The position numbers and the translations under genes were made by a program. Source: Aquabacterium sp. J223 (GTDB lineage: Bacteria > Pseudomonadota > Gammaproteobacteria > Burkholderiales > Burkholderiaceae_C). Taken from it: a stretch of DNA of 64,000 nucleotides. The notes under the pieces are model-generated. The model made no database searches. It was not told the origin of the DNA and saw nothing but the letters and a program-made list of their open reading frames with translations. Positions 1-64,000 of the stretch are shown here, piece after piece (position 1 is the first letter of the stretch; each line of letters starts with the position of its first letter). The stretch covers positions 4,506,501 through 4,570,500 of the forward strand of contig NZ_CP088297.1 of the NCBI RefSeq assembly GCF_024666615.1, written 5' to 3'.

Positions 1-469
1 CCGCCAGTTGCGGCAGCCGGTCCTCCTCGACGTCGCCGACGTTCGCCTCGAAGACCTCGCCCTCGCGGTTGACCAGCCGGTCCTCCTCGCCGTCGCGCAG
101 GCCGCGCCACAGCGCGGCCGGGTGGTGTTCCTCCAGCGACACCTTCAGCCCGTTCGGCCACACCCGGCGCACCACCGCGCGGCGCACCCAGGGCACGCGC
201 TGGAAGGCCTCGCGCCCGCGGCGCAGGTCGAGGGTGAAGAAGTTGCCGCGCAGCGCCGGCAGCGCATGGGTGCGGATGGTGGCGGCGGTGTTGCGCGACA
301 CCTCGCCCTCGATCTGGATGCTGCGGATGGTGAACACCGGCAGCCGCGCCAGCGCCAGCAGGCCGGCCGCGACGACGCCGAGGCCGACGACCACGAACAG
401 CGTGCTCGCCAGCGCGCGCGTGAGGCGCACGTCGGCGGGCAGCGGGTTGGCGAGCACGGCGGCGTTCAT
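1..469 (-). CDS. ftsQ: Cell division protein FtsQ, partial (3' end outside window)
   Basis: The first 156 residues of FtsQ, the bitopic inner-membrane divisome protein that links early and late division proteins through FtsB-FtsL. The N-terminus is short and cytoplasmic, followed by one hydrophobic helix (about residues 24-45), then a POTRA-like start with the pattern VFTIRSIQIEGEV and the conserved WVRRAVVRRVWPN stretch. The ATG start lies 10 bases after the ddlB stop, matching the usual dcw order ddlB-ftsQ. The C-terminal part is cut off by the window edge. The family is assigned from motif pattern and position, not from a search. Confidence 0.93.
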   Translation of the reverse strand, partial: MNAAVLANPLPADVRLTRALASTLFVVVGLGVVAAGLLALARLPVFTIRSIQIEGEVSRNTAATIRTHALPALRGNFFTLDLRRGREAFQRVPWVRRAVVRRVWPNGLKVSLEEHHPAALWRGLRDGEEDRLVNREGEVFEANVGDVEEDRLPQLA

Positions 470-479
470 GGCGAAGGCG

Positions 480-1445
480 TCAGGCGTGGTCCAGCGCGGC
501 CGACGCCAGCAGCCGCAGGCACAGCTGCTCGTAGGGGATGCCGGCGGCCTTGGCCGACATGGGGACCAGCGAGTGGCCGGTCATGCCCGGCGAGGTGTTC
601 ATCTCCAGCAGGAAGGGCCGGCGGTCGCTGGCGCGCACCATCAGGTCGGCTCGGCCCCAGCCGCGGCAGCCGAGGACGCGGTACGCCTGCAGCACGATGG
701 CCTGGATGGCGGCCTCCTCGTGCGGCGGCAGGCCGCTGGGGCAGTGGTACTGCACCACGTCGGTGAAGTACTTGTTCTGGTAGTCGTAGTTGCCGTCCGG
801 CGCGGCGATGCGGATGATGGGCAGCGCCAGCGCACGGTCGCCCTCGCCGATCACCGGGCAGGTGATCTCCAGGCCCTCGACGAAGGCCTCGCACAGCACC
901 TCGGGGTCGTGGCGCGCGGCCTCGCGCACCGCCGGGACCAGCGCCGCGGCGTCGCTCACCTTGGTGATGCCGATGGACGAACCCTCGCGCGGCGGCTTGA
1001 CCATCAGCGGCAGCCCGATCGCGGCCGGGATGTCGGCGATGCGGGCGTCGGTCTGCTCGTGCGGCGCCAGCGACACCGACGGCGGGGTCGGCAGGCCGAC
1101 CGCCGACCACACCCGCTTCGTCATCACCTTGTCCATGGCGATGGCCGAGGCCATGACGCCGGAGCCGGTGTAGGGGATGCGCAGCCATTCCAGCGCGCCC
1201 TGCACCGTGCCGTCCTCGCCGCCACGGCCATGCAGCGCGATGAAGACGCGGTCGACGCCGTCGCCCTTCAGCTCGGCCAGTTCGCGCTCGGCGGGGTCGA
1301 AGGCATGCGCGTCCACGCCCTGGCTGCGCAGCGCGGCCAGCACGCCCTGCCCGGACAGCAGCGAGATGTCGCGCTCGGCGGAGCGGCCGCCCATCAGGAC
1401 CGCGACCCGGCCAAGACCCTGGACGTCGATGCGGTCGTCGCTCAC
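480..1445 (-). CDS. ddlB: D-alanine--D-alanine ligase
   Basis: ATP-grasp ligase of 321 residues that joins two D-alanines for the peptidoglycan stem peptide in the cytoplasm. The glycine-rich GRGGEDG segment, the [13 protein letters not shown]-binding loop and the C-terminal [15 protein letters not shown] metal/substrate motif are all present. I chose the GTG start at 1445 because it overlaps the murC stop as GTGA, the coupling seen across this cluster, and gives a normal N-terminus leading into [19 protein letters not shown]. Length is usual for DdlB (about 305-325 residues). Confidence 0.96.
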
Positions 1446-2956
1446 TGCTGCATCCCCCTCATGGTCTGCTGGCCGATGGCGTCGACCACCTTCTGGGCCA
1501 CGCCGCCGATGGAGCCGGCGCCCATGCAGATCACCACGTCGCCGGGCCGGGCCTGGTCGAGCACCGCCTGCGGCAGCGCGGCCACGTCGTCGACGAACAC
1601 CGGCTCCACCTGGCCGGCCACGCGCAAGGCCCGGGCCAGGGCGCGGCCGTCGGCGGCGACGATCGGCGCCTCGCCGGCGGCGTAGACCTCGGTCAGCAGC
1701 ACCGCGTCGGCGCTGCCCAGCACCTTGACGAAGTCCTCGAAGCAGTCGCGCGTGCGGGTGTAGCGGTGCGGCTGGAAGGCCAGCACCAGCCGGCGGCCGG
1801 GGAAGGCGCCGCGCGCCGCGGCGACCACGGCGGCCAGCTCCACCGGGTGGTGGCCGTAGTCGTCGATGAGCGTGAACGTCTGCCCCCGGTCGGCGGGTAC
1901 GCCGCCCGCCCCCCAAGGGGGCACGCCGCCGCCTTGGGAGCGGCCCGGCGCCGGCGGCGCCACTCCGCTCCACATCGGGACCGGCAGCTCGCCATAACGC
2001 TGGAAACGCCGCCCCACGCCGGTGAAGCCGGCCAGCGCGCGCACCACCGGCTCGTCGGGCAGTTCCAGCTCGCTGGCCACGGCGATGGCGGCCAGCGCGT
2101 TGCGCACGTTGTGCTCGCCGGGCAGGTTGAGCGTGACGTGCAGGTCCGGCAGCACCGTGCCGTTGCGGCGCTGGGCGACGAAGGTCATCTGCCCGCCGGG
2201 CAGGGCCCGCACGTCCACCGCCCGCACCTGCACGCCCTCGTCCAGGCCGTAGGTGACCACCGGCCGCGACACCATCGGGATGATGGAGCGGCAGCCGGCG
2301 TCGTCGCCGCACAGGATGGCGGCGCCGTAGAAGGGCATGCGGTGCAGGAAGTCCACGAACGCCGCCTTCAGCCGCGCGAAATCGTGGCCGTAGGTGTCCA
2401 TGTGGTCGGCGTCGATGTTGGTGATGACCGACAGCACCGGCGTCAGGTTGAGGAAGGAGGCGTCCGACTCGTCGGCCTCGACCACGATGTAGTCGCCGGC
2501 GCCCAGGCGCGAGTTGGCGCCGGCGCTGTTCAGGCGCCCGCCGATGACGAAGGTCGGGTCGACGCCGGCCTCGGCCAGCACGCTGGTGACCAGCGAGGTG
2601 GTGGTGGTCTTGCCATGCGTGCCGGCGATGGCGATGCCGGACTTCAGCCGCATCAGCTCGGCCAGCATCACCGCGCGCGGCACCACCGGGATGCGCCGAG
2701 CGCGGGCGGCGATGACCTCGGGGTTGTCGCCCTTCACCGCGGTGGAGGTGACCACCGCCTGCGCGCCGTCGATGTGCTGCGCGTCGTGCCCGATCGCCAC
2801 CCGGATGCCGAGCGAGGCCAGCCGCTCGGTGGTGGCCGAGGCGGACTGGTCCGAGCCCGACACGGTGTAGCCGAGGTTGTGCAGGATCTCCGCGATGCCG
2901 GACATGCCCGCGCCGCCGATCCCGACGAAGTGGATGCGCTTGACGGCGTGTTTCAT
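1442..2956 (-). CDS. murC: UDP-N-acetylmuramate--L-alanine ligase
   Basis: Mur ligase of 504 residues that adds L-alanine to UDP-MurNAc. Domain 1 starts with [12 protein letters not shown] (about 12-23); the ATP P-loop [10 protein letters not shown] is at 111-120; EADESD is at 160-165; the domain-3 motif DDYGHHP is at 365-371, followed by [11 protein letters not shown]. It is longer than most MurC proteins (about 460-490). The excess is a Gly/Pro-rich stretch at about residues 327-359, between YGELP and [12 protein letters not shown], in a loop that is short in other MurC proteins. That stretch contains DNA related to an intergenic repeat near 38,140 (separate entry). ATGA overlaps join it to murG and GTGA to ddlB. 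Confidence 0.96.
1880..1978 (-). repeat. Repeat-like insert inside murC (in frame)
   Basis: About 99 bases encoding murC residues 327-359. It holds the 19-bp string at 1933-1951 that recurs identically at 38139-38157 between pyrR and ruvX, preceded in both places by a GGTACG-like element and a small C-run/G-run inverted repeat (here 1908-1922). The encoded peptide is rich in Gly, Pro and Ala and has no resemblance to MurC sequence. The boundaries are inferred from where recognisable MurC sequence stops and resumes. The reading frame is kept. Confidence 0.6.
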
Positions 2957-4044
2957 TTTTTCTTCTTCTCCACCATCGCCTCGATCTCGTCCGCCACCCG
3001 CGCCGCGGCGCGCGGCCGGCCGAGGTGGCGGGCCTTGTCGGCGATGGTGAACAGGGCGAAACGGTCCTGGCGGTCGATCAGCGCGGCCAGCGAGGCGGCG
3101 GTCAGCTCCTTCTGCGGCAGGTGCAGCGCCGCGCCGTGCTGGGCCATGAACTTCGCGTTGTCCTGCTGGTGCGAGGTGGTGCTGACGATCAGCGGCACCA
3201 GGATGGCCGGCACGCCGGCGACACAGAGCTCGCTCACCGTCACCGCGCCGGCGCGGCAGACCACCAGGTCGCACGCCGCCAGGCGGCGCGGCATGTCGTC
3301 GATGAAGGGCAGCACCTCGGCGTTGTCGATGCCGGCCGCCGCGTAGGCGGCGCGCACGCCATCCGCCATCGCCGGGCCAGTCTGGTGGGTGACGCTGGGA
3401 CGGCGCTCCGGCGGCATCAGCGCCAGCGCCTGCGGCAACGTCTCGTTGAGCACCTTGGCGCCCAGGCTGCCGCCCACCACCAGCAGCTTCAGCGGCCCGC
3501 TGCGCTGGGCGAAGCGCTCGGCCGGCGGCTCGATGGCCTCGATCTCGGCGCGCACCGGGTTGCCGGTGACGACCGCGCGGTCCTTCAGCCGGGTGGCGGC
3601 TTCGCCGTCGAAGCCGAAGCCGATGCGGTCGGCCATCGGCAGCAGCGCCCGGTTGGACAGCAGCAGCGAGGCGTCGGCGTTGACCAGCATCAGCGGCTTG
3701 CGCGCCAGCCGGGCCATGACGCCGCCGGGCACGCAGACGTAACCGCCCATGCCGAGCACCGCGTCGGCCGCGCGCCGCTGCAGGATGCGCCGGGCCTCGC
3801 CGAACGCCTTCAGCAGCTGGCGCGCACCCTGCAGCGTGTGCCGGACGCCCTTGCCGCGCAGCCCGGCGAAACCGATGGCGTCGACCGGGATGCCGGTGGG
3901 CGGCACCAGCCGGTGCTCCATGCCGGCGGGCGTGCCCAGCCAGCTGACGCTCCAGCCGCGCTGCTGCATCTCGGTGGCGACGGCCAGGCCGGGGATGATG
4001 TGGCCGCCGGTGCCGGCGGCCATGATGACGAGGTGACGGCTCAT
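2953..4044 (-). CDS. murG: UDP-N-acetylglucosamine--lipid II precursor transferase MurG
   Basis: Peripheral-membrane glycosyltransferase (family GT28, 363 residues) that adds GlcNAc to lipid I to form lipid II. The N-terminal glycine loop [11 protein letters not shown], the second loop [15 protein letters not shown], and the C-terminal donor-binding stretch [12 protein letters not shown]...HQQDNA are intact. The protein ends in four lysines. Start and stop overlap ftsW and murC by ATGA at each end, so translational coupling along the cluster is likely. Confidence 0.96.
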
Positions 4045-5312
4045 GTTCTGCCACCCCGCATCAGCGCGCGGTTCTCGATGTCCACCCGCAGCACGATCGC
4101 CAGCGCGATCAGGTTGAGCACGATGGCCGACCCGCCGTAGCTCATCAGCGGCAACGTCAGCCCCTTGGTCGGCAGCAGCCCCAGGTTCACGCCCATGTTG
4201 ATGAAGGCCTGCCCGCCGAGCCAGGTGCCGATGCCCTGCGTCATCAGCCCGGCGAACACCCGGTCGAGCGCGATGGCCTGGCGGCCGATGTGGAAGATGC
4301 GCCGCGTCAGCCAGAAGAAGGCGGCGATGACGCAGGCCACGCCGACGAAGCCCAGTTCTTCGCCCACCACCGCGAGCAGGAAGTCGGTGTGCGCCTCGGG
4401 CAGGTAGTGCAGCTTCTCCACGCTGGAGCCCAGGCCCTGGCCGAACAGCTCGCCACGGCCGAGTGCGATCAGCGAATGCGTCAGCTGGTAGGCCTTGCCC
4501 TGCGCGTAGGCCGGGTTCCACGGGTCGAGGTAGGCGAAGATGCGCTGCCGGCGGAACTCGCTGAAGACGATCATCAGCACGAAGGCGCCGACCAGCACCG
4601 CCACGCTGAGGAAGAACATCCGCCCGTTGACGCCGCCGAGGAAGAGGATGCCCAGCGCGATGGCGGCGATGACCATGAAGGCGCCCATGTCGGGCTCGGC
4701 CAGCAGCAGGATGCCGGTGAGGCCCAGCGCCACGGCCATCGGCGTCACCGCGCGGAAGAAGTTCTCCCGCGCGTCCATCTTGCGCACCATGTAGCTGGCG
4801 GCGTAGAGCGCGGTGGCCAGCTTGGCCCACTCGCTGGGCTGGAAGTTCAGCACGCCGAGCGGAATCCAGCGCCGGGCGCCGTTGACCCCCTTGCCGATGT
4901 GCGGGATGAGCACCAGCACCAGCAGCGCCAGGGCCGAGACGAAGAACCAGGGCGCCCACTTCTCCCAGGTGGCGATCGGGATCTGCACCACCACCACCGC
5001 GGCGACGAAGGCCAGGCTCAGCGACAGCGCATGGCGGCTCAGGAAGTGGGTGGGCGCGTAGCGGGCGAAGCGCGGGTTGTCCGGCAGCGCGATGGAGGCC
5101 GAATAGACCATCACCAGGCCCAGCGCCAGCAGCGCCACCGTCACCGCCACCAGCGCCTGGTCGAAGCCGAGCAGCCGCGCCGGCTGGCCGGCCGCGGGCG
5201 CCCCCACCCAGTCGCGGATGGGCACCGGGCCGTCCTCGTCGCGGCGGCCGGGCTTGAGCCGGCCGAGCCAGCCGGCGAGGCCCTGCAGGCGGGTGGCGAC
5301 CGCACCGCTCAT
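4041..5312 (-). CDS. ftsW: Peptidoglycan glycosyltransferase FtsW
   Basis: SEDS-family polytopic membrane enzyme of 423 residues that polymerises lipid II at the septum with FtsI as partner. About ten hydrophobic segments are visible. Family signatures include [29 protein letters not shown] with the conserved Asp, and the C-terminal [11 protein letters not shown] hydrophilic N-terminal tail of about 50 residues precedes the first membrane helix. The start overlaps the murD stop by ATGA. Confidence 0.95.
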
Positions 5313-7093
5313 GCCAAGGCCTCCCCGTGCTCGGCAGCGATGGCCTGCACCTCGTCGGCGAACACCTGCGCGCGGTGCGCGTAGTCGCGGAACATGTCCA
5401 GGCTGGCGCAGGCGGGGCTGAGCAGCACCGCATCGCCCGACCGGGCCTGCGCGAAGCACCAGCGCACCGCGTCGGGCAGCGACCCGTGGCGCTGCAGCGG
5501 CAGGTCGAGCGCCGACAGCACCGACGCGAGGGCCTCGGCGTCGCGGCCGATGAGCGCCACCGCCCGCGCATGCCGGCGCAGCGGCTCGACCAGCGGCGCG
5601 AAGTCCTGCCCCTTGCCGTCGCCGCCGAGGATGAGCGCCAGCTTCGCCGGAGCGCGGTCGGCGCCGAGGCCGTCGATGGCCGCCACCGTGGCGCCGACGT
5701 TGGTGCCCTTGCTGTCGTCGTAGGCCTCGATGCCGTTCACCGTGGCCAGGTACTCGACGCGGTGCGGCTCGCCGCGGTACTCGCGCAGGCCGTGCAGCAT
5801 CGGCGCCAGCGGCAGGCCGGTGCTGGTGGCCAGGGCCAGCGCGGCCAGCGCATTGGCCGCGTTGTGGCGCCCGCGCAGGCGCAGCGCGTCGGCGGGCATC
5901 AGGCGGCGGATGTGCAGGTCCTCGGCCGGCACCGCGGCCTTGCGGCCCCGGCCCTTGCCGCCGTCGTCCTCCGACGGCAGCGCCTGCACCAGCCAGGCCA
6001 TGCCGCCTTCGACGACCAGGCCGAAGTCGCCCGGCGCGCGCGGCGCGTCGAGGCCGAAGCGGACCACCTCCCGCGACACGGTGCGGCCGGGCCGGCCGCG
6101 CGCGCCCTTGACCACCACCGGCGGCGGCACCAGCGCCTCGACCGCCGCGTCGTCGCGGTTGATCACCAGCATGCCGCGCTCGCCGAAGACGCGGCCCTTG
6201 GCCGCGGCGTAGGCCGCCATGTCGCCATGCCAGTCCAGGTGGTCCTGCGTGATGTTGAGCACCGCGGCGGCGTGCGGCTCGAAGCCGCGCACGCCGTCGA
6301 GCTGGAAGCTGGACAGCTCCAGCACCCAGACCTCGGGCAGGTGCTCGAACACCGGCGGCGGTGGCGGTGGCGGGGCGATGGGCAGCGGCCGCTCGGCGTG
6401 CGCGGCCTCGTCGGCGGCCAGTTCGGCGGCGACCTCGGGCTCGGGCTCGTCGACCAGCGCCGTCTCGTCTTCCACCAGCGCCAGTTCGGCGCCGAGGGCG
6501 TCGTCGTCGGGCTCCTCGTCGTCGGGCGCCTCGTCGGCGGCGGGCGCGGCCGGTGCGTCCAGCGACAGGCCCTGCGCGTCCAGCGCGGCGGCCAGCGTGT
6601 CCAGCAGCGACGGCCCGATGTTGCCGGCCAGCGCCACGCGGGCCCCGGCGCGTTCGCACAGCAGGCCGGTGAGCGCGGTGGTGGTGGTCTTGCCGTTGGT
6701 GCCGGTGATCGCCAGCACCTTGGGCGCGTAGCCGTGCGCGGCGGCCAGCGCGGCCAGCGCGCGGGCGAAGAGCTCCAGTTCGCCGGCCACCCACAGGCCG
6801 CGGTCGGTGGCGCCCTTCAGCAGCGCCGCGAGGCGTTCGTCGCGCGGCGACAGGCCGGGGCTCTTGAAGATGGCGTCGATGCGCTCGCCGCCGTCGAGAA
6901 GCGCGGCCAGGTCCAGCGCGCCGTGCAGGCGCCGGGCTTGCGGCAGTTCGCGCTTCAGGTCGTCGTCCTTCGGCGCCGCCTCCCGCGAATCCCACACCCG
7001 GACGCTGGCCGCCCCCAGCCGCGCGCACCAGCGCGCCATGGCCAGGCCCGAATCGCCGAGGCCGAGGACGAGGACGTGCTTGCCTTGGAGCAT
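5309..7093 (-). CDS. murD: UDP-N-acetylmuramoyl-L-alanine--D-glutamate ligase with large acidic insert
   Basis: Mur ligase that adds D-glutamate. It has 594 residues, against roughly 440-500 in most species. N-terminal [15 protein letters not shown] (about 8-22), P-loop [10 protein letters not shown] at 131-140, GNIG at 157-160, LELSSFQL at 258-265, [11 protein letters not shown], and the C-terminal DDSKGTN and [14 protein letters not shown] motifs are all present. The extra length is mainly residues about 175-247, dominated by Ala, Asp and Glu and ending in a run of prolines, lying between the GNIG loop and the LELSSFQ strand. There is a smaller extra segment with a GKGRGRK patch in the central domain. 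The start is preceded by a possible hairpin (7095-7127) and no clear Shine-Dalgarno sequence. Confidence 0.94.
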
Positions 7094-7177
7094 GGCAGGG
7101 CCCGCCCGGCCGCCCGAAGGGCCCTGCGCGCCCCCGTGGGGGGCAGCGAACGAAGAGAGCGTGGGGGGCCGTCATGC
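7094..7177 (-). repeat. Intergenic GC-rich repeat with hairpin before murD
   Basis: The 84 bases between mraY and murD are the only sizeable gap between mraY and ftsQ. They contain a 9-bp inverted repeat (7095-7103 with 7119-7127, 15-base loop) that abuts the murD start codon, and a CCCCCGTGGGGGG element at 7131-7143 followed by a purine-rich AGCGAACGAAGAGAGCG stretch. From memory, similar C-run/G-run elements are common between genes in Burkholderiales; I could not verify copy number. Confidence 0.55.
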
Positions 7178-8359
7178 CTACCGCAGCTTCAGCGTCGCCA
7201 GGCCGATCAGGCACAGCAGCATGGTGATGATCCAGAAGCGCACCACCACCTGCGTCTCGTTCCAGCCGCTCTTCTCGAAGTGGTGGTGCAGCGGCGCCAT
7301 CTTCAGGATGCGCCGGCCGGCGCCGTGGCGCTTCTTGGTGTACTTGAAGTAGCTGACCTGCGCCATCACCGACAGCGCCTCGACGACGAAGATGCCGCCC
7401 ATCACCGCCAGCACGATCTCCTGGCGCACGATGATGGCGATGGTGCCCAACGCGCCGCCGAGCGCCAGCGCGCCCACGTCGCCCATGAAGACCTGCGCCG
7501 GGTGGGTGTTGAACCAGAGGAAGGCCAGCCCCGCGCCCGCCATCGCGGCGCAGAACACCAGCAGCTCGCCGGCGCCGGCGATGTAGGGGAAGAGCAGGTA
7601 CTTCGAGTACACCGAGCTGCCCACCACGTAGGCGAAGACGCCGAGCGCCGAGCCCACCATCACCACCGGCATGATGGCCAGGCCGTCGAGCCCGTCGGTG
7701 AGGTTGACCGCGTTGCTGGCGCCCACCATCACCAGGTAGCTGAGGATGACGAAGCCCCAGAAGCCCAGCGGGTAGCTCACCGTCTTGAAGAACGGCACCA
7801 GCAGGTCGGCGTTGGGCGGCAAGTCATTGGTGAACCCGCTGGTGACCCAGTTGACGAACAGCTCCAGCACCCGCTGGTTGCTGTTCTCCGAGATGGCGAA
7901 GGCCAGGTAGGTGGCGGCCAGCAGCCCGATGATCGACTGCCAGAGGTACTTCTCGCGGCTGCGCATGCCCTCCGGGTTCTTCTGCACCACCTTGCGCCAG
8001 TCGTCGACCCAGCCGATGGCGCCGAAGCCGAAGGTGACCAGCAGCACGATCCAGACGAAGCGGTTGCTCCAGTCGAACCACAGCAGCGTGGACACGCCGA
8101 TGCCGATGAGGATGAGCACGCCGCCCATGGTCGGCGTGCCGCTCTTGGCCAGGTGGGCCTGGATGCCGTACTCGCGGATGGGCTGGCCGATCTTCAGCGC
8201 CGCCAGCCGGCGGATGACCATCGGGCCCAGGCCGAGGCCGATGAGCAGCGCGGTCATCGCCGCCATCACCGAGCGCAGCGTCAGGTACTGGAACACGCGC
8301 AGGAAGCTGAGCGTGTCGGGGTACAGGGACTGCAGCCAGTTGAACAGGCCGAGCAGCAT
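7178..8359 (-). CDS. mraY: Phospho-N-acetylmuramoyl-pentapeptide-transferase
   Basis: Polytopic inner-membrane enzyme of 393 residues that transfers phospho-MurNAc-pentapeptide to undecaprenyl phosphate, forming lipid I. Signatures are SGTPTMGG, the Asp pair in [31 protein letters not shown] and the cytoplasmic [12 protein letters not shown] loop. About ten membrane helices are visible. It is slightly longer than E. coli MraY (360) because of a loop near residues 175-200 ([13 protein letters not shown] region), a pattern I recall from betaproteobacteria. The ATG overlaps the murF stop by one base (TGATG). Confidence 0.96.
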
Positions 8360-11280
8360 CAGTCGTTCTCCTCGGGCAGCATGGCGGGCGGGGCCGGCGG
8401 CGGCGTCAGCAGCGCCTGCACCACCTGCTCCATGCGCATGAAGCGCGAGCCCTTGACCAGCGCGGCCTGGCAGGCGGGCGCCTCGGCCAGCGCCACCAGC
8501 AGCGAGCCCAGGTCGTCGAAATGGCGGGCGCCACGGCCGTAGGCCACGGCGGCGTGGGTGGCGAGCTGGCCGGTGGTCCACAGCGCGTCGAGCCCGCGCT
8601 CGCGGGCATAGGCGCCCACCTCCTCGTGGAAGGCCGGGCCCTGCGACCCCACCTCGCCCATGTCGCCCAGCACCAGCCAGCGCGGGCCGGGCAGCTCGGC
8701 CAGCACGTCGATGGCGGCGCGCACCGAGTCGGGGTTGGCGTTGTAGCTGTCGTCGACCAGCGCATAGGGCTGGCCCCGCCGGTCGACGGCGCCGTGCAGC
8801 TGAGAACGGCCCTTGACCGGACGGAAGGCGCCCAGGCCCTTCAGCACCGCGTCCAAAGGCGCACCGGCGGCCAGCGCGCAGGCGGCGGCGGCCAGCGCGT
8901 TCTTCACGTTGTGGCGGCCGGCGATGGCCAGTCGGGCGGTGCCGTCGCCGGCCGGCGTGCGCAACTGCAGCGACCACGCGCCGTCCTCGAAGTGGGCGTC
9001 GCCGCGCACCGCCGCGCGGGCGTCGAGGCCGAGCGCGAAGTCCATCACCCGGCGCTGGCCGGCCAGCCCGCGCCACAGCGGCGCGTAGGCATCGTCGGCG
9101 GGGAACACTGCCACGCCGGCGTCGCCCAGTTCGGTGATGGCGCGGCCGTTCTCGTGCGCCACCGCCTCGACGCTGGCCATGAACTCCTGGTGCTCGCGCT
9201 GGGCGTTGTTGACCAGCGCCACCGTGGGCTGCGCCAGTTCGGCCAGGCGGGCGATCTCGCCGGGGTGGTTCATGCCCAGCTCGACCACCGCCGCCCGGTG
9301 CGTCGGCCGCAGGCCCAGCAGGGTGAGCGGCACGCCGATGTGGTTGTTGAGGTTGCCGTGGGTGGCGTGCGCCCGATCGCCCAGCCAGGCGTCGAGGATG
9401 GCGGCCACCATCTGGGTGACGGTGGTCTTGCCGTTGCTGCCGGTGACGGCGACGAGCTGCAGCGCGAAGCGCTGGCGCCAGGCGCCGGCCAGTTCCTGCA
9501 GCGCGGCCAGGCTGTCGGGCACCTGCAGCCCGGGGAGGCCGGCCTCCGCGAGGCCGCGTTCGGCGATGGCGGCCACCGCGCCGGCCGCCTTCGCCTGCGG
9601 CAGGAAGTCGTGGGCGTCGAAGCGCTCGCCCTTCAGCGCCACGAACAGGTCGCCGGGCCGCAGGTTGCGGGTGTCGGTGTGCACGCGGGTGAAGGCGACG
9701 CCGGGGTCGCCGACCAGTTCCGCGTCGTCGACGAGCATGGCCGCGCCCATCAGCGTCGACATCGGCATGGCCATCGGCACAGGGGCCGGCGTCGCGCGCG
9801 CCCGCAGCGCGGTCTCGGCCTGCTCGACGTCGGAGAAGTGCCGGCGCTCGCCGCGCACCTCCTGGTGGTCCTCATGGCCCTTGCCGGCGATCAGCACCAC
9901 GTCGCGCGCGTCGGCCTGGCCGATGGCCTGGTGGATGGCGCCGGCGCGGTCCTCGATCACCGTGGCCGCATCCGGCCGCGCCAGCCCGGCCACCATCTGC
10001 GCCAGGATCTGCGCCGGCGGCTCGTCGCGCGGGTTGTCGCTGGTCAGCAGCAGGCGGTCGGCCAGGGCCTCGCCGATGGCGGCCATGCGCGGCCGCTTCG
10101 CCGCGTCGCGGTTGCCGCCGCAGCCGACCACGCAGACCAGCCGGCCGCCTCGCGAGGCGGCCAGCGGCTGCAGCGCCCGCAGCACCTTGTCGAGCGCGTC
10201 GGGCGTGTGGGCGTAGTCGACGACCACTTCCGGCTGGCCTTCATGCGAGACCCGCTGCAGGCGTCCGGGCACGGGCGTCAGCTGCGGCACGACGGACACC
10301 GCGTCGTCCAGCGACACGCCCAGCGCCCGCAGGCCGCCGATCACCACCAGCAGGTTGTGCACGTTGTAGTCGCCGACGAGCCGGCTCTTCACCGCGACGC
10401 TGCGGCCGCCCTCGGTCAGCTCGAAGGCCAGGCCGCCGTCCTCGTAGCGCAACCGTTGGGCACACAGCCGCGCCGGCTGGCCCACCGCGCAGGTCCACAG
10501 GTCGAGGCCCGCGCCTTCCAGTTCCAGCGCCAGCAGCGCGCCGCGCGCGTCGTCGAGGTTGACCACCGCCGCCTGCAGCCCGGGCCAGCCGAAGAGCAGC
10601 CGCTTGGCCGCCCAGTAGCCGTCCATGCCGCCGTGGTAGTCGAGGTGGTCCTGGGTGAAGTTGGTGAACAGCGCGACGGCGATGCGGGTGCCGGTCAGCC
10701 GCTGTTCGACCAGGCCGATCGACGAGGCCTCGATGGCGCAGGCCGAGAAGCCGGCATCGGCGAAGTGCCTGAGGGCGGCCTGCAGCCGCACCGGGTCGGG
10801 CGTGGTCAGGCCGGTGGACTCGACGGTCGAGGCGCGATCGCCGAGCGGCGGCTCCCCGATCCCGAGCGTGCCCACCACGCCGCAGCGCCGGCCCAGCGCG
10901 GTCAGCGCCTGCGCGGTCCACCAGGCGGTGCTGGTCTTGCCATTGGTGCCGGTGGTGGCGACCACCTGCAGCCGCTCGCTCGGCCGGCCGTAGAAGGCCG
11001 CCGCCAGGGGGCCCGTCGCCGCCTTCAGCGACGGCAGCGCCGCCACCCGCGCGTCGGCGAAGCCGAAGGCCTCCACGCCCTCGGCCTCGACCAGGCAGGT
11101 GGTGGCGCCGGCGTCCAGCGCCGCCGCCACGAAGCGCCGGCCGTCGGTGGCGTAGCCCGGCCAGGCGATGAAGCCGTCGCCCGGCCGCACCTGGCGGCTG
11201 TCGGTGCGCAGCTCGCCGCCCACCCGTTCGGTGAGCCAGCGCGCGGCCGCCTGGGGCGAGGTCAGGTGGGTGAGGGCCAT
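8359..11280 (-). CDS. murE-murF: MurE-MurF fusion: meso-diaminopimelate-adding and D-Ala-D-Ala-adding ligase
   Basis: A single open frame of 973 codons holds two complete Mur ligases. The MurE half (about 1-495) has P-loop TGTNGKTST at about 110-118 and SDNPRDEPP near 413-421, the signature for meso-diaminopimelate as substrate. The MurF half (about 505-973) has P-loop [11 protein letters not shown] near 610, then [12 protein letters not shown] and LGDMGEVG. A short Ala/Pro/Met linker joins them, with no stop codon between. Several in-frame ATGs at 9760-9774 could also start a separate MurF. Fused MurE-MurF is known in some Burkholderiales, for example Bordetella. No overlap with ftsI; it overlaps mraY by one base. 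Confidence 0.93.
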
Positions 11281-11318
11281 GGACTGCGGATGGCGGTACG
11301 GGCGGCGGCGGCGAGGGC

Positions 11319-13157
11319 TCAGAAGCTCTCGGGCTCGGCCAGCTGCTGCGCGATGATCTGCGGCTTGACGTCGAGGTCGGGCGGCACGCCGAGCAGGCGC
11401 AGGCTCTGCTGCACCACCTGGCTGAACACCGGCGCCGCCACGGCGCCGCCGTAGTACTGCCCGTTGCTCGGCTCGTCGACCATCACCGCGACCACGATGC
11501 GCGGGTTGCCGATCGGCGCCATGCCGACGAACCACGAGCGGTACTTGTTGCTCGCGTAGCCCTTGCCTTCCTGCTTGTGCGCGGTGCCGCTCTTGCCGCC
11601 CACCGAGTAGCCGATGGTCTGCGCCTTCGGCGCGGTGCCGCCCGGGCCGGCGGCCAGCTGCAGCATCAGGCGCATGGTCTGCGCGGTGCGCGGCGACATC
11701 ACCTGCACCCCGCCGGCGCAGGGCGCCTGCGGCTGCGGCTGGCGCAGCATGGAGATGGGGATCAGCGTGCCGTCGCAGGCGAAGGCGGTGTAGGCGTGGG
11801 CCAGCTGCAGCAGCGAGGCCGACACGCCGTAGCCGTACGACATCGTCGCCTGCTCGATCGGCCGCCAGGTCTTGTAGGGACGCAGCCGGCCGGTGACGGC
11901 GCCGGGGAAGTCGATCTGCGGCTTCTGGCCGAAGCCGACGCCGGCCATCAGCTCCCACATCTCGCGCGGCGCCATCTGCATGGCCAGCCGCGCGGTGCCG
12001 ACGTTGCTGGACTTCTGGATCACCTCGCGCACCGTCAGCATGTTGTGCGGGTGGGCGTCGCGGATGGCGGTGCCGGTGACGACCAGGCTGCCGGGGGCGG
12101 TGTGGATCGGCGTGTCGGGGTTGACGCGGCCGGTCTCCAGGGCATGGGCGACGATGAAGGGCTTCATCGTCGAGCCGGGCTCGAAGGTGTCCGTCAGCGC
12201 GCGGTTGCGCAGCTGCCCGCCGGTGAGGCCGCTGCGGTCGCCGGGGTCGTAGCTGGGGTAGTTCGCCAGCGCCAGCACCTCGCCGGTCTGCACGTCCAGC
12301 ACCACCACGCTGCCCGCCTTGGCCTTGTGCTCGGCCACCGCCTCGCGCACCCGCTGGTAGGCGAAGAACTGCACCTTCGAGTCGATGGACAACGAGACGT
12401 CGCGGCCGTGCAGCGGCTCGATCTGGTCGCCGATGTCCTCGACCACCCGGCCGAGCCGGTCCTTGACCACGCCGCGCGAGCCGTCCTTGCCCTGCAGGTC
12501 GCGCTGGAAGGCGAGCTCGATGCCCTCCTGCCCGCGGTCCTCGATGTTGGTGAAGCCGACCACGTGGGCCGCGGCCTCGCCTTCGGGATAACGCCGGCGG
12601 TACTCGGCCACCTGGTAGACGCCCTTGATCTTCAGCGCCTTGACCTGCTCCCACAGCCGCTCGTCGACCTGGCGCCTGAGCCAGACGAAGTTGGGGCTGT
12701 CGTCGAGCCGGTTGGCCAGCTCGCGCTCGGTCATGCCGACCAGCCGGGCGAGCTGGCGGCGCTGCTCAGGCGAAGCCTCCAGGTCCTTGGGGATGGCCCA
12801 GATGGACGGCACCGGCACGCTGGCGGCCAGGATCTGGCCGTTGCGGTCGACGATGCGGCCGCGGCTGGCCGGCACCTCCAGCGTGTGCGCGTAGCGCTTC
12901 TCGCCCTGGCGCTGGTAGAAGTCGGTGCCGATGACCTGGATGTAGACGGCGCGCCCCGCCAGCGCGGTGAAGCCGGTGGCGATGAGGGCGACCAGGAACT
13001 TCGAGCGCCAGGGCGGCGTCTTCGACGCCAGCAGCGGGCTGGTGGCGTAGTTGACGCTGCGCACGCTGTTCATCGGCGTGGGGCGCTGCCGGCCGCGCGG
13101 CAGCGGGCGCGCGCCCGCGGGCGCCGATCCGGACGTCTTGAACCAACCCATCGTCAC
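11319..13157 (-). CDS. ftsI: Peptidoglycan D,D-transpeptidase FtsI (PBP3)
   Basis: Class B penicillin-binding protein of 612 residues that cross-links septal peptidoglycan. One membrane helix lies at about 52-74, then the pedestal domain with RGRIVDRNG near 99-107. The transpeptidase motifs are STMK at about 329-332, SSN at 383-385 and KSGT at 522-525. I chose the GTG at 13157 because it overlaps the ftsL stop as GTGA; an ATG two codons later is the alternative. The N-terminal cytoplasmic tail of about 50 residues is longer than in E. coli. Confidence 0.95.
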   Translation of the reverse strand: MTMGWFKTSGSAPAGARPLPRGRQRPTPMNSVRSVNYATSPLLASKTPPWRSKFLVALIATGFTALAGRAVYIQVIGTDFYQRQGEKRYAHTLEVPASRGRIVDRNGQILAASVPVPSIWAIPKDLEASPEQRRQLARLVGMTERELANRLDDSPNFVWLRRQVDERLWEQVKALKIKGVYQVAEYRRRYPEGEAAAHVVGFTNIEDRGQEGIELAFQRDLQGKDGSRGVVKDRLGRVVEDIGDQIEPLHGRDVSLSIDSKVQFFAYQRVREAVAEHKAKAGSVVVLDVQTGEVLALANYPSYDPGDRSGLTGGQLRNRALTDTFEPGSTMKPFIVAHALETGRVNPDTPIHTAPGSLVVTGTAIRDAHPHNMLTVREVIQKSSNVGTARLAMQMAPREMWELMAGVGFGQKPQIDFPGAVTGRLRPYKTWRPIEQATMSYGYGVSASLLQLAHAYTAFACDGTLIPISMLRQPQPQAPCAGGVQVMSPRTAQTMRLMLQLAAGPGGTAPKAQTIGYSVGGKSGTAHKQEGKGYASNKYRSWFVGMAPIGNPRIVVAVMVDEPSNGQYYGGAVAAPVFSQVVQQSLRLLGVPPDLDVKPQIIAQQLAEPESF

Positions 13158-13444
13158 CGCCCCGCCGCCGACGCAGGCGCCGGCACATCCTCGACGTACT
13201 GCGTCACCGCCGGCGTGGCGGTGCGCATCTTCAACTTCTCCCGCGCCACCTGCTCCACCCGCAGGTGCGTGGCCTGCGCCTGGCGCTCGGCCAGCAGGCG
13301 CACACGGTCGGTGTCGAGGCGGCGCGCCTCGGTCTGCGCCCGGTCCAGTTCGGTGAACAGGCGCCGCGAGCGGTAGGAGGTGTTGACCAGCAGCAGGCCG
13401 CTCGCCACCAGGGCCAGCAGCAGCAGGAGGTTGAACTTGGTCAT
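13154..13444 (-). CDS. ftsL: Cell division protein FtsL
   Basis: A 96-residue bitopic membrane protein. An N-terminal hydrophobic helix (about 4-22) is followed by a periplasmic region with leucine-zipper-like spacing and a positively charged, predicted coiled-coil character, ending in a Pro/Ala tail. Sequence conservation in FtsL is low, so the call rests on size, topology and position between rsmH and ftsI. FtsL works with FtsB and FtsQ to activate FtsW-FtsI. It overlaps both neighbours by four bases. Confidence 0.9.
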
Positions 13445-14394
13445 GCCGCCAGGGCCTCTCCGGTGCGCTCGGCCACCCGCAGCACCGCCGACCGCGCGCG
13501 CGGGTTGGCGGCCACTTCGTCCGCCGACGGCTTGATGCGGCCCAGCGCCTTCAGGCGCAGCGGGGGCACCGGCGCGAAGGGCGCACGGCGGTCGACCTCG
13601 GCGCGGCTCTCGCGGGCGATGAAGGTCTTCACGATGCGGTCTTCCAGCGAATGGAAGGCGATGACGGCCAGTCGGCCTCCCGGCAGCAGCAGGTCCGGTA
13701 CCTGGCTCAGCGCCCGCTCCAACGCTTCGAGCTCGGCGTTGACGAAAATCCGAAGAGCCTGAAAGGTGCGCGTCGCCGGATCCTGGCCGGCCTCGCGGGT
13801 GCGGACCGCAGAAGCCACGACGGCGGACAGCTCGGCGGTGGTGAGCACCGGCCGTCCGGCCGTGCGGCGAGCCACAAGCGCCTTTGCAATCGGGCGAGCA
13901 AACCGTTCTTCGCCATAGTCGCGGATCACCTGCGCCAGCTGCTGCTCGTCGACGCGGTTGAGGAAGTCGGCCGCGCTCTCACCGCGCGTGGTGTCCATGC
14001 GCATGTCCAGCGGGCCGTCGAAGCGGAAGCTGAAGCCGCGCGCGGGGTCGTCGATCTGCGGGCTGGAGACGCCCAGGTCGAGCAGCACGCCGTGCACCCG
14101 GGTGATGCCGAGCGCGGTCAGCTCGTCGCGCAGGTCGGCGAAGCTGGCGTGGCAGATGCAAAAACGCGGGTCCTCGACCCGCGATGCGCTGTCGGCGGCC
14201 GTGGCCGCGGCGATCGCCTCCGGGTCCTTGTCGAAGGCGACCAACCGCCCTCCCCGGCCCAGCCGCGCGAGCAGCTCGCGCGAATGGCCGCCACGGCCGT
14301 AGGTGCCGTCGACGTAGATGCCGTCGGGCTCCCACATCAGCGCGTCGACCGCCTCCTTCAGGAGGACCGTCCGGTGCGTGTAGGCGCCAGCCAT
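13441..14394 (-). CDS. rsmH: 16S rRNA (cytosine-1402-N4)-methyltransferase RsmH
   Basis: SAM-dependent methyltransferase (formerly MraW), 317 residues, that modifies C1402 in the ribosomal P site. It begins [13 protein letters not shown]; the SAM loop [10 protein letters not shown] is at about 34-43, followed by [20 protein letters not shown], the RMDTTRG stretch and the C-terminal [15 protein letters not shown]. The start shares its A with the mraZ TGA (TGATG), and the end overlaps ftsL by four bases. Confidence 0.97.
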
Positions 14395-14835
14395 CAGAAG
14401 ACGAAGTCCTTGAGCGCCTCGGGCATGCCCTGGGCCATGACCTTGGCCTCGTGCGCGGCGTAGCGCTCGGCGTCCCACAGCTCCAGCCGCTGGCCCATGC
14501 CGAGCAGCATCACGTCCTTGTTCAGGCCGGCGGCCGCGCGCAGCTCGGGCGACACCAGCACCCGCGAGCCGCCGTCGATCTCGACGTCCATCGCGTTGCC
14601 GAGAAAGATGCGGCGCCAGCCGTCGGCCGCCATCGGCAGCGCGGCCAGCTTGTCGCGGAAGGTCTCCCAGGCGGGACGCGGGAAGACCAGCAGGCAGCCG
14701 TCGGGGTGCTTCGTGAGCGTCAGCTGTCCCCCCGGCCAGCGCCTGCAGCACGTCGCGATGGCGCACGGGGACGGTGATCCGTCCCTTCGCGTCCAGCGCG
14801 AGCGCCGAAGCGCCCTGGAAGACAAAAGATGCCAC
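14394..14835 (-). pseudogene. mraZ: Transcriptional regulator MraZ, frame broken by one extra base
   Basis: MraZ is an AbrB-like, ring-forming DNA-binding protein that represses its own dcw operon. From the GTG at 14835 the frame reads a normal start through [21 protein letters not shown] to about residue 36. The homologous sequence ([18 protein letters not shown] ... [22 protein letters not shown] ... WDAERY) then continues in a different frame to a stop at 14394. The switch point is a run of six C on the plus strand (14728-14733); five would restore an intact protein of about 146 residues. The downstream half is well conserved, so a homopolymer sequencing error is as likely as a true mutation. 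It is not degraded otherwise. Confidence 0.85.
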
Positions 14836-14866
14836 TGAGTCCCACTAAAAACCACTTTGCGGCACT
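14833..14866 (-). promoter_or_regulatory. Putative MraZ operator: four AGTG repeats at 10-bp spacing
   Basis: The motif AGTG (CACT on the plus strand) occurs at 14833-14836, 14843-14846, 14853-14856 and 14863-14866, exactly ten bases apart. MraZ is known to bind short TGGGN-type direct repeats with five-base spacers, which is the same period. Two of the four copies extend to GTGG or GTGGG. The array overlaps the -10 element and reaches into the start codon, as expected for autorepression. Confidence 0.65.
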
Positions 14867-14892
14867 TTATCGCACCACCCTGGCGCGGTCAA
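14864..14892 (-). promoter_or_regulatory. Promoter of the dcw operon
   Basis: On the minus strand TTGACC (14892-14887, five of six to the -35 consensus), a 17-base spacer and TAAAGT (14869-14864, four of six to the -10 consensus) form a sigma-70 type promoter. It would start transcription about 20-25 bases before the mraZ GTG. This is the only good promoter match I see upstream of mraZ. Confidence 0.6.
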
Positions 14893-15172
14893 TCAAAACG
14901 GGCGCGAAACTTCAATCAAATCAACAACTTACAGCCGCATGTGCAGTTACTCACAAGATTTTCTCGGCCAAAAGCAAAGACTTGCGAGAGGCACTGAAAG
15001 TGGAAGGTGAGCAGCAGGGCGCTTCACCTGGACAGGCGGCGACGCCACAACCGGCAATGGCGGCCAGCGGCAGCAGACCGAGGGCACCCGCCACAAGAGG
15101 CGCGGTGCTGTCCCACCCGGGACAGGTTGCCTCCGGCGGCTAGGGGCGGGCTGCCGTTAGCGCGCCCGGAGG
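14893..15172. other. Intergenic region upstream of mraZ, no gene recognised
   Basis: The stretch at about 14,895-15,000 is markedly more AT-rich than its surroundings (for example TCAATCAAATCAACAACTT), as expected for a regulatory region. The rest is GC-rich. Open frames here have no recognisable protein features. A small RNA cannot be excluded. Confidence 0.5.
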
Positions 15173-15236
15173 GATCCGGGTCCTCCGGTCCGCTTGGGTA
15201 GCCCGCGTGGGGGGCGGCCGCCAGGCGGCCGGGGGC
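15173..15236. repeat. Intergenic repeat, copy next to the ZIP transporter gene
   Basis: This 64-base element ends exactly at the ZIP gene stop codon. Its last 28 bases (15209-15236) match 32330-32357 with one difference, and the upstream part (GATCCGGGTC...CCGGTC) also aligns. It contains a GGCGGCCGCC palindrome. Confidence 0.7.
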
Positions 15237-16163
15237 TCAAAGTGAGGTGTCCATCACCATCATGAGGCAGAACCCCACCGCCAGGCCGAGGGTGGCCCAG
15301 GTCTCGTGGCCGCGGCGGTGGCTTTCGGGAATCACCTCGTGGCTGACCGCGAACAGCATGGCCCCCGCGGCCAGCGACAGGCCCCACGGCAGCAGCGCCG
15401 AGAACACGTTGACCGCCAGCGCGGCGAGCACGGCGAACGCCGGCTCGACCACGCCCGACAACGCGCCCAGCAGCGCCGCCCGGCCGCGCGGCAGGCCGGC
15501 GCCGACCAGCGCCAGCGCGATGACCAGCCCCTCGGGAATGTCCTGCAGCGCGATGCCGGCGGCGAGTTCGCGCGCCTCGGGCACGGCCGCCCCCGCGGCG
15601 ACGCCGACGGCCATGCCCTCCGGGATGTTGTGCAGCGTGATGGCGAGCACGAACAGCGTCACCCGCCCCATCGGCCGGCCGGGGCCCTCGCGGTCGTGGC
15701 CGCGGCCGTCGAAGTGGCGGTGCGGCCAGGCGCGGTCGAGCAGCAGCATGGCGAGCACCCCGGACAGCAGGCCGGCGCTGACCAGCAGGCCGGCCGCCGC
15801 CGGCCGCAGCCCCTGCTCGCCCGCCGCCGCCAGGCCCGGGAGCAGCAGCGAGAAGGCGGTGGCGGCCAGCATGACGCCGGCGCCGAAGCCCATCAGCGCG
15901 TCCTCGACCCGGGGCGCCATGCGCCGCACGACGAGCACCGCGCCGGCGCCGGCCGCGGTGGCCAGCGCGCACCACAGTCCGCCGGTCAGGCCGTCGCGCA
16001 GCCCCTGCGACCAGCCCCCGGGGCGCACGCCGGCGCCCGAGGTGGCCAGCACGGCCAGCACCGCGAGCGCGAGCAGCAGGGACAACGCGCCGGCCGTGCG
16101 CAGCGCGCCCCAGCCCGGCAGCCGCGCCTCGGCGCGCCACCACTGCAGAACGGCCTGGACCAT
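15237..16163 (-). CDS. ZIP family divalent metal transporter
   Basis: A 308-residue polytopic membrane protein. The two ZIP metal-site helices are clear: one with HNIPEG and the next with QDIPEG, where the first His of the second motif is Gln. A His/Asp/Arg-rich cytoplasmic loop (RHFDGRGHDREG) lies before helix IV, and a final SHEVIPESH motif is present. ZIP proteins move Zn, Fe or Mn into the cytoplasm; the metal cannot be told from sequence alone. The N-terminal helix of about residues 22-45 is an extra segment compared with minimal ZIP proteins. No neighbour suggests regulation. Confidence 0.88.
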   Translation of the reverse strand: MVQAVLQWWRAEARLPGWGALRTAGALSLLLALAVLAVLATSGAGVRPGGWSQGLRDGLTGGLWCALATAAGAGAVLVVRRMAPRVEDALMGFGAGVMLAATAFSLLLPGLAAAGEQGLRPAAAGLLVSAGLLSGVLAMLLLDRAWPHRHFDGRGHDREGPGRPMGRVTLFVLAITLHNIPEGMAVGVAAGAAVPEARELAAGIALQDIPEGLVIALALVGAGLPRGRAALLGALSGVVEPAFAVLAALAVNVFSALLPWGLSLAAGAMLFAVSHEVIPESHRRGHETWATLGLAVGFCLMMVMDTSL

Positions 16164-16359
16164 CAGGCCGGTCTCCCGCGGGTCGGGGCGTCGTCGTCGG
16201 AGTGGACCATGCGGCGCCCGGTGCAAGCGGGGTGCCCGTCGCCGGCCGCCGCCACGCCGGACACCTCGAACTGAGGCCCGGAAGGGGTGCTGATCGGACC
16301 AGCGCCCGCCGCCGGCGCATGCTCCACTGGCCCACGATCTCGCACACCCTGGGGGAATC

Positions 16360-17556
16360 ATGTCGGCCCTTCTTGCCCGTGCCACCACCTCGAGGCGGCT
16401 GCTGCTGGCCTTCGGCGCCGTCCTGCTGCTGGCGCTGGCAATCGCCGGCATCGCGCTCGACGCGATGAGCAGCGCCGCGGCGCTGTGCCCCGGCACCGCC
16501 GGCGGTCCAGTGGCCTGTGCCGGCGTGCTGGCCCGACTGCAGCAGGCGCGCTGGCTGGTGATCGGCCTCGGCGCCGCGACGTTGGCGGCGGCGCTCGTCG
16601 GCGCCTGGTCGCTGCAGCGGGCGATCGGCCGGCCGCTGCAGCAGGCGCTGCTGATCGCGCAGACCGTCGCCTCCGGCGACCTCAGCCAGGAGTTCGACGA
16701 CGGTGGGCGCCAGGACGAGTTCGGCCGCCTGCTCGGGGTCATGGGCGAGATGGAGGACATGCTGACCGACGTGGTGAGCCGCATCCGCGACGCCACCGAC
16801 GGCATCGCCACCGTCGCGGCGCAGATCGACAGCGGCAACGGCAACCTGTCGCAGCGCACGCTGGAGCAGACCGGTGCGCTGCAGCGCACCGCGGCCGGCA
16901 TGCGCTCGCTGACCGAGACCGTCAACCAGAACGCCCGCCGGGCCGAGGACGCCAGCGCGCTGGCCGCCGGCGTCACCGCCGCCGCCGAGCGCAGCGGCGA
17001 GGTGGCGACGCAGGCGGTGCGTCAGATGGACGCCGTGAGCGCCAGCGCGCGCCGCATGGGCGACATCATCGAGGTGATCGAGGGCATCGCCTTCCAGACC
17101 AACATCCTGGCGCTCAACGCCGCGGTGGAGGCCGCCCGGGCCGGCGAACACGGCCGCGGCTTCGCGGTGGTGGCCGGCGAGGTGCAGGGCCTGGCCCGGC
17201 GCAGCGGCCACGCCGCCAAGGAAATCAAGGACCTGATCGCCGACGCGGTCGAGCATGCCCACACCGGCGCGAACCGGGTGGCCGAGGCCGGCCGCGGCAT
17301 GACGGAAATGGTCGACGCGGTGCGCCGCGTGGGCGGGCTGCTGCAAGAGATCGCCTCCGCGCTGCAGGCGCAGCGCGACGGCATCGGCCAGGTCAACCAG
17401 GCGGTGGTGGAGATGGACCACATGACGCAGCAGAACGCGGCGCTGGTGGAAGAAGCGGCGGCGGCCGCGTCGGCGCTGGCCCACCAGGCCGGCGGGCTGC
17501 AGCAGGTGGTGGCGGAGTTCCGCCTCGACGCCGAGGACGCGCCGGCCGGGGCCTGA
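16360..17556 (+). CDS. Methyl-accepting chemotaxis protein with a very short periplasmic loop
   Basis: A 398-residue chemoreceptor. Helix 1 is at about 14-34. A loop of only about 30 residues with two cysteines (LCPGT and VACAG) follows, then helix 2 at about 67-85. A HAMP domain is at about 86-140, and the cytoplasmic signalling coiled coil carries the hairpin tip EVIEGIAFQTNILALNAAVEAARAGEHGRGFAVVA. Such a small loop cannot fold as the usual Tar-like ligand domain, so it may sense through the membrane, through the cysteines or via a partner. It stands alone, about 200 bases after the divergent ZIP gene, and is separate from the Pil-Chp operon. Confidence 0.92.
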   Translation: MSALLARATTSRRLLLAFGAVLLLALAIAGIALDAMSSAAALCPGTAGGPVACAGVLARLQQARWLVIGLGAATLAAALVGAWSLQRAIGRPLQQALLIAQTVASGDLSQEFDDGGRQDEFGRLLGVMGEMEDMLTDVVSRIRDATDGIATVAAQIDSGNGNLSQRTLEQTGALQRTAAGMRSLTETVNQNARRAEDASALAAGVTAAAERSGEVATQAVRQMDAVSASARRMGDIIEVIEGIAFQTNILALNAAVEAARAGEHGRGFAVVAGEVQGLARRSGHAAKEIKDLIADAVEHAHTGANRVAEAGRGMTEMVDAVRRVGGLLQEIASALQAQRDGIGQVNQAVVEMDHMTQQNAALVEEAAAAASALAHQAGGLQQVVAEFRLDAEDAPAGA

Positions 17557-17566
17557 CGCGACGGCC

Positions 17567-18232
17567 CTAGGCGCCCTTGCCCGAGGCGGCGGCCACTTGC
17601 CGCAGCGCCTGTTCCAACACCTCGGGCGGTTGCCCGCCCTGCAGCAGGTGCCGGCCGTCGATGACGAAGGACGGCACCGAGCGGATGCCCATCTGCTGCC
17701 AGCGCTGCTCCTCGCGCCGCACGTCCTCGGCATGGCGGTCGCTGGCCAGCAGCTCGGCCGCGGCCTCGCCGTCCAGGCCGACCGATTCGGCAACGGCGCG
17801 CAGCACCGCGGGGTCGCCGACGTTCTCGCCGCGGCCGTGGTAGGCCGCCAGCAGGGCGCGCTTGAGGTCGAGCTGACGACCCTGCCCCGCGGCCCAGTGC
17901 AGCAGGCGGTGGGCGTCGAACGTGTTCCAGATGCGCGCCCGCTCGCCGAAGTGGAAGCCCACGGCCGCGCCGCGCTCGTGCAGCGTCGCCTGGTTGCGGC
18001 GGATCTGCTCGGGCGGCACGCCGTACTTGTGGCTCAGGTGCGCCAGCGCGTCCTCGCCTTCGGGGCCCATCTGCGGGTTCAGCTCGAAGGGCTGGAAGTG
18101 CAGGTCCAGCGCCAGCTCGCCGGCCAGGCGGTCGCGCGCGATCTCCAGCGACGCCAGGCCGACGGCGCACCAGGGGCAGGCGACGTCGGAGACGACGTCG
18201 ACGCGCAGCGTGGGCAGGCTTGGCGTGGCCAT
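17567..18232 (-). CDS. DsbA-family oxidoreductase (FrnE-like)
   Basis: A 221-residue thioredoxin-fold protein with an inserted helical domain. The CPWC active site is in SDVACPWCAVG near residue 20, with the cis-proline region GIRSVPSFVIDGRHLLQG near 185-202. No signal peptide is visible, so it is probably cytoplasmic, like FrnE proteins. It lies four bases downstream of the SCO gene and reads in the same direction, so it may be the last gene of the oxidase assembly operon. A role in disulfide or copper chemistry is an inference from that position. Confidence 0.88.
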   Translation of the reverse strand: MATPSLPTLRVDVVSDVACPWCAVGLASLEIARDRLAGELALDLHFQPFELNPQMGPEGEDALAHLSHKYGVPPEQIRRNQATLHERGAAVGFHFGERARIWNTFDAHRLLHWAAGQGRQLDLKRALLAAYHGRGENVGDPAVLRAVAESVGLDGEAAAELLASDRHAEDVRREEQRWQQMGIRSVPSFVIDGRHLLQGGQPPEVLEQALRQVAAASGKGA

Positions 18233-18235
18233 GGC

Positions 18236-18841
18236 TCAGGCGCTGGCCAGCAGCCGCTTCACGTCCGCCGCCAGCGCGGGCGCCCCGGCGCCGTAGCGGG
18301 TGAAGAGGCGGATGCGGCCCTGCGGGTCGAAGACGAAGGCGCCGGCGGTGTGGTCCAGGGTGTAGCTGCCCTCGGCCTTGCCCGGCACCTTGGCGTAGAA
18401 GACCTTGAATTCCTTGGCCGCGGCCTGGGTCTGCTCCGGCGTGCCGCGCAGGGCGACGAAGGCGGGATCGAAGTTGGCGACGTAGGCCTTGAGCAGTTCG
18501 GGCGTGTCGCGCTCCGGGTCGAGGGTGACGAAGACGCCCTGCAGCTTGTCCCCCTGCTCGCCCAGGGCGCGCTTGACCTCGGCGATCTCGGCCATGGTCG
18601 CGGGGCAGACGTCGGGGCACTGGGCGTAGCCGAAGAACAGCACCACCACCTTGCCCTTCCACTCGGCCAGCGTGCGCGGCTTGCCGTCGACGTCCGGCAG
18701 CGACAGCTCGCGGGCGTAGGTGGCGCCGGTGATGTCCACGCCCTGGAAGCCGGCGGTGTCGGCGCCCTCGCGCTGGCCGCAGGCGGTCAGCAGGGGCAGG
18801 CCGGCGGCGGCCAGCAGCAGGTGGCGTCGGGAAGGGGTCAT
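18236..18841 (-). CDS. SCO1/SenC copper chaperone for cytochrome oxidase
   Basis: A 201-residue membrane-anchored, periplasm-facing thioredoxin-fold protein that delivers copper to the CuA site of oxidase subunit II. The N-terminus has an arginine start, a hydrophobic segment and a lipobox-like LLTAC, so it is probably a lipoprotein. The copper ligands are the CPDVC pair near 79-83 and the His in LDHTAG near 167. The ATG at 18841 overlaps the ctaB stop by ATGA; an ATG three codons upstream is less likely. Confidence 0.93.
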
Positions 18842-19752
18842 GGCAGCCATGGTCGCAGGTAATGGTCCAGCAGCAGTGCGGCGAAGAGCAGCGACAGGTG
18901 CCAGATGGAAAAGCGGAAGGTGGCGCGCGCCAGGGCGTCGCTGTAGCCGCGCCACAGCTTCCAGCCGTAGTGGATGAAACGGCCGCCGAGCACCAGCGCC
19001 GCCACCAGGTAGAGCACGCCGCTCATGCCGTGCAGGAAGGGCAGCAGCGTGGCGGCGAACAGCACCAGCGTGTACAGCAGCACCTGCAGGCGGGTGAACT
19101 CGTTGCCGTGGGTGACCGGCAGCATCGGCAGGCCGGAGCGTCGGTAGTCCTCCGCCCGGTACAGCGCCAGCGCCCAGAAGTGCGGCGGCGTCCACAGGAA
19201 GATGATCAGGCAGAGCATCCACGCCTCGGCGCCGACATCGCCCCGCATCGCCGCCCAGCCGAGCACCGGCGGCATGGCGCCGGAGGCGCCGCCGATGACG
19301 ATGTTCTGCGGCGTCATCGGTTTCAGCACCACGGTGTAGACGACCGCGTAGCCGACGAAGGTGGCGAAGGTCAGCCACATGGTCAGCGGGTTGACCGCGA
19401 ACCACAGGATGGCCGAGCCGATGGCGCACAGCAGGGCGGAGAAGGTCAGCGCCTGCGTGTTGCTGAGCTCACCCTTGGCGGTGGGTCGCCAAGCCGTGCG
19501 CGCCATGCGGGCGTCGATGTGCTGCTCGACCAGGCAGTTGAACGCCGCCGCGGCGGCGGCCACCAGCCAGATGCCGGCCACCGCCCACAGCACCCGCACC
19601 CAGTCGGGCCAGCCGGGCTCGGCCAGCAGCATGCCGATCAGCGCGCAGAAGACGATGAGCTGCACCACCCGCGGCTTGGTCAGCGCATGGAACTGCGCCA
19701 GGCGCGAGCGCAGCGAGCCGGCCGTGGTGGAGGCGGAGGCGGTGGCGGTCAT
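18838..19752 (-). CDS. ctaB: Protoheme IX farnesyltransferase (heme O synthase)
   Basis: UbiA-family membrane prenyltransferase of 304 residues that converts heme B to heme O for the oxidase. The characteristic [13 protein letters not shown] start, the Asp/Asn-rich motif [20 protein letters not shown] and the second motif region [21 protein letters not shown] are intact, with about eight to nine membrane helices. It overlaps ctaA and the SCO gene by four bases each, so synthesis of heme O, heme A and the copper chaperone is coupled. Confidence 0.96.
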
Positions 19753-20915
19753 GGCGCGAGGTTTCCGGCCGGACGGGCCGCCAGCGGCCGTGGCGCGGGC
19801 CGGGCCCACGGCCGGCGGCTGCGCGCGACGAGCACCGTCATCACCACCACCAGCGCGGCGGCGCCCGCGGTGTGGCCGACGGCCGCGGCCAGCGGCCAGC
19901 CCAGCAGCACGTTGCCGATGCCGGTGAGGAGTTGCCAGACCGCGATCGCCGCCAGCATGGCGGCGGTGCGCCGTGCCGCGGCGTGGCGCGACAGCCGCCA
20001 GGCCAGCAGGCCGAGCGCCGGCAGCAGCAGCAGCGCGCCCAGCCGGTGGACGAAGTGGATGCCGACCAGCGCCGGGAAGGGCAGCAGCGAACCGTCGGCG
20101 GCGTGGCCCAGCTCGCGCCGCAGCGCGAAGCCCGACCCGTCCATCGCCGGCCACCAGCGGCCCTGGCAGGTCGGCACGTCGGGACAGGCGAGCACCGCGT
20201 AGTTGGTGCTTACCCAGCCGCCGAGCGCGATCTGCGCGGCCGTCAGCACCGCCACCGCCAGCACCGCGGCGCGCAGGCCCGCGGGCAGGTCGATCGACCG
20301 AGGGGCGAACGCCTGGGCCTGCGCAGCCAGCAGCGCCAGCAGCGCCATGCCGCCGAGCAGGTGGGCGGTGACGATGGCCGGGTACAGCTTCATGGTCACG
20401 GTGAGCGCGCCGAAGGCGCCCTGCACCAGCACCCACACCAGCGTGGCGGTGGCCCACCACGGGGAGACCGGCGCGGCGGCGCCCCGGCCCCGCAGCGCCT
20501 GACCGCGCTGCCGCCAGGCCACCGCGGTGAGCGCCAGGATCAGCCCGCCGACGGCGGTGGCCAGGTAGCGGTGGACCATCTCGATCCAGGCCTTGCCATG
20601 GGTCACCGGGCCGTGCGGCATCGCGGCCTCGGCGGCGGCGATGTCCTGCCGCGCGCCGAGCGGGCTGGCCATGCCGTAGCAGCCCGGCCAGTCGGGGCAG
20701 CCGAGCCCGGAATCGGTGAGCCGGGTGAAGGCGCCGAACAGGACCAGGTCGAAGGTGAGGAACAGCGTGACCCAGCTCAGCGCCCGCCAGCGGTCCACCG
20801 GACGGCCATGGCGGTGCCGCCAGGCCACCCAGGCGAGCGGCGCGGCGGCGATCAAGGCGCCCAGCGCCAGCAGCTCCAGCAGCGGCGCCAGGTCGACGAG
20901 GGCGTCGGTGTTCAT
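19749..20915 (-). CDS. ctaA: Heme A synthase (COX15/CtaA)
   Basis: Polytopic membrane monooxygenase of 388 residues that converts heme O to heme A. Conserved segments include [22 protein letters not shown], the His in [26 protein letters not shown] and the second-half VHRLGALL and VGHTAGAA. A repeated CPDWPGC/CPDVPTC cysteine pattern is visible in the two halves. The start overlaps the previous gene by ATGA. Confidence 0.95.
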
Positions 20916-21640
20916 CGGCCCGGCTGGTCCCAGCTCGACGAGGCGCGCAGCAGCCGGTCGATGTCGCGCTTGAGCTTCGACGGCTGCGGGTCGACCGGGG
21001 CGCGCATCATCCATTCGCCCATCGGGTCGATCACGTAGACGTGCTGCTCCAGCGTGTGGCCGTCGGCCGGCTGCAGCCACTGCGCCAAGCGCTCGCGCGG
21101 CACGCGCAGCGCCAGGGTCGGCACCGGGTGCTTCAGCGCCTCCTGCAGCGCGGGCGCCACCGGCGCGTCGTCGGTGACCAGCCAGACCTTGTCGATGCGC
21201 TCGGACTCGCGGCCGGTCATCTCGCGCAACTGGCGCTGCAGGTACAGCCGCTTCTCGCAGGCGGCGTCGCAGGCGCCGGGGCCCACCGTCACCAGCAGCC
21301 ATTGGCCCTTGAGCGACGACGCTGGCACCGCCCGGCCGTCGAGCGTGGCCAGCGGCAGGTCGGCCGGCAGGGCGCGGGTGGGCAGCACCAGGTCGGCGTA
21401 GTTGGTGCGGCCCTGCGGCCGGACGACGAAGTAGGTGAAGTACGACGCCACCACCGGCGCGGCGCAGACGGCCAGCACCGCCAGCATCTTCCAGCGGCCG
21501 ACGCGGCGCTGTTGCGGGTCGGGCGCGGGCAGCCGGTCGCCTTCGGCCAGGCCGGGTGCGGGCATGGCGTGCACGCTGAACTGCAGCGGTTCAGCGGCGG
21601 GCACGGCGGCGCCGGGGGCGGAGGAGTTGGAACCAGGCAT
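20912..21640 (-). CDS. Oxidase-operon membrane protein, thioredoxin/SCO-like, function unknown
   Basis: A 242-residue protein with a proline-rich cytoplasmic tail, one membrane helix (about 53-72) and a periplasmic domain with a redoxin-like order of strands: [27 protein letters not shown], with two cysteines spaced CDAAC like a SCO copper site, and a late [14 protein letters not shown] strand as in SCO proteins. The His of SCO sites is not obvious. It is regularly found between the SURF1 and ctaA genes in Burkholderiales. The start at 21640 overlaps the SURF1 gene by 50 bases; a later ATG at 21565 is possible. A role in copper or heme insertion is likely but unproven. Confidence 0.75.
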
Positions 21641-22334
21641 AGAGGACGATGGCCAGCGCGCTGAAGGCAAACCACTGGGCGGCGTAGCCCAGGTGGCGCG
21701 ACACGTCGACCGCCGGCAGCGGCCAGTCGCGGCGCAGGCCGTCGCCGGGGCCGGCGGCATCGACGGAGAGCTGCAGCACCGACAGCGGTGCCAGGTCGAG
21801 GCCGGTTTCGCGCGCGAACGCCGACAGGTCGAGATTCTGCCGGATCGGTCCCGGCGCCTGCCCGTCGAACTCGTACAGCCGGGCGGGCGGCAGGGCGATG
21901 CGGCCCTCGAAGGCGAGTGGCCCGGTGGCGGTGTCGATCGGCGGCAGCCGGCTGCGGTCCTGCACGTGGCGCGGCACCCAGCCGCGCTGCACCAGCACGG
22001 CGCCACCGCCCGCCTCCACCGGCAGCAGCAGCGGCGTGACCACGTAGAAGCCGGGCCGGCCGTCCATCTGGCGGTTGTCCAGGTAGACCGTGCGGTCGGC
22101 GGCCCAGCGGCCGGCCAGGCGCACGCGCCGGTGCAGCACCGGCTCGACGGCGTCGGCGCGGCGCGGCAGTTCGGCCGCGGCCAGCGGCGGCAGCGCGCCG
22201 CGTTGCTCGATGGCCTCGCGCAGGGCGGTCTTCTGGCGGGCGCGGTCGAGCTGCCAGACCCCCAGCCGGGCGGTGACGCCCGCCACCAGCAGGGCCGCCA
22301 GCAGCACCACCCAGCGGCGTTGGCCTTCGGTCAT
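21591..22334 (-). CDS. SURF1-family oxidase assembly protein
   Basis: A 247-residue membrane protein with one helix at each end (about 6-26 and 219-238) and a periplasmic domain between. SURF1 hallmarks are LGVWQLDRARQKTAL after the first helix, GRPGFYVVTPLLL, VLVQRGWVP and the final YAAQWFAFSALA. SURF1 helps heme A insertion into oxidase subunit I. It is the first minus-strand gene of the ctaA-ctaB-SCO group and is divergent from the small DUF2909 gene. Confidence 0.92.
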   Translation of the reverse strand: MTEGQRRWVVLLAALLVAGVTARLGVWQLDRARQKTALREAIEQRGALPPLAAAELPRRADAVEPVLHRRVRLAGRWAADRTVYLDNRQMDGRPGFYVVTPLLLPVEAGGGAVLVQRGWVPRHVQDRSRLPPIDTATGPLAFEGRIALPPARLYEFDGQAPGPIRQNLDLSAFARETGLDLAPLSVLQLSVDAAGPGDGLRRDWPLPAVDVSRHLGYAAQWFAFSALAIVLYAWFQLLRPRRRRARR

Positions 22335-22412
22335 CGCAAGACCCCGGCGGCCGGGCCGTCGAGGGCGCGGCGCGCACCGAGGCCGGCGGACGGACGCGGA
22401 TAATTCCGGCCG

Positions 22413-22640
22413 ATGAAACCGCTCATCGCGCTGGCGCTCGTCCTCATCCTCGTGGCCCTGGCCGGTGCCGGCGTCTTCATGCTGCGCAAGCGGCCACCGG
22501 GCGCGCAAGACGGCCCGGCGGACAAGCGCATGGCCCGTGCGCTGGCGGTGCGGGTGGGGCTGTCCGTGGCCATCTTCCTGCTGGTGCTGGTGGGCTGGCA
22601 GATGGGCTGGATCACGCCGAGCGGCGCGCTCGGCCGCTGA
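22413..22640 (+). CDS. Twin transmembrane protein, DUF2909-like
   Basis: A 75-residue protein with two membrane helices (about 4-22 and 49-66) separated by a charged loop (LRKRPP ... DKRMARALAVRVG). This matches the small DUF2909 proteins that lie in reverse orientation between coxIII and SURF1 in many betaproteobacteria. A GATAAT hexamer lies eight bases before the ATG. It faces the coxIII gene and shares the terminator hairpin downstream. Function unknown. Confidence 0.75.
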   Translation: MKPLIALALVLILVALAGAGVFMLRKRPPGAQDGPADKRMARALAVRVGLSVAIFLLVLVGWQMGWITPSGALGR

Positions 22641-22658
22641 ACGACCGCTGAAAACACG

Positions 22659-22681
22659 ACGCCGCGGCGAGGCCGCGGCGT
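22659..22681. terminator. Hairpin terminator between convergent genes
   Basis: A perfect 10-bp stem (22659-22668 with 22672-22681) and a three-base loop. Reading on the minus strand it is followed by GTGTTTTC, so it fits a Rho-independent terminator for the coxIII transcript. It may also serve the plus-strand gene, but no T-run follows on that side. Confidence 0.65.
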
Positions 22682-22718
22682 GTCGGGTTGCGACGGGCGA
22701 CGGGGCGCCCGTCCGGCG

Positions 22719-23606
22719 TCACAGCCAGTAGACCAGCAGGTACAGGCCCAGCCAGACCACGTCGACGAAGTGCCAGTACCAGGCGGCGCCTTCAAAGCCG
22801 AAGTGGCGCTGCGGGGTGAAGTGGCCCTTCTGCAGCCGCAGCGTGATGAACAGCAGCATCAGCATGCCGACGAACACGTGGAAACCGTGGAAGCCGGTGA
22901 GCATGAAGAAGGTCGAGCCGAAGATGCCCGAGCTGAGCTTGAGGTTCAGGTCGGTGTAGGCGTGGTGGTACTCGACGCCCTGCACCACCAGGAAGATGGC
23001 GCCGAGCAGCACGGTGACCCACATCCACAGCAACGTCTTCGCGCGCTGGCCGGCGATGAGGGCGTGGTGGGCGATGGTCAGCGTCACGCCCGAGGTCAGC
23101 AGCAGCGCGGTGTTGACGGTGGGCAGCGGCCACGGGCCGACGGTGGTGAACGGGTCCACCGTGCCGGCCGGCGAGGCGGTGACGCCCGGGGCCGTGCTCG
23201 GCCAGATGGCGCGGAAGTCCGGCCACAGCACCGCGTTCTCCAGGCTGCCGAGGTTGGGCACCGAATGCACCCGCGCCCAGTACAGCGCGCCGAAGAAGGC
23301 GCCGAAGAACATCACCTCCGAGAAGATGAACCAGCTCATGCTCCAGCGGAAGGAGACGTCGATGCGCTGGCCGTACAGCCCGCCCTCGCTTTCGCGGATG
23401 GCCTCGCCGAACCAGCGGAACAGGATCACCGCCCACCACGCGAGGCCGAAGAGCAGGCTCCACAGGCCCCAGCCGTGGCCGTTGATCCACTGGCCGGCGC
23501 CGAGGATGACGAAGAACAGGCCGATGGCGGCCAGGACCGGCCAGGCCGAAGGCCCGGGCACGAAGTAGTAGGGCGCGTGCCCGGACGGGGTCGTGGCTGC
23601 CGACAT
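22719..23606 (-). CDS. ctaE: Cytochrome c oxidase subunit III
   Basis: A 295-residue, seven-helix membrane subunit of the aa3/caa3 oxidase. It starts APYYFVPGPSAWPV and contains FRWSMSWFIFSEVMFFGAFFGALYWAR, VEYHHAYTDLNLKL, and the C-terminal TGFHGFHVFVG and WYWHFVDVVWLGLYL motifs. The ATG at 23606 has a GAGGAG ribosome site at good spacing; a longer start at 23642 is less likely. It follows ctaG and the DUF2970 gene in the same operon. Confidence 0.96.
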   Translation of the reverse strand: MSAATTPSGHAPYYFVPGPSAWPVLAAIGLFFVILGAGQWINGHGWGLWSLLFGLAWWAVILFRWFGEAIRESEGGLYGQRIDVSFRWSMSWFIFSEVMFFGAFFGALYWARVHSVPNLGSLENAVLWPDFRAIWPSTAPGVTASPAGTVDPFTTVGPWPLPTVNTALLLTSGVTLTIAHHALIAGQRAKTLLWMWVTVLLGAIFLVVQGVEYHHAYTDLNLKLSSGIFGSTFFMLTGFHGFHVFVGMLMLLFITLRLQKGHFTPQRHFGFEGAAWYWHFVDVVWLGLYLLVYWL

Positions 23607-23655
23607 CTTGGTTTCTCTCCTCGAACCTGAAAACTCTTTCATCCGGCGGCCGCCC

Positions 23656-23898
23656 TCAGGCGACCACCCATTGCACCAGCAGCACCAGCGCCGCGACGAA
23701 CAGGGCGGCGGCCACCAGGCCGGCGACGATGACGTGCAGCGGGTTGAGTTGGGTCACGTCGCGCTCATGGTCCACCGACCGGCGCACGCCGAAGAACGAC
23801 CAGGCCACCGCCGCCAGCGCCTGCCACGGCGAACTGCGGCGCGACACCGCCTCTCGCAGGCCGCCACCGGCGTCGTCACCCCGACGGTCGCCCGTCAT
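23656..23898 (-). CDS. DUF2970 family small membrane protein
   Basis: An 80-residue protein. A polar N-terminus is followed by WQALAAVAWSFFGVRRS and a C-terminal membrane helix (about 55-78) after the HVIVAGL segment. The sequence pattern matches DUF2970, found next to ctaG and coxIII in proteobacteria. It overlaps ctaG by ATGA, so a role in oxidase assembly or stability is plausible. Function unknown. Confidence 0.8.
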   Translation of the reverse strand: MTGDRRGDDAGGGLREAVSRRSSPWQALAAVAWSFFGVRRSVDHERDVTQLNPLHVIVAGLVAAALFVAALVLLVQWVVA

Positions 23899-24503
23899 GA
23901 GCGGGGCTCCAGCGAGGTCGCCGCCGCGGCCGCGGGCAGGCCCTTGCCGCCCACCTCGAAGAAGGTGTAGCTCAGCGTGATGGTGCGCACGTCGCGCGGC
24001 AGCTTCGGGTCGACGATGAACACCACCGGCCAGCGGCGCACCTCGCCGGGCTGCAGCGTGTACTCGTTGAAGCAGAAGCACTCGATCTTGTTGAAGTGGG
24101 CCGTCGCCTGCTTCGGCGCGTAGCTGGGAATGGCCTGCGCCGCCAGCGGCCGGTCCTGCTCGTTGCGGAACTCGTAGACGACGGTGGCCACTTCGCCGGG
24201 GTGCACCTGCAGCGAGGCCACTTCCGGCCTGAAGCTGAAGGGGCCGCGGGCGTTGGCGTCGAATTCGATGGTGACCGTGCGGCTGGCGTCCACCTGGGTG
24301 TTGGCCGCCGCGCTGCGGGCGGGACCGGCGCCGGCCTGTCGCTCGGACAGCGACAGCACGTTGATGCCCAGCGCCTCGCAGATGTGCTTGTACAGCGGCA
24401 CCAGCGCGTAGCCGAAGCCGAACATCAGCAGGGCAATGACGCCCAGCTTCCTCAGCAGGGCGAGGTTGTCCCGCTTCAGTCCGGTGTCGGCGCCCTGCGT
24501 CAT
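23895..24503 (-). CDS. ctaG: Cytochrome c oxidase assembly protein CtaG (Cox11)
   Basis: A 202-residue membrane-anchored, periplasmic copper chaperone that supplies CuB in subunit I. One helix is at about 20-40, followed by YKHICEALG. An immunoglobulin-like domain carries the copper motif IECFCFNEY near 140-148. The start overlaps the next upstream small gene by ATGA, and the end overlaps the DUF2970 gene likewise. Confidence 0.95.
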   Translation of the reverse strand: MTQGADTGLKRDNLALLRKLGVIALLMFGFGYALVPLYKHICEALGINVLSLSERQAGAGPARSAAANTQVDASRTVTIEFDANARGPFSFRPEVASLQVHPGEVATVVYEFRNEQDRPLAAQAIPSYAPKQATAHFNKIECFCFNEYTLQPGEVRRWPVVFIVDPKLPRDVRTITLSYTFFEVGGKGLPAAAAATSLEPRS

Positions 24504-24619
24504 GACAGCAACGCGATCTTCACGACGAAGCCCGCGGCAAAGGCCACCGCCACGCTGGCCAGGATCAGCCCCAGCCGCAGGTTGCGGCGGCGCTGGTCGG
24601 CATCGTGGCGGTCGGTCAT
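24500..24619 (-). CDS. Cytochrome oxidase small assembly protein
   Basis: A 39-residue protein: a charged N-terminus (MTDRHDADQRRRNLR) and one membrane helix (about 17-36). It is too small for many gene finders, but its position between ctaD and ctaG and the ATGA overlap with ctaG match the small proteins annotated as oxidase assembly factors in Burkholderiales. Function is inferred from position. Confidence 0.65.
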   Translation of the reverse strand: MTDRHDADQRRRNLRLGLILASVAVAFAAGFVVKIALLS

Positions 24620-24653
24620 GGCGGCGGGCATGGTGCTGCGGCGGGCGTCGGGC

Positions 24654-26276
24654 TCAGCCGACGATGCGGGTGGCCGTCGGGTCCAGCTTGGGCGGGTTCT
24701 CGAAGGTGTGGAAGGGGGCCGGCGACGGCACTTCCCACTCCAGGCCCTCGGCACCTTCCCACGGCTTCTGCGGCGCCGGCTCGCCCTGGCCGCGCATCAT
24801 CGGCACGACGATGAAGAAGAAGAAGTACACCTGGGCCAGGCCGAAGGCGAAGGCACCCACCGACGCCAGCGCGTTGAAGTCGGCGAACTGCATCGGGTAG
24901 TCGGCGTAGCGGCGCGGCATGCCGGCCAGGCCGAGGAAGTGCATCGGGAAGAAGGTGACGTTGAACGAGATCAGCGACCACCAGAAGTGGATCTTGCCGC
25001 GGGTCTCGCTGTACATCACGCCGGTCCACTTCGGCGCCCAGTAGTACACGCCGGCGAACAGCGCATACAGCGAGCCCGCCACCAGCACGTAGTGGAAGTG
25101 CGCCACCACGTAGTAGGTGTCCTGCAGCTGGATGTCGATCGGCGCCATGGACAGGATCAGCCCGGTGAAGCCGCCCATGGTGAAGACGAAGATGAAGCCG
25201 ACGGCGAACAGCATCGGCGTCTCGAACGTCATCGAGCCGCGCCACATGGTGGCCACCCAGTTGAAGATCTTCACGCCCGTCGGCACCGCGATCAGCATCG
25301 TCGCGTACATGAAGAACAGCTGTCCGGTCACCGGCATGCCGGTGGTGAACATGTGGTGCGCCCACACGATGAAGGACAGGATGGCGATCGACGCGGTGGC
25401 GTAGACCATCGAGGTGTAGCCGAACAGCCGCTTGCGGGCGAAGGCCGGCACGATGGCGCTCACGATCCCGAACGCGGGCAGGATCATGATGTAGACCTCG
25501 GGGTGGCCGAAGAACCAGAAGATGTGCTGGTACATCACCGGGTCGCCGCCGGCCGCCGGGTTGAAGAAGGCGGTGCCGAAGTGGCGGTCGGTCAGCGTCA
25601 TCGTGATGGCGCCGGCCAGCACCGGCATCACCGCGATCAGCAGGTAGGCGGTGATCAGCCAGGTCCAGCAGAACAGCGGCATCTTCATCAGCGTCATGCC
25701 CGGCGCGCGCATGTTCAGGATGGTGACGATGATGTTGATCGAGCCCATGATGGAGCTGGCGCCCATGATGTGCATCGCGAAGATGCCGGCGTCCATCGAC
25801 GGACCCATCTGGTAGGTCAGCGGGGCGTACAGCGTCCAGCCCGCCGCCGGCGCACCGCCCGGCATGAAGAACGAACCCACCAGCATGATGGCCGCCGGGA
25901 TCAGCAGCCAGAAGCTGAAGTTGTTCATGCGCGCGAACGCCATGTCGGAGGCCCCGATCTGCAGCGGGACCATCCAGTTCGCGAAGCCGACGAAGGCCGG
26001 CATGATGGCGCCGAACACCATGATCAGACCGTGCATGGTCGTGAACTGGTTGAACAGCTGCGGGTTGACGAACTGCAGCCCGGGTTGGAACAGCTCCAGC
26101 CGGATGCCCAGCGCCAGCACGCCGCCGACCATCAGCATGGCGAAGCTGAACAGCAGGTACAGCGTGCCGATGTCCTTGTGGTTGGTGGCGAAGACCCAGC
26201 GCCGCCAACCGTGCGGGTGGTCGTGGTGTTCGTCGTGGCCGTGGTGGACGCCGGGGTGGTCCAGAACTGCACTCAT
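24654..26276 (-). CDS. ctaD: Cytochrome c oxidase subunit I
   Basis: A 540-residue, twelve-helix catalytic subunit. The heme a ligand region [12 protein letters not shown], the CuB site with the His-Tyr pair in [14 protein letters not shown], the adjacent [10 protein letters not shown], and [18 protein letters not shown], which holds the heme a3 and heme a histidines, are all present. The Tyr of HPEVY indicates a type A oxidase. A histidine-rich N-terminus ([16 protein letters not shown]) precedes helix 1. It sits between ctaC and the assembly genes. Confidence 0.97.
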
Positions 26277-26303
26277 GGTCTTTCCTTTTGACGCTGTCGC
26301 CGT

Positions 26304-27482
26304 TTACTTGCTGGCCGCAACCACTTCGGCCGGCTGCACCAGTTGCCCGGTCTTGTTGGACCAGCTGTTCTTGGTGTAGGTCGCCACCGCGGCGATCTCG
26401 GTCTCGCTGAGCTTGCCCTTCCACGCCGGCATGGCACCGCCGGCGGCGCCGTTGAGCAGGATGGCGATCTGCTTGCCGTGGTCGGCATCGAGCACGATGG
26501 CCGAGCCGTCCAGCGCCTTGATCGGACCGGCGCCCTTGCCGTCGGGCCGGTGGCAGGCCGCGCAGTTCGCGGCGTAGACCTTCTCGCCGCGGGCGATGAG
26601 GTCGGCCTGCGTCCACTGCTTGTTCGGATCGTCGGCCTGCGCGGCCAGCGCCTTCTTGCGGTCGGCGACCCAGGCGGTGTACTCGTCCTGCGTCACCACC
26701 TTGACCTGGATCGGCATGTACGCGTGCTCCTTGCCGCACAGCTCCACGCACTGGCCGTAGTACAGGCCGGTCTTCTCGGCGCGGAACCAGGTGTCGCGCA
26801 CGAAGCCGGGGATGGCGTCCTGCTTGACGCCGAAGGCCGGCACCGTCCAGGAGTGGATGACGTCGTTGGCCGTGGTGACGATGCGCACCTTCTTGTTCAC
26901 CGGCACCACCAGCGGGTTGTCGACCTTGAGCAGGTAGTCGTCACCGGTGGGCTGGCCGGCGTCGGACGCCGCGCGCTGGTTGAAGTCCAGCGTGGACAGG
27001 AAGCCGATGCCCTCGCCCTCGCCCTTCAGGTAGTCGTAGCCCCACTTCCACTGGTAGCCGGTGACCTTGACGGTGAGGTCGGCGTTGGTGGTGTCCTTCA
27101 TCGCCACCACCGCCTTGGTGGCCGGCAGCGCCATGCCGATGACGATGAGGAAGGGCACCACCGTCCAGGCGATCTCGACCTTCACGCTCTCGTGGAAGTT
27201 GGCCGACTTGGCGCCCTTGCTCTTGCGGTGCTTGATGATGGAATAGAACATCACCGCGAACACGGCGATGAAGATCACCAGGCAGAGGACCAGCATCATG
27301 TTGTGCAGCCACTGCTGCTCCGCCGCGATGCGCGTGACCGGCGGGTGAAGGTCGATCTGGTTGACCGCCGGACCGCCCGGCAGGTCGCCGACCGCCAGGG
27401 CCGCCGTCGAGGCGGCGATCGTGGCCGCGCCGGCCAGCGCCCGGCCTGCGAGCCGTGCCATGTGCGTCGTCATCGTCGTCAT
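26304..27482 (-). CDS. ctaC: Cytochrome c oxidase subunit II with fused C-terminal cytochrome c
   Basis: About 392 residues. A signal peptide and two membrane helices (about 60-80 and 100-120) are followed by the CuA cupredoxin domain with HSWTVPAFGVKQDAIPG and the ligand cluster CVELCGKEHAYM. The last 100 residues form a cytochrome c domain with heme site CAACH and a distal Met in GAMPAWKGKLSE, so this is a caa3-type subunit. The start is uncertain: a 9-base tandem repeat gives GTG at 27491 and ATG at 27482, 27473 and 27461, with no clear ribosome site. I took the first ATG. Confidence 0.95.
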   Translation of the reverse strand: MTTMTTHMARLAGRALAGAATIAASTAALAVGDLPGGPAVNQIDLHPPVTRIAAEQQWLHNMMLVLCLVIFIAVFAVMFYSIIKHRKSKGAKSANFHESVKVEIAWTVVPFLIVIGMALPATKAVVAMKDTTNADLTVKVTGYQWKWGYDYLKGEGEGIGFLSTLDFNQRAASDAGQPTGDDYLLKVDNPLVVPVNKKVRIVTTANDVIHSWTVPAFGVKQDAIPGFVRDTWFRAEKTGLYYGQCVELCGKEHAYMPIQVKVVTQDEYTAWVADRKKALAAQADDPNKQWTQADLIARGEKVYAANCAACHRPDGKGAGPIKALDGSAIVLDADHGKQIAILLNGAAGGAMPAWKGKLSETEIAAVATYTKNSWSNKTGQLVQPAEVVAASK

Positions 27483-27670
27483 CGTCGTCACGTCAGTTGA
27501 TTCGAATGGGGGGCCGCTGGCGAGCGTGACGCCGCGTCGCGGCCCACCGCGCGCGATGCGACGGCGCAGGGCAGGCAGCGGAAGACGCGGGGGAGCGCAC
27601 GGGGCAGCGGCGGCAAGGACTGGAAGGATCGGGGGGACCGGGCGGCGCGACCCAGGTCAACCGATCGATT

Positions 27671-28618
27671 TTAGCCCAAGCCCTCCGCTCCTCCGGAGGA
27701 TCCCTGAGTGCCACCTCGGGGACGTCGCACCATGGCCCGCATGTCGTCGAGCGAGACCGCGGTGCTCGGCGCCACCGCCGGACGTGGCGGCGGCTTCACC
27801 GCGTGGCCGTAGACCACCTCGAAGCGCAGCGCGATGCGGCCCGCGGCGTCCGCGCGCGCGGCCAGCGCCGCGCGCAGCCGGTCGCGCCAGCGTGGCGTCC
27901 GCAGCCCGGCCAGGCGCGCCGGGTGCGCATTGCCGCCGAGCGCCCGCAGCTCGGCCAGGGCGGCGTCGGCATCGGCCCAGTGCAGCGTCAGCACCTCCTG
28001 GTCCATCACCGGGTCGGCGAAGCCGGCATGGACCAGCATGTCGCCGAGGTCGTGCATGTCGACGAATTCGGCCATCGGCGGCCCCCAGCCGGCATCGCGG
28101 TAGACCTCGCGCAGGTCGTCCAGCGTGCCGGGACCCAGGGTGGAGAACATGAGGAAGCCGTCCACGGCCAGCGCGCGCAGCCAGCCGGCCATCAGCGGCG
28201 GCGGGTCGGCGACACGCTGCAGCAGCATGTTCGACCACACCAGTTGGGCCGCGCCGGCCGGCACCTCGGCGGCGGCGAGCGGTCGCGGCGCGGCGGGGCG
28301 GAAGCGCTGCAGCCAGCGCAGCGGTCCCGACGCCGCCGGGGCGGCGGCCGGCGCGGCCGCCGCCTCGCTTTCCACCGCGGTGATGGCCGCGGCGGGATAG
28401 ACCTGCCGCAGCCGTCCGGCGCTGGCGCCCAGCGCCGCCCCCCAGTCGAGCACCACCGCCGGCCGCAGCCGGACCACCGCCAGCCGTTCCGCCAGCCGCG
28501 AGGCCACCTCGTCGTGCAGCCAGGGCGGGCCCGGGGCCCGCTGCAGCCGCCGCAGGATGTGCCGCAGCGCCAAGGGGTCGATCTCGCGCGGGCTGGACGA
28601 CGGCATCGCGGCGGGCAT
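27671..28618 (-). CDS. BioC-like SAM-dependent methyltransferase
   Basis: A 315-residue class I methyltransferase with the BioC-type layout: the opening RHILRRLQRAPG, then VVLDWGAALGASAGRLR as motif I near 55-71, LVWSNMLLQRV near 128-138, and MFSTLGPGTLDDLREVYRDAGW near 157-178, which closely recalls BioC. BioC methylates malonyl-ACP for biotin synthesis, but no other bio gene is in the window, so the exact substrate is unproven. Motif I is degenerate (DWGAALG instead of DxGxGxG). An Ala/Pro-rich insert is at about 85-120. Confidence 0.8.
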   Translation of the reverse strand: MPAAMPSSSPREIDPLALRHILRRLQRAPGPPWLHDEVASRLAERLAVVRLRPAVVLDWGAALGASAGRLRQVYPAAAITAVESEAAAAPAAAPAASGPLRWLQRFRPAAPRPLAAAEVPAGAAQLVWSNMLLQRVADPPPLMAGWLRALAVDGFLMFSTLGPGTLDDLREVYRDAGWGPPMAEFVDMHDLGDMLVHAGFADPVMDQEVLTLHWADADAALAELRALGGNAHPARLAGLRTPRWRDRLRAALAARADAAGRIALRFEVVYGHAVKPPPRPAVAPSTAVSLDDMRAMVRRPRGGTQGSSGGAEGLG

Positions 28619-28638
28619 CCGGCTCAGTATATTGAGCC

Positions 28639-29385
28639 ATGGCCTGGCCTTCGCCGACGTCGAGCCCTGGCGCGCGGACGGTGCGAGCCTGGGCCGCGGG
28701 CTGGCCGGGCCGCTGCGCGCTCTGCCGGTCCTGGTGCCGGTCGCGGCTGTGCGGCCCGTGCGGCGAGCGCTTCGCGCCGCCGCGGCCGCGCTGCCGGCGT
28801 TGCGCCCGCCCGCTCGGCCTGTCGGCCGACGCCTGCGGCGCCTGCCTGCGCCAGCCGCCGCGGCTGGCCGGCACGGTGGTGGCGCTGGACTACGCGCCGC
28901 CGCTGGACGGACTGATCACCGGGCTGAAGTTCCAGCACCGGCTCGACCTGGCGCCGGCGCTGGCCGGACTGCTGCACGCCGCGCTGCCGGCCGGTGCCCG
29001 CCTGCCCGATCTGTTGGTCCCGGTGCCGCTGTCGCCGCGGCGCCTGCGCGAGCGCGGCTACAACCAGGCCTGGGAACTGGCGCGCCACCTCGCCCGTCGG
29101 CTGGACCTGCCCGCGCTGCCGGCCGCCCTGCTGCGCACCCGGGACACCGCCGCGCAGACGACGCTCTCCCGCACCGAACGGCAGCGCAACCTGCGCGACG
29201 CCTTCCTGGTGGAGCCGCGGCTGGCGCACCGGGTGCAGGGCCGTCGGTTGGCCTTGGTCGACGACGTCACCACCACCGGCGCCACCGCCGACGCGGCGGC
29301 CGAGGCGTTGCTGCGCGCCGGTGCCGCCGAGGTGCGGCTGTGGGCGCTGGCGCGCACGCCGGACGCACCGCCCGGCACCGATTGA
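28639..29385 (+). CDS. comF: ComF family protein (amidophosphoribosyltransferase-like)
   Basis: A 248-residue protein. An N-terminal zinc-finger region with several CxxC pairs (about 26-68) is followed by a phosphoribosyltransferase fold with [23 protein letters not shown] and the PRPP loop [13 protein letters not shown]. ComF relatives act in DNA uptake and replication restart in some bacteria; the role here is unknown. A TATATT hexamer ends five bases before the ATG, so the transcript may be nearly leaderless. It is divergent from the BioC-like gene. Confidence 0.88.
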
Positions 29386-29413
29386 CCGGCGATGGACGCG
29401 GCGACGGCCGCCG

Positions 29414-30553
29414 CTACTGGCGCACCCGTCCGCCGGCGTCGACGATGGTCAGCTCGACGAAGCGCGCGCCGCGGCGGTTGCCGCGGCCATAGGCCACCTG
29501 GTAGCCGCCCAGGTCCTGCGGCTCGAGCGCGTCGAGGGCCGCCAGCACCGTGTCCCGGCTGGGCGCGTTGCCCGCCTTGCGCAGGCCCGCCAGCAGCACG
29601 CGGCCGGTGACGTAGCCCTCCATCATGGTGTAGCTCACCGGCGGCGGGTCCTTCAACAGTGCGCGGGCGTCGACGAAGTCCTTGGTCAGCCGGTTGGCGA
29701 TGCGGTAGGGGCTGGGCACCACCTGCGCGATGGACACGCCGCGCAGGTACTGCTCGCCCAGCCGCATGGCCAGCCGCTCCACGTCCACGCTGCTGCTGGC
29801 GAACAGGGTCGCGCCGCCGCCCTCGAGCCGGTAGTTCTCGATCAGGCCGGCCGCCGCCGCAGGGCTGCTGACGATGATCACCGCCTGCGGTGCGGCCTTG
29901 AGCAGCGCCTCCACCGCACCGGGGGCGTGGACCTTGCCGGCCGGTTGGCTGGTGCGCGCCACCAGCGTCAGGCCCTTGCAGGCCGGCAGCTCCTGCAGCA
30001 GCCGCACGCTGCGCTCACCCTGCGGGCCTTCCTCGGTGAAGCTGGCCAGCCGCGTCAGGCCGATGGTGCCGAGCTGCTGGCAGACCTTGGCCAGTTCCTC
30101 GGCCAGGCCGGCGCGGGTGCGGAACACCGCCGGCGAGTCGAGCTCGTCGTCGGCGTTCTGCGCGCCGACCAGCGCGATGCGCTCGCGCTCCAGCCCGCCG
30201 GCCGCCAGCGCACGCACGCTGCCGTCGCCGAGGAAGCCCACCAGCGCCACCGGCTTGTGCTCGGCCAGTACCCGCTTCAGTTCGGCGGCGGCCTGCGCCG
30301 GCTCCACCGGCTCGGGCGCACGGGCCAGCACCACCCGACGGCCGTTGACGCCGCCTGCCCGGTTGGCCTGTTCGAAGGCCGCCTGCACGCCGGCCAGGTA
30401 GAACGTCGACTGCATCGACTGCTGGCGGGCGTAGGTGCCGAGCTCGGCCACCACCAGTTCCTGCGCCATGGCGGCGGACCCGCTGCCCGCCCACAACACC
30501 AGCCAGCCCGCGAGCCGCCATGCCGCCTTGCGCACACCCAGATTCCTGACCAT
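29414..30553 (-). CDS. Periplasmic binding protein, branched-chain amino acid (LivJ) type
   Basis: A 379-residue exported protein. The signal peptide ends near GSAAMAQ (about residue 30), followed by a type I periplasmic-binding fold: FYLAGVQAAFEQANRAGGVNGRRVVL, VALVGFLGDGSVRA, NADDELDSPAVFRTR. No permease or ATPase gene is nearby, so it may feed a remote transporter or a sensor. The ATG at 30553 has a GAGGG element eight bases upstream; an ATG two codons earlier is the alternative. The ligand cannot be told from sequence. Confidence 0.87.
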   Translation of the reverse strand: MVRNLGVRKAAWRLAGWLVLWAGSGSAAMAQELVVAELGTYARQQSMQSTFYLAGVQAAFEQANRAGGVNGRRVVLARAPEPVEPAQAAAELKRVLAEHKPVALVGFLGDGSVRALAAGGLERERIALVGAQNADDELDSPAVFRTRAGLAEELAKVCQQLGTIGLTRLASFTEEGPQGERSVRLLQELPACKGLTLVARTSQPAGKVHAPGAVEALLKAAPQAVIIVSSPAAAAGLIENYRLEGGGATLFASSSVDVERLAMRLGEQYLRGVSIAQVVPSPYRIANRLTKDFVDARALLKDPPPVSYTMMEGYVTGRVLLAGLRKAGNAPSRDTVLAALDALEPQDLGGYQVAYGRGNRRGARFVELTIVDAGGRVRQ

Positions 30554-30677
30554 GACCATGCCCTCGCCACAACGACGCGCGAGCCTACGCGCGCGAGCGC
30601 CACGGCGGAAGGGGCCGGGCCCTCGGCCGGCGTCGCGGGGTGCGCATTCCTGCAGGGCCTGACCGGACAATGCGCCG

Positions 30678-31151
30678 ATGTTCCGCATCGTGCTCGTCGC
30701 CCCCGAGATCCCGCCCAACACCGGCAACGTCATCCGGCTGGCCGCCAACACCGGCTGCGCGCTGCACCTGGTGGAGCCGCTGGGCTTCGACATGGACGAC
30801 AAGGCGCTGCGCCGCGCCGGGCTCGACTACCACGAGTACGCGACGGTGCGCCGGCACGCCGACTGGGCCGCCCTGCTGGCCAGCGGCGAGGTCGACCCCG
30901 AGCGCTGCTACGCCTTCACCACCCGCGGCAGCCGGCCTTTCGGCGAGGTGGCCTTCGCGCCCGGCGACGCCTTCGTCTTCGGCAGCGAAAGCCGCGGCCT
31001 GCCCGACGACGTGCGCGACGGCTTCTTCCCGCCGGAGCGGCGCCTGCGCCTGCCGATGCGGCCCGGCCAGCGCAGCCTCAACCTCAGCAACGCGGTGGCG
31101 GTGGCGGTGTTCGAGGCGTGGCGACAGCAGGGGTACGCTGGAGGGGCGTGA
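30678..31151 (+). CDS. trmL: tRNA (cytidine(34)-2'-O)-methyltransferase TrmL
   Basis: A 157-residue SPOUT-fold enzyme that 2'-O-methylates the wobble base of tRNA-Leu. PEIPPNTGNVIRLAANTG (about 9-26), LVEPLGFDMDD, FGSESRGLP and the knot end LNLSNAVAVAVFEAWRQ are typical, and the length is normal. GACAAT lies six bases before the ATG, suggesting a very short leader. It converges on gpsA. Confidence 0.95.
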   Translation: MFRIVLVAPEIPPNTGNVIRLAANTGCALHLVEPLGFDMDDKALRRAGLDYHEYATVRRHADWAALLASGEVDPERCYAFTTRGSRPFGEVAFAPGDAFVFGSESRGLPDDVRDGFFPPERRLRLPMRPGQRSLNLSNAVAVAVFEAWRQQGYAGGA

Positions 31152-31192
31152 GTCCGGTTCTTGTGGTGCAGCCCGTGGGGGCTCTTCGCGGT

Positions 31193-31225
31193 GCAGCCCG
31201 TGGGCCTGCGCGGCCCACGGGCTGC
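31193..31225. terminator. 13-bp hairpin between trmL and gpsA
   Basis: A perfect inverted repeat, 31193-31205 with 31213-31225, and a 7-base loop. It sits between convergent genes and could end both transcripts, but no T-run follows on either side. Part of the stem (GTGCAGCCCGTGGG) is also present as a direct repeat at 31166-31179. Confidence 0.45.
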
Positions 31226-31245
31226 AAACCGTGCGAACGCGGGCC

Positions 31246-32226
31246 TCAGGCCTCAGGCCGCGCGTCCCGCGACAGCAGCGCGCGCACGGCGTCCGCGGCG
31301 GCCAGCCGGCCCTGCAGCACGGCGACCACCGCCTGCGTGATCGGCATCTCCACACCGGCCTGCTGCGCGCGGGCGAGCACCACCGGGGCAGTGGCCACGC
31401 CTTCGGCCACATGCCCCAGCGAGGCGAGGATGTCGGCCAGCGCCCGGCCCTCGGCGAGCAGCAGGCCGACGCGGCGGTTGCGCGACAGCTCGCCGGTGGC
31501 GGTGAGCACCAGATCGCCGAGGCCGGACAGGCCCATGAAGGTGTCGGTGCGCGCGCCCAGCGCCTGGCCCAGCCGGGCCATCTCGGCCAGGCCCCGGGTG
31601 ATGAGCGCGGCGCGGGCGTTGAGCCCCAGGCCCAGGCCGTCGGCGATGCCGGTGGCGATGGCCAGCACGTTCTTCACCGCACCGCCCACCTCCACGCCCA
31701 CCGGGTCGGTGGAGGTGTAGACGCGCAGCGCCTCGGCATGGAAGGCGGCGACGCCGAGCGCCGCAACCTCGGCGTCGCGGCTGGCCGCGACCAGCGCGGT
31801 GGGCTGGCCGCGCGCCACCTCCAGCGCGAAGCTGGGGCCGGACAGCACGCCGCTGCGTGGCCGCTCCAGCGCCTGCGCGATCTCATGGCCGAGCCGGCCG
31901 CTGCCGGCCTGGAAGCCCTTGCACAGCCACAGCACGGGATGGCCGGCCGGCACCGCCGCCAGCAGCGCCTCCAGCCCGGCCATCGGCGAGGCGATGACGG
32001 TCAGGCCGTCGTCGCCGGCATGGTCCAGCGCGGCGGGCAGCGACGCCTCGATCAGCAGTTCGGCCGGCAGCGCCACCTCGGGCAGGTAGCGCGTGTTGCG
32101 GCGCTCGGCGCGCAGCGCCGCGGCCTGCGCCGCGTCACGCGCCCACAGCCGCACCTCGTGCCGCCGCGCCGCCTGCACCGCCAGCGCGGTGCCCCAGGCG
32201 CCGGCGCCGAGGATGGCGATCTTCAT
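31246..32226 (-). CDS. gpsA: Glycerol-3-phosphate dehydrogenase [NAD(P)+]
   Basis: Cytoplasmic enzyme of 326 residues that makes sn-glycerol 3-phosphate for phospholipids. The N-terminal Rossmann motif [76 protein letters not shown] and the Arg in SRNRRVG are intact. The segment before the C-terminus is [15 protein letters not shown]. It is the last gene of a rhodanese-grxC-secB-gpsA run. Confidence 0.96.
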
Positions 32227-32294
32227 GACGACCCCGTGGGGACAGGTCGCCGCAGGCGACCAGGGGCAGCGGTCTCGTCAAGCGGGCCCGGCAC

Positions 32295-32357
32295 GATCCG
32301 GGTCTCCCGGTCGTGTCGGGTGCCCCCGCGGGGGGCGGCCGCCAGACGGCCGGGGGC
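32295..32357. repeat. Intergenic repeat, copy between secB and gpsA
   Basis: A 63-base element whose 28-base core (32330-32357) differs at one base from 15209-15236, with a related GATCCGGGTC...CCGGTC lead-in. It ends 11 bases before the secB stop codon, so, like the copy near the ZIP gene, it lies just 3' of a minus-strand gene. The neighbouring 32227-32294 also looks repetitive (GTCGCCGCAGGCGAC inverted repeat). Confidence 0.7.
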
Positions 32358-32368
32358 CCACATCTTCG

Positions 32369-32830
32369 TCAGGCGTTGGCCGTGGCGCCGTTGGCGCCCT
32401 GCTGCTGCTGGCGCTGCGCGTCGAACATGGCCTGGAAGTTGACCTCGGTCAGCAGCACCGGCGGGAAGCCGGCACGGGTGCAGACGTCGGAGACGATGGC
32501 GCGCAGGTACGGGTAGACCATCTGCGGGCAGGCAATGCCGATGATGGCTTCGAGCTGGTCCTGCGGCAGGTTGCGGATCTCGAAGATGCCGGCCTGCTTG
32601 GCCTCGATGAGGAACACCGTGCGGTCGCCCACCCGGGTGGTCACCGTGGCGGTGACGCAGACCTCGTACACGCCCTCGGCCACCGGCTCGGCGGACAGCC
32701 CGAGGTTGATGTCGACCTGCGGCTGCTGCTGCTCGAGCAGGATCTGCGGCGAATTGGGCTGCTCCAGCGACAGGTCCTTCAGGTACATGCGCTGGATCTG
32801 GAACACGGGGGTCGCGTCTTGCTCGGCCAT
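32369..32830 (-). CDS. secB: Protein-export chaperone SecB
   Basis: A 153-residue cytosolic tetrameric chaperone that delivers unfolded preproteins to Sec[43 protein letters not shown], the AKQAGIFEI strand and [15 protein letters not shown] are diagnostic, and it ends with a Gln-rich tail. The ATG at 32830 follows an AAGGCAAG ribosome site; an upstream ATG at 32863 is less likely. Confidence 0.97.
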
Positions 32831-32921
32831 GGGGCTTGCCTTGTCTCGAAAAAACGCCCGCATGCCGAAGGGCTGCGGGCCGGTGGCGCGGATTATGGGC
32901 CTGCGACGGCCCCGCGAAATG

Positions 32922-33179
32922 TCAGGCGCCGAGCAAGGGCAGCAGGCCGCCGCGCTGGTCGAGGGCGATCAGGTCGTCGCAGCCGCCCACGTGGGTGTCG
33001 CCGATGAAGATCTGCGGCACGGTGCGGCGACCGGTGGCCGCCATCATGGCCTGGCGCTGCCCAGGGTCGAGGTCGATGCGGATCTCCTCGATCTGCTCCA
33101 CGCCGCGCTGCTTGAGCAGCTGCTTGGCGCGGATGCAGTAGGGGCAGACCTGCGTGGTGTACATGCGGACGGGGTTCAT
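32922..33179 (-). CDS. grxC: Glutaredoxin 3
   Basis: An 85-residue dithiol glutaredoxin. The CPYC active site is in [12 protein letters not shown] at about 12-15; [18 protein letters not shown] follows with the cis-Pro and glutathione-binding residues. Normal length for GrxC. It stands between secB and a rhodanese gene, an order I recall from many proteobacteria. Confidence 0.95.
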
Positions 33180-33265
33180 GGCCCGATTTTCCCGTGCGCC
33201 CGATCCCCTTGCCGGGGTCCGGGCTCCGCCCGCCGGCGGCGGATCCGCCGCCCTTCTCGAGCCGG

Positions 33266-33694
33266 TCAGGCGCCCTTCGGCGTCAGCTTCTCGACCGGCA
33301 GGTTGGCCTCGCGCCAGGCCTGCAGGCCACCGGCCAGCGAATGCACCTTCTCATGGCCCAGCGCCTTCAGCGCGGCGGCGCCGCGCGACGCCCGGCCCCC
33401 GGTGGCGCAGACCACCACCACCGGCTGCGCCTTGTTGGTCGGCAGGCCCTTGGCGCCGGCGGCCAGCTGCGCCAGCGGGATGTTGCGCGCGCCGAGCGGG
33501 TGGCCGGCGGCGTACTCGGCCGGCTCGCTGATGTCGATCAGCACCGCCTTCTCGCGGTTGATCATCATCACCGCCTGCTGCGGCGACACGCCGCCCGCCC
33601 CCTGCAGACGCGCCAGCGCCGGCCACGCCAGCAGGCCGCCGGACATCAGCGCGGCGAGGACGAGGTACCACTGGTCGATCAGGTAGGCGAGCAC
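33266..33694 (-). CDS. Membrane-anchored rhodanese-like sulfurtransferase
   Basis: A 142-residue protein. An N-terminal membrane helix (about 5-24) is followed by a rhodanese domain with [24 protein letters not shown] and an intact active-site loop with cysteine in [10 protein letters not shown]. This arrangement, upstream of grxC and secB, matches the YibN-type proteins. Sulfur-transfer function is inferred from the loop; the substrate is unknown. Confidence 0.9.
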
Positions 33695-33735
33695 GGGAAG
33701 GGGTCGGCAGCAACCGAGGAGGCGAAAAACGTCGA

Positions 33736-33762
33736 ATTATAGAATTCGCCCCCCCTTGTCGA
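33736..33762 (-). promoter_or_regulatory. Promoter of the rhodanese-grxC-secB-gpsA genes
   Basis: On the minus strand a perfect TATAAT at 33741-33736 and TCGACA (five of six to the -35 consensus) at 33762-33757, with a short 15-base spacer, upstream of the rhodanese start. It lies in an AT-rich island between the divergent gpmA gene and the rhodanese gene. The spacer includes a run of seven G. Confidence 0.5.
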
Positions 33763-33797
33763 GCCCTGCCTCGACCCCCACCAGACCCCATCGGCCC

Positions 33798-34541
33798 ATG
33801 CACAAGCTCGTCCTCATCCGCCACGGCGAATCGACCTGGAACCTGGAGAACCGCTTCACCGGCTGGACCGACGTGCCGCTCACCGACACCGGCGTGCTGC
33901 AGGCCCAACAGGCCGGCCAGCTGCTCAAGGACGCGGGCATCGAGTTCGACGTCGCCTACACCTCCGTGCTCAAGCGCGCCATCTGGACGCTGTGGCACTG
34001 CCTGGACACGATGGACCGCACCTGGCTGCCGGTGGTCAAGGACTGGCGGCTGAACGAGCGCCACTACGGTGCGCTGCAGGGCCTGAACAAGGCCGACATG
34101 GCCAAGCAGTACGGCGACGAGCAGGTGCTGATCTGGCGCCGCAGCTACGACACGCCGCCGCCGGCGCTCGACGCCGACGACCCGCGCGGCCAGCGCCAGG
34201 ACCTCCGCTACGCGTCGCTCAAGCCCGAGGACATCCCGCTGACCGAGTGCCTGAAGGACACGGTGGCCCGGGTGCTGCCCTTCTGGAACGAGGCCATCGC
34301 GCCGAAGGTCCGGGCCGGCCAGCGCATCGTCATCGCCGCCCACGGCAACAGCATCCGCGCGCTGGTGAAGTACCTCGACAACATCGGCGACGCCGAGATC
34401 GTCGGCGTCAACATCCCCAACGGCATCCCGCTGGTCTACGAACTGGACGCCGACCTGAAGCCGATCAAGAGCTACTACCTCGGCGACGCCGAGGCGGCGG
34501 CCAAGGCCGCTGCGGCGGTGGCCAGCCAGGGCAAGGCCTAG
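33798..34541 (+). CDS. gpmA: 2,3-bisphosphoglycerate-dependent phosphoglycerate mutase
   Basis: A 247-residue glycolytic enzyme. The phosphohistidine motif [23 protein letters not shown] is at about 5-27; [14 protein letters not shown] and the second catalytic histidine in [16 protein letters not shown] follow. The ATG at 33798 starts directly before [11 protein letters not shown]; an in-frame upstream ATG is not needed. Its TAG stop shares the CTAG tetranucleotide with the plsC stop on the other strand. Confidence 0.97.
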
Positions 34542-35254
34542 ACCGGGTCCAGGGCCGCCAGCGCCCGGCCCATGGTGTCGCGCAGGCCCTCCGCCAGCGC
34601 GCGGCGGTCGCCGGCGCCGGGTGCCTGCACCGGCAGCCAGCGCACCCGCACGACGAGGCCGCGGGCGTTCGCGATCCACCACAGGCTCTGCACGAGGCTG
34701 GTGTCGCCGACGTAGGCCGCGGCCGGGCTGGGCGAGGCCGACGCGTCGGCGAAGCGCAGCACCAGCGGCTGCACCGGCGCCTGGGCCGACAGCGCCGCCT
34801 GCAGCAGGTTGGCGTGGAAGGGCAGCAGCCCGCGGCCCTCGCCGGTGGTGCCTTCGGGGAAGACGGCCACCGTGTCGCCGGCCTGCAGCGCCTGGGCCAT
34901 CTGGTGCACCACGCGCAATGCGTCGCGGCGCTTCTCGCGTTCGATGAACAGCGTGCCGGCGGCCACCACCAGCCGGCCGACCAGCGGCCAGTGCCGCACG
35001 TCGGCCTTGGAGACGAAGCGCGCCTGCGGGCAGCTGGCGTGCACGGCCAGGATGTCGAGCCAGGAGACGTGGTTGGCCACCAGCAGCACCGGTCCCGCGT
35101 GCGGCGTGCCCTGCACGTCCAGCGCGACGCCGAGGCCGGCGAGCACCGCCCGCGCCCATTGCCGGATCTCGCGCTGACGGCCCGCGGCGTCCAGCCGCGG
35201 AAAGCGCAGGGCGACGATGGCCAGCCCGCGCAGCACATGGCCGGTGGTCACCAT
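34538..35254 (-). CDS. plsC: 1-acyl-sn-glycerol-3-phosphate acyltransferase
   Basis: About 238 residues, PlsC family, making phosphatidic acid at the inner membrane. The acyltransferase motifs are present: VANHVSWLD (NHx4D), a [10 protein letters not shown] region, and [10 protein letters not shown] hydrophobic N-terminal segment is short. I used the ATG at 35254; the frame stays open upstream (from a TTG near 35,290) and the true start could add about a dozen residues. It follows pyrC' with a gap of about 45 bases. Confidence 0.88.
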
Positions 35255-35298
35255 CAGCCGGGCGATGGCCCGAAGCGGCCGCAGGGCCAAGCGCCGGC

Positions 35299-36609
35299 TC
35301 AGTCGTCGGCCTGCCAGGCGAAGCCGCCGGCGACCAGCGTGGCCTTGACCCGGCCGGGCAGCGCCATGCCGGTGGCGTCGAAGGCGAAGGGCGTGTGCTT
35401 GCCCTGGCTGCGCAGCGTGCCGGGCTGCACCGTCCAGGTGGCGTCGGGGTCGAAGAGGCAGAGGTCGGCCACCCCGCCCTCGACCAGCCGCCCCGCGCTG
35501 GAGGCCAGCGAGCCCAGCGCGTCGCCGAGGACCCGCACCGGCTCGCTGGTCACCCGCGCCAGCGACTGCGCGAGCGTGAGGCCGCTGTCGGCGCCCCACT
35601 TCAGCGCCAGCGACAACAGCAGCTCCAGCCCGGTGGCGCCGGGCTCGGCCTCGCCGAAGGGCAGCGTCTTCTCGTCGCTGTCCACCGGCGTGTGGTCGGA
35701 GACCAGCGCGTCGACGGTGCCGTCGGCCAGCGCGGCGCGCAGCGCGTCGCGGTCGGCCACCTGCCGCAGCGGCGGGTTCAGGCGCATGGCGGCGTTGAAG
35801 AAACCGATGTCGACGTCGGTCAGGTGCAGCGAGTTGATGCTGACGTCGGCGGTCAGCTTCAGCCCCTCGGCCTTGGCCGCGCGCACCAGCGCCACGCCGC
35901 GGGCGCTGGACAGGCGGCACAGGTGCACGCGGGCGCCGGTGGAGCGCATCAACTCGAACAGCGTCTGCAGCGCGATGGTCTCGGCGCTCACCGGCACGCC
36001 GGACAGGCCCAGCCGGGTGGCGATGGCGCCGCTGGCCGCCACGCCCTTGCCCAGCCAGGGGTCCTGCGGCCGCAGCCACACCGTGTAGCCGAAGGTGGCG
36101 GCGTACTGCAGCGCGCGCTGCAGCACCTGGGTGTCGCGCAGGGGCACCTCGGCCTGGGAGAAGCCGATGCAGCCGGCCTCGGTCAGCTCGGCCATCTCGG
36201 TCAGCACCTCGCCGGCCAGGCCGCGGGTCAGCGCCCCCAGCGGGAAGAGGCGGCAGCGCGACAGCTTGCGCGCGCGCAGCTTGAGCATCTCGACCAGGCC
36301 CGGCTCGTCCAGCGTGGGCTCCGTGTCGGGCAGGCAGACCAGGCTGGTCACGCCGCCGGCGGCCGCGGCCTCGAGCTCGCTTTCCAGCATACCCTCGTGC
36401 TCGTGGCCCGGCTCGCGCAGCCGCGCGGCGAGGTCGACCAGCCCGGGCGCGACGACCAGGCCGCGGGCGTCCACGCGCCGGTCGGGCTCGAAATCGGACG
36501 GCACGTCGCCCAGCGTCAGGATGCGGCCGTTGGCGATGGCCACGTCGGCCACCTCGTCGTACCCCGAGGCCGGGTCGATGACGCGGCCGTTGGTGATGAG
36601 GATCTTCAT
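35299..36609 (-). CDS. Dihydroorotase homologue (PyrX type), probably inactive
   Basis: A 436-residue amidohydrolase-fold protein. The PGLVDLAARLREPGHE stretch (near 55-70) replaces the HxH metal motif of active dihydroorotases with Ala-Arg residues, so the metal site is broken. The DHTPVDSDEKTLPFGEAEPG stretch and the C-terminal HTPF region remain. Inactive copies paired with PyrB are known from Pseudomonas, where they support aspartate carbamoyltransferase assembly. Here it lies six bases after pyrB, consistent with that role. An active pyrC must then be elsewhere. Confidence 0.9.
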   Translation of the reverse strand: MKILITNGRVIDPASGYDEVADVAIANGRILTLGDVPSDFEPDRRVDARGLVVAPGLVDLAARLREPGHEHEGMLESELEAAAAGGVTSLVCLPDTEPTLDEPGLVEMLKLRARKLSRCRLFPLGALTRGLAGEVLTEMAELTEAGCIGFSQAEVPLRDTQVLQRALQYAATFGYTVWLRPQDPWLGKGVAASGAIATRLGLSGVPVSAETIALQTLFELMRSTGARVHLCRLSSARGVALVRAAKAEGLKLTADVSINSLHLTDVDIGFFNAAMRLNPPLRQVADRDALRAALADGTVDALVSDHTPVDSDEKTLPFGEAEPGATGLELLLSLALKWGADSGLTLAQSLARVTSEPVRVLGDALGSLASSAGRLVEGGVADLCLFDPDATWTVQPGTLRSQGKHTPFAFDATGMALPGRVKATLVAGGFAWQADD

Positions 36610-36615
36610 GTCAAG

Positions 36616-37578
36616 CTAGGCTTCGTTGCCCGCGATGATGGACATCACCGCCATGCGCACCGCGATGCCGAAGGTCACCTGCGGCAGGATCACGCTGTGG
36701 CGGCCGTCGGCCACGGCGGAGTCGATCTCCACGCCGCGGTTGATCGGGCCGGGGTGCATGACGATGGCGTCGGGCCTGGCCAGCGCCAGCTTGTCCTCGG
36801 TCAGGCCGTAGTGCTTGAAGAACTCGCCGGCCGACGGGAGCATGGCGCCGCTCATGCGCTCGTTCTGCAGCCGCAGCATGATGATCACGTCGGCGTCGCG
36901 CACGCCCTCGCGCATGTCGCGGCAGACCTTCACGCCCATGGCCGCCAGGTCGTCGGGCACCAGCGTCTTCGGGCCCACCGCGCGGATCTCCGGCACGCCG
37001 AGGATGGACAGCGCATGGATGTCCGAGCGCGCCACCCGGGAGTGCACGATGTCGCCGACGATGGCCACCGTCAGGCCGCTGAAGTCGCGCTTGAAGTGCC
37101 GGATGGTGTACATGTCCAGCAGCCCCTGCGTGGGGTGCGCGTGGCGGCCGTCGCCGGCGTTGACCACGTGCACGTGCTTCGGGCAGTGCTGGGCGATGAG
37201 GTAGGGCGCACCCGATTCGCCGTGGCGCACGACGAACATGTCGGCGTGCATGGCCGACAGGTTGGCGATGGTGTCGACCAGGCTCTCGCCCTTGGCGGTG
37301 GACGAGCGCGCGATGTCGAGGTTCAGCACGTCGGCGGACAGCCGCTTGGCCGCGATCTCGAAGGTGGTGCGGGTGCGGGTGCTGTTCTCGAAGAACAGGT
37401 TGAACACGCTCTTGCCGCGCAGCAGCGGCACCTTCTTCACCTCGCGGTCGTTGACCGAGACGAAGGTGCTGGCGGTGTCCAGGATGTGGTGGATGACGTC
37501 GCGCGGCAGGCCCTCGATGGACAGCAGGTGGACCAGTTCGCCGTGCGGGTTGAGCTGCGGGTTGCGACGGGACAGCAT
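36616..37578 (-). CDS. pyrB: Aspartate carbamoyltransferase, catalytic subunit
   Basis: A 320-residue enzyme that commits carbamoyl phosphate to pyrimidine synthesis. The carbamoyl-phosphate loop [13 protein letters not shown] (about 63-75), [23 protein letters not shown], the aspartate loop MLRLQNERM and [12 protein letters not shown] are intact. Its ATG shares one base with the pyrR stop (TGATG). No pyrI follows, as expected for the PyrB-PyrC' type. Confidence 0.97.
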
Positions 37579-38081
37579 CAGGTGCGGGCCTGTTCCGGGT
37601 CGATGGAGAAGGTGAAGCGGCCGGCCTCGCGGGCCAGCGACAGCCGCTGGCCGGCGGGCAGCGCCATGCGCGCGGCCGCCACCGCCGGCTCGATCGGCAG
37701 CTCGCGGCCGCCGCGGTCGACCAGCACCGCCAGGCCGACACTGGCCGGGCGGCCGAAGTCGAACAGCTCGTTCAGCGCCGCGCGGATGGTGCGGCCGGTG
37801 TAGAGCACGTCGTCGACCAGCAGCAGGTGCCGGCCGTCGACCTCGAAGGGCAGCGACGTGCGGTCGCCGGCGCCCGACAGGCCGCGCTGGCCGAAGTCGT
37901 CGCGGTGCAGCGCGCTGGACAGCACACCGGGCTTGCCGGGCAGGGCGAGGTCGGCGTGCAGCCGTTCGGCCAGCCAGGCGCCGCCGGACCAGATGCCGAC
38001 GAGGGAGGTGTCGGCGCGCAGCAGCGGCCGCACGCCGGCAAGCAGCTCGCCGTACAGCGCTTCGGCGTCAAGCGTCAACAT
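37578..38081 (-). CDS. pyrR: Pyrimidine operon regulator / uracil phosphoribosyltransferase PyrR
   Basis: A 167-residue type I phosphoribosyltransferase. The PRPP loop [20 protein letters not shown] is at about 88-107, and [13 protein letters not shown] and [13 protein letters not shown] are typical for PyrR. In Bacillus PyrR binds pyr mRNA; whether it regulates RNA here is unknown, and I saw no clear PyrR RNA target between it and ruvX. It is the first pyr gene and is coupled to pyrB. Confidence 0.92.
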
Positions 38082-38097
38082 GTCCGCCCCTCGTCCG

Positions 38098-38157
38098 TCG
38101 GGTACGTCGGCCGATCCCTTGAGGGGATGGCGGGCCGGCTTGGGAGCGGCCCGGCGC
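38098..38157. repeat. Intergenic repeat between pyrR and ruvX, related to the murC insert
   Basis: It lies about 28 bases 3' of ruvX. It contains GGTACG at 38101 and the 19-bp string at 38139-38157 that is identical to 1933-1951 within murC. The middle part has a CCCTTGAGGGG-type inverted repeat where the murC copy has GCCCCCCAAGGGGGC. The orientation relative to transcription is the same in both places. Confidence 0.65.
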
Positions 38158-38184
38158 TCGGCCCGCGGGATTCCAGAGGGTGGC

Positions 38185-38571
38185 TCATAGGGTGCGCAGG
38201 AACTGGTCGAGGATCAGGGCCGCCGCCGCCGCGTCGGCATCGCGCGCGCCGAGCGACTCGGCCTCGGTGGTGGTCCAGCGCTCGTCCACCTCGTGCACCG
38301 GCAGCCGGAAGCGGCCGTGCAGCTGGCGGGCGAAGCGCCGCGCGCGGCGCGTATTGTCGTGCTCGGCGCCGTCGGGGTGGAACGGCACGCCGACCACCAG
38401 CGCGTCGGGGCGCCACTCGGCGATCAGCCCGGCGATGGCCTCGAAGCGCCGCTCGCCGTCGGCCGCCACGGTCCGCAGCGGGCTGGCCTGCTTCAGCAGG
38501 TCGTTGCCGGCCGCCACGCCGACACGTTTGGTGCCGTAGTCGAAGGCGAGGAACTGCCGGGGGGCGGGCAC
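38185..38571 (-). CDS. ruvX: Holliday junction resolvase-like RuvX (YqgF)
   Basis: A 128-residue RNase H-fold protein. [16 protein letters not shown] (about 8-23) carries the first catalytic Asp; [21 protein letters not shown] and [11 protein letters not shown] hold the rest of the active site. RuvX/YqgF is essential in several bacteria and acts in pre-16S rRNA 5'-end processing. It lies ten bases after algH, the conserved algH-ruvX-pyr order of many proteobacteria. Confidence 0.94.
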
Positions 38572-38580
38572 TGGCCTGGG

Positions 38581-39162
38581 CTAGGCGTGGCCCGCGTCCA
38601 TCGACAGCATGCGCGGGTCGACGCCCAGCAGGGCCAGCGCCCGGTCGTAGCGCTCGGCCGGCGGGGTGTCGAAGAGGATGGACGGCTCGGCGCCGACGGT
38701 GAGCCAGCCGTTGCGGCCGATCTCCTCCTCCAGCTGGCCGGCGCCCCAGCCGCTGTAGCCCAGCGTCACCAGGAAGCGGCGCGGTCCGGCGCCGCCGGCC
38801 AGCGCCTCCAGCACGTCCTTGCTGGTGGTCATCTCCAGCTCGCCGCCGGCGATGCTGAGCGTGGAGCTGTAATGGCCGCCGTCGCCGCCCAGGCGCTCGT
38901 GCAGCACGAAGCCGCGCTCGGTCTGCACCGGCCCGCCGAAGAACACCGGCTGCTCGGCCAGGTCCGGCCGGTCCAGGCTCAGCTCCACCTTCTCGAACAG
39001 GTGGCGCAGGGTGATGTCCACCGGCTTGTTGACCACCAGGCCGAGCGCGCCCTTGTCGGAGTGCTCGCACAGGTAGACCAACGCCCCGGCGAAGTTCTCG
39101 TCGGCCATGCCGGGCATGGCGATGAGGAACTGGTGGGTCAGATCGATGCCGCTGCTCGCCAT
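38581..39162 (-). CDS. AlgH/YqgE family protein (UPF0301)
   Basis: A 193-residue cytoplasmic protein. LTHQFLIAMPGMADENFAGALVYLCEHSDKGALGLVVNKP is the family signature, with VFFGGPVQTERGFVLH and VTLGYSGWGAGQLEEEI later. Biochemical function is unclear; it co-occurs with ruvX. TAAACT ends six bases before the ATG, so the mRNA may be leaderless. It is divergent from phrB with 73 bases between. Confidence 0.93.
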   Translation of the reverse strand: MASSGIDLTHQFLIAMPGMADENFAGALVYLCEHSDKGALGLVVNKPVDITLRHLFEKVELSLDRPDLAEQPVFFGGPVQTERGFVLHERLGGDGGHYSSTLSIAGGELEMTTSKDVLEALAGGAGPRRFLVTLGYSGWGAGQLEEEIGRNGWLTVGAEPSILFDTPPAERYDRALALLGVDPRMLSMDAGHA

Positions 39163-39235
39163 GGGCCCAGTTTAGTCCTGCGGGTTCGGCCGGCGGCCCG
39201 TCGGCCCGGTGACCTTGCGCCACACTCGGTGAGCC

Positions 39236-40768
39236 ATGCACGACAAGCCCTACGACCGCGCGCTGGTCTGGTTCCGCCGCGACCTGCGCACCGACGACAA
39301 CGCGGCGCTGCACCACGCCCTGCGCCAGGCGCGGCAGGTGCTGTGCGGCTTCGTCTTCGACACCGAGATCCTGCAGCCGCTGCTCGACCGCGGCCTGGCG
39401 GCGGACCGCCGCGTCGAGTTCATCCGCGACAGCCTGCTCGAGCTGGACGGCGAGTTGCGCCGGCTGGGCGAGGACCACGGCGTGGCGAATGCGGGGCTGG
39501 TGGTGGTGCACGGCCCGGCGCGCCAGGCGCTGCCGGTGCTGGCCGAGGCGCTGCACGTGCAGGCGGTGTTCGCCGCCCACGACGACGAGCCCTACTCGCA
39601 CGACCGCGACGGCGCCGTGCGCGGCGCGCTGGCCGACCGCGGCGTCGTGCTGCACACGGTGAAGGACCACCTCGTGTTCGAGCGCGACGAGGTGATGACC
39701 GCCGGCGGCACGCCCTACAGCGTCTACACGCCGTACAAGAACTGCTGGCTGAAGACGCTGAACGGCTTCTACCTGTCCAGCTACCCGGTGGCGCGGCATG
39801 CCGGCGCCCTGGCGCCGAAACCCGACGACGACACGCTGGCCGCGCTGCCGCTGTCGCCGAGGGGCGCGCCGGCCGGCCCGGTGCCGTCGCTGGCGGCCCT
39901 CGGCTTTGAGCCCACCAACCTGCACGAGTTGAAGCTGCCCTCCGGCGCCAACGGTGCCGCCGCGCTGTGGGACGACTTCGAGTCGCGGCTGGACGACTAC
40001 CACGCCACCCGCGACTTCCCCGCCGTCAAGGGGCCGAGCTACCTCGGCGTGCACCTGCGCTTCGGCACGGTGTCGGTGCGGCGGCTGGCGCGCTTCGCCG
40101 CCGAGCGCGCGCAGCACGGGTCGCAGGGCGCGCAGGTGTGGCTGTCGGAGCTGACCTGGCGCGACTTCTTCGCGCAGGTGCTGCACCACCATCCGCACGT
40201 CGTCGGTCACCCTTTCCGCCGCGAGTACGAGGCGCTGAAGTTCGAGCACGGCAAGCACGCCGAGGTGCTGTTCGCCGCCTGGTGCAACGGCCGCACCGGC
40301 TACCCCATCGTCGATGCGGCGATGCGGCAACTCGCCCAGACCGGCTTCATGCACAACCGGCTGCGCATGGTGGCGGCCAGCTTCCTCATCAAGCACCTTG
40401 GCATCGACTGGCGGCGCGGCGAGGCCTTCTTCGCCGACCACCTGAACGACTTCGACCTGGCCAGCAACAACGGCAACTGGCAGTGGGCCGCCTCCACCGG
40501 CTGCGACGCGCAACCCTACTTCCGCATCTTCAACCCGGTCAGCCAGAGTCGGAAGTTCGACACCGAGGGCCGCTTCATCCGCCGCTACGTGCCCGAGCTG
40601 GCCGCCCTGCCCGACGACCTGATCCACGCGCCGTGGTCGGCCCGGCCGGTGGACATGGCCGCGGCCGGTCTCGAGCTCGGCCGCGACTACCCGCCGCCGA
40701 TCGTCGACCACGACGTGGCGCGCGACAAGACGCTGGCCCGCTACGCCGCCGCCCGAGCCCGCGGCTGA
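39236..40768 (+). CDS. phrB: Deoxyribodipyrimidine photo-lyase
   Basis: A 510-residue light-driven repair enzyme for cyclobutane pyrimidine dimers. The N-terminal antenna domain starts [21 protein letters not shown]; the FAD domain contains [55 protein letters not shown] and the conserved [23 protein letters not shown] end. The class I Trp residues are in WQWAAS. The 3' end overlaps the RND pump gene on the other strand by 28 bases. Confidence 0.96.
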
Positions 40769-43700
40769 GCCCGCCGAACCAGCCGCTGCAGCCCCTGCAC
40801 CACGTCGTCGACGTAGGTGAAGACCACCGGGATGACCAGCAGGCTGAGGAAGGTGGAGGTGATGAGCCCGCCGATCACCACGATGGCCATCGGCGCGCGG
40901 AAGCTCGGGTCCACGCCCAGGCCGATCGCGATCGGCAGCATGCCGGCGCCCATGGCGATGGTCGTCATCACGATCGGCCGGGCGCGCTTGTGGCAGGCGT
41001 CGAGCAGCGCGTCCAGGCGATTCAGGCCGCGGTCGCGCCGCGCCACGATGGCGTACTCCACCAGCAGGATGGAGTTCTTGGTGGCGATGCCCATCAGCAT
41101 GATCAGCCCGATCATCGACGGCATGGAGATGGCCGAGCGGGTGATGGCCAGCGCCAGGAAGGCGCCGGGCACCGACAGCACCAGCGCGGCGAGGATGGTC
41201 ACCGGCTGCACGAAGTCCTTGAACAGCAGCACCAGCACGATGTAGATGCACAGCACGCCGGCGCCCATGGCGAGGGTGAAGCTCTGGAACAGCTCGGCCA
41301 TCGCCTCGGCGTCGCCCACCGTGGTCTGCATCACGCCCGGCGGCAGCTCGCGCAGGCTGGGCAGCGCCAGCGCCTCGCGCTCGACATCGCCCAGCGCGCG
41401 GCCGCCGAGCGCGATCTCGAAGTTGATGTTGCGCTGCCGGTCGTAGCGGTTGATCACCGCCGGGCCGCTGTCCAGCGACAGCGTGGCCACGCTGGACAGC
41501 GGCACCGGGCCGCGCGCGCCGGGCACCGACAGCCGCTCCAGCAGCGACAGGTCCTGCCGCGCGGCGTCGGGCAGCCGCACCATGATCGGCACCTGCCGCT
41601 GCGACAGGTTGAGCTTGGCCAGGCCCTGCTCGTAGTCGCCGGCGGTGGCGATGCGCAGCGTCTCGGCGATGGCCGACGCGGTGACGCCCAGCTCGGCGGC
41701 GCGCACCGGGTCCGGCCGCACGATGAGCTCCGGCCGCACCAGGCTGGCGGTGGAGGTGACGCCGCCCAGGCCCTGCAGCGTGCGCAGGTCCTGCTCCACC
41801 TTCGTGGCGTGCGCGGCCAGCGCGGCGCCGTCCTCGCCGGCGAGGATGAGGATGTACTTCTCGCCGCCGCCGGCCAGGCCGACGCTGACCCGGGTGCCCG
41901 GCAGCGCCTGCAGCGCCTCGCGCAGCTCGTTCTCGATGGCCTGCTTGCTGACGCCGCCGCGTTCGCCGCGCGGCGTGAGGTTGATGGTCAGCGTCGACCT
42001 GCGCACCTCGGCCGCGCCGCGCGGCGCGAAGGGGTCGCCGCCCGCCGTGCCGCCGCCCACCGCGGTGTAGACCAGCCGCACATGGGGGTTGCGCTGCACG
42101 ATGGCGCGCGCCGCCTCGGCGGTGGCCACGCTCTCGCGCAGCGTGCTGCCCGGCGGCAGCGACAGCGTCACCTGCGTCTGCGACAGGTCGTCGGGCGGGA
42201 TGAAGCCGGTGGGCAGCAGCGGCACCAGCGCGAAGGAGCCGACGAAGAACACCGTGGTGGCCAGCACGGTGAGCACGCGGTGGCGCAGGCAGGCCCGCAC
42301 CCAGCCGAGGTAGCGGGCCATCACCGGCCCGTCCCGGTGCGGCCGCACGAGGGGCCGCAGCAGGTAGGCGGCCATCATCGGCGTCAGCAGCCGGGCGACG
42401 ACCAGCGAGGCGAAGACCGCGATCGACGCCGTCCAGCCGAACTGCACGAAGAACTTGCCCGCGACGCCGCTCATGAAGGCGGTGGGCAGGAAGACCGCGA
42501 TCAGCGTGAAGGTGGTGGCGATCACCGCCAGGCCGATCTCGTCGGCCGCCTCCATCGCCGCCTGGTACGGCGTCTTGCCCATGCGCAGGTGGCGCACGAT
42601 GTTCTCGATCTCGACGATGGCGTCGTCGACCAGGATGCCCACCACCAGCGACAGCGACAGCAGCGTCACCACGTTGATCGAGAAGCCCAGCAGCGCCATG
42701 CCGGCGAAGGCCGGGATCACCGACAGCGGCAGCGCGGTCGCCGACACCAGCGTGGCGCGCCAGTCGCGCAGGAAGAACCAGACGACGATGACGGCGAGCA
42801 GGGCGCCCTCGTACATCAGCTTCATCGAGCCGTCGAAGTTCTCCTGCACCGGGTCGACGAAGTTGAAGGCCTCGTCGAAGCGCACGTCCGGGTGCTTCTG
42901 GCGCAGCCCCTCCACCGCGGCGCGCACGCGCTCGGCCACGTCGACCTCGCCGGCGCCGCGGGCGCGGCTGATCTCGAAGCCCACCACCGGCCGGCCGTCC
43001 AGCAGCGCGGCCGAGCGCGGCTCGGCCACGGTGTCCTGCACCGTGGCCACCTGGTCGAGCCGGATGCGGCGGCCGTCGCGCAGCGCGATCTCCATGCGGC
43101 CCAGCTCCTCGGCCGTCTGCACCGTAGCGATGGTGCGCACCGACTGCTCGGCACCACCCAGGTCCATGCGGCCGCCGGCGGCCTCCTGCTGCGACAGGCG
43201 CAGCTGGCGCGAGACGTCGGCCGCGCTGGCGTTCAGCGCCAGCAGCCGCACCGGGTCCAGCGCCACCCGCACCTCGCGGGTGACGCCGCCGACGCGGCCC
43301 ACCGCACCGACCCCCGGCACGCTGAGCATGGCCTTGGCCACGGTGTTGTCGACGAACCAGGACAGCGCCTCCTCGTCCAGCCGGTCGGCGGCCACCGTGT
43401 AGGTGAGGATGGGCAGGCCGGAGATGTTGACGCGCTGGATCACCGGATCGCGCAGGTCGGCCGGCAGGTCGGCGCGCACGCGGGCCACCGCGTCGCGCAC
43501 GTCGTCCACCGCCTCCTGCACCGGCTTCTCGAGCCGGAACTCCACCGTGATCGTGGTCGCGCCGTCCTGCACGATGGTGTAGATGTGCTTGACGCCCTGC
43601 AGCGTGGCGATGGAGTTCTCGAGCTTGCGCGCGACCTCGGTCTCCAGCTGCGACGGCGAGGCGCCGGGCAGCGCCGCGGTGACGGTGACCGAGGGCAGCT

Positions 43701-43830
43701 CGATGTCGGGGAAGTTCTGCACCTTCATCTGGCGGAAGGCCATCAGGCCGGCCAGCGTGAGCAGGATGAACAGCAGCACCGACGGGATCGGGTTGCGGAT
43801 CGACCAGGACGAGACGTTGAAGGTGGCCAT
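40741..43830 (-). CDS. RND efflux transporter, inner-membrane permease
   Basis: A 1029-residue protein with the RND plan: helix 1 near 12-30, two large periplasmic loops, and twelve helices. Typical segments are [20 protein letters not shown], the proton-relay helix [18 protein letters not shown] (two Asp in helix 4), [18 protein letters not shown], and the second-half [17 protein letters not shown]. Sequence style is of the MdtB/MexK-like HAE1 group. It lies 18 bases downstream of its adaptor gene and has no outer-membrane channel gene nearby. Substrates cannot be predicted. Confidence 0.93.
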
Positions 43831-43848
43831 GGCGACCCTCGTGCGCGT

Positions 43849-44976
43849 TCAGCGCGTCGCCGGCGACGAGGCCGGCGCCGATGCCGCGGCGGCCGGCGCG
43901 GCGACCCGGCGCACCGGGTCGCCGTCGGCCAGGAAGCCGACGCCGCGCTCGACCACCTGGGCCTGGGCGGTCAGGCCGCCGGTGACCTCCACCCGCTCGC
44001 CTTCGCGGCGACCGATGCTGACCTTGGTCTGGCGCACGCGCTGGTCGTCGCCGAGCACGAAGACATACGCGAAGCCCTCGCGCAGCAGCACCGCCGACTG
44101 CGGCAGCGTCAGCGCGGTCTGCTGTCCGAGGTCGAACTCGCCGCGCACGAACAGGCCCGGCCGGGCCTCGGCGGTGGGCGGCAGGTCGACGTAGACGCGG
44201 CCGTTGCGCGACGCCACGTCCACCGTGGGCGCCAGCTGCCGCACCCGGCCTTCGACCACCTGGCCCGACGGCAGGCCGATGCGCGCCGGCACGCCGGGCT
44301 TGAGCCGGCCGAGGTCGGCCGCCGGCAGTTCGGCCCGCCATTCCAGCCGGCCGCGGCGGATGAGGCGGAACAGCTCCTGCCCCGGCTGCGAGATGGCGCC
44401 CACCGTGGCGCTGCGCGTGGCGACGATGCCGTCGTCCGGCGCCCGCACCTCGGTGCGCGCCAGGCGCAATTCGTCGGCCCGCACCCGCGCCTGCGCCGAG
44501 GCCAGGCGGGCCCGGCCCGACTGCTCGGCCGCCAGGTACTGCGCGATTTGCTGCGGGCTCAGGGCGCCGCTGCCCTGCAGCGCGCGGGCGCGGTCGGCGT
44601 TGGCCTGCGCCTCGGCCAGCGTGGCCTCGGCCTCCGTCAGCGCGGCCCGGGTCTGTGCCAGCTCGGTCTGCACCGTCTGCGCGTCCAGCCGGGCCAGCAC
44701 CTGGCCGCGGCGCACGCGGTCGCCGACGTCGGCGCGCAGCTCGGCCACGCGCAGGCCGCTGACCTCGGGTCCGACCACCGCCTCCTGCCAGGCGGCGACG
44801 TCACCGCTGGCCGGCAGGCGCAGCGGCCACGGCGCGACCTGCGGCTGAACGGTGGTGACGGTCAGCGCCACGCGCTGCGGCGCGGCAGCCGGTGCGCACA
44901 GCGCGACGGTGCACAGGCCCGGACCGAGCAACAGCGGAAGCATCCTGCGCAGCGCGCAACGAAGGAAAGGCGACAT
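43849..44976 (-). CDS. RND efflux periplasmic adaptor (membrane fusion protein)
   Basis: A 375-residue adaptor with a signal peptide (LLLGPGLCTVALCAPAAA), a lipoyl domain (LRADVGDRVRRGQVLARLD near 95), an alpha-helical hairpin with Ala/Gln-rich repeats (about 115-180), a second lipoyl half (VRAPDDGIVATRSATVGAISQPGQELFRL) and beta-barrel domains. The C-terminus is an Ala/Pro/Ser-rich tail. The ATG at 44976 gives the signal peptide; upstream in-frame sequence looks non-coding. It precedes and partners the RND permease. Confidence 0.91.
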   Translation of the reverse strand: MSPFLRCALRRMLPLLLGPGLCTVALCAPAAAPQRVALTVTTVQPQVAPWPLRLPASGDVAAWQEAVVGPEVSGLRVAELRADVGDRVRRGQVLARLDAQTVQTELAQTRAALTEAEATLAEAQANADRARALQGSGALSPQQIAQYLAAEQSGRARLASAQARVRADELRLARTEVRAPDDGIVATRSATVGAISQPGQELFRLIRRGRLEWRAELPAADLGRLKPGVPARIGLPSGQVVEGRVRQLAPTVDVASRNGRVYVDLPPTAEARPGLFVRGEFDLGQQTALTLPQSAVLLREGFAYVFVLGDDQRVRQTKVSIGRREGERVEVTGGLTAQAQVVERGVGFLADGDPVRRVAAPAAAASAPASSPATR

Positions 44977-45100
44977 GGGGCGGCAGGCCAGGCCCGCGGG
45001 CAGGCGAAACCGCCGGATGCTAGCGAAGTCGCGTGGCGGCACCCCGCGGGGCCGGGCCGTGCCGTCCCGGGCAAGCGCGGTCATGGACGGCGGGAGCAGC

Positions 45101-46142
45101 TCAGAACAGCTCGACGTCGCCCGTCTTGCCGGCGTCGTCCTCGACGGCACCGGCATTCACCAGGTGGCGGTGGCTGCAGACCTGGTTGCGGCCGTGGCCC
45201 TTGGCCCAGTACACCGCCTTGTCGGCCCGCTCGAAGGCCGCCGACGGGGTGTCGCCAGGGCGCACCGGGGTGAAACCGACGCTGACCGTGATGCGGCCGA
45301 CCTGCGGGAAGGGATAGGCCTCGGTGGCGCCCCCGCAGCCGCTCCAGCGCCTGCGCCGCTTCGTCCTCGCCGTGGCAGCGCAGCAGCACGACGAACTCCT
45401 CGCCGCCGAAGCGGTAGAGCCGGTCGTGGAAACGGAAGCAGCTGCGCATCAGCCGCGACAGCAGCAGCAGCACCTCGTCGCCGATGAGGTGGCCGTGGTT
45501 GTCGTTGACGCGCTTGAAGTGGTCGATGTCCACCACCGCCAGCCACCAGCCCGGCGCGGCGTCGCGCCGGCGCTCGGGCGCCGGGTGCAGCGCGTCGGCG
45601 GACGGTGCGACGCCGGCCGTGGCCGTCTTCAGGAAGGTCTCGTCGAAGGTCTTGCGGTTGAGCAGGCCGGTCAGGGTGTCGCGCTCGCTGTAGTCCAGCA
45701 GCCCCTGGAAGTTGCGGTAGATGCGCAGGATGGCGGTGACCAAGCGGCGCTGCTCGTCGCCCAGCGGACCGGTGCTGTCGATCTCCAGCACGCCGACGAC
45801 CTCGCGGTCGGTGTCGAGCGGAAAGCAGGTGCGCACCGTCTCGCCGCGCGATTCGACCAGCACCTGCTGGTGACGCAGGCAGTCGCGGCGGCGGGGGTGC
45901 TCGTCGAGGCGGGGCAGCCGGTCCAGTTCGGTCCAGGCGGAATCGGCGACGGCCACCAGCTCGGTCTGGCTCAGCCGGGCCCGGGTGATCCAGCGCTGGC
46001 CGGCGCCGTCCTCCACCAGCCGGTAGACGGCGACCGTCTGCGGCTGCAGAAGATCGCGCAGCGCGCCGACCAGGGTGACGTCCAACACATCACGGTCGCG
46101 GAATCCGGTCAGTTCCGCCAGGTGTTCGACAAGCTGCGGCAT
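45101..46142 (-). pseudogene. Diguanylate cyclase (GGDEF), frame broken by one extra base
   Basis: An N-terminal GAF-like sensor part (about 1-150) is followed by a GGDEF domain with DTLTGLLNRKTFDE, VDIDHFKRVNDNHGH and the active-site RFGGEEF. After LERLRG the homologous sequence (VGRITVSVGFTPVRPGDTPSAAFERADKAVYWAKGHGRN) continues in another frame to a stop at 45101. The cause is a run of five C on the plus strand (45330-45334) where four keep the frame. As read, the protein would end at 45081 with a nonsense tail. It follows pilL by 37 bases and probably ends the Pil-Chp operon. A sequencing error is quite possible. Confidence 0.85.
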
Positions 46143-46179
46143 GGTCGCGGTCGTGGCACCAGACCAGCGTCGGGGCCTG

Positions 46180-49100
46180 TCAGGCTGAATGCGTCAAATT
46201 GTATCGACCGAGCAGTGCCAGCAGATCCTCTTCGGAGTAGGGCTTGCCAAGGTAGTGCTCCACGCCCAGTTCTGCTGCATGGTCGCGGTGCTTCTGCGCG
46301 ATGCGGGAGGTGATCATGATCACCGGCAGCCCGCGCCAGCGCGCATCGGCGCGCATGTTGCGCACCAGGTCGAAGCCGTCCATGCGCGGCATCTCGATGT
46401 CGGACAGCACCACCGCGGGCAGTTCCTCGGCCAGGCGCTCCAGGCCCTCCAGCCCGTCCTTGGCCAGGGCGACGCGGTAGCCCTCGCGCAGCAGCAGGCG
46501 CTGCGTCACCCGGCGCACGGTGAGCGAGTCGTCGACCACCAGCACCAGCGGCGGACGCACCGGCGTGTCCGAGGGCGTTCCGTCGACGGGGCGGTCGGTG
46601 GGGGCGCCCGCGTGGGCCTGGGCCATCAGGCCCCAGGCCTGTTCGCCGTACAGCGCCGCCAGCGCCACCGGGTTGTAGATCAGCGCCGGCACGCCGGAGG
46701 CGAGCAGCGTCAGCCCGGCCAGGCCGGGCAGGCGCGCCAGCTGCGGGCCGAGGTTCTTGACGACGACTTCCTGGTTGCCCAGCACCTCGTCGACGTGCAA
46801 CGCGATGCGCTGCTGCGCGCTGCGCACCACCACCAGCGGCAGCGTGCGGCCGGCTTCGGTGCCGCGCGGGCTGGCGTGCAGCAGCGCACCCAGCCAGAAG
46901 AACGGCAGCGCGGTGTCGCCCACGGTGCAGCGGCGGCTGGTGTAGGCCGCCTCCAGCTCCGCCGGCGTCGCCCGCCGCACGATCTCCACCAGCGAGGACG
47001 GCACGGCCACCGTCACCGGCCCGCAGCGCAGCATGACCACCTGCGTGACCGCGGTGGTCAGCGGCAGCACCAGGCGGAAGCTGGTGCCCTGCCCCGGCGC
47101 GCTGGCGGTCTCGATGCGGCCGCCCATGGCGTTGACCTCGGCGCGCACCACGTCCATGCCCACGCCACGCCCGGCCAGTTCGGTCACCTGCTCGGCGGTG
47201 GAGAAACCGGGCATGAAGATGAGGTTGAGCAGCTCGGCCTCGCTGGGCTCGGCGTCCGGCGCGATCAGCCCCTGGGCCAGGCCGCGCTGGCGGATGCGCG
47301 CCAGGTCCAGCCCGGCGCCGTCGTCGCGGAACTCGATGCCAACCTCGTTGCCCTCGTGCGTCAGCGAGACGGTGATCTGCCCTGTGGGGTCCTTGCCGGC
47401 GGCCGCGCGCCGATCGGGCGCTTCGATGCCGTGCGTGACGCAGTTGCGCAGCAGGTGCTCGAAGGCCGGTGTCATGCGGTCCAGCACGCCGCGGTCGACC
47501 TCGATGGCACCACCGACGAGGTCCAGCCGCACCTGCTTGCCGGTTTCCTTGGCGGCCTGGCGCACCACGCGGTACAGGCGATCGGACAGACCCTCGAACT
47601 CGACCATGCGGGTGCGCAGCAGGTCGTCCTGCAGGTCGCGCGTCAGCCGCGCCTGCGCGGCCAGCTCGTCCTCGGCCGACTGCACGGTGCGCTGCAGGGA
47701 GCGCTGCACCGTCGCCACGTCGTTGACCGACTCGGCCATCATCCGCGTGAGCTCCTGGAAGCGGGTGAAGCGGTCCATCTCCAGCGGATCGAAGCCCTGG
47801 GCGGACGCCTTGGCGGCCTCCATGCGGGAGGCGATCTGCGTCTCGGCCTGCAGCTCGATGTCGCGCAGCTGCTGCCGCAGCCGCTGCAGGTTGTCGCCCA
47901 GGTCGCCCAACGACCCCTTGAGCTGGCCCACCGCCGATTCGATGCGCGAGCGGGTGATGATCACCTCGCCGGCGTGGTTGACCAGCCGGTCGAGCAGCGG
48001 CGTGCGCACCCGCACGGCACCGGTGCTGGCGCCGGCCACGGCGGCCAGCGTGGCGGGCCCGGGCGCCCGCGCGCCGGCGGCGAAGCGGGCCCAGTCGATG
48101 GCCGTCGGCGGCGCGGCCGAGGCGGTGTCCGCGTCGGCGGCGGGCACGGCCGCATGAGCGGCCGGTTGGGCGTCTTCGCCCGGCCCGGCGACGGGCGTGG
48201 GCAGCGGCACCAGGGGTGCCGCGACGGCCGCCGCCATGGCGGCCTGTGCCTCTTCGTAGGCCTGGGCGTCGCGGCGGCGCAGCGCCTCGAACACCGCGTT
48301 CATCGCGTCGGCGCGGGCCTGCAGCGGCTCGATGCCGGCGGCATCGGTTCCGCCCTGTGCCAGCAGCCGCTCGATGGCGCTCTCCAGCCGGTGTGCCATC
48401 TCGCCCAGGCGCATCGCGCCGGCCAGGCGGGCGCCACCCTTGAGCGTGTGCAGCGTGCGCATGCAGGCCGCCGGGGCCGCCGCGTCGGTCGGCCGCTCGT
48501 GCCAGTCCCGCAGCCGCGAGGCCAGCTCGGGCAGCAGCTCCAGCGCTTCCTCCTCGAAGATGGGGAAGAGGTCGGCGTCGACGGCATCGACGGCGTCGAG
48601 GTCCTCGTCGTCGACGGCGCTGGCGGACAGCGCGTCGTGCGCCACCACCACCGGCAGGGCGTCCGGCAGCGGCTGCAGCGGCAGCAGTTCGGCCACGCCG
48701 AGGGCCGGCGCGTCGACCAGTCCGTCGGGCGCGGTGTCGGCGGTGGCCGGGTCGGCCGCGGCGCTCAGGCGGCGCAGCCGCTCGGCGGCCTGCTGCTCGA
48801 CGGCGGCCAGGCGGGCCAGCAGGTCGTCCGACGGGGCCTTGAGGAAGCCGGCCGCGAACTGGTGCAGCAGGCGGCGGATCTCTTCCGCAGCCTCGTTGAA
48901 CAGCGCGGCCTGCTCGGCGTCGGCGCCGTCGAGCGCCTGCACGCGCAGCAGCGCATGCTCCAGCAGCCGGGCCAGCTGCGACAGGGCCTCGAAGCCGACG
49001 GTGGCGGAGTTGCCGGCCAGCGAATGGGCCAGCGCCACCGGGCCGTCGCCCAGCGGCCGGTGCAGCTCCATGGCCCATTCGGCCAGCTCGGTGCCCAGGC

Positions 49101-52100
49101 GGCGCGACTGCTCGTCGGCCTCCTGCAGGTAGATGTTGAACAGCGGGATCGGGATGTGCAGCGGGCCGACCACCTTGACCGGCTCGGGCTCCGGCACGGG
49201 CTCGGGCTCCGGCTCGGAGTCCGGCACCGGCACCGGCACCAGGTCCGCGTCCGCCTCGGCGATGGCGGGCCCCTCGGGCGGCTCGGCCGTCGGCGGCGAC
49301 GCCTCGAGCGCCACCCGCTCCAGCGGCTCGGGCTCCGCATCGGGCGGCGCCTCGAACACCAGGTGGGCATCCATCGTCAGGGTGCGCTCGCCCGCCGCCT
49401 CGGCCGGCTCATGCGCCACGCCGATGTCCACCGCATCCAACCCGTCGAGCCCGTCCAGCTCGATCAGCTCCACCGCCTCGGCGGGCGCGTCGGGGGCGTC
49501 GCCGTCGAGCACCAGCTCGGGCAGGGGCAGGTTCGCCGGCTCGACCGCGTCGGGCAGCGGGGGGCGGCTCGGCGGCGGCGTCGAGCGTCGCCAGGTCCAG
49601 TGCGAAGTCGGGCAGCGGTTCGACCGCCGCCGCGGGCTCGGCGTCGGCCAGGACGGCCTCGGCCAGCGCCGGCGCCGCGTCCCGGGGCGCGGCCGCGGGA
49701 CGTCCCAGCGGCAGCGGGCGGCCGTCCAGCCGCAGCGCATCGCACACCGTGCGCACCGGCGGCGCCTGGTGCCCGCCGTCGTGGCCGTCGGCGATGGCGG
49801 CGATCCAGTCGGCCAGGTAGGCCAGCACCTCGTCGGTGACGGCCAGCAGCGCCTCGTCCGCGCGCGGCGCCTCGGCCAGGCGGGCGTTGTACAGCTGCTC
49901 GCCGGCCCAGGCGGCCTCGCCGAACTCGGCCAGCCCGACCATGCGGGAGCTGCCTTTGAGCGTGTGGAAGGCACGGCGCAGCGCGGTCAGCTCGCCGAGG
50001 TCGTCGGGCGCCTGGACCAGCGCGGCACGGGCGGCGGCGGCGTTGTCCAGCACCTCGCGCGCTTCCTCCAGGAAGATCTCGCGCATCTCGCCGTCGCCCT
50101 CGGGCAACGGCTGCGGCGCGGGCAGCGCCACCGGCGCCGGCACCGCGGCCTCGACCAGGTCGCCGAGGGCCTGCTGGAGCTGCTCGCGCACGGTCTGCAC
50201 CTGCGGTCCGCCGTCCGGCGCGGCGAGCGCCTGCTCCAGCGCATCGCGGGCGTCGCGGGCGGCTTCGGCCACGCCGGTCTCGTCGGCGGCGATGGCCTCC
50301 TCGGTGAGGCGGGCCAGGTCGTCGGAGAGCTGGTCCAGCGGCACCTCGGGCTGCGCGACGGCGGCCGCCAGGTCGCGGGCATGGTCGATCAGGCGCGGCT
50401 CGTCCAGCGGCGCCACGCCGGTGTTGACCGGCGACAGGCGCGACGTGCCGCCGCCGACGGTCGAGGCGAGCAGCCCGGCGTCGGCGTCGAAGTGGAACAG
50501 CGACTTGGCCATCTGCGGCTGCACGCTGAGCATGTCGACCAGGAAGCCGAGCGCGCCCAGGTTGCCGGCCAGGCGGTCGAAGGTGCCGGCCTGCAGCGCC
50601 CGCTCCGGCTCGACCTGCGTCGAGGCCAGGCCGTCGACGTCGTCGCGCATGCGCAGCACCGCCTGCGAGGCCTGGTCCAGCCCCAGCACCGAGAACACGC
50701 CGCGCATGGCCGACAGCTGGGCCGGCACCGGGATGAGCACGCTGCTGTCGGTGGGCTGGCGGAAGAACTGGTCGATCAGCTTCTCGGTCTCGGCCAGCGC
50801 GCCGCGCAGCTCCTGCACCACGCTGCCCATGGTCTGGCGGTCCGACACGCGGCGGTACAGCTCCTCCATCCAGGGCTCGAGCGGCGGCACCGTCGCGCCT
50901 TGGCGGGCGTCGTCCAGCCGGTCGGCCAGACGTTCGCTGCGCAGCGCCTGCTCGGGCTGGTCGAGGTCGCCGTCCTCCAGCACCGCGTCCAGGTACAGCA
51001 GCGCGGTGGCCACCTCCATCGCCAGCTCGGGCACCGGCGACTCACCCGCGGCCGCGGCGTGCTGCACCGTCTGCTGCAGGGCGTCGGCCAGGCGGGTGCC
51101 GCCGGGCATCAGCCGGCGCAGCGAATCGCCGACCAGCGAGAACTGCTCGGGCAGGCTGCCCAGGCGGTGCAGCTCGCCGCCCGACACCGCCGACCAGGCG
51201 TCCTGCGCGCCGGCCACCCGCTTGCGCGCCTGCGTCAGCAGGGCGGGGTCGAAGCGGCCGAGCCGCGGCTCCTCGTAGTCGGCCGGCGCAGGCTGCTGCA
51301 GGCCGAAGCGGTCGCGCACCGCGGCCAGCCGCGGCGTGCGGCCCTCGTCGGCACGGGCGCCGGCCTGGTCGCAGAAGAAGAGCAGGTCCTGCGCCAGGCG
51401 TTCGGACACCTCCTCCTCGCCGCGGGCCGCCAGTCGCAGCTGCGCCAGCAGCCGCGAGGCCACGCGCTTGGCGTAGTTGTCGGACGGGATGAAGCCGGCG
51501 GCCACGCCCTCGAAGAAGGCGGCGGCGAGCTGCCACATCGTCGCCAGCCGGCCGCGGGCACCTTCGGCCAGTTCGGCGCACATGGCGCTCACCTTGATCG
51601 GCGTGCCGGGCTGACCGCGCATCAGGGCCAGCAACAGCGCCTCGAAGGCGCCGATGGCGCGCTCGTCCGGCAGGCGGGCGCGGCCGGCGCCCTCGGCCGG
51701 CAGCTCCATCCACTGCCAGTCGGTCTCCCACAGGTCGGCGGGGTGGATGCGGTCGGCGCCGGCCAGCTCCTGCAGGCCGCGGTAGGCGGGGAACAGCGCC
51801 ACCGCCGACACCGGCTTGCCCGCGAGCAGCCGCGACAGGTAGTCGAGCAGTGCGAAGGAACCCTGCTCCACCGCCTCCACCGCGGCCAGGTTGAGCTTGC
51901 GTCCGCGGGTCGCGAAGCGGGCCACGGCGGCCTCGGCCGCGCGCAGCAGCTGCGCACCGGCGGGCATGCCGACCAGTTCGAGCGCGCCCACGCCCTGGTG
52001 CAGCGACGCCCGCGCCTGGCGCAGCACGGACGGGTCGACCGCGTCGACGTCCGAGCCGCCGCTGGCCTCCAGTTCCTTCAGGTAGCGGCGCAGCGCCTTG

Positions 52101-52192
52101 TGCGCGGCGTCCAGCGAGCGCTTGAGCTCCCCGTGGACCCATGACAGGGCGCTGAGGTCGGTGGTGTCGGGGTCGCTCAGGCGCTGGTCCAT
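46180..52192 (-). pseudogene. pilL: Pil-Chp hybrid histidine kinase PilL/ChpA, frame broken by one extra base
   Basis: About 2003 residues if one base is removed. The N-terminal half carries HPt-like helical regions, including HTLKGSSRMVG with His near 742. The second half has HTLKGGARLAG (His near 1248), a CheA dimerisation region, an ATPase domain with LRNCVTHGIEAP, DDGAGLDL and GRGVGMDVVR (about 1580-1680), a CheW-like domain, and a C-terminal receiver with VLVVDDS and phosphoacceptor VLSDIEMPRMDG (near 1929). Between, an acidic Pro/Glu-rich linker holds the break: six G at 49559-49564 on the plus strand; five restore one frame. It controls type IV pilus twitching in relatives. Confidence 0.88.
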
Positions 52193-52280
52193 CGGCTGTC
52201 TCGGTGTCCTTCGGTGTCGCCGCCGGCGACGTGGCCGGCGGCGCGGTGGTCGTCGATCTGTCGTCGGTATCGACGGCCGA

Positions 52281-54560
52281 TCAGACGACCTTGAACCGCG
52301 CGACCGACTGTTTCAACTCCTCGGCGGTGCGCGACAGCTCGCGCACCATCTGCGCGGTCGAGCGGGTGCCCTCGCCGGTCTGCTCGGTCACCGCGAAGAT
52401 GTGCTGGATGTTCGAGGCCACCACGTTGGCGGAGTCGGCCTCCTTCGACGCCTGCTGCGAGATCTCGGCGATCAGCTCGGCCAGGCGGCGCGTCACGCGG
52501 TCGATGTCGGTCAGCGCCGAGCCGGCGGCGTCGGACAGCTTCGCGCCCTCGACCACGCCCTGGGTGGAACGCTCCATGGCGGCCACCGCGTCCTGGGTGT
52601 CGGTCTGGATGGTCTTGACCAGCGCGGCGATCTGCCGCGTCGCGTCGCCGGACCGTTCGGCCAGCCGCTGCACTTCCTCGGCCACGACCGAGAAGCCGCG
52701 GCCGGCGTCGCCGGCGGACGCGGCCTGGATGGCGGCATTGAGCGCCAGCACGTTGGTCTGCTCGGTGATGTCCGAGATCAGCTCGGTGATCTCGCCGATC
52801 TCCTGCGACGACTCGCCCAGCCGCTTGATGCGCTTGGACGTCTCCTGGATCTGGTCGCGGATGGTGTTCATGCCGCCGATGGTGTTCTGCACCGCCTGCA
52901 GGCCGGACTCGGCGGCCTCCAGCGACTGCTGCGCCACCTGGGCCGAACGCTGCGCCTGCGACGACACCTCGTTGATTCGGTGCGCCATGCGCAGCACCGA
53001 CTCGCCGGTCTCGCGGATCTCGCGCAGCTGCTCGGTCGAGGCCGCGAGCAGTTCGGTGGAGGTGGACTCCACCTGCTGGGTGGTCTCGGTCACCCGCTCC
53101 ACCGTGCCCTGCACCTGCGACACCAGCGAGCGCAGCTCCTCCACCGTGTAGTTCACCGAGTCGGCGATCGCGCCGGTGATGTCCTCGGTCACCGTGGCCT
53201 GCTGCGTGAGGTCGCCCTCGGCCACCGTCTGCAGTTCGTTCATCAGCCGAAGGATGGCCGCCTGGTTGGCGTCGTTGACGCGCTTGGCTTCCTGCTCCTG
53301 GCGCTCGGCCTCCAGCCGCTGCGACTCGGCCTGCTGACGGCGCGACTGCTGGTCGAACACGAACAGCCGCAGCAGCCCGGCCGCGCCGGACAGCACGACG
53401 ATGGCGCCGAGCAGCATGACGATCAGGTGGCCGCTGCGGAAGCCGCCGTGTTCGGCCAGCGACGACTGCAGGCCCTCCAGCCCCCTGCGCAGCGGCTCGC
53501 TGTCGCTGAGCACGGCGGCCTGCGCGGTGCGCGCGGAGACCAGCCCCTGCAGGTTGCCCAGGATGGCCCCGGCCTGCGTGCGCGCCACCTCGTACTGCTT
53601 GATCAGCGCCTCCAGGCGCTCGCGGGTCTGCGCGTCGCGCGTGGCCGACAGGCGCAGCTCGGGGTTGCCGTCCAGCAGCCCGGTGGCCAGTTCGCGGAAG
53701 GTGTTCAGGTCCTTGCCGAGCAGGAACACCGCCTCCGGGCTCACGCCCTCGACGGTGATGAACTCGTTGGCCGACTTGCCGATGCGCTGCGTCAGCATCA
53801 CCAGCTGGCCCACCGCTGACAGCTCGGCCGCCGGCGCGTTCTGCTGCAGCTTCAGCGCCGACACGGTCTCGGCGATCTCCAGCAGGTCGGTCGACTGCGC
53901 GTTGATCGCGCGCAGCGCCTGGCCGATCTCGGTCAGCACCTTCTGCTGCGCCAGCACGACCTGGCTGTTCTTCTCCGCGCCGTCGACCAGCGGCATCAGC
54001 GGCGCGATGACCTCCTGCGCGGCGGCCGGCGCCTGCGGCAGCGCGCCCTCGCCGGACTGCAGCTCGCGCACGTTGCGCGCCATCACCTCGACGCTTTCCC
54101 TCAGCTCGGGGAAGGCCGCCGGGCTGCCGACCAGGGCCTGCGACACCGACTTGGCCATGCGCTGCGACTGCATCAGCGCCTGGCCGGTGGCGCCGACCTG
54201 GGTGGCGTTGCGGCCCGACTCGATCAGGGCGGTGGCGGTGGCCGCCGCCAGCAGCAGCGCCCCCGCCAGCACCACGCCGAACAGGATGCGCTGCTGCTGC
54301 GGCACCGGCCGCTGGCCGATGAGGGGCAGTGGCCGCACCGGCACGCCGGAGGCGGCGGGACCGCCGCTGCCGCTGTCGGGGTAGTCGGCCAGTTCGGACG
54401 GCGCCGCCTCCGAGATGATCGACGAGTCGTTGCCGGCCGTGTTCGCGCCGACGTCGAGCGTCACGGTGCGGGCCATGCCCTCGTCCGCCGGCTCGGGCAG
54501 CGGCACCGCCTCGGGCTTGGGGCCCCAGGGGGCGCCCTTGATCATGTTCAACAAGCTCAT
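52281..54560 (-). CDS. pilJ: Type IV pilus chemoreceptor PilJ
   Basis: A 759-residue methyl-accepting protein of the Pil-Chp system. A cytoplasmic N-terminus of about 90 residues precedes helix 1 (about 91-112). The periplasmic PilJ-type domain has two similar halves ([13 protein letters not shown] and [13 protein letters not shown], the PilJ/NIT-like repeat). Helix 2 is at about 385-405, then HAMP, and the signalling tip [35 protein letters not shown]. It sits between pilI and pilL. Confidence 0.94.
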
Positions 54561-54626
54561 GGCGTCCTCTTCACGTCTGGAGCCGGCATGTGCTGCGAGC
54601 CCTCGGCCCCGAACCGGGGCCTTGTC

Positions 54627-55157
54627 CTATCGGACCACGGCCAGGAAGTGCTCTTCCCGGGCCAGCGCCGACAACTTGATTTCCTGCCAGGCACGACCGC
54701 CGGCATCGGTCCACAGCGCGCCGGCGAAGGCCGGCGCGGGTGCGGCCGGTGCACCGGCCGCGTTCATCTGGTCGCGCTGGCGCAGGCCGGCGAGGCGGTC
54801 CACCAGCAGGGCGCAGTTGACGCCCAGCGAAGCGTTGAGCAGCACCAGCTGCGCCGCGTCGCGTGCGCCCTCGGGCAGCACCGGCCGCGGCGCCAGGCCG
54901 AGGAAGGCGCCGAGGTCGATGACGCCGTGCAGCCCGCCGCGCAGGTTGGCCACGCCGGCGAACCAGGGCTGGGTGTGCGGCACCGCCAGCAGCGGCCCGA
55001 GCGGGAAGATCTCGCCGGCCTCGGCCAGCGGAAACAGCAGGCCGTGGCCGCGGCACTCCACCGCCAGCCAGCCCACCGCCTGCGCCTGCTGGCGGGCGGC
55101 CTGCAGGCGCTCGGCGAGCCGGCCCTGCAGTTCGCGCAGCGCTTGCTTGTTGGCCAT
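54627..55157 (-). CDS. pilI: CheW-like adaptor PilI
   Basis: A 176-residue CheW-domain protein that would couple PilJ to the PilL kinase. PLAEAGEIFPLGPLLAVPHTQPWFAGVANLRGGLHGVIDLGAFLGL and the later VDRLAGLRQ hold the paired beta-barrel pattern. The N-terminus is a helical extension (LRELQGRLAERLQAARQQ). It lies in the order pilG-H-I-J-L. Confidence 0.91.
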   Translation of the reverse strand: MANKQALRELQGRLAERLQAARQQAQAVGWLAVECRGHGLLFPLAEAGEIFPLGPLLAVPHTQPWFAGVANLRGGLHGVIDLGAFLGLAPRPVLPEGARDAAQLVLLNASLGVNCALLVDRLAGLRQRDQMNAAGAPAAPAPAFAGALWTDAGGRAWQEIKLSALAREEHFLAVVR

Positions 55158-55190
55158 GTCGAGCGGCGCCAGTCCTTCTCGTGCCCGGCG

Positions 55191-55556
55191 TCAGCCGAAG
55201 GCCTTGATCTTGCCGAGCAGCTCGCTGGCGTCGACCGGCTTGACCACGTAGTCCTTGGCGCCCTGGCGCATGCCCCAGACCTTGTCGGTCTCCTGGTTCT
55301 TGCTGGTGCACATGATCACCGGCACGTCGGACCAGCGCGGGTCGCGGGTGATGGTGCGGGTGAGCTGGAAGCCGTTCTGGCCCGGCATCACCACGTCCAT
55401 CAGGATGAGGTCGGGCTTGTCCTCGCTCAGGCGGCGCAGCGCCTCCTCACCGTTCTCGGCGGTGCGCACCGCGTAGCCGCGCTTGGTGAGCAGCTCGGTG
55501 AGGTAGTGCAGTTCGGTCTTCGAATCGTCGACCAGCAGGATCTTCTGGATCGGCAT
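55191..55556 (-). CDS. pilH: Response regulator PilH
   Basis: A 121-residue single-domain CheY-like protein. KILLVDDSKTELHYL, the phosphoacceptor in LILMDVVMPGQNGFQLTR (about residue 52), VIMCTSKNQETDKVWGMRQGAKDYVVKPVD complete the receiver. The sequence closely resembles PilH. PilH antagonises PilG in Pseudomonas twitching. Confidence 0.94.
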   Translation of the reverse strand: MPIQKILLVDDSKTELHYLTELLTKRGYAVRTAENGEEALRRLSEDKPDLILMDVVMPGQNGFQLTRTITRDPRWSDVPVIMCTSKNQETDKVWGMRQGAKDYVVKPVDASELLGKIKAFG

Positions 55557-55623
55557 GGGAGGGAGTCCTTCGCGGCAGGGGGCGCGGCCGAAGTGGCGGG
55601 CGCGTGGGGCGCGTCGTGGGGGG

Positions 55624-56028
55624 TCAGGCCGTCTGGCGCACGGGCCGGAACTGCTCCACCGCCTTGAGCAGCTGCTCTTTGGTGAAGGGCTTGGTCAGGT
55701 AGTCCTGCGAGCCCACCATGCGGCCACGCGCCTTGTCGAACAGCCCGTCCTTGGACGACAGCATGATCACCGGCACGTGGGAGAAGCGCGGGTTGCGCTT
55801 GATGATGGCGCAGGTCTGGTAGCCGTCCAGGCGCGGCATCAGGATGTCGCAGAAGATGAGGTCCGGCGCGTGGTCGCTGACCTTGCCGAGGGCGTCGAAG
55901 CCGTCCTCGGCCAGCACAACCTCGTGGCCGCCCTGGCGCAGGAAGATCTCCGCGCTGCGGCGGATGGTGTTGCTGTCGTCGATGACCAGCACCCGCGTTC
56001 CGCCCGTCGCCACTTCCACCTGGTTCAC
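55624..56028 (-). CDS. pilG: Response regulator PilG
   Basis: A 134-residue single-domain receiver. VLVIDDSNTIRRSAEIFL, the phosphoacceptor in LIFCDILMPRLDGYQTC, VIMLSSKDGLFDKARGRMVGSQDYLTKPFTKEQLL match PilG. I used the GTG at 56028, which has an AAGGGAG ribosome site seven bases upstream; the open frame extends further but no good start is there. It is the first gene of the operon; no promoter match was clear between it and rubredoxin. Confidence 0.92.
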   Translation of the reverse strand: MNQVEVATGGTRVLVIDDSNTIRRSAEIFLRQGGHEVVLAEDGFDALGKVSDHAPDLIFCDILMPRLDGYQTCAIIKRNPRFSHVPVIMLSSKDGLFDKARGRMVGSQDYLTKPFTKEQLLKAVEQFRPVRQTA

Positions 56029-56207
56029 GCCATTGCTCCCTTCAACATCCGGCCTTCGGGCCGGCGGGCACGCCGCTTCCGGCATGTCCGCCTGGCCCAG
56101 CCCTGAAGGTTATCGGGGCCGCGGGCGGGCGCCGCATGCGTGCCCCGACCCGCCGTGGCGTAGTGCACGCCCCCCGCGTTCACGGGGGATGGGCACCTCC
56201 GATGCCT

Positions 56208-56381
56208 TCAGATCTCGACCATCTCGAAATCTTCCTTGCGCGCGCCGCATTCCGGGCAGGTCCAGTTGAGCGGCACGTCGGCCCAGCGCGTGCCGGCGGC
56301 GATCCCGTGCTCCGGGTCCCCGGCGGCCTCGTCGTAGATCCATCCGCAGATGAGGCACATCCAGGTCTTTGCGTCGCTCAC
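56208..56381 (-). CDS. Rubredoxin
   Basis: A 57-residue one-iron electron carrier. The iron site is two CxxC pairs, MCLICGWIYDEAAGDPEHGI and WTCPECGARKEDFE. The GTG at 56381 (MSDAKTW...) gives the standard length; an ATG at 56426 would add 15 residues. It is divergent from thiD, with paired TACAAT boxes between. In Burkholderiales rubredoxin lies beside thiD and hemL, as here. Confidence 0.93.
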   Translation of the reverse strand: MSDAKTWMCLICGWIYDEAAGDPEHGIAAGTRWADVPLNWTCPECGARKEDFEMVEI

Positions 56382-56402
56382 GGTCCGGTCGGGCTCACTC
56401 CA

Positions 56403-56421
56403 TACAATGGGCCAAATTGTA
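56403..56421. promoter_or_regulatory. Divergent promoter region, paired TACAAT boxes
   Basis: TACAAT at 56403-56408 on the plus strand and its mirror image ATTGTA at 56416-56421 (TACAAT on the minus strand) form a 6-bp inverted repeat with a 7-base centre between rubredoxin and thiD. Each matches a -10 box at five of six bases, one per direction. Good -35 boxes are not evident. An operator function is an alternative. Confidence 0.45.
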
Positions 56422-56558
56422 GCCACCGTGCAACGACGAAAAATCCTGTTGCAACGGGCACCTAGATCCGTTTCCTCACACGGCCCTGGAAGTGGCGGGC
56501 CGCGCCCCGGCCGGCCTTCCCGCCTCGTTCCTCGGCGGCCACGAAAGACCCCCTGCCC

Positions 56559-57500
56559 ATGAGCTCAGATTCCGTCGCGCCGGACAGCCCGGACGCCCAG
56601 CAGGAGCCGGCACCGCCGGCCTGCGTGATGAGCTTCAACGCCAGCGACGCCAGCGGCGCCGGCGGCTTGGCCGGCGACATCAGCACCATCGCCGCCATGG
56701 GCGCGCACGCCCTGCCGGTGGTCAGCACCATCGTCATGCGCGACACCGCCGAGGTCTTCGACCAGCACGCGCTCGACCCCGAGGCGGTGGTCGAACAGGC
56801 GCGCACCGTGCTCGAGGACATCACCATCTCCGCCTGGAAGGTGGGCTTCCTCGGCTCGGCCGAGACGGTGGGCGCGGTGGCGGAGGTGCTGTCCGACTAC
56901 CCGGACGTGCCGCTGGTCACCTACCTGCCCGGCATCGCCTGGATGGACGAGGACGAGGCCCAGTCCTACCACGACGCGCTGCGCGAACTGGTGCTGCCGG
57001 CCACCGAAGTGCTGGTCGGCAGCCACCAGACGCTGACCGACTTCCTGCTGCCCGACTGGGACAGCGAGCGCCCGGCGTCGCCGCGCGAGCTGGCGGTGGC
57101 GGCGGCGGAGCACGGCACCCGCTTCGTGCTCGTCACCGGCGTGCTGCTGGCGGCGGCCAAGGGCGGCGAGGCCTACATCGACAACGTGCTCGCCTCCGCC
57201 AAGGGCGCGATCGCCGGCGAGAAGTTCGAACGCTTCGAGACCTCGTTCGTCGGTGCGGGCGACACGCTGTCGGCCGCGCTGGCCTCGCTGCTGGCGGCGG
57301 GCAGCGAACTGCAGGCCGCCGTCGGCGAGGCGCTGACCTTCCTCGACCAGAGCCTGGACTCCGGCTTCCGCCCGGGCATGGGCAACGTGGTGCCGGACCG
57401 CTTCTTCTGGGCGCTGCCGCCGGCGGACGAAGACGGCGAGCCCGGGGCCGACGCGGCCGCCGAGGCCGAGCCCCCGGCCGGCTCCCGACGTGTGCACTGA
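56559..57500 (+). CDS. thiD: Hydroxymethylpyrimidine/phosphomethylpyrimidine kinase
   Basis: A 313-residue ribokinase-fold protein of thiamine synthesis. The substrate-loop region [34 protein letters not shown] (about 25-58) and ATP/anion-hole [14 protein letters not shown] (about 229-242) are recognisable, but the sequence deviates from E. coli ThiD (SGGAGIQAD). It has an acidic C-terminal tail. The downstream hemL start overlaps its stop. Assignment to ThiD rather than another PfkB-type kinase is likely but not certain. Confidence 0.83.
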
Positions 57501-58809
57501 CGTGGCCCTGCAACCGCGCAACGCCGCCCTCTTCGAACGGGCACAGCGGGTCATCCCCGGCGGGGTCAACTCGCCGGTGCGTGCCTTCCGCGCGGTGGGC
57601 GGCACGCCGCGCTTCATCGCCCGCGCCGAAGGCCCGTTCCTGTGGGACGCGGAAGGCAACCGCTACATCGACTACATCGGCTCCTGGGGCCCGATGATCC
57701 TGGGCCACGGGCACCCGTCGGTGCTGGCGGCGGTGCAGCAGGCCGCGCTCGACGGCTTCTCCTTCGGCGCGCCGACCGAGCGCGAGATCGCGCTGGCCGA
57801 GGCCATCATCGAGCAGGTGCCGTCGGTGGAGATGGTGCGGCTGGTCAGCAGCGGCACCGAAGCCGCCATGAGCGCGCTGCGGCTGGCCCGCGGCGCCACC
57901 GGCCGGCCGCTGATCGTCAAGTTCGAGGGCTGCTACCACGGCCACGCCGACGCGCTGCTGGTCAAGGGCGGCTCCGGCATGGCGACCTTCGGCCACCCGA
58001 CTTCGGCCGGGGTGCCGGCCGAGGTGGTGCAGCACACGCTGGTGCTGCCCTACAACGACCTCGACGCGCTGGACGCCGCCTTCGACGCCCACGGTGCGCG
58101 CATCGCCTGCGCCATGGTGGAGCCGATCGCCGGCAACATGAATTTCGTGCGCGCCGGCGATGCCTTCATGCGCCGGCTGCGCGAGCGCTGCACCGCGGCC
58201 GGCGCGCTGCTGGTGTTCGACGAGGTGATGACGGGCTTCCGCGTCGCGCTCGGCGGGGCGCAGAGCGTCTACGCCCGCCGCCTCCCCGGCTTCGCGCCCG
58301 ACCTCACCGTCTTCGGCAAGGTCATCGGCGGCGGCATGCCGCTGGCGGCGTTCGGCGGACCGCGGGCCGTCATGGAACAGCTGGCGCCGCTGGGGCCGGT
58401 CTACCAGGCCGGCACGCTGTCGGGCAACCCGGTGGCCACCGCCTGCGGCCTGGCTACGCTGCAGGAGATCGCCCGGCCCGGCTACTTCGATGCGCTGGCC
58501 GCGCGCACCCGCTCGCTGGTCGACGGCCTGCAGCAGGCGGCCGACGAGGCCGGCGTGCCGCTGGTCACCGACAGCGAAGGCGGCATGTTCGGCTTCTTCT
58601 TCGCCGCCGAGCTGCCGCAGCGCTACGACCAGGTGATGGCCACCGACAAGGAACGCTTCAACCGCTTCTTCCACGCCATGCTGGACCGCGGCGTGTACCT
58701 GGCGCCGGCGCTGTACGAGGCCGGCTTCGTCAGCAGCGCGCACGGCGAGGCGGAGATCGCGCACACCGTGGCCGCTGCGCGCGAGGCCTTTCGAAGCCTG
58801 AGGTCGTGA
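57490..58809 (+). CDS. hemL: Glutamate-1-semialdehyde 2,1-aminomutase
   Basis: A 439-residue PLP enzyme that makes 5-aminolevulinate for heme. [74 protein letters not shown] and the PLP lysine in [17 protein letters not shown] are intact. Two GTG starts are possible: 57490, overlapping thiD by 11 bases, and 57502, one base after its stop. Both give a normal protein. The heme product suits the nearby oxidase genes, though it is not in their operon. Confidence 0.96.
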
Positions 58810-59642
58810 CCGCCTCGAAGGTCCAGCGGCTCGGCCGTCCCGGCTTCGAGCTGCGCAGCGCCGACGGTGCTTCGGCCACCTTCCTGCTCGACGGCGGCCA
58901 GGTGCTGTCCTGGCGCACGCCGGACGGCCGCGAGCGGCTGTACGTCTCGCCGCTGGCGCAGGCCGGCGAGGGCCGGGCGGTGCGCGGCGGCGTGCCCGTC
59001 GTCTTTCCGCAGTTCGGCAAGCGCGGGCCGCTGGCGCCGCACGGCTTCGCGCGCAACCGTCCCTGGAAGCTCGTCGACGCCGGCCGCCACGAGGGCCATG
59101 CGGTGGCCGTGCTGCGGCTGGAGAGCGACGATCGCACCCGGGCCCTGTGGGACCACGACTTCGAGGCCGAGTTGACGGTCGGCGTGGTGGGCGGCCGGCT
59201 CGACCTGGAACTGGCGATCGAGAACACCGACGCGGCCCCCTTCGAGTTCGCCTGTGCGCTGCACACCTACCTGGCCTGCGAGGACGTGCGCGCGCTGGCG
59301 CTGCAGGGACTGGACGGCGCGCCCTACGAGGACCACCGGACCGGCGAGCGGGCGGTGCAGGCCGAGCACCTGCTGCGCGCCGACGGCGAACTCGACCGTC
59401 TCTATGCCGACGCGAGGCGTCCGCTGGTGCTGCGCGGCGAGGCGCCGCTGGCGATCGCCCAGGACGGCTTCCACGACGTGGTGGTCTGGAACCCGGGCGC
59501 CGAGCGCGCCAGGGCCATCGCCGACCTGCCCGACGGCGACTGGACCCGCTTCCTCTGCATCGAAGCGGCCCAGGCCCGCGTGCCCGTCGGCCTGCCGCCC
59601 GGCGAGGTCTGGGTCGGCCGGCAGACGCTGCAGCTGCTCTGA
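58806..59642 (+). CDS. D-hexose-6-phosphate mutarotase (aldose 1-epimerase family)
   Basis: A 278-residue galactose-mutarotase-like protein of the YeaD type. [48 protein letters not shown] with the substrate Arg and His, [11 protein letters not shown] and [19 protein letters not shown] form the superfamily pattern. The GTG start overlaps the hemL stop as GTGA. The likely role is interconversion of glucose-6-phosphate anomers. Confidence 0.9.
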
Positions 59643-59655
59643 AGGAAGCCCGGCG

Positions 59656-60126
59656 TCAGGCGGGGCTGGAGCGCAGGCCGTAGGCCTTGCCGTCGACGAA
59701 CAGGTACTCGGCGCGCAGCACCGCATCACCCTTCTCGCCGGCAAAGGTGTAGCCCAGCACGCCCAGGGTGGCGCCGGGGGCGATGGGCGCCACCTTCCAG
59801 GCGTCCAGGCGCGTCAGCGGCGCCAGCTCGACCGTCCAGCGGCGGTCGCGCCGCGTCGGCAGCTGCGCCGCGGCGAGCAGGGCCGGGCCGTCGACCGGGG
59901 AGCTCTGCGCCGGCAGGGTGCGCTGCTTCAGGTCGGCCGGCAGGCGGGCGTCGGCGGGCACCTCGAGCACGAGTTCGACGTGCGGGTTGCGCCACTGCAC
60001 CTGCGCCGCCCGGCCCTCCAGCCACAGCGGGCGCTGGGTGTCGAAGCTGCTCCAGCCGTGGTGGGCACGGGCCGCCCAGGGCAGCAGGGTGACGGGAAGC
60101 GCGATCAGCAGGTGGCGTCGGTGCAT
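59656..60126 (-). CDS. DUF6152 family exported protein
   Basis: A 156-residue protein with a signal peptide ending near AARAHHG. The mature part starts HHGWSSFDTQRPLWLEGRAAQVQWRNPHVELVLEV, the family pattern; the conserved His-His-Gly start and WRNPH are notable. A strong AAGGAGA ribosome site precedes the ATG. It is paired with the next gene. Function unknown; the exposed N-terminal histidines could bind metal. Confidence 0.8.
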   Translation of the reverse strand: MHRRHLLIALPVTLLPWAARAHHGWSSFDTQRPLWLEGRAAQVQWRNPHVELVLEVPADARLPADLKQRTLPAQSSPVDGPALLAAAQLPTRRDRRWTVELAPLTRLDAWKVAPIAPGATLGVLGYTFAGEKGDAVLRAEYLFVDGKAYGLRSSPA

Positions 60127-60145
60127 GGTGGTCTCCTTGTTCGCA

Positions 60146-60601
60146 TCAAGCGTACGCAATCCAGCGCCCGCAGACCAAGACCGCCAGCCACAGCAGCACG
60201 GACAGCAGGGTCTGCGCACGGGCCAGGCCGTCGGCCTTCACCAGGCCGCCGCGCGCATGGAAGGCGGCCGCGTTCACGCCGGCCAGCAGCAGCAGGCCGA
60301 GCTTCCACTTGAACGCCGCGTTGGCCAGCAGTTCGCCGGGCTGGCTGGCGAACATCAGCAGGCCGCTGGCGGCCGCCAGGCCGAAGCCCGCCAGCGACAG
60401 CCCCAGCGCCAGCCCGGCGAAGGCGCGCAGGGGCAGCGTGCCCGACACGCCCCACAGCCGCAGCTCGAAGGCCACCAGGTTGCCCAGCAGCAGCGCGATG
60501 CCGGCCAGGTGCACCACCTCCAGCGCCGGGTAGGCCCAGGCGTGGCTGGCCAGCCCCGGCAGCAGCACCGGGATGGCCAGGGACGGGACGGCTTCTTGCA
60601 T
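60146..60601 (-). CDS. DUF6644-like membrane protein
   Basis: About 151 residues with four predicted membrane helices (about 22-45, 58-82, 95-115, 128-148). HAWAYPALEVVHLAGIALLLGNLVAFELRLWG is the typical opening with conserved His residues in helix 1. I chose the ATG at 60601; an ATG at 60640 would add 13 residues. It lies 19 bases before the DUF6152 gene. Helical His residues raise the possibility of heme or metal binding, which is an inference. Confidence 0.72.
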   Translation of the reverse strand: MQEAVPSLAIPVLLPGLASHAWAYPALEVVHLAGIALLLGNLVAFELRLWGVSGTLPLRAFAGLALGLSLAGFGLAAASGLLMFASQPGELLANAAFKWKLGLLLLAGVNAAAFHARGGLVKADGLARAQTLLSVLLWLAVLVCGRWIAYA

Positions 60602-60699
60602 GGCACCGAAGGTAGCAAAACCCTCGACCCGTCCGAGCATCGCCCGACGGCCGCCGTCAGGACCGCCTCCTAGAATTCCGTTCGCATTCCCGACGTCCC

Positions 60700-62073
60700 A
60701 TGCACCTCCACATCCTCGGCATCTGCGGCACGTTCATGGGCGGGCTGGCCGCCCTGGCCCGCGAGGCCGGCCACACCGTCACCGGCTGCGACGCGGGGGT
60801 CTACCCGCCGATGAGCGACCAGCTGCGCGCGCTCGGCATCGACCTGGTCGAGGGCTGGTCGGCCGACCAGCTCCAGCTGAAGCCGGACGTCTTCGTCGTC
60901 GGCAACGTCGTCAGCCGCGGCAACCCGCTGATGGAGGCCATCCTCGACGCCGGCCTGCCGTACACCAGCGGCCCGCAATGGCTGGCCGAGCACGTGCTGC
61001 AGGGCCGGCACGTGCTGGCGGTGGCGGGCACCCACGGCAAGACGACCACCACGTCGATGCTGGCCTGGGTGCTGGACCAGGCGGGCCTGCAGCCGGGCTT
61101 CCTGGTCGGCGGCGTGCCGTTGAACTTCGGCGTCTCGGCGCGGCTCGGCGTGCCCGGCGGTCCCTTCGTGATTGAAGCCGACGAGTACGACACCGCCTTC
61201 TTCGACAAGCGCAGCAAGTTCGTTCACTACCGGCCGCGCACCGCGGTGCTGAACAACCTCGAGTACGACCACGCCGACATCTTTCCCGACCTGGCCGCCA
61301 TCGAGACCCAGTTCCACCACCTGGTGCGCACCGTGCCCGCGAAGGGCCGGCTGGTGGTCAATGGCCGCGAGGAGGCGCTGCAGCGCGTGCTGGCGCGCGG
61401 CTGCTGGAGCGAAGTGCTGCGCTTCGGCGCGCGCAAGGAAGAGCCCGGCGCCCTGCGCGCCCGCGGCGAGCCGCACGGCTTCGACGTGCTGCGCGGCAGC
61501 CTGAAGCTGGCGCGGGTGGAGTGGTCGCTGCTGGGCGAGCACAACCAGCTCAACGCGCTGGCGGCCATCGGCGCGGCCGAACACGTCGGCGTGGCGCCGG
61601 AGGTGGCGGCGCAGGCGCTGGGCAGCTTCCAGAACGTGCGCCGCCGGCTGGAGCTGCGCGGCGAGGCCGGCGGCGTCCAGGTCTACGACGACTTCGCCCA
61701 CCACCCCACCGCCATCCGCACCACGGTCAACGGCCTGCGGCGGCAGCTGGAGCAGGCCGACGGGCCGGCGCGCATCCTGGCCGTCTTCGAGCCGCGGTCG
61801 AACACCATGAAGCTGGGCACGATGAAGGCCCAGCTGCCGTGGTCGCTGGAAGAGGCGGACCTCGCCTTCTGCCACGCCGGCGGCCTGGGCTGGGACCCGC
61901 GCGAGGCGCTGGCGCCGTTGGGCAGGCAGGGCGTGGTCTGCGACACCATCCCCCAGCTGGTCGACAAGGTGGTCGCCGCCGCCCGTCCGGGCGACCGCAT
62001 CCTGTGCATGAGCAACGGCGGCTTCGGCGGCGTGCACGAGCTGCTGCTGAAGGCGCTGGCCGCGCGTGGCTGA
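60700..62073 (+). CDS. mpl: UDP-MurNAc:L-Ala-gamma-D-Glu-meso-DAP ligase (Mpl)
   Basis: A 457-residue Mur ligase that recycles the cell-wall tripeptide by joining it to UDP-MurNAc. HILGICGTFMGGLAALAREAGH at the start, P-loop [12 protein letters not shown] (about 109-120), EADEYDTAFFDKRSKF, NNLEYDHADIF and YDDFAHHPTAI distinguish Mpl from MurC. TAGAAT at about 60672 could be the -10 box. Its presence complements the dcw cluster. Confidence 0.96.
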   Translation: MHLHILGICGTFMGGLAALAREAGHTVTGCDAGVYPPMSDQLRALGIDLVEGWSADQLQLKPDVFVVGNVVSRGNPLMEAILDAGLPYTSGPQWLAEHVLQGRHVLAVAGTHGKTTTTSMLAWVLDQAGLQPGFLVGGVPLNFGVSARLGVPGGPFVIEADEYDTAFFDKRSKFVHYRPRTAVLNNLEYDHADIFPDLAAIETQFHHLVRTVPAKGRLVVNGREEALQRVLARGCWSEVLRFGARKEEPGALRARGEPHGFDVLRGSLKLARVEWSLLGEHNQLNALAAIGAAEHVGVAPEVAAQALGSFQNVRRRLELRGEAGGVQVYDDFAHHPTAIRTTVNGLRRQLEQADGPARILAVFEPRSNTMKLGTMKAQLPWSLEEADLAFCHAGGLGWDPREALAPLGRQGVVCDTIPQLVDKVVAAARPGDRILCMSNGGFGGVHELLLKALAARG

Positions 62074-62689
62074 CGCCGGCGTGGCACCGCCGGCCGGTGC
62101 AGCGCCACTGCGCCACCTGCTGTACCTGCACGGCTTCCGGTCCTCACCGTCTTCGGCAAAGGCGCGGGGGATGTCCGCGTGGATGGCCGAACACCGCCCC
62201 GACATCGACTGGGCCTGTCCCCAGCTGCCGCCCTCGCCCGATGAGTCGATGGCCCTGGTCGAGCGCCTCACCGCCCACTGGCCGGCCGACGAGATGGCCG
62301 TCATCGGCAGCTCGCTCGGCGGCTTCTACGCCAGCGTGCTGGCGCACCGCCGCGGCTGCCGCGCCGTGCTGCTCAACCCCGCGGTGCACCCCGACCGCGA
62401 CCTGGCGCACCAGATCGGCGAGCTGACCGCCTGGCACGACCCGCAGCTGCGCTTCCGCTTCGGGCCCGAACACGTCGACCAGCTGCGCGCGATGACCCCG
62501 CCGGCCGACCTCGACACCTCGCGCTGGCTGGCCATCGTCGCCAAGGGCGACGAGGTGCTCGACTGGCGCGAGATGCTGGCCCGCTGCCAGGGCGGGCAGG
62601 TGGTGCTGCTCGACGGCGGCGACCATGCGCTGTCGGACTTCGAGACGGCGCACCGGCCGACGGTGCTGCGCTTCCTCGGCCTGGCCTGA
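62066..62689 (+). CDS. YqiA/YcfP family alpha/beta-fold esterase
   Basis: A 207-residue hydrolase. LLYLHGFRSSPSSAKARGM is the oxyanion region, the nucleophile Ser is in IGSSLGGFYAS near 91, AKGDEVLDWREM gives the Asp, and GGDHALSDFE holds the catalytic His. The GTG start overlaps the mpl stop by 8 bases. Substrate unknown; E. coli YqiA acts on short-chain esters. Confidence 0.9.
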   Translation: MADAGVAPPAGAAPLRHLLYLHGFRSSPSSAKARGMSAWMAEHRPDIDWACPQLPPSPDESMALVERLTAHWPADEMAVIGSSLGGFYASVLAHRRGCRAVLLNPAVHPDRDLAHQIGELTAWHDPQLRFRFGPEHVDQLRAMTPPADLDTSRWLAIVAKGDEVLDWREMLARCQGGQVVLLDGGDHALSDFETAHRPTVLRFLGLA

Positions 62690-62731
62690 CCCGCCACCGT
62701 CGGGCCCGCGGCGATGCGGGACAATGACCCG

Positions 62732-64000
62732 ATGTATGTGTTGTTCGACGATGCCGGCCGGTTCCATGCGGGCCGGGTGCTGGCCGAGGCGGAGGCCTCG
62801 GCCCAGGTGGAGCTCGACTCCGGCAAGCGGGTCAAGGTCAAGTCGGCCAACCTGCTGCTGCGCTTCGACAAGCCGCAGCCGGCCGAGCTGATGGCCGCCG
62901 CCCAGGCCGAGGCCGAGGGCATCGACCTCGACCTGGCGTGGGAGTTCGCGCCCGAGGGCGAGTTCGGCTTCGCCGACCTGGCGCGCGAGTACTTCAGCGC
63001 CCAGGCCGGCGTGCAGCAGCAGGCCGCCGCCCTGCTGAAGCTGTTCGACGCGCCGCACTACTTCCGCCGCCTGGGCAAGGGCCGCTTCAGGAAGGCGCCG
63101 CAGGAGCAGGTGCAGGCCGCGCTGCTGGGCATCGAACGCAAGCGCCAGCAGGCCGAGCAGGTCGAGGCCTGGGCCGCCGAGCTGTGCGCCGGCCGCTGCC
63201 CGGAGCCCGTGCGCGAGCAGCTCTACAAGATCCTCTTCAAGCCCGACAAGAACGGCCCCGAGTACAAGGCCGTGGTCGAGGCCGCGCGGCGCAGCCACCG
63301 CGCGCCGCTGGACCTGCTGAAGGACGCCGGCGCCATCGCCAGCCCCTACCAGTTCCACTGGAAGCGCTTCCTGTTCGAGCACTTCCCGAAGGGCACCGGC
63401 TTCCCGGCCCTGCCGGCGCCCGCGATCAAGGACACGCTGCCGACGGCGCCGGTGCGCGCCTTCTCGATCGACGACTCGCAGACCACCGAGATCGACGACG
63501 CGCTGTCGGTGCAGGGCCTGGGCTCCGGCACCGTGGTCTTCGGCGTGCACATCGCCGCGCCGGGCCTGGCCATCGCCCCCGGCTCGCCGCTGGACACGCT
63601 GGCCCGCGACCGACTGTCCACCGTCTACATGCCGGGCTGGAAGCTGACCATGCTGCCCGACGAGGTGGTGCAGCACTACACGCTGGCCGAGGGCCGCGAC
63701 TGCCCGGCGGTGAGCCTGTACGTCACGCTCGACGAAGCGACGCTGCAGGTGAAGGCCAGCGAGACCAAGCTGGAGCGCGTGCCCATCGCGGCCAACCTGC
63801 GCCACGACCAGCTCGACGCGGTGATCACCGAAGCCACGCTGACCGGCGACGCGCCGGCCGACTACGCCTTCGCGCCCGAGCTGGCCTTCGCCTTCCGACT
63901 GGCGAAGCACCTCAAGGCGCAGCGCGAGGTGGTGCGCGGCAAGCCGGAGAACTTCAATCGGCCGGACTACAACTTCAAGCTGCTGCGCGAGGACGGCGCG
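62732..64000 (+). CDS. RNase II/RNase R family exoribonuclease, partial (runs off right edge)
   Basis: The first 423 codons. An N-terminal domain of about 230 residues (VLFDDAGRFHAGRVLAEAEASAQVELDSGKRVKVK) differs from RNase R cold-shock domains. The RNB catalytic domain starts at FSIDDSQTTEIDDALSVQ, with the metal-binding Asp residues, then FGVHIAAPGLAI, VYMPGWKLTMLPDEVVQHYTL. The catalytic end is outside the window. GACAAT lies six bases before the ATG, as in trmL. Confidence 0.9.
   Translation, partial: MYVLFDDAGRFHAGRVLAEAEASAQVELDSGKRVKVKSANLLLRFDKPQPAELMAAAQAEAEGIDLDLAWEFAPEGEFGFADLAREYFSAQAGVQQQAAALLKLFDAPHYFRRLGKGRFRKAPQEQVQAALLGIERKRQQAEQVEAWAAELCAGRCPEPVREQLYKILFKPDKNGPEYKAVVEAARRSHRAPLDLLKDAGAIASPYQFHWKRFLFEHFPKGTGFPALPAPAIKDTLPTAPVRAFSIDDSQTTEIDDALSVQGLGSGTVVFGVHIAAPGLAIAPGSPLDTLARDRLSTVYMPGWKLTMLPDEVVQHYTLAEGRDCPAVSLYVTLDEATLQVKASETKLERVPIAANLRHDQLDAVITEATLTGDAPADYAFAPELAFAFRLAKHLKAQREVVRGKPENFNRPDYNFKLLREDGA

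Follow-up and report, generated by a model that had tools for sequence, protein, structure and literature searches.

Two short sequences in the window, the 64,000-nucleotide stretch of the Aquabacterium sp. J223 genome analysed here, share a 28-base core and stand directly after minus-strand genes. The original prediction took them for members of a dispersed family with a role in transcript ends or mRNA stability, like the REP elements of enterobacteria. This raises the question of what these sequences are, how they are placed with respect to genes, and whether they are likely to act on the message or to be mobile DNA. We find that they are copies of a dispersed, non-coding, non-autonomous hairpin element of the Burkholderiales that lies directly after stop codons; it is a real repeat and a variant of known ones, in a genome from which RAYT is absent. 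That it affects transcript ends or mRNA stability is plausible.

The window contains a three-hairpin element

The shared core, at 15209-15236 and 32330-32357 with one mismatch between the two sites, was matched twice in the window and never in 100 shuffles. Alignment of 16 copies showed that the element extends well past the intervals 15173-15236 and 32295-32357 first assigned to it; these had been drawn too short, the real elements (15111-15236 and 32231-32357) being twice that length. The full repeat of about 127 bp consists of three hairpins (H1, H2 and H3). In the coding direction of the upstream gene it reads RCCCCCGGCCGTCTGGCGGCCGCCCCC-GGGGG (H1), H2 with the core GACCGGGRGACCCGGATC, a linker, and CCCCTGGTCGCC...GGCGACCTGTCCCC...GGGG (H3). 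Both copies lie 3′ of a minus-strand gene in the same orientation, as had been claimed: one starts 11 nt past the secB stop codon and ends 4 nt ahead of the gpsA ATG, and the other starts 0 nt past the stop codon of the ZupT-like gene (15237-15239). The latter copy (alignment row L040) has a mismatched H2 outer stem and folds no better than its shuffles.

Table 1. Features of the window (numbered in window positions) and of two further sets of loci named in the text
Feature	Position	Strand	Support
Complete three-hairpin element, secB/gpsA gap	32231..32357	-	R1 124.4 bits, E 3.1e-22 over 864 kb
H1 hairpin: loop and two stem arms	32336..32352	-	Alignment, pair counts, letters checked
H2 hairpin, fixed irregular core inside variable outer stem	32287..32320	-	Alignment, pair counts
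H2 core GACCGGGAGACCCGGATC, bulged A on 3′ arm	32295..32312	-	Alignment and pattern searches
H3 block CCCCTGGTCGCC..GGCGACCTGTCCCC..GGGG	32232..32266	-	Alignment, pair counts
Second element copy, partly decayed	15111..15236	-	R1 78.7 bits
ZupT-like metal transporter gene, upstream of second copy	15237..16163	-	NF003243 1.2e-29, under curated cut-off
secB, upstream of complete element	32369..32830	-	NF004394 1.2e-71; stop 32369-32371
gpsA, downstream of complete element	31246..32226	-	NF000940 1.1e-135
Hairpin element of another type, exactly filling mraY-murD gap	7094..7177	-	G132 homologue, G117 H1 type
mraY, upstream of 7094-7177	7178..8359	-	TIGR00445 5.8e-121
murD, downstream of 7094-7177	5309..7093	-	TIGR01087 1.7e-99
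Copy after tRNA-Arg	L026 1501-1712, genome near 330252-330377
secB-gpsA loci with apparent terminator	L169, L170, L177, L179, L182, L189

The core occurs in 19 copies at up to three mismatches in the 4.66-Mb genome, and its backwards control in none. A covariance model (R1) was built on 16 of these 19 copies, L012, L013 and L018 being dropped, and detected 30 copies at E<1e-3 when 150 of 11727 candidates were scored; hence more than two copies exist, and the family is dispersed as proposed. A separate R1 scan of 864 kb (800 kb of the genome plus the window) returned 12 copies at the same threshold, all of them in the candidate-scored list, where one stands at E 0.00102. Within this stretch, the H1 pattern (8 matches), the H2 core (8) and a strict H3 pattern (6) were confined to R1 matches. 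Rfam covariance models gave no match at gathering threshold in the window and none at E<=0.1 in six loci, and no clear replication-strand bias of the copies was seen by eye. Two other intergenic sequences had been put forward as related. Of these, 38098-38157 in the ruvX-pyrR gap matched neither R1 nor the H2 core and folded no better than shuffles (z -0.45), and its membership is not supported; the other, 7094-7177, looks like an element of another type, with counterparts in two other genomes (G132 and G117), and is described with its locus below.

Most copies lie directly after stop codons in the sense orientation

Non-random placement after stop codons was borne out, since 27 of the 30 own copies begin no more than 13 nt from a same-strand stop (three of the 27 overlap the called gene end by 14 nt), as against 3.3% under random intergenic placement. 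The same was found in other genomes, where 57 of 62 copies start within 13 nt after a same-sense stop, and in this respect the likening to REP elements holds. The stop codons preceding the copies (22 TGA, 4 TAG and 1 TAA) were similar in proportion to those of a genome sample (659, 95 and 21).

With genes taken from a codon-usage caller, for which start sites are rough, the contexts of the 30 own copies comprised 21 codirectional, three antisense, five convergent and no divergent arrangements, and one without a downstream call. The ratio of codirectional to antisense, 21:3, corresponds to a binomial p of 1.4e-4, and one of the antisense calls (L026) is a sense copy that follows a tRNA-Arg gene in place of a protein gene, 10 nt past its 3′ end. 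In 13 of the 21 codirectional cases the next gene is at most 30 nt away, which leaves little room for a promoter. Minus the element, the gap would be at most 40 nt for 15 of the 21; the corresponding share among the 545 codirectional gaps of the genome sample is 56%. The context is thus operon-like, copies standing mostly within closely spaced gene pairs.

Variable stems remain paired around a fixed H2 core

In the 16 copies aligned with MAFFT, an alignment unfitted to the model, two-sided change was found in 10 of 36 pairs, with a covariation score of 0.175 against 0.074 for shuffles. Among 70 model-aligned matches, 26 of 36 pairs showed two-sided change and the score was 0.217 against 0.073, reached in 0 of 500 shuffles; this alignment is fitted to the model and leans towards it. 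Changed cells were two-sided in 177 cases and one-sided in only 18, 10 of the latter at a single H1 pair. Such an excess is unusual for slow RNA compensation; exchange of blocks between copies, or repair by template switching, would also fit it.

The H2 core has the consensus GACCGG-S-RRA-S-CCGGATC, an irregular sequence that is kept while the outer stems vary. Across 83 distinct H2s the core was retained and the eight outer positions mostly paired, the search pattern itself demanding most of the core, including the bulged A. Where the bulged A is lacking (L044, L203 and L232), a C.T mismatch was read by eye at the same place. The H2 outer stem mostly stops at a constant length, and 18 of 26 distinct own stems contain at least one non-Watson-Crick position among the eight (16 if G.T is counted as paired). 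H3 behaves like H2, in that its stem varies yet stays paired. Neutral template switching during replication (quasi-palindrome correction) could make perfect palindromes with no function, and would accord with two-sided changes, few intermediates and the many G-C to C-G swaps among the stem changes. We nevertheless regard it as improbable, because neither a persistent core irregularity nor a constant stem length is expected from such correction; the bulged A persists, in H2s selected with a pattern that requires it, the C.T mismatches read by eye occupy its place, and the length of the outer stem is mostly constant.

The signature of a sense RNA, with G.U favoured over A.C, was not found in H2, in H3 or in the pair counts: outside H1, sense wobble amounted to 5 G.T against 14 A.C cells in A2, and to 7 against 14 in A3. 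Moreover, both strands folded alike relative to shuffles (mean z -2.88 and -2.75, n=106), some single copies being no better than shuffled sequence. Because G.U is not preferred and the strands fold equally, the covariation demonstrates hairpins and not RNA as the acting molecule.

The element belongs to a wider class in the Burkholderiales

A 25-base H1 pattern matched 61 stretches in a collection of species genomes, a choice by exact match that leans to well-kept copies and may miss the records nearest to this genome. Of the 61, 55 carry titles of Burkholderiales taxa (Rubrivivax, Aquabacterium, Aquincola, Rhizobacter, or MAGs of Burkholderiales or Burkholderiaceae), and the remaining six are titled only as Proteobacteria or Pseudomonadota MAGs. 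R1 found 70 matches in these stretches, all but one stretch having a match above 60 bits, and 62 of the 70 were examined with their flanks, eight weaker or partial ones being dropped. Some copies, such as L212/L220 and L209/L210, seem to occupy orthologous gene ends of separate genomes, and tandem copies were seen in L214 and L242. The H1 loop is TCTGG in nine of ten intact-looking own H1s and CCTGG in 50 of the 62 copies from other genomes, the latter selected with a pattern that allows both loops; this difference suggests spread or homogenisation within lineages. As a separate observation, genome G132 contains an inverted pair of full elements 44 bases apart (L127, C1:1396466-1396763).

The samples of 200 family, 300 order and 274 class-level genomes used for distribution are draws and not whole groups. 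In the family sample, R1 matched 27 of 200 genomes at E<=1e-4, own included, and exceeded 60 bits only in our own and in G117, G132, G142, G097 and G198, so that presence across the family is patchy. The H2 core pattern reached further, with 487 copies in 63 of the 200 genomes and none for its backwards control. In the order sample it was present in 11 of 300 genomes, six of them outside the family; the single matches in G331 and G213 fall within gene-like sequence and seem to be chance matches. In the class-level sample it was present in 3 of 274; G657 is the only one of these from another order, and the one match there, set against one backwards-control match in the sample, is at chance level. 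Among the sampled genomes, the H2 core is thus almost restricted to the Burkholderiales.

Most of the H2-core copies that were read represent a shorter element, in which the stop codon is followed by a different H1, CCCCC-GGGGG, H2 and often a GCTTGG-like tail. A 4.6-Mb genome of another family (G295) has 126 H2 cores, some in close tandem (for example L302) and several followed by a CTGTTTTC-like tail, and in L262, from G294 in another family, the same core is enclosed by a paired outer stem that is rich in AT, as is an accompanying H1-like hairpin. The window's element was not found in the plasmids and phages searched; the shorter class is present on six plasmid records.

Comparison with known repeats

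According to Di Nocera 2013 (PMC3733652), on the GTAG and CGTC super-families, REPs are dispersed palindromes with grouped copies, found close to the 3′ end of the ORF before them where the next gene is codirectional or convergent, and CGTC REPs likewise have no dedicated transposase. The element resembles REP and BIME repeats in being a dispersed palindrome near ORF 3′ ends with grouped copies, but it differs from REPs, which are 20-40 bp with a GTAG or CGTC tag, in its length of 127 bp, its three hairpins and the lack of a fixed tag. GACG, which is CGTC on the other strand, immediately precedes 3 of the 30 own copies and 10 of the 62 others, and the 4-mers at the foot of H2 are mixed. An associated REP-type transposase gene, which the original prediction proposed to look for, did not materialise: PF01797, the Y1 transposase domain of RAYT, had no match in this genome (G000). 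Over the 200 family genomes the association between RAYT and the element is negative, PF01797 being present in 7 of 18 genomes with at least 10 H2 cores versus 140 of 182 others. As the element has neither the size nor the tag of a REP, and its genome no RAYT, an ordinary REP/BIME family moved by RAYT is the least probable of the explanations that we consider. RAYT transposases are often invoked for REP-like repeats that follow stop codons, and here a numerous, structurally well-defined class has such placement with RAYT absent from the genome. The main text of PMC3733652 makes no mention of Burkholderia, Rubrivivax, Leptothrix, Acidovorax or Methylibium.

The Beta-proteobacterial repeat element (BRE) is, as described by Hot 2011 (PMC3110155), betaproteobacterial, mostly intergenic, GC-rich, tandem and 75-91 bp long, and flanks lexA in Bordetella. 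The shorter H1-H2 class is similar to it in size, GC content and host range; by eye its copies have a period of 87 bp in G020 and stand in close tandem in G295. It is possible that the published BRE and this shorter class are the same. The element in the window exceeds BRE in length, and its H3 part has no counterpart in that description. The surroundings of lexA provided no link to BRE: the five lexA loci inspected (G295, G335, G431, G402 and G460) contain no H2 core. Beyond the REP and BRE papers, nothing in the literature searched, judged mostly by title, was recognised as this element, and a search with its sequence turned up only a 12-letter word, in papers unrelated by title.

The enterobacterial ERIC repeat is an intergenic, imperfect and single long palindrome. 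By description, the element is like it in length, imperfect palindromy and intergenic position, and unlike it in host and in having three hairpins instead of one long palindrome. The 127-bp length of ERIC is that given in PMC2759123.

Action on the message or mobile DNA

The most likely explanation, which we hold tentatively and at rather less than an even chance, is that the element is an intercistronic RNA hairpin module that stabilises the upstream message and whose H2 core is read by a protein. In this reading the element would be part of the transcript of the gene before it, and its hairpins, which are very stable, would act on that mRNA by blocking 3′-to-5′ exonucleases. By marking a 3′ end or a boundary between cistrons, they would make the message of the upstream gene more stable than that of the downstream gene, in the way proposed for REP/BIME, while the near-invariant irregular H2 core would be recognised by a putative protein; the spread of copies would not require RAYT in the same genome. 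Stop proximity, sense orientation, paired variable stems, the kept H2 core and operon-like gaps all support action on the mRNA, which is weakened by the lack of a sense-wobble preference, equal folding of the strands, two-sided changes, decayed copies and turnover between genera. In E. coli, REPs that lie no further than about 15 nt from a stop codon are reported to affect translation.

A close rival, to which we assign nearly the same likelihood, is a selfish non-autonomous hairpin repeat, similar to a MITE or REP, that spreads at the DNA level through a putative single-strand recombinase or recombination. Here, stop proximity would reflect where insertions are tolerated, and either the mobility mechanism or template switching at the hairpins would keep the palindromes perfect. 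The tandem copies and the inverted pair, the different H1 loops here and elsewhere, the patchy presence and the lack of preference for sense wobble are in its favour, as is an apparent block replacement seen when two Rubrivivax gelatinosus genomes are compared at the same gene end (L234 and L247): the H2 outer stem differs between them but pairs in both. The conserved stem irregularity also resembles the hairpins of single-strand transposases. Against it are the missing PF01797 with its negative association, and the lack of a target duplication (the longest common flank word was 3.34 versus 3.29, sd 0.09, in shuffles; n=91); furthermore, the 21:3 sense bias and the stop distance of 0-13 nt are not obviously explained by tolerance alone.

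A more far-reaching reading, which we consider doubtful, is that the H2 core is the binding site of a putative Burkholderiales nucleic-acid-binding protein and that the elements are portable gene-3′-end modules rewiring mRNA ends and operon stoichiometry between genera. Being near-invariant, the H2 core could serve as bait to pull down its partner directly, and the class is present in cultivated phototrophs (Rubrivivax).

The secB-gpsA and mraY-murD loci

Host function or selfish DNA can be tested in a clean case at secB-gpsA and mraY-murD, where most of the relatives examined are without the element. The secB-gpsA gap measures 142 nt here, whereas 18 of the 29 other loci have one of 60 nt or less; at both sites, distances to the following start codon are approximate. 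Among the longer gaps, judged by eye, a hairpin followed by a T-tract, resembling a terminator, takes the place of the element in six of the 30 loci, own included (Table 1); a seventh, in G115, is doubtful. Also among the longer gaps, that of G194 contains an H2-core element, and that of G103 is GC-rich and hairpin-like. Element presence shifts between genera, as copies come and go.

The sequence filling the mraY-murD gap gave no R1 match and folded no better than shuffles (z -0.58). It looks like a stop-proximal element of a different type: the corresponding gap of G132 holds a homologous element, and in G117 the same type of H1 stands, by eye, before the same H2 core. Both stem arms differ between the own and the G132 element (GCAGGGCCC/GGGCCCTGC and GCAGCCGCC/GGCGGCTGC). 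None was seen in the 28 other loci inspected; the murD start was unplaced in 11 of the 30, including G132, and these were read by eye.

Rho-independent terminators would also be stable GC hairpins past stop codons, and the terminator-like sequences that stand in for the element at secB-gpsA point in this direction, as does a G132 copy (L126, outside the 91 surveyed) with TTTTTT about 10 nt further on. However, a T-tract follows the element in only 2 of the 91 copies, and H2 in 1 of 91, and the closeness of the next codirectional gene would leave such a terminator with little promoter space after it. Strong termination is unlikely because T-tracts are rare and copies lie within secB-gpsA, with the related type inside mraY-murD; overall, we judge terminators to be very improbable. 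Control of the 3′ end at the secB-gpsA site is plausible.

A separate feature of the second locus is that MurD carries a long acidic, Ala/Pro-rich stretch at about residues 178-250, and that many relatives' matches begin only after about residue 250.
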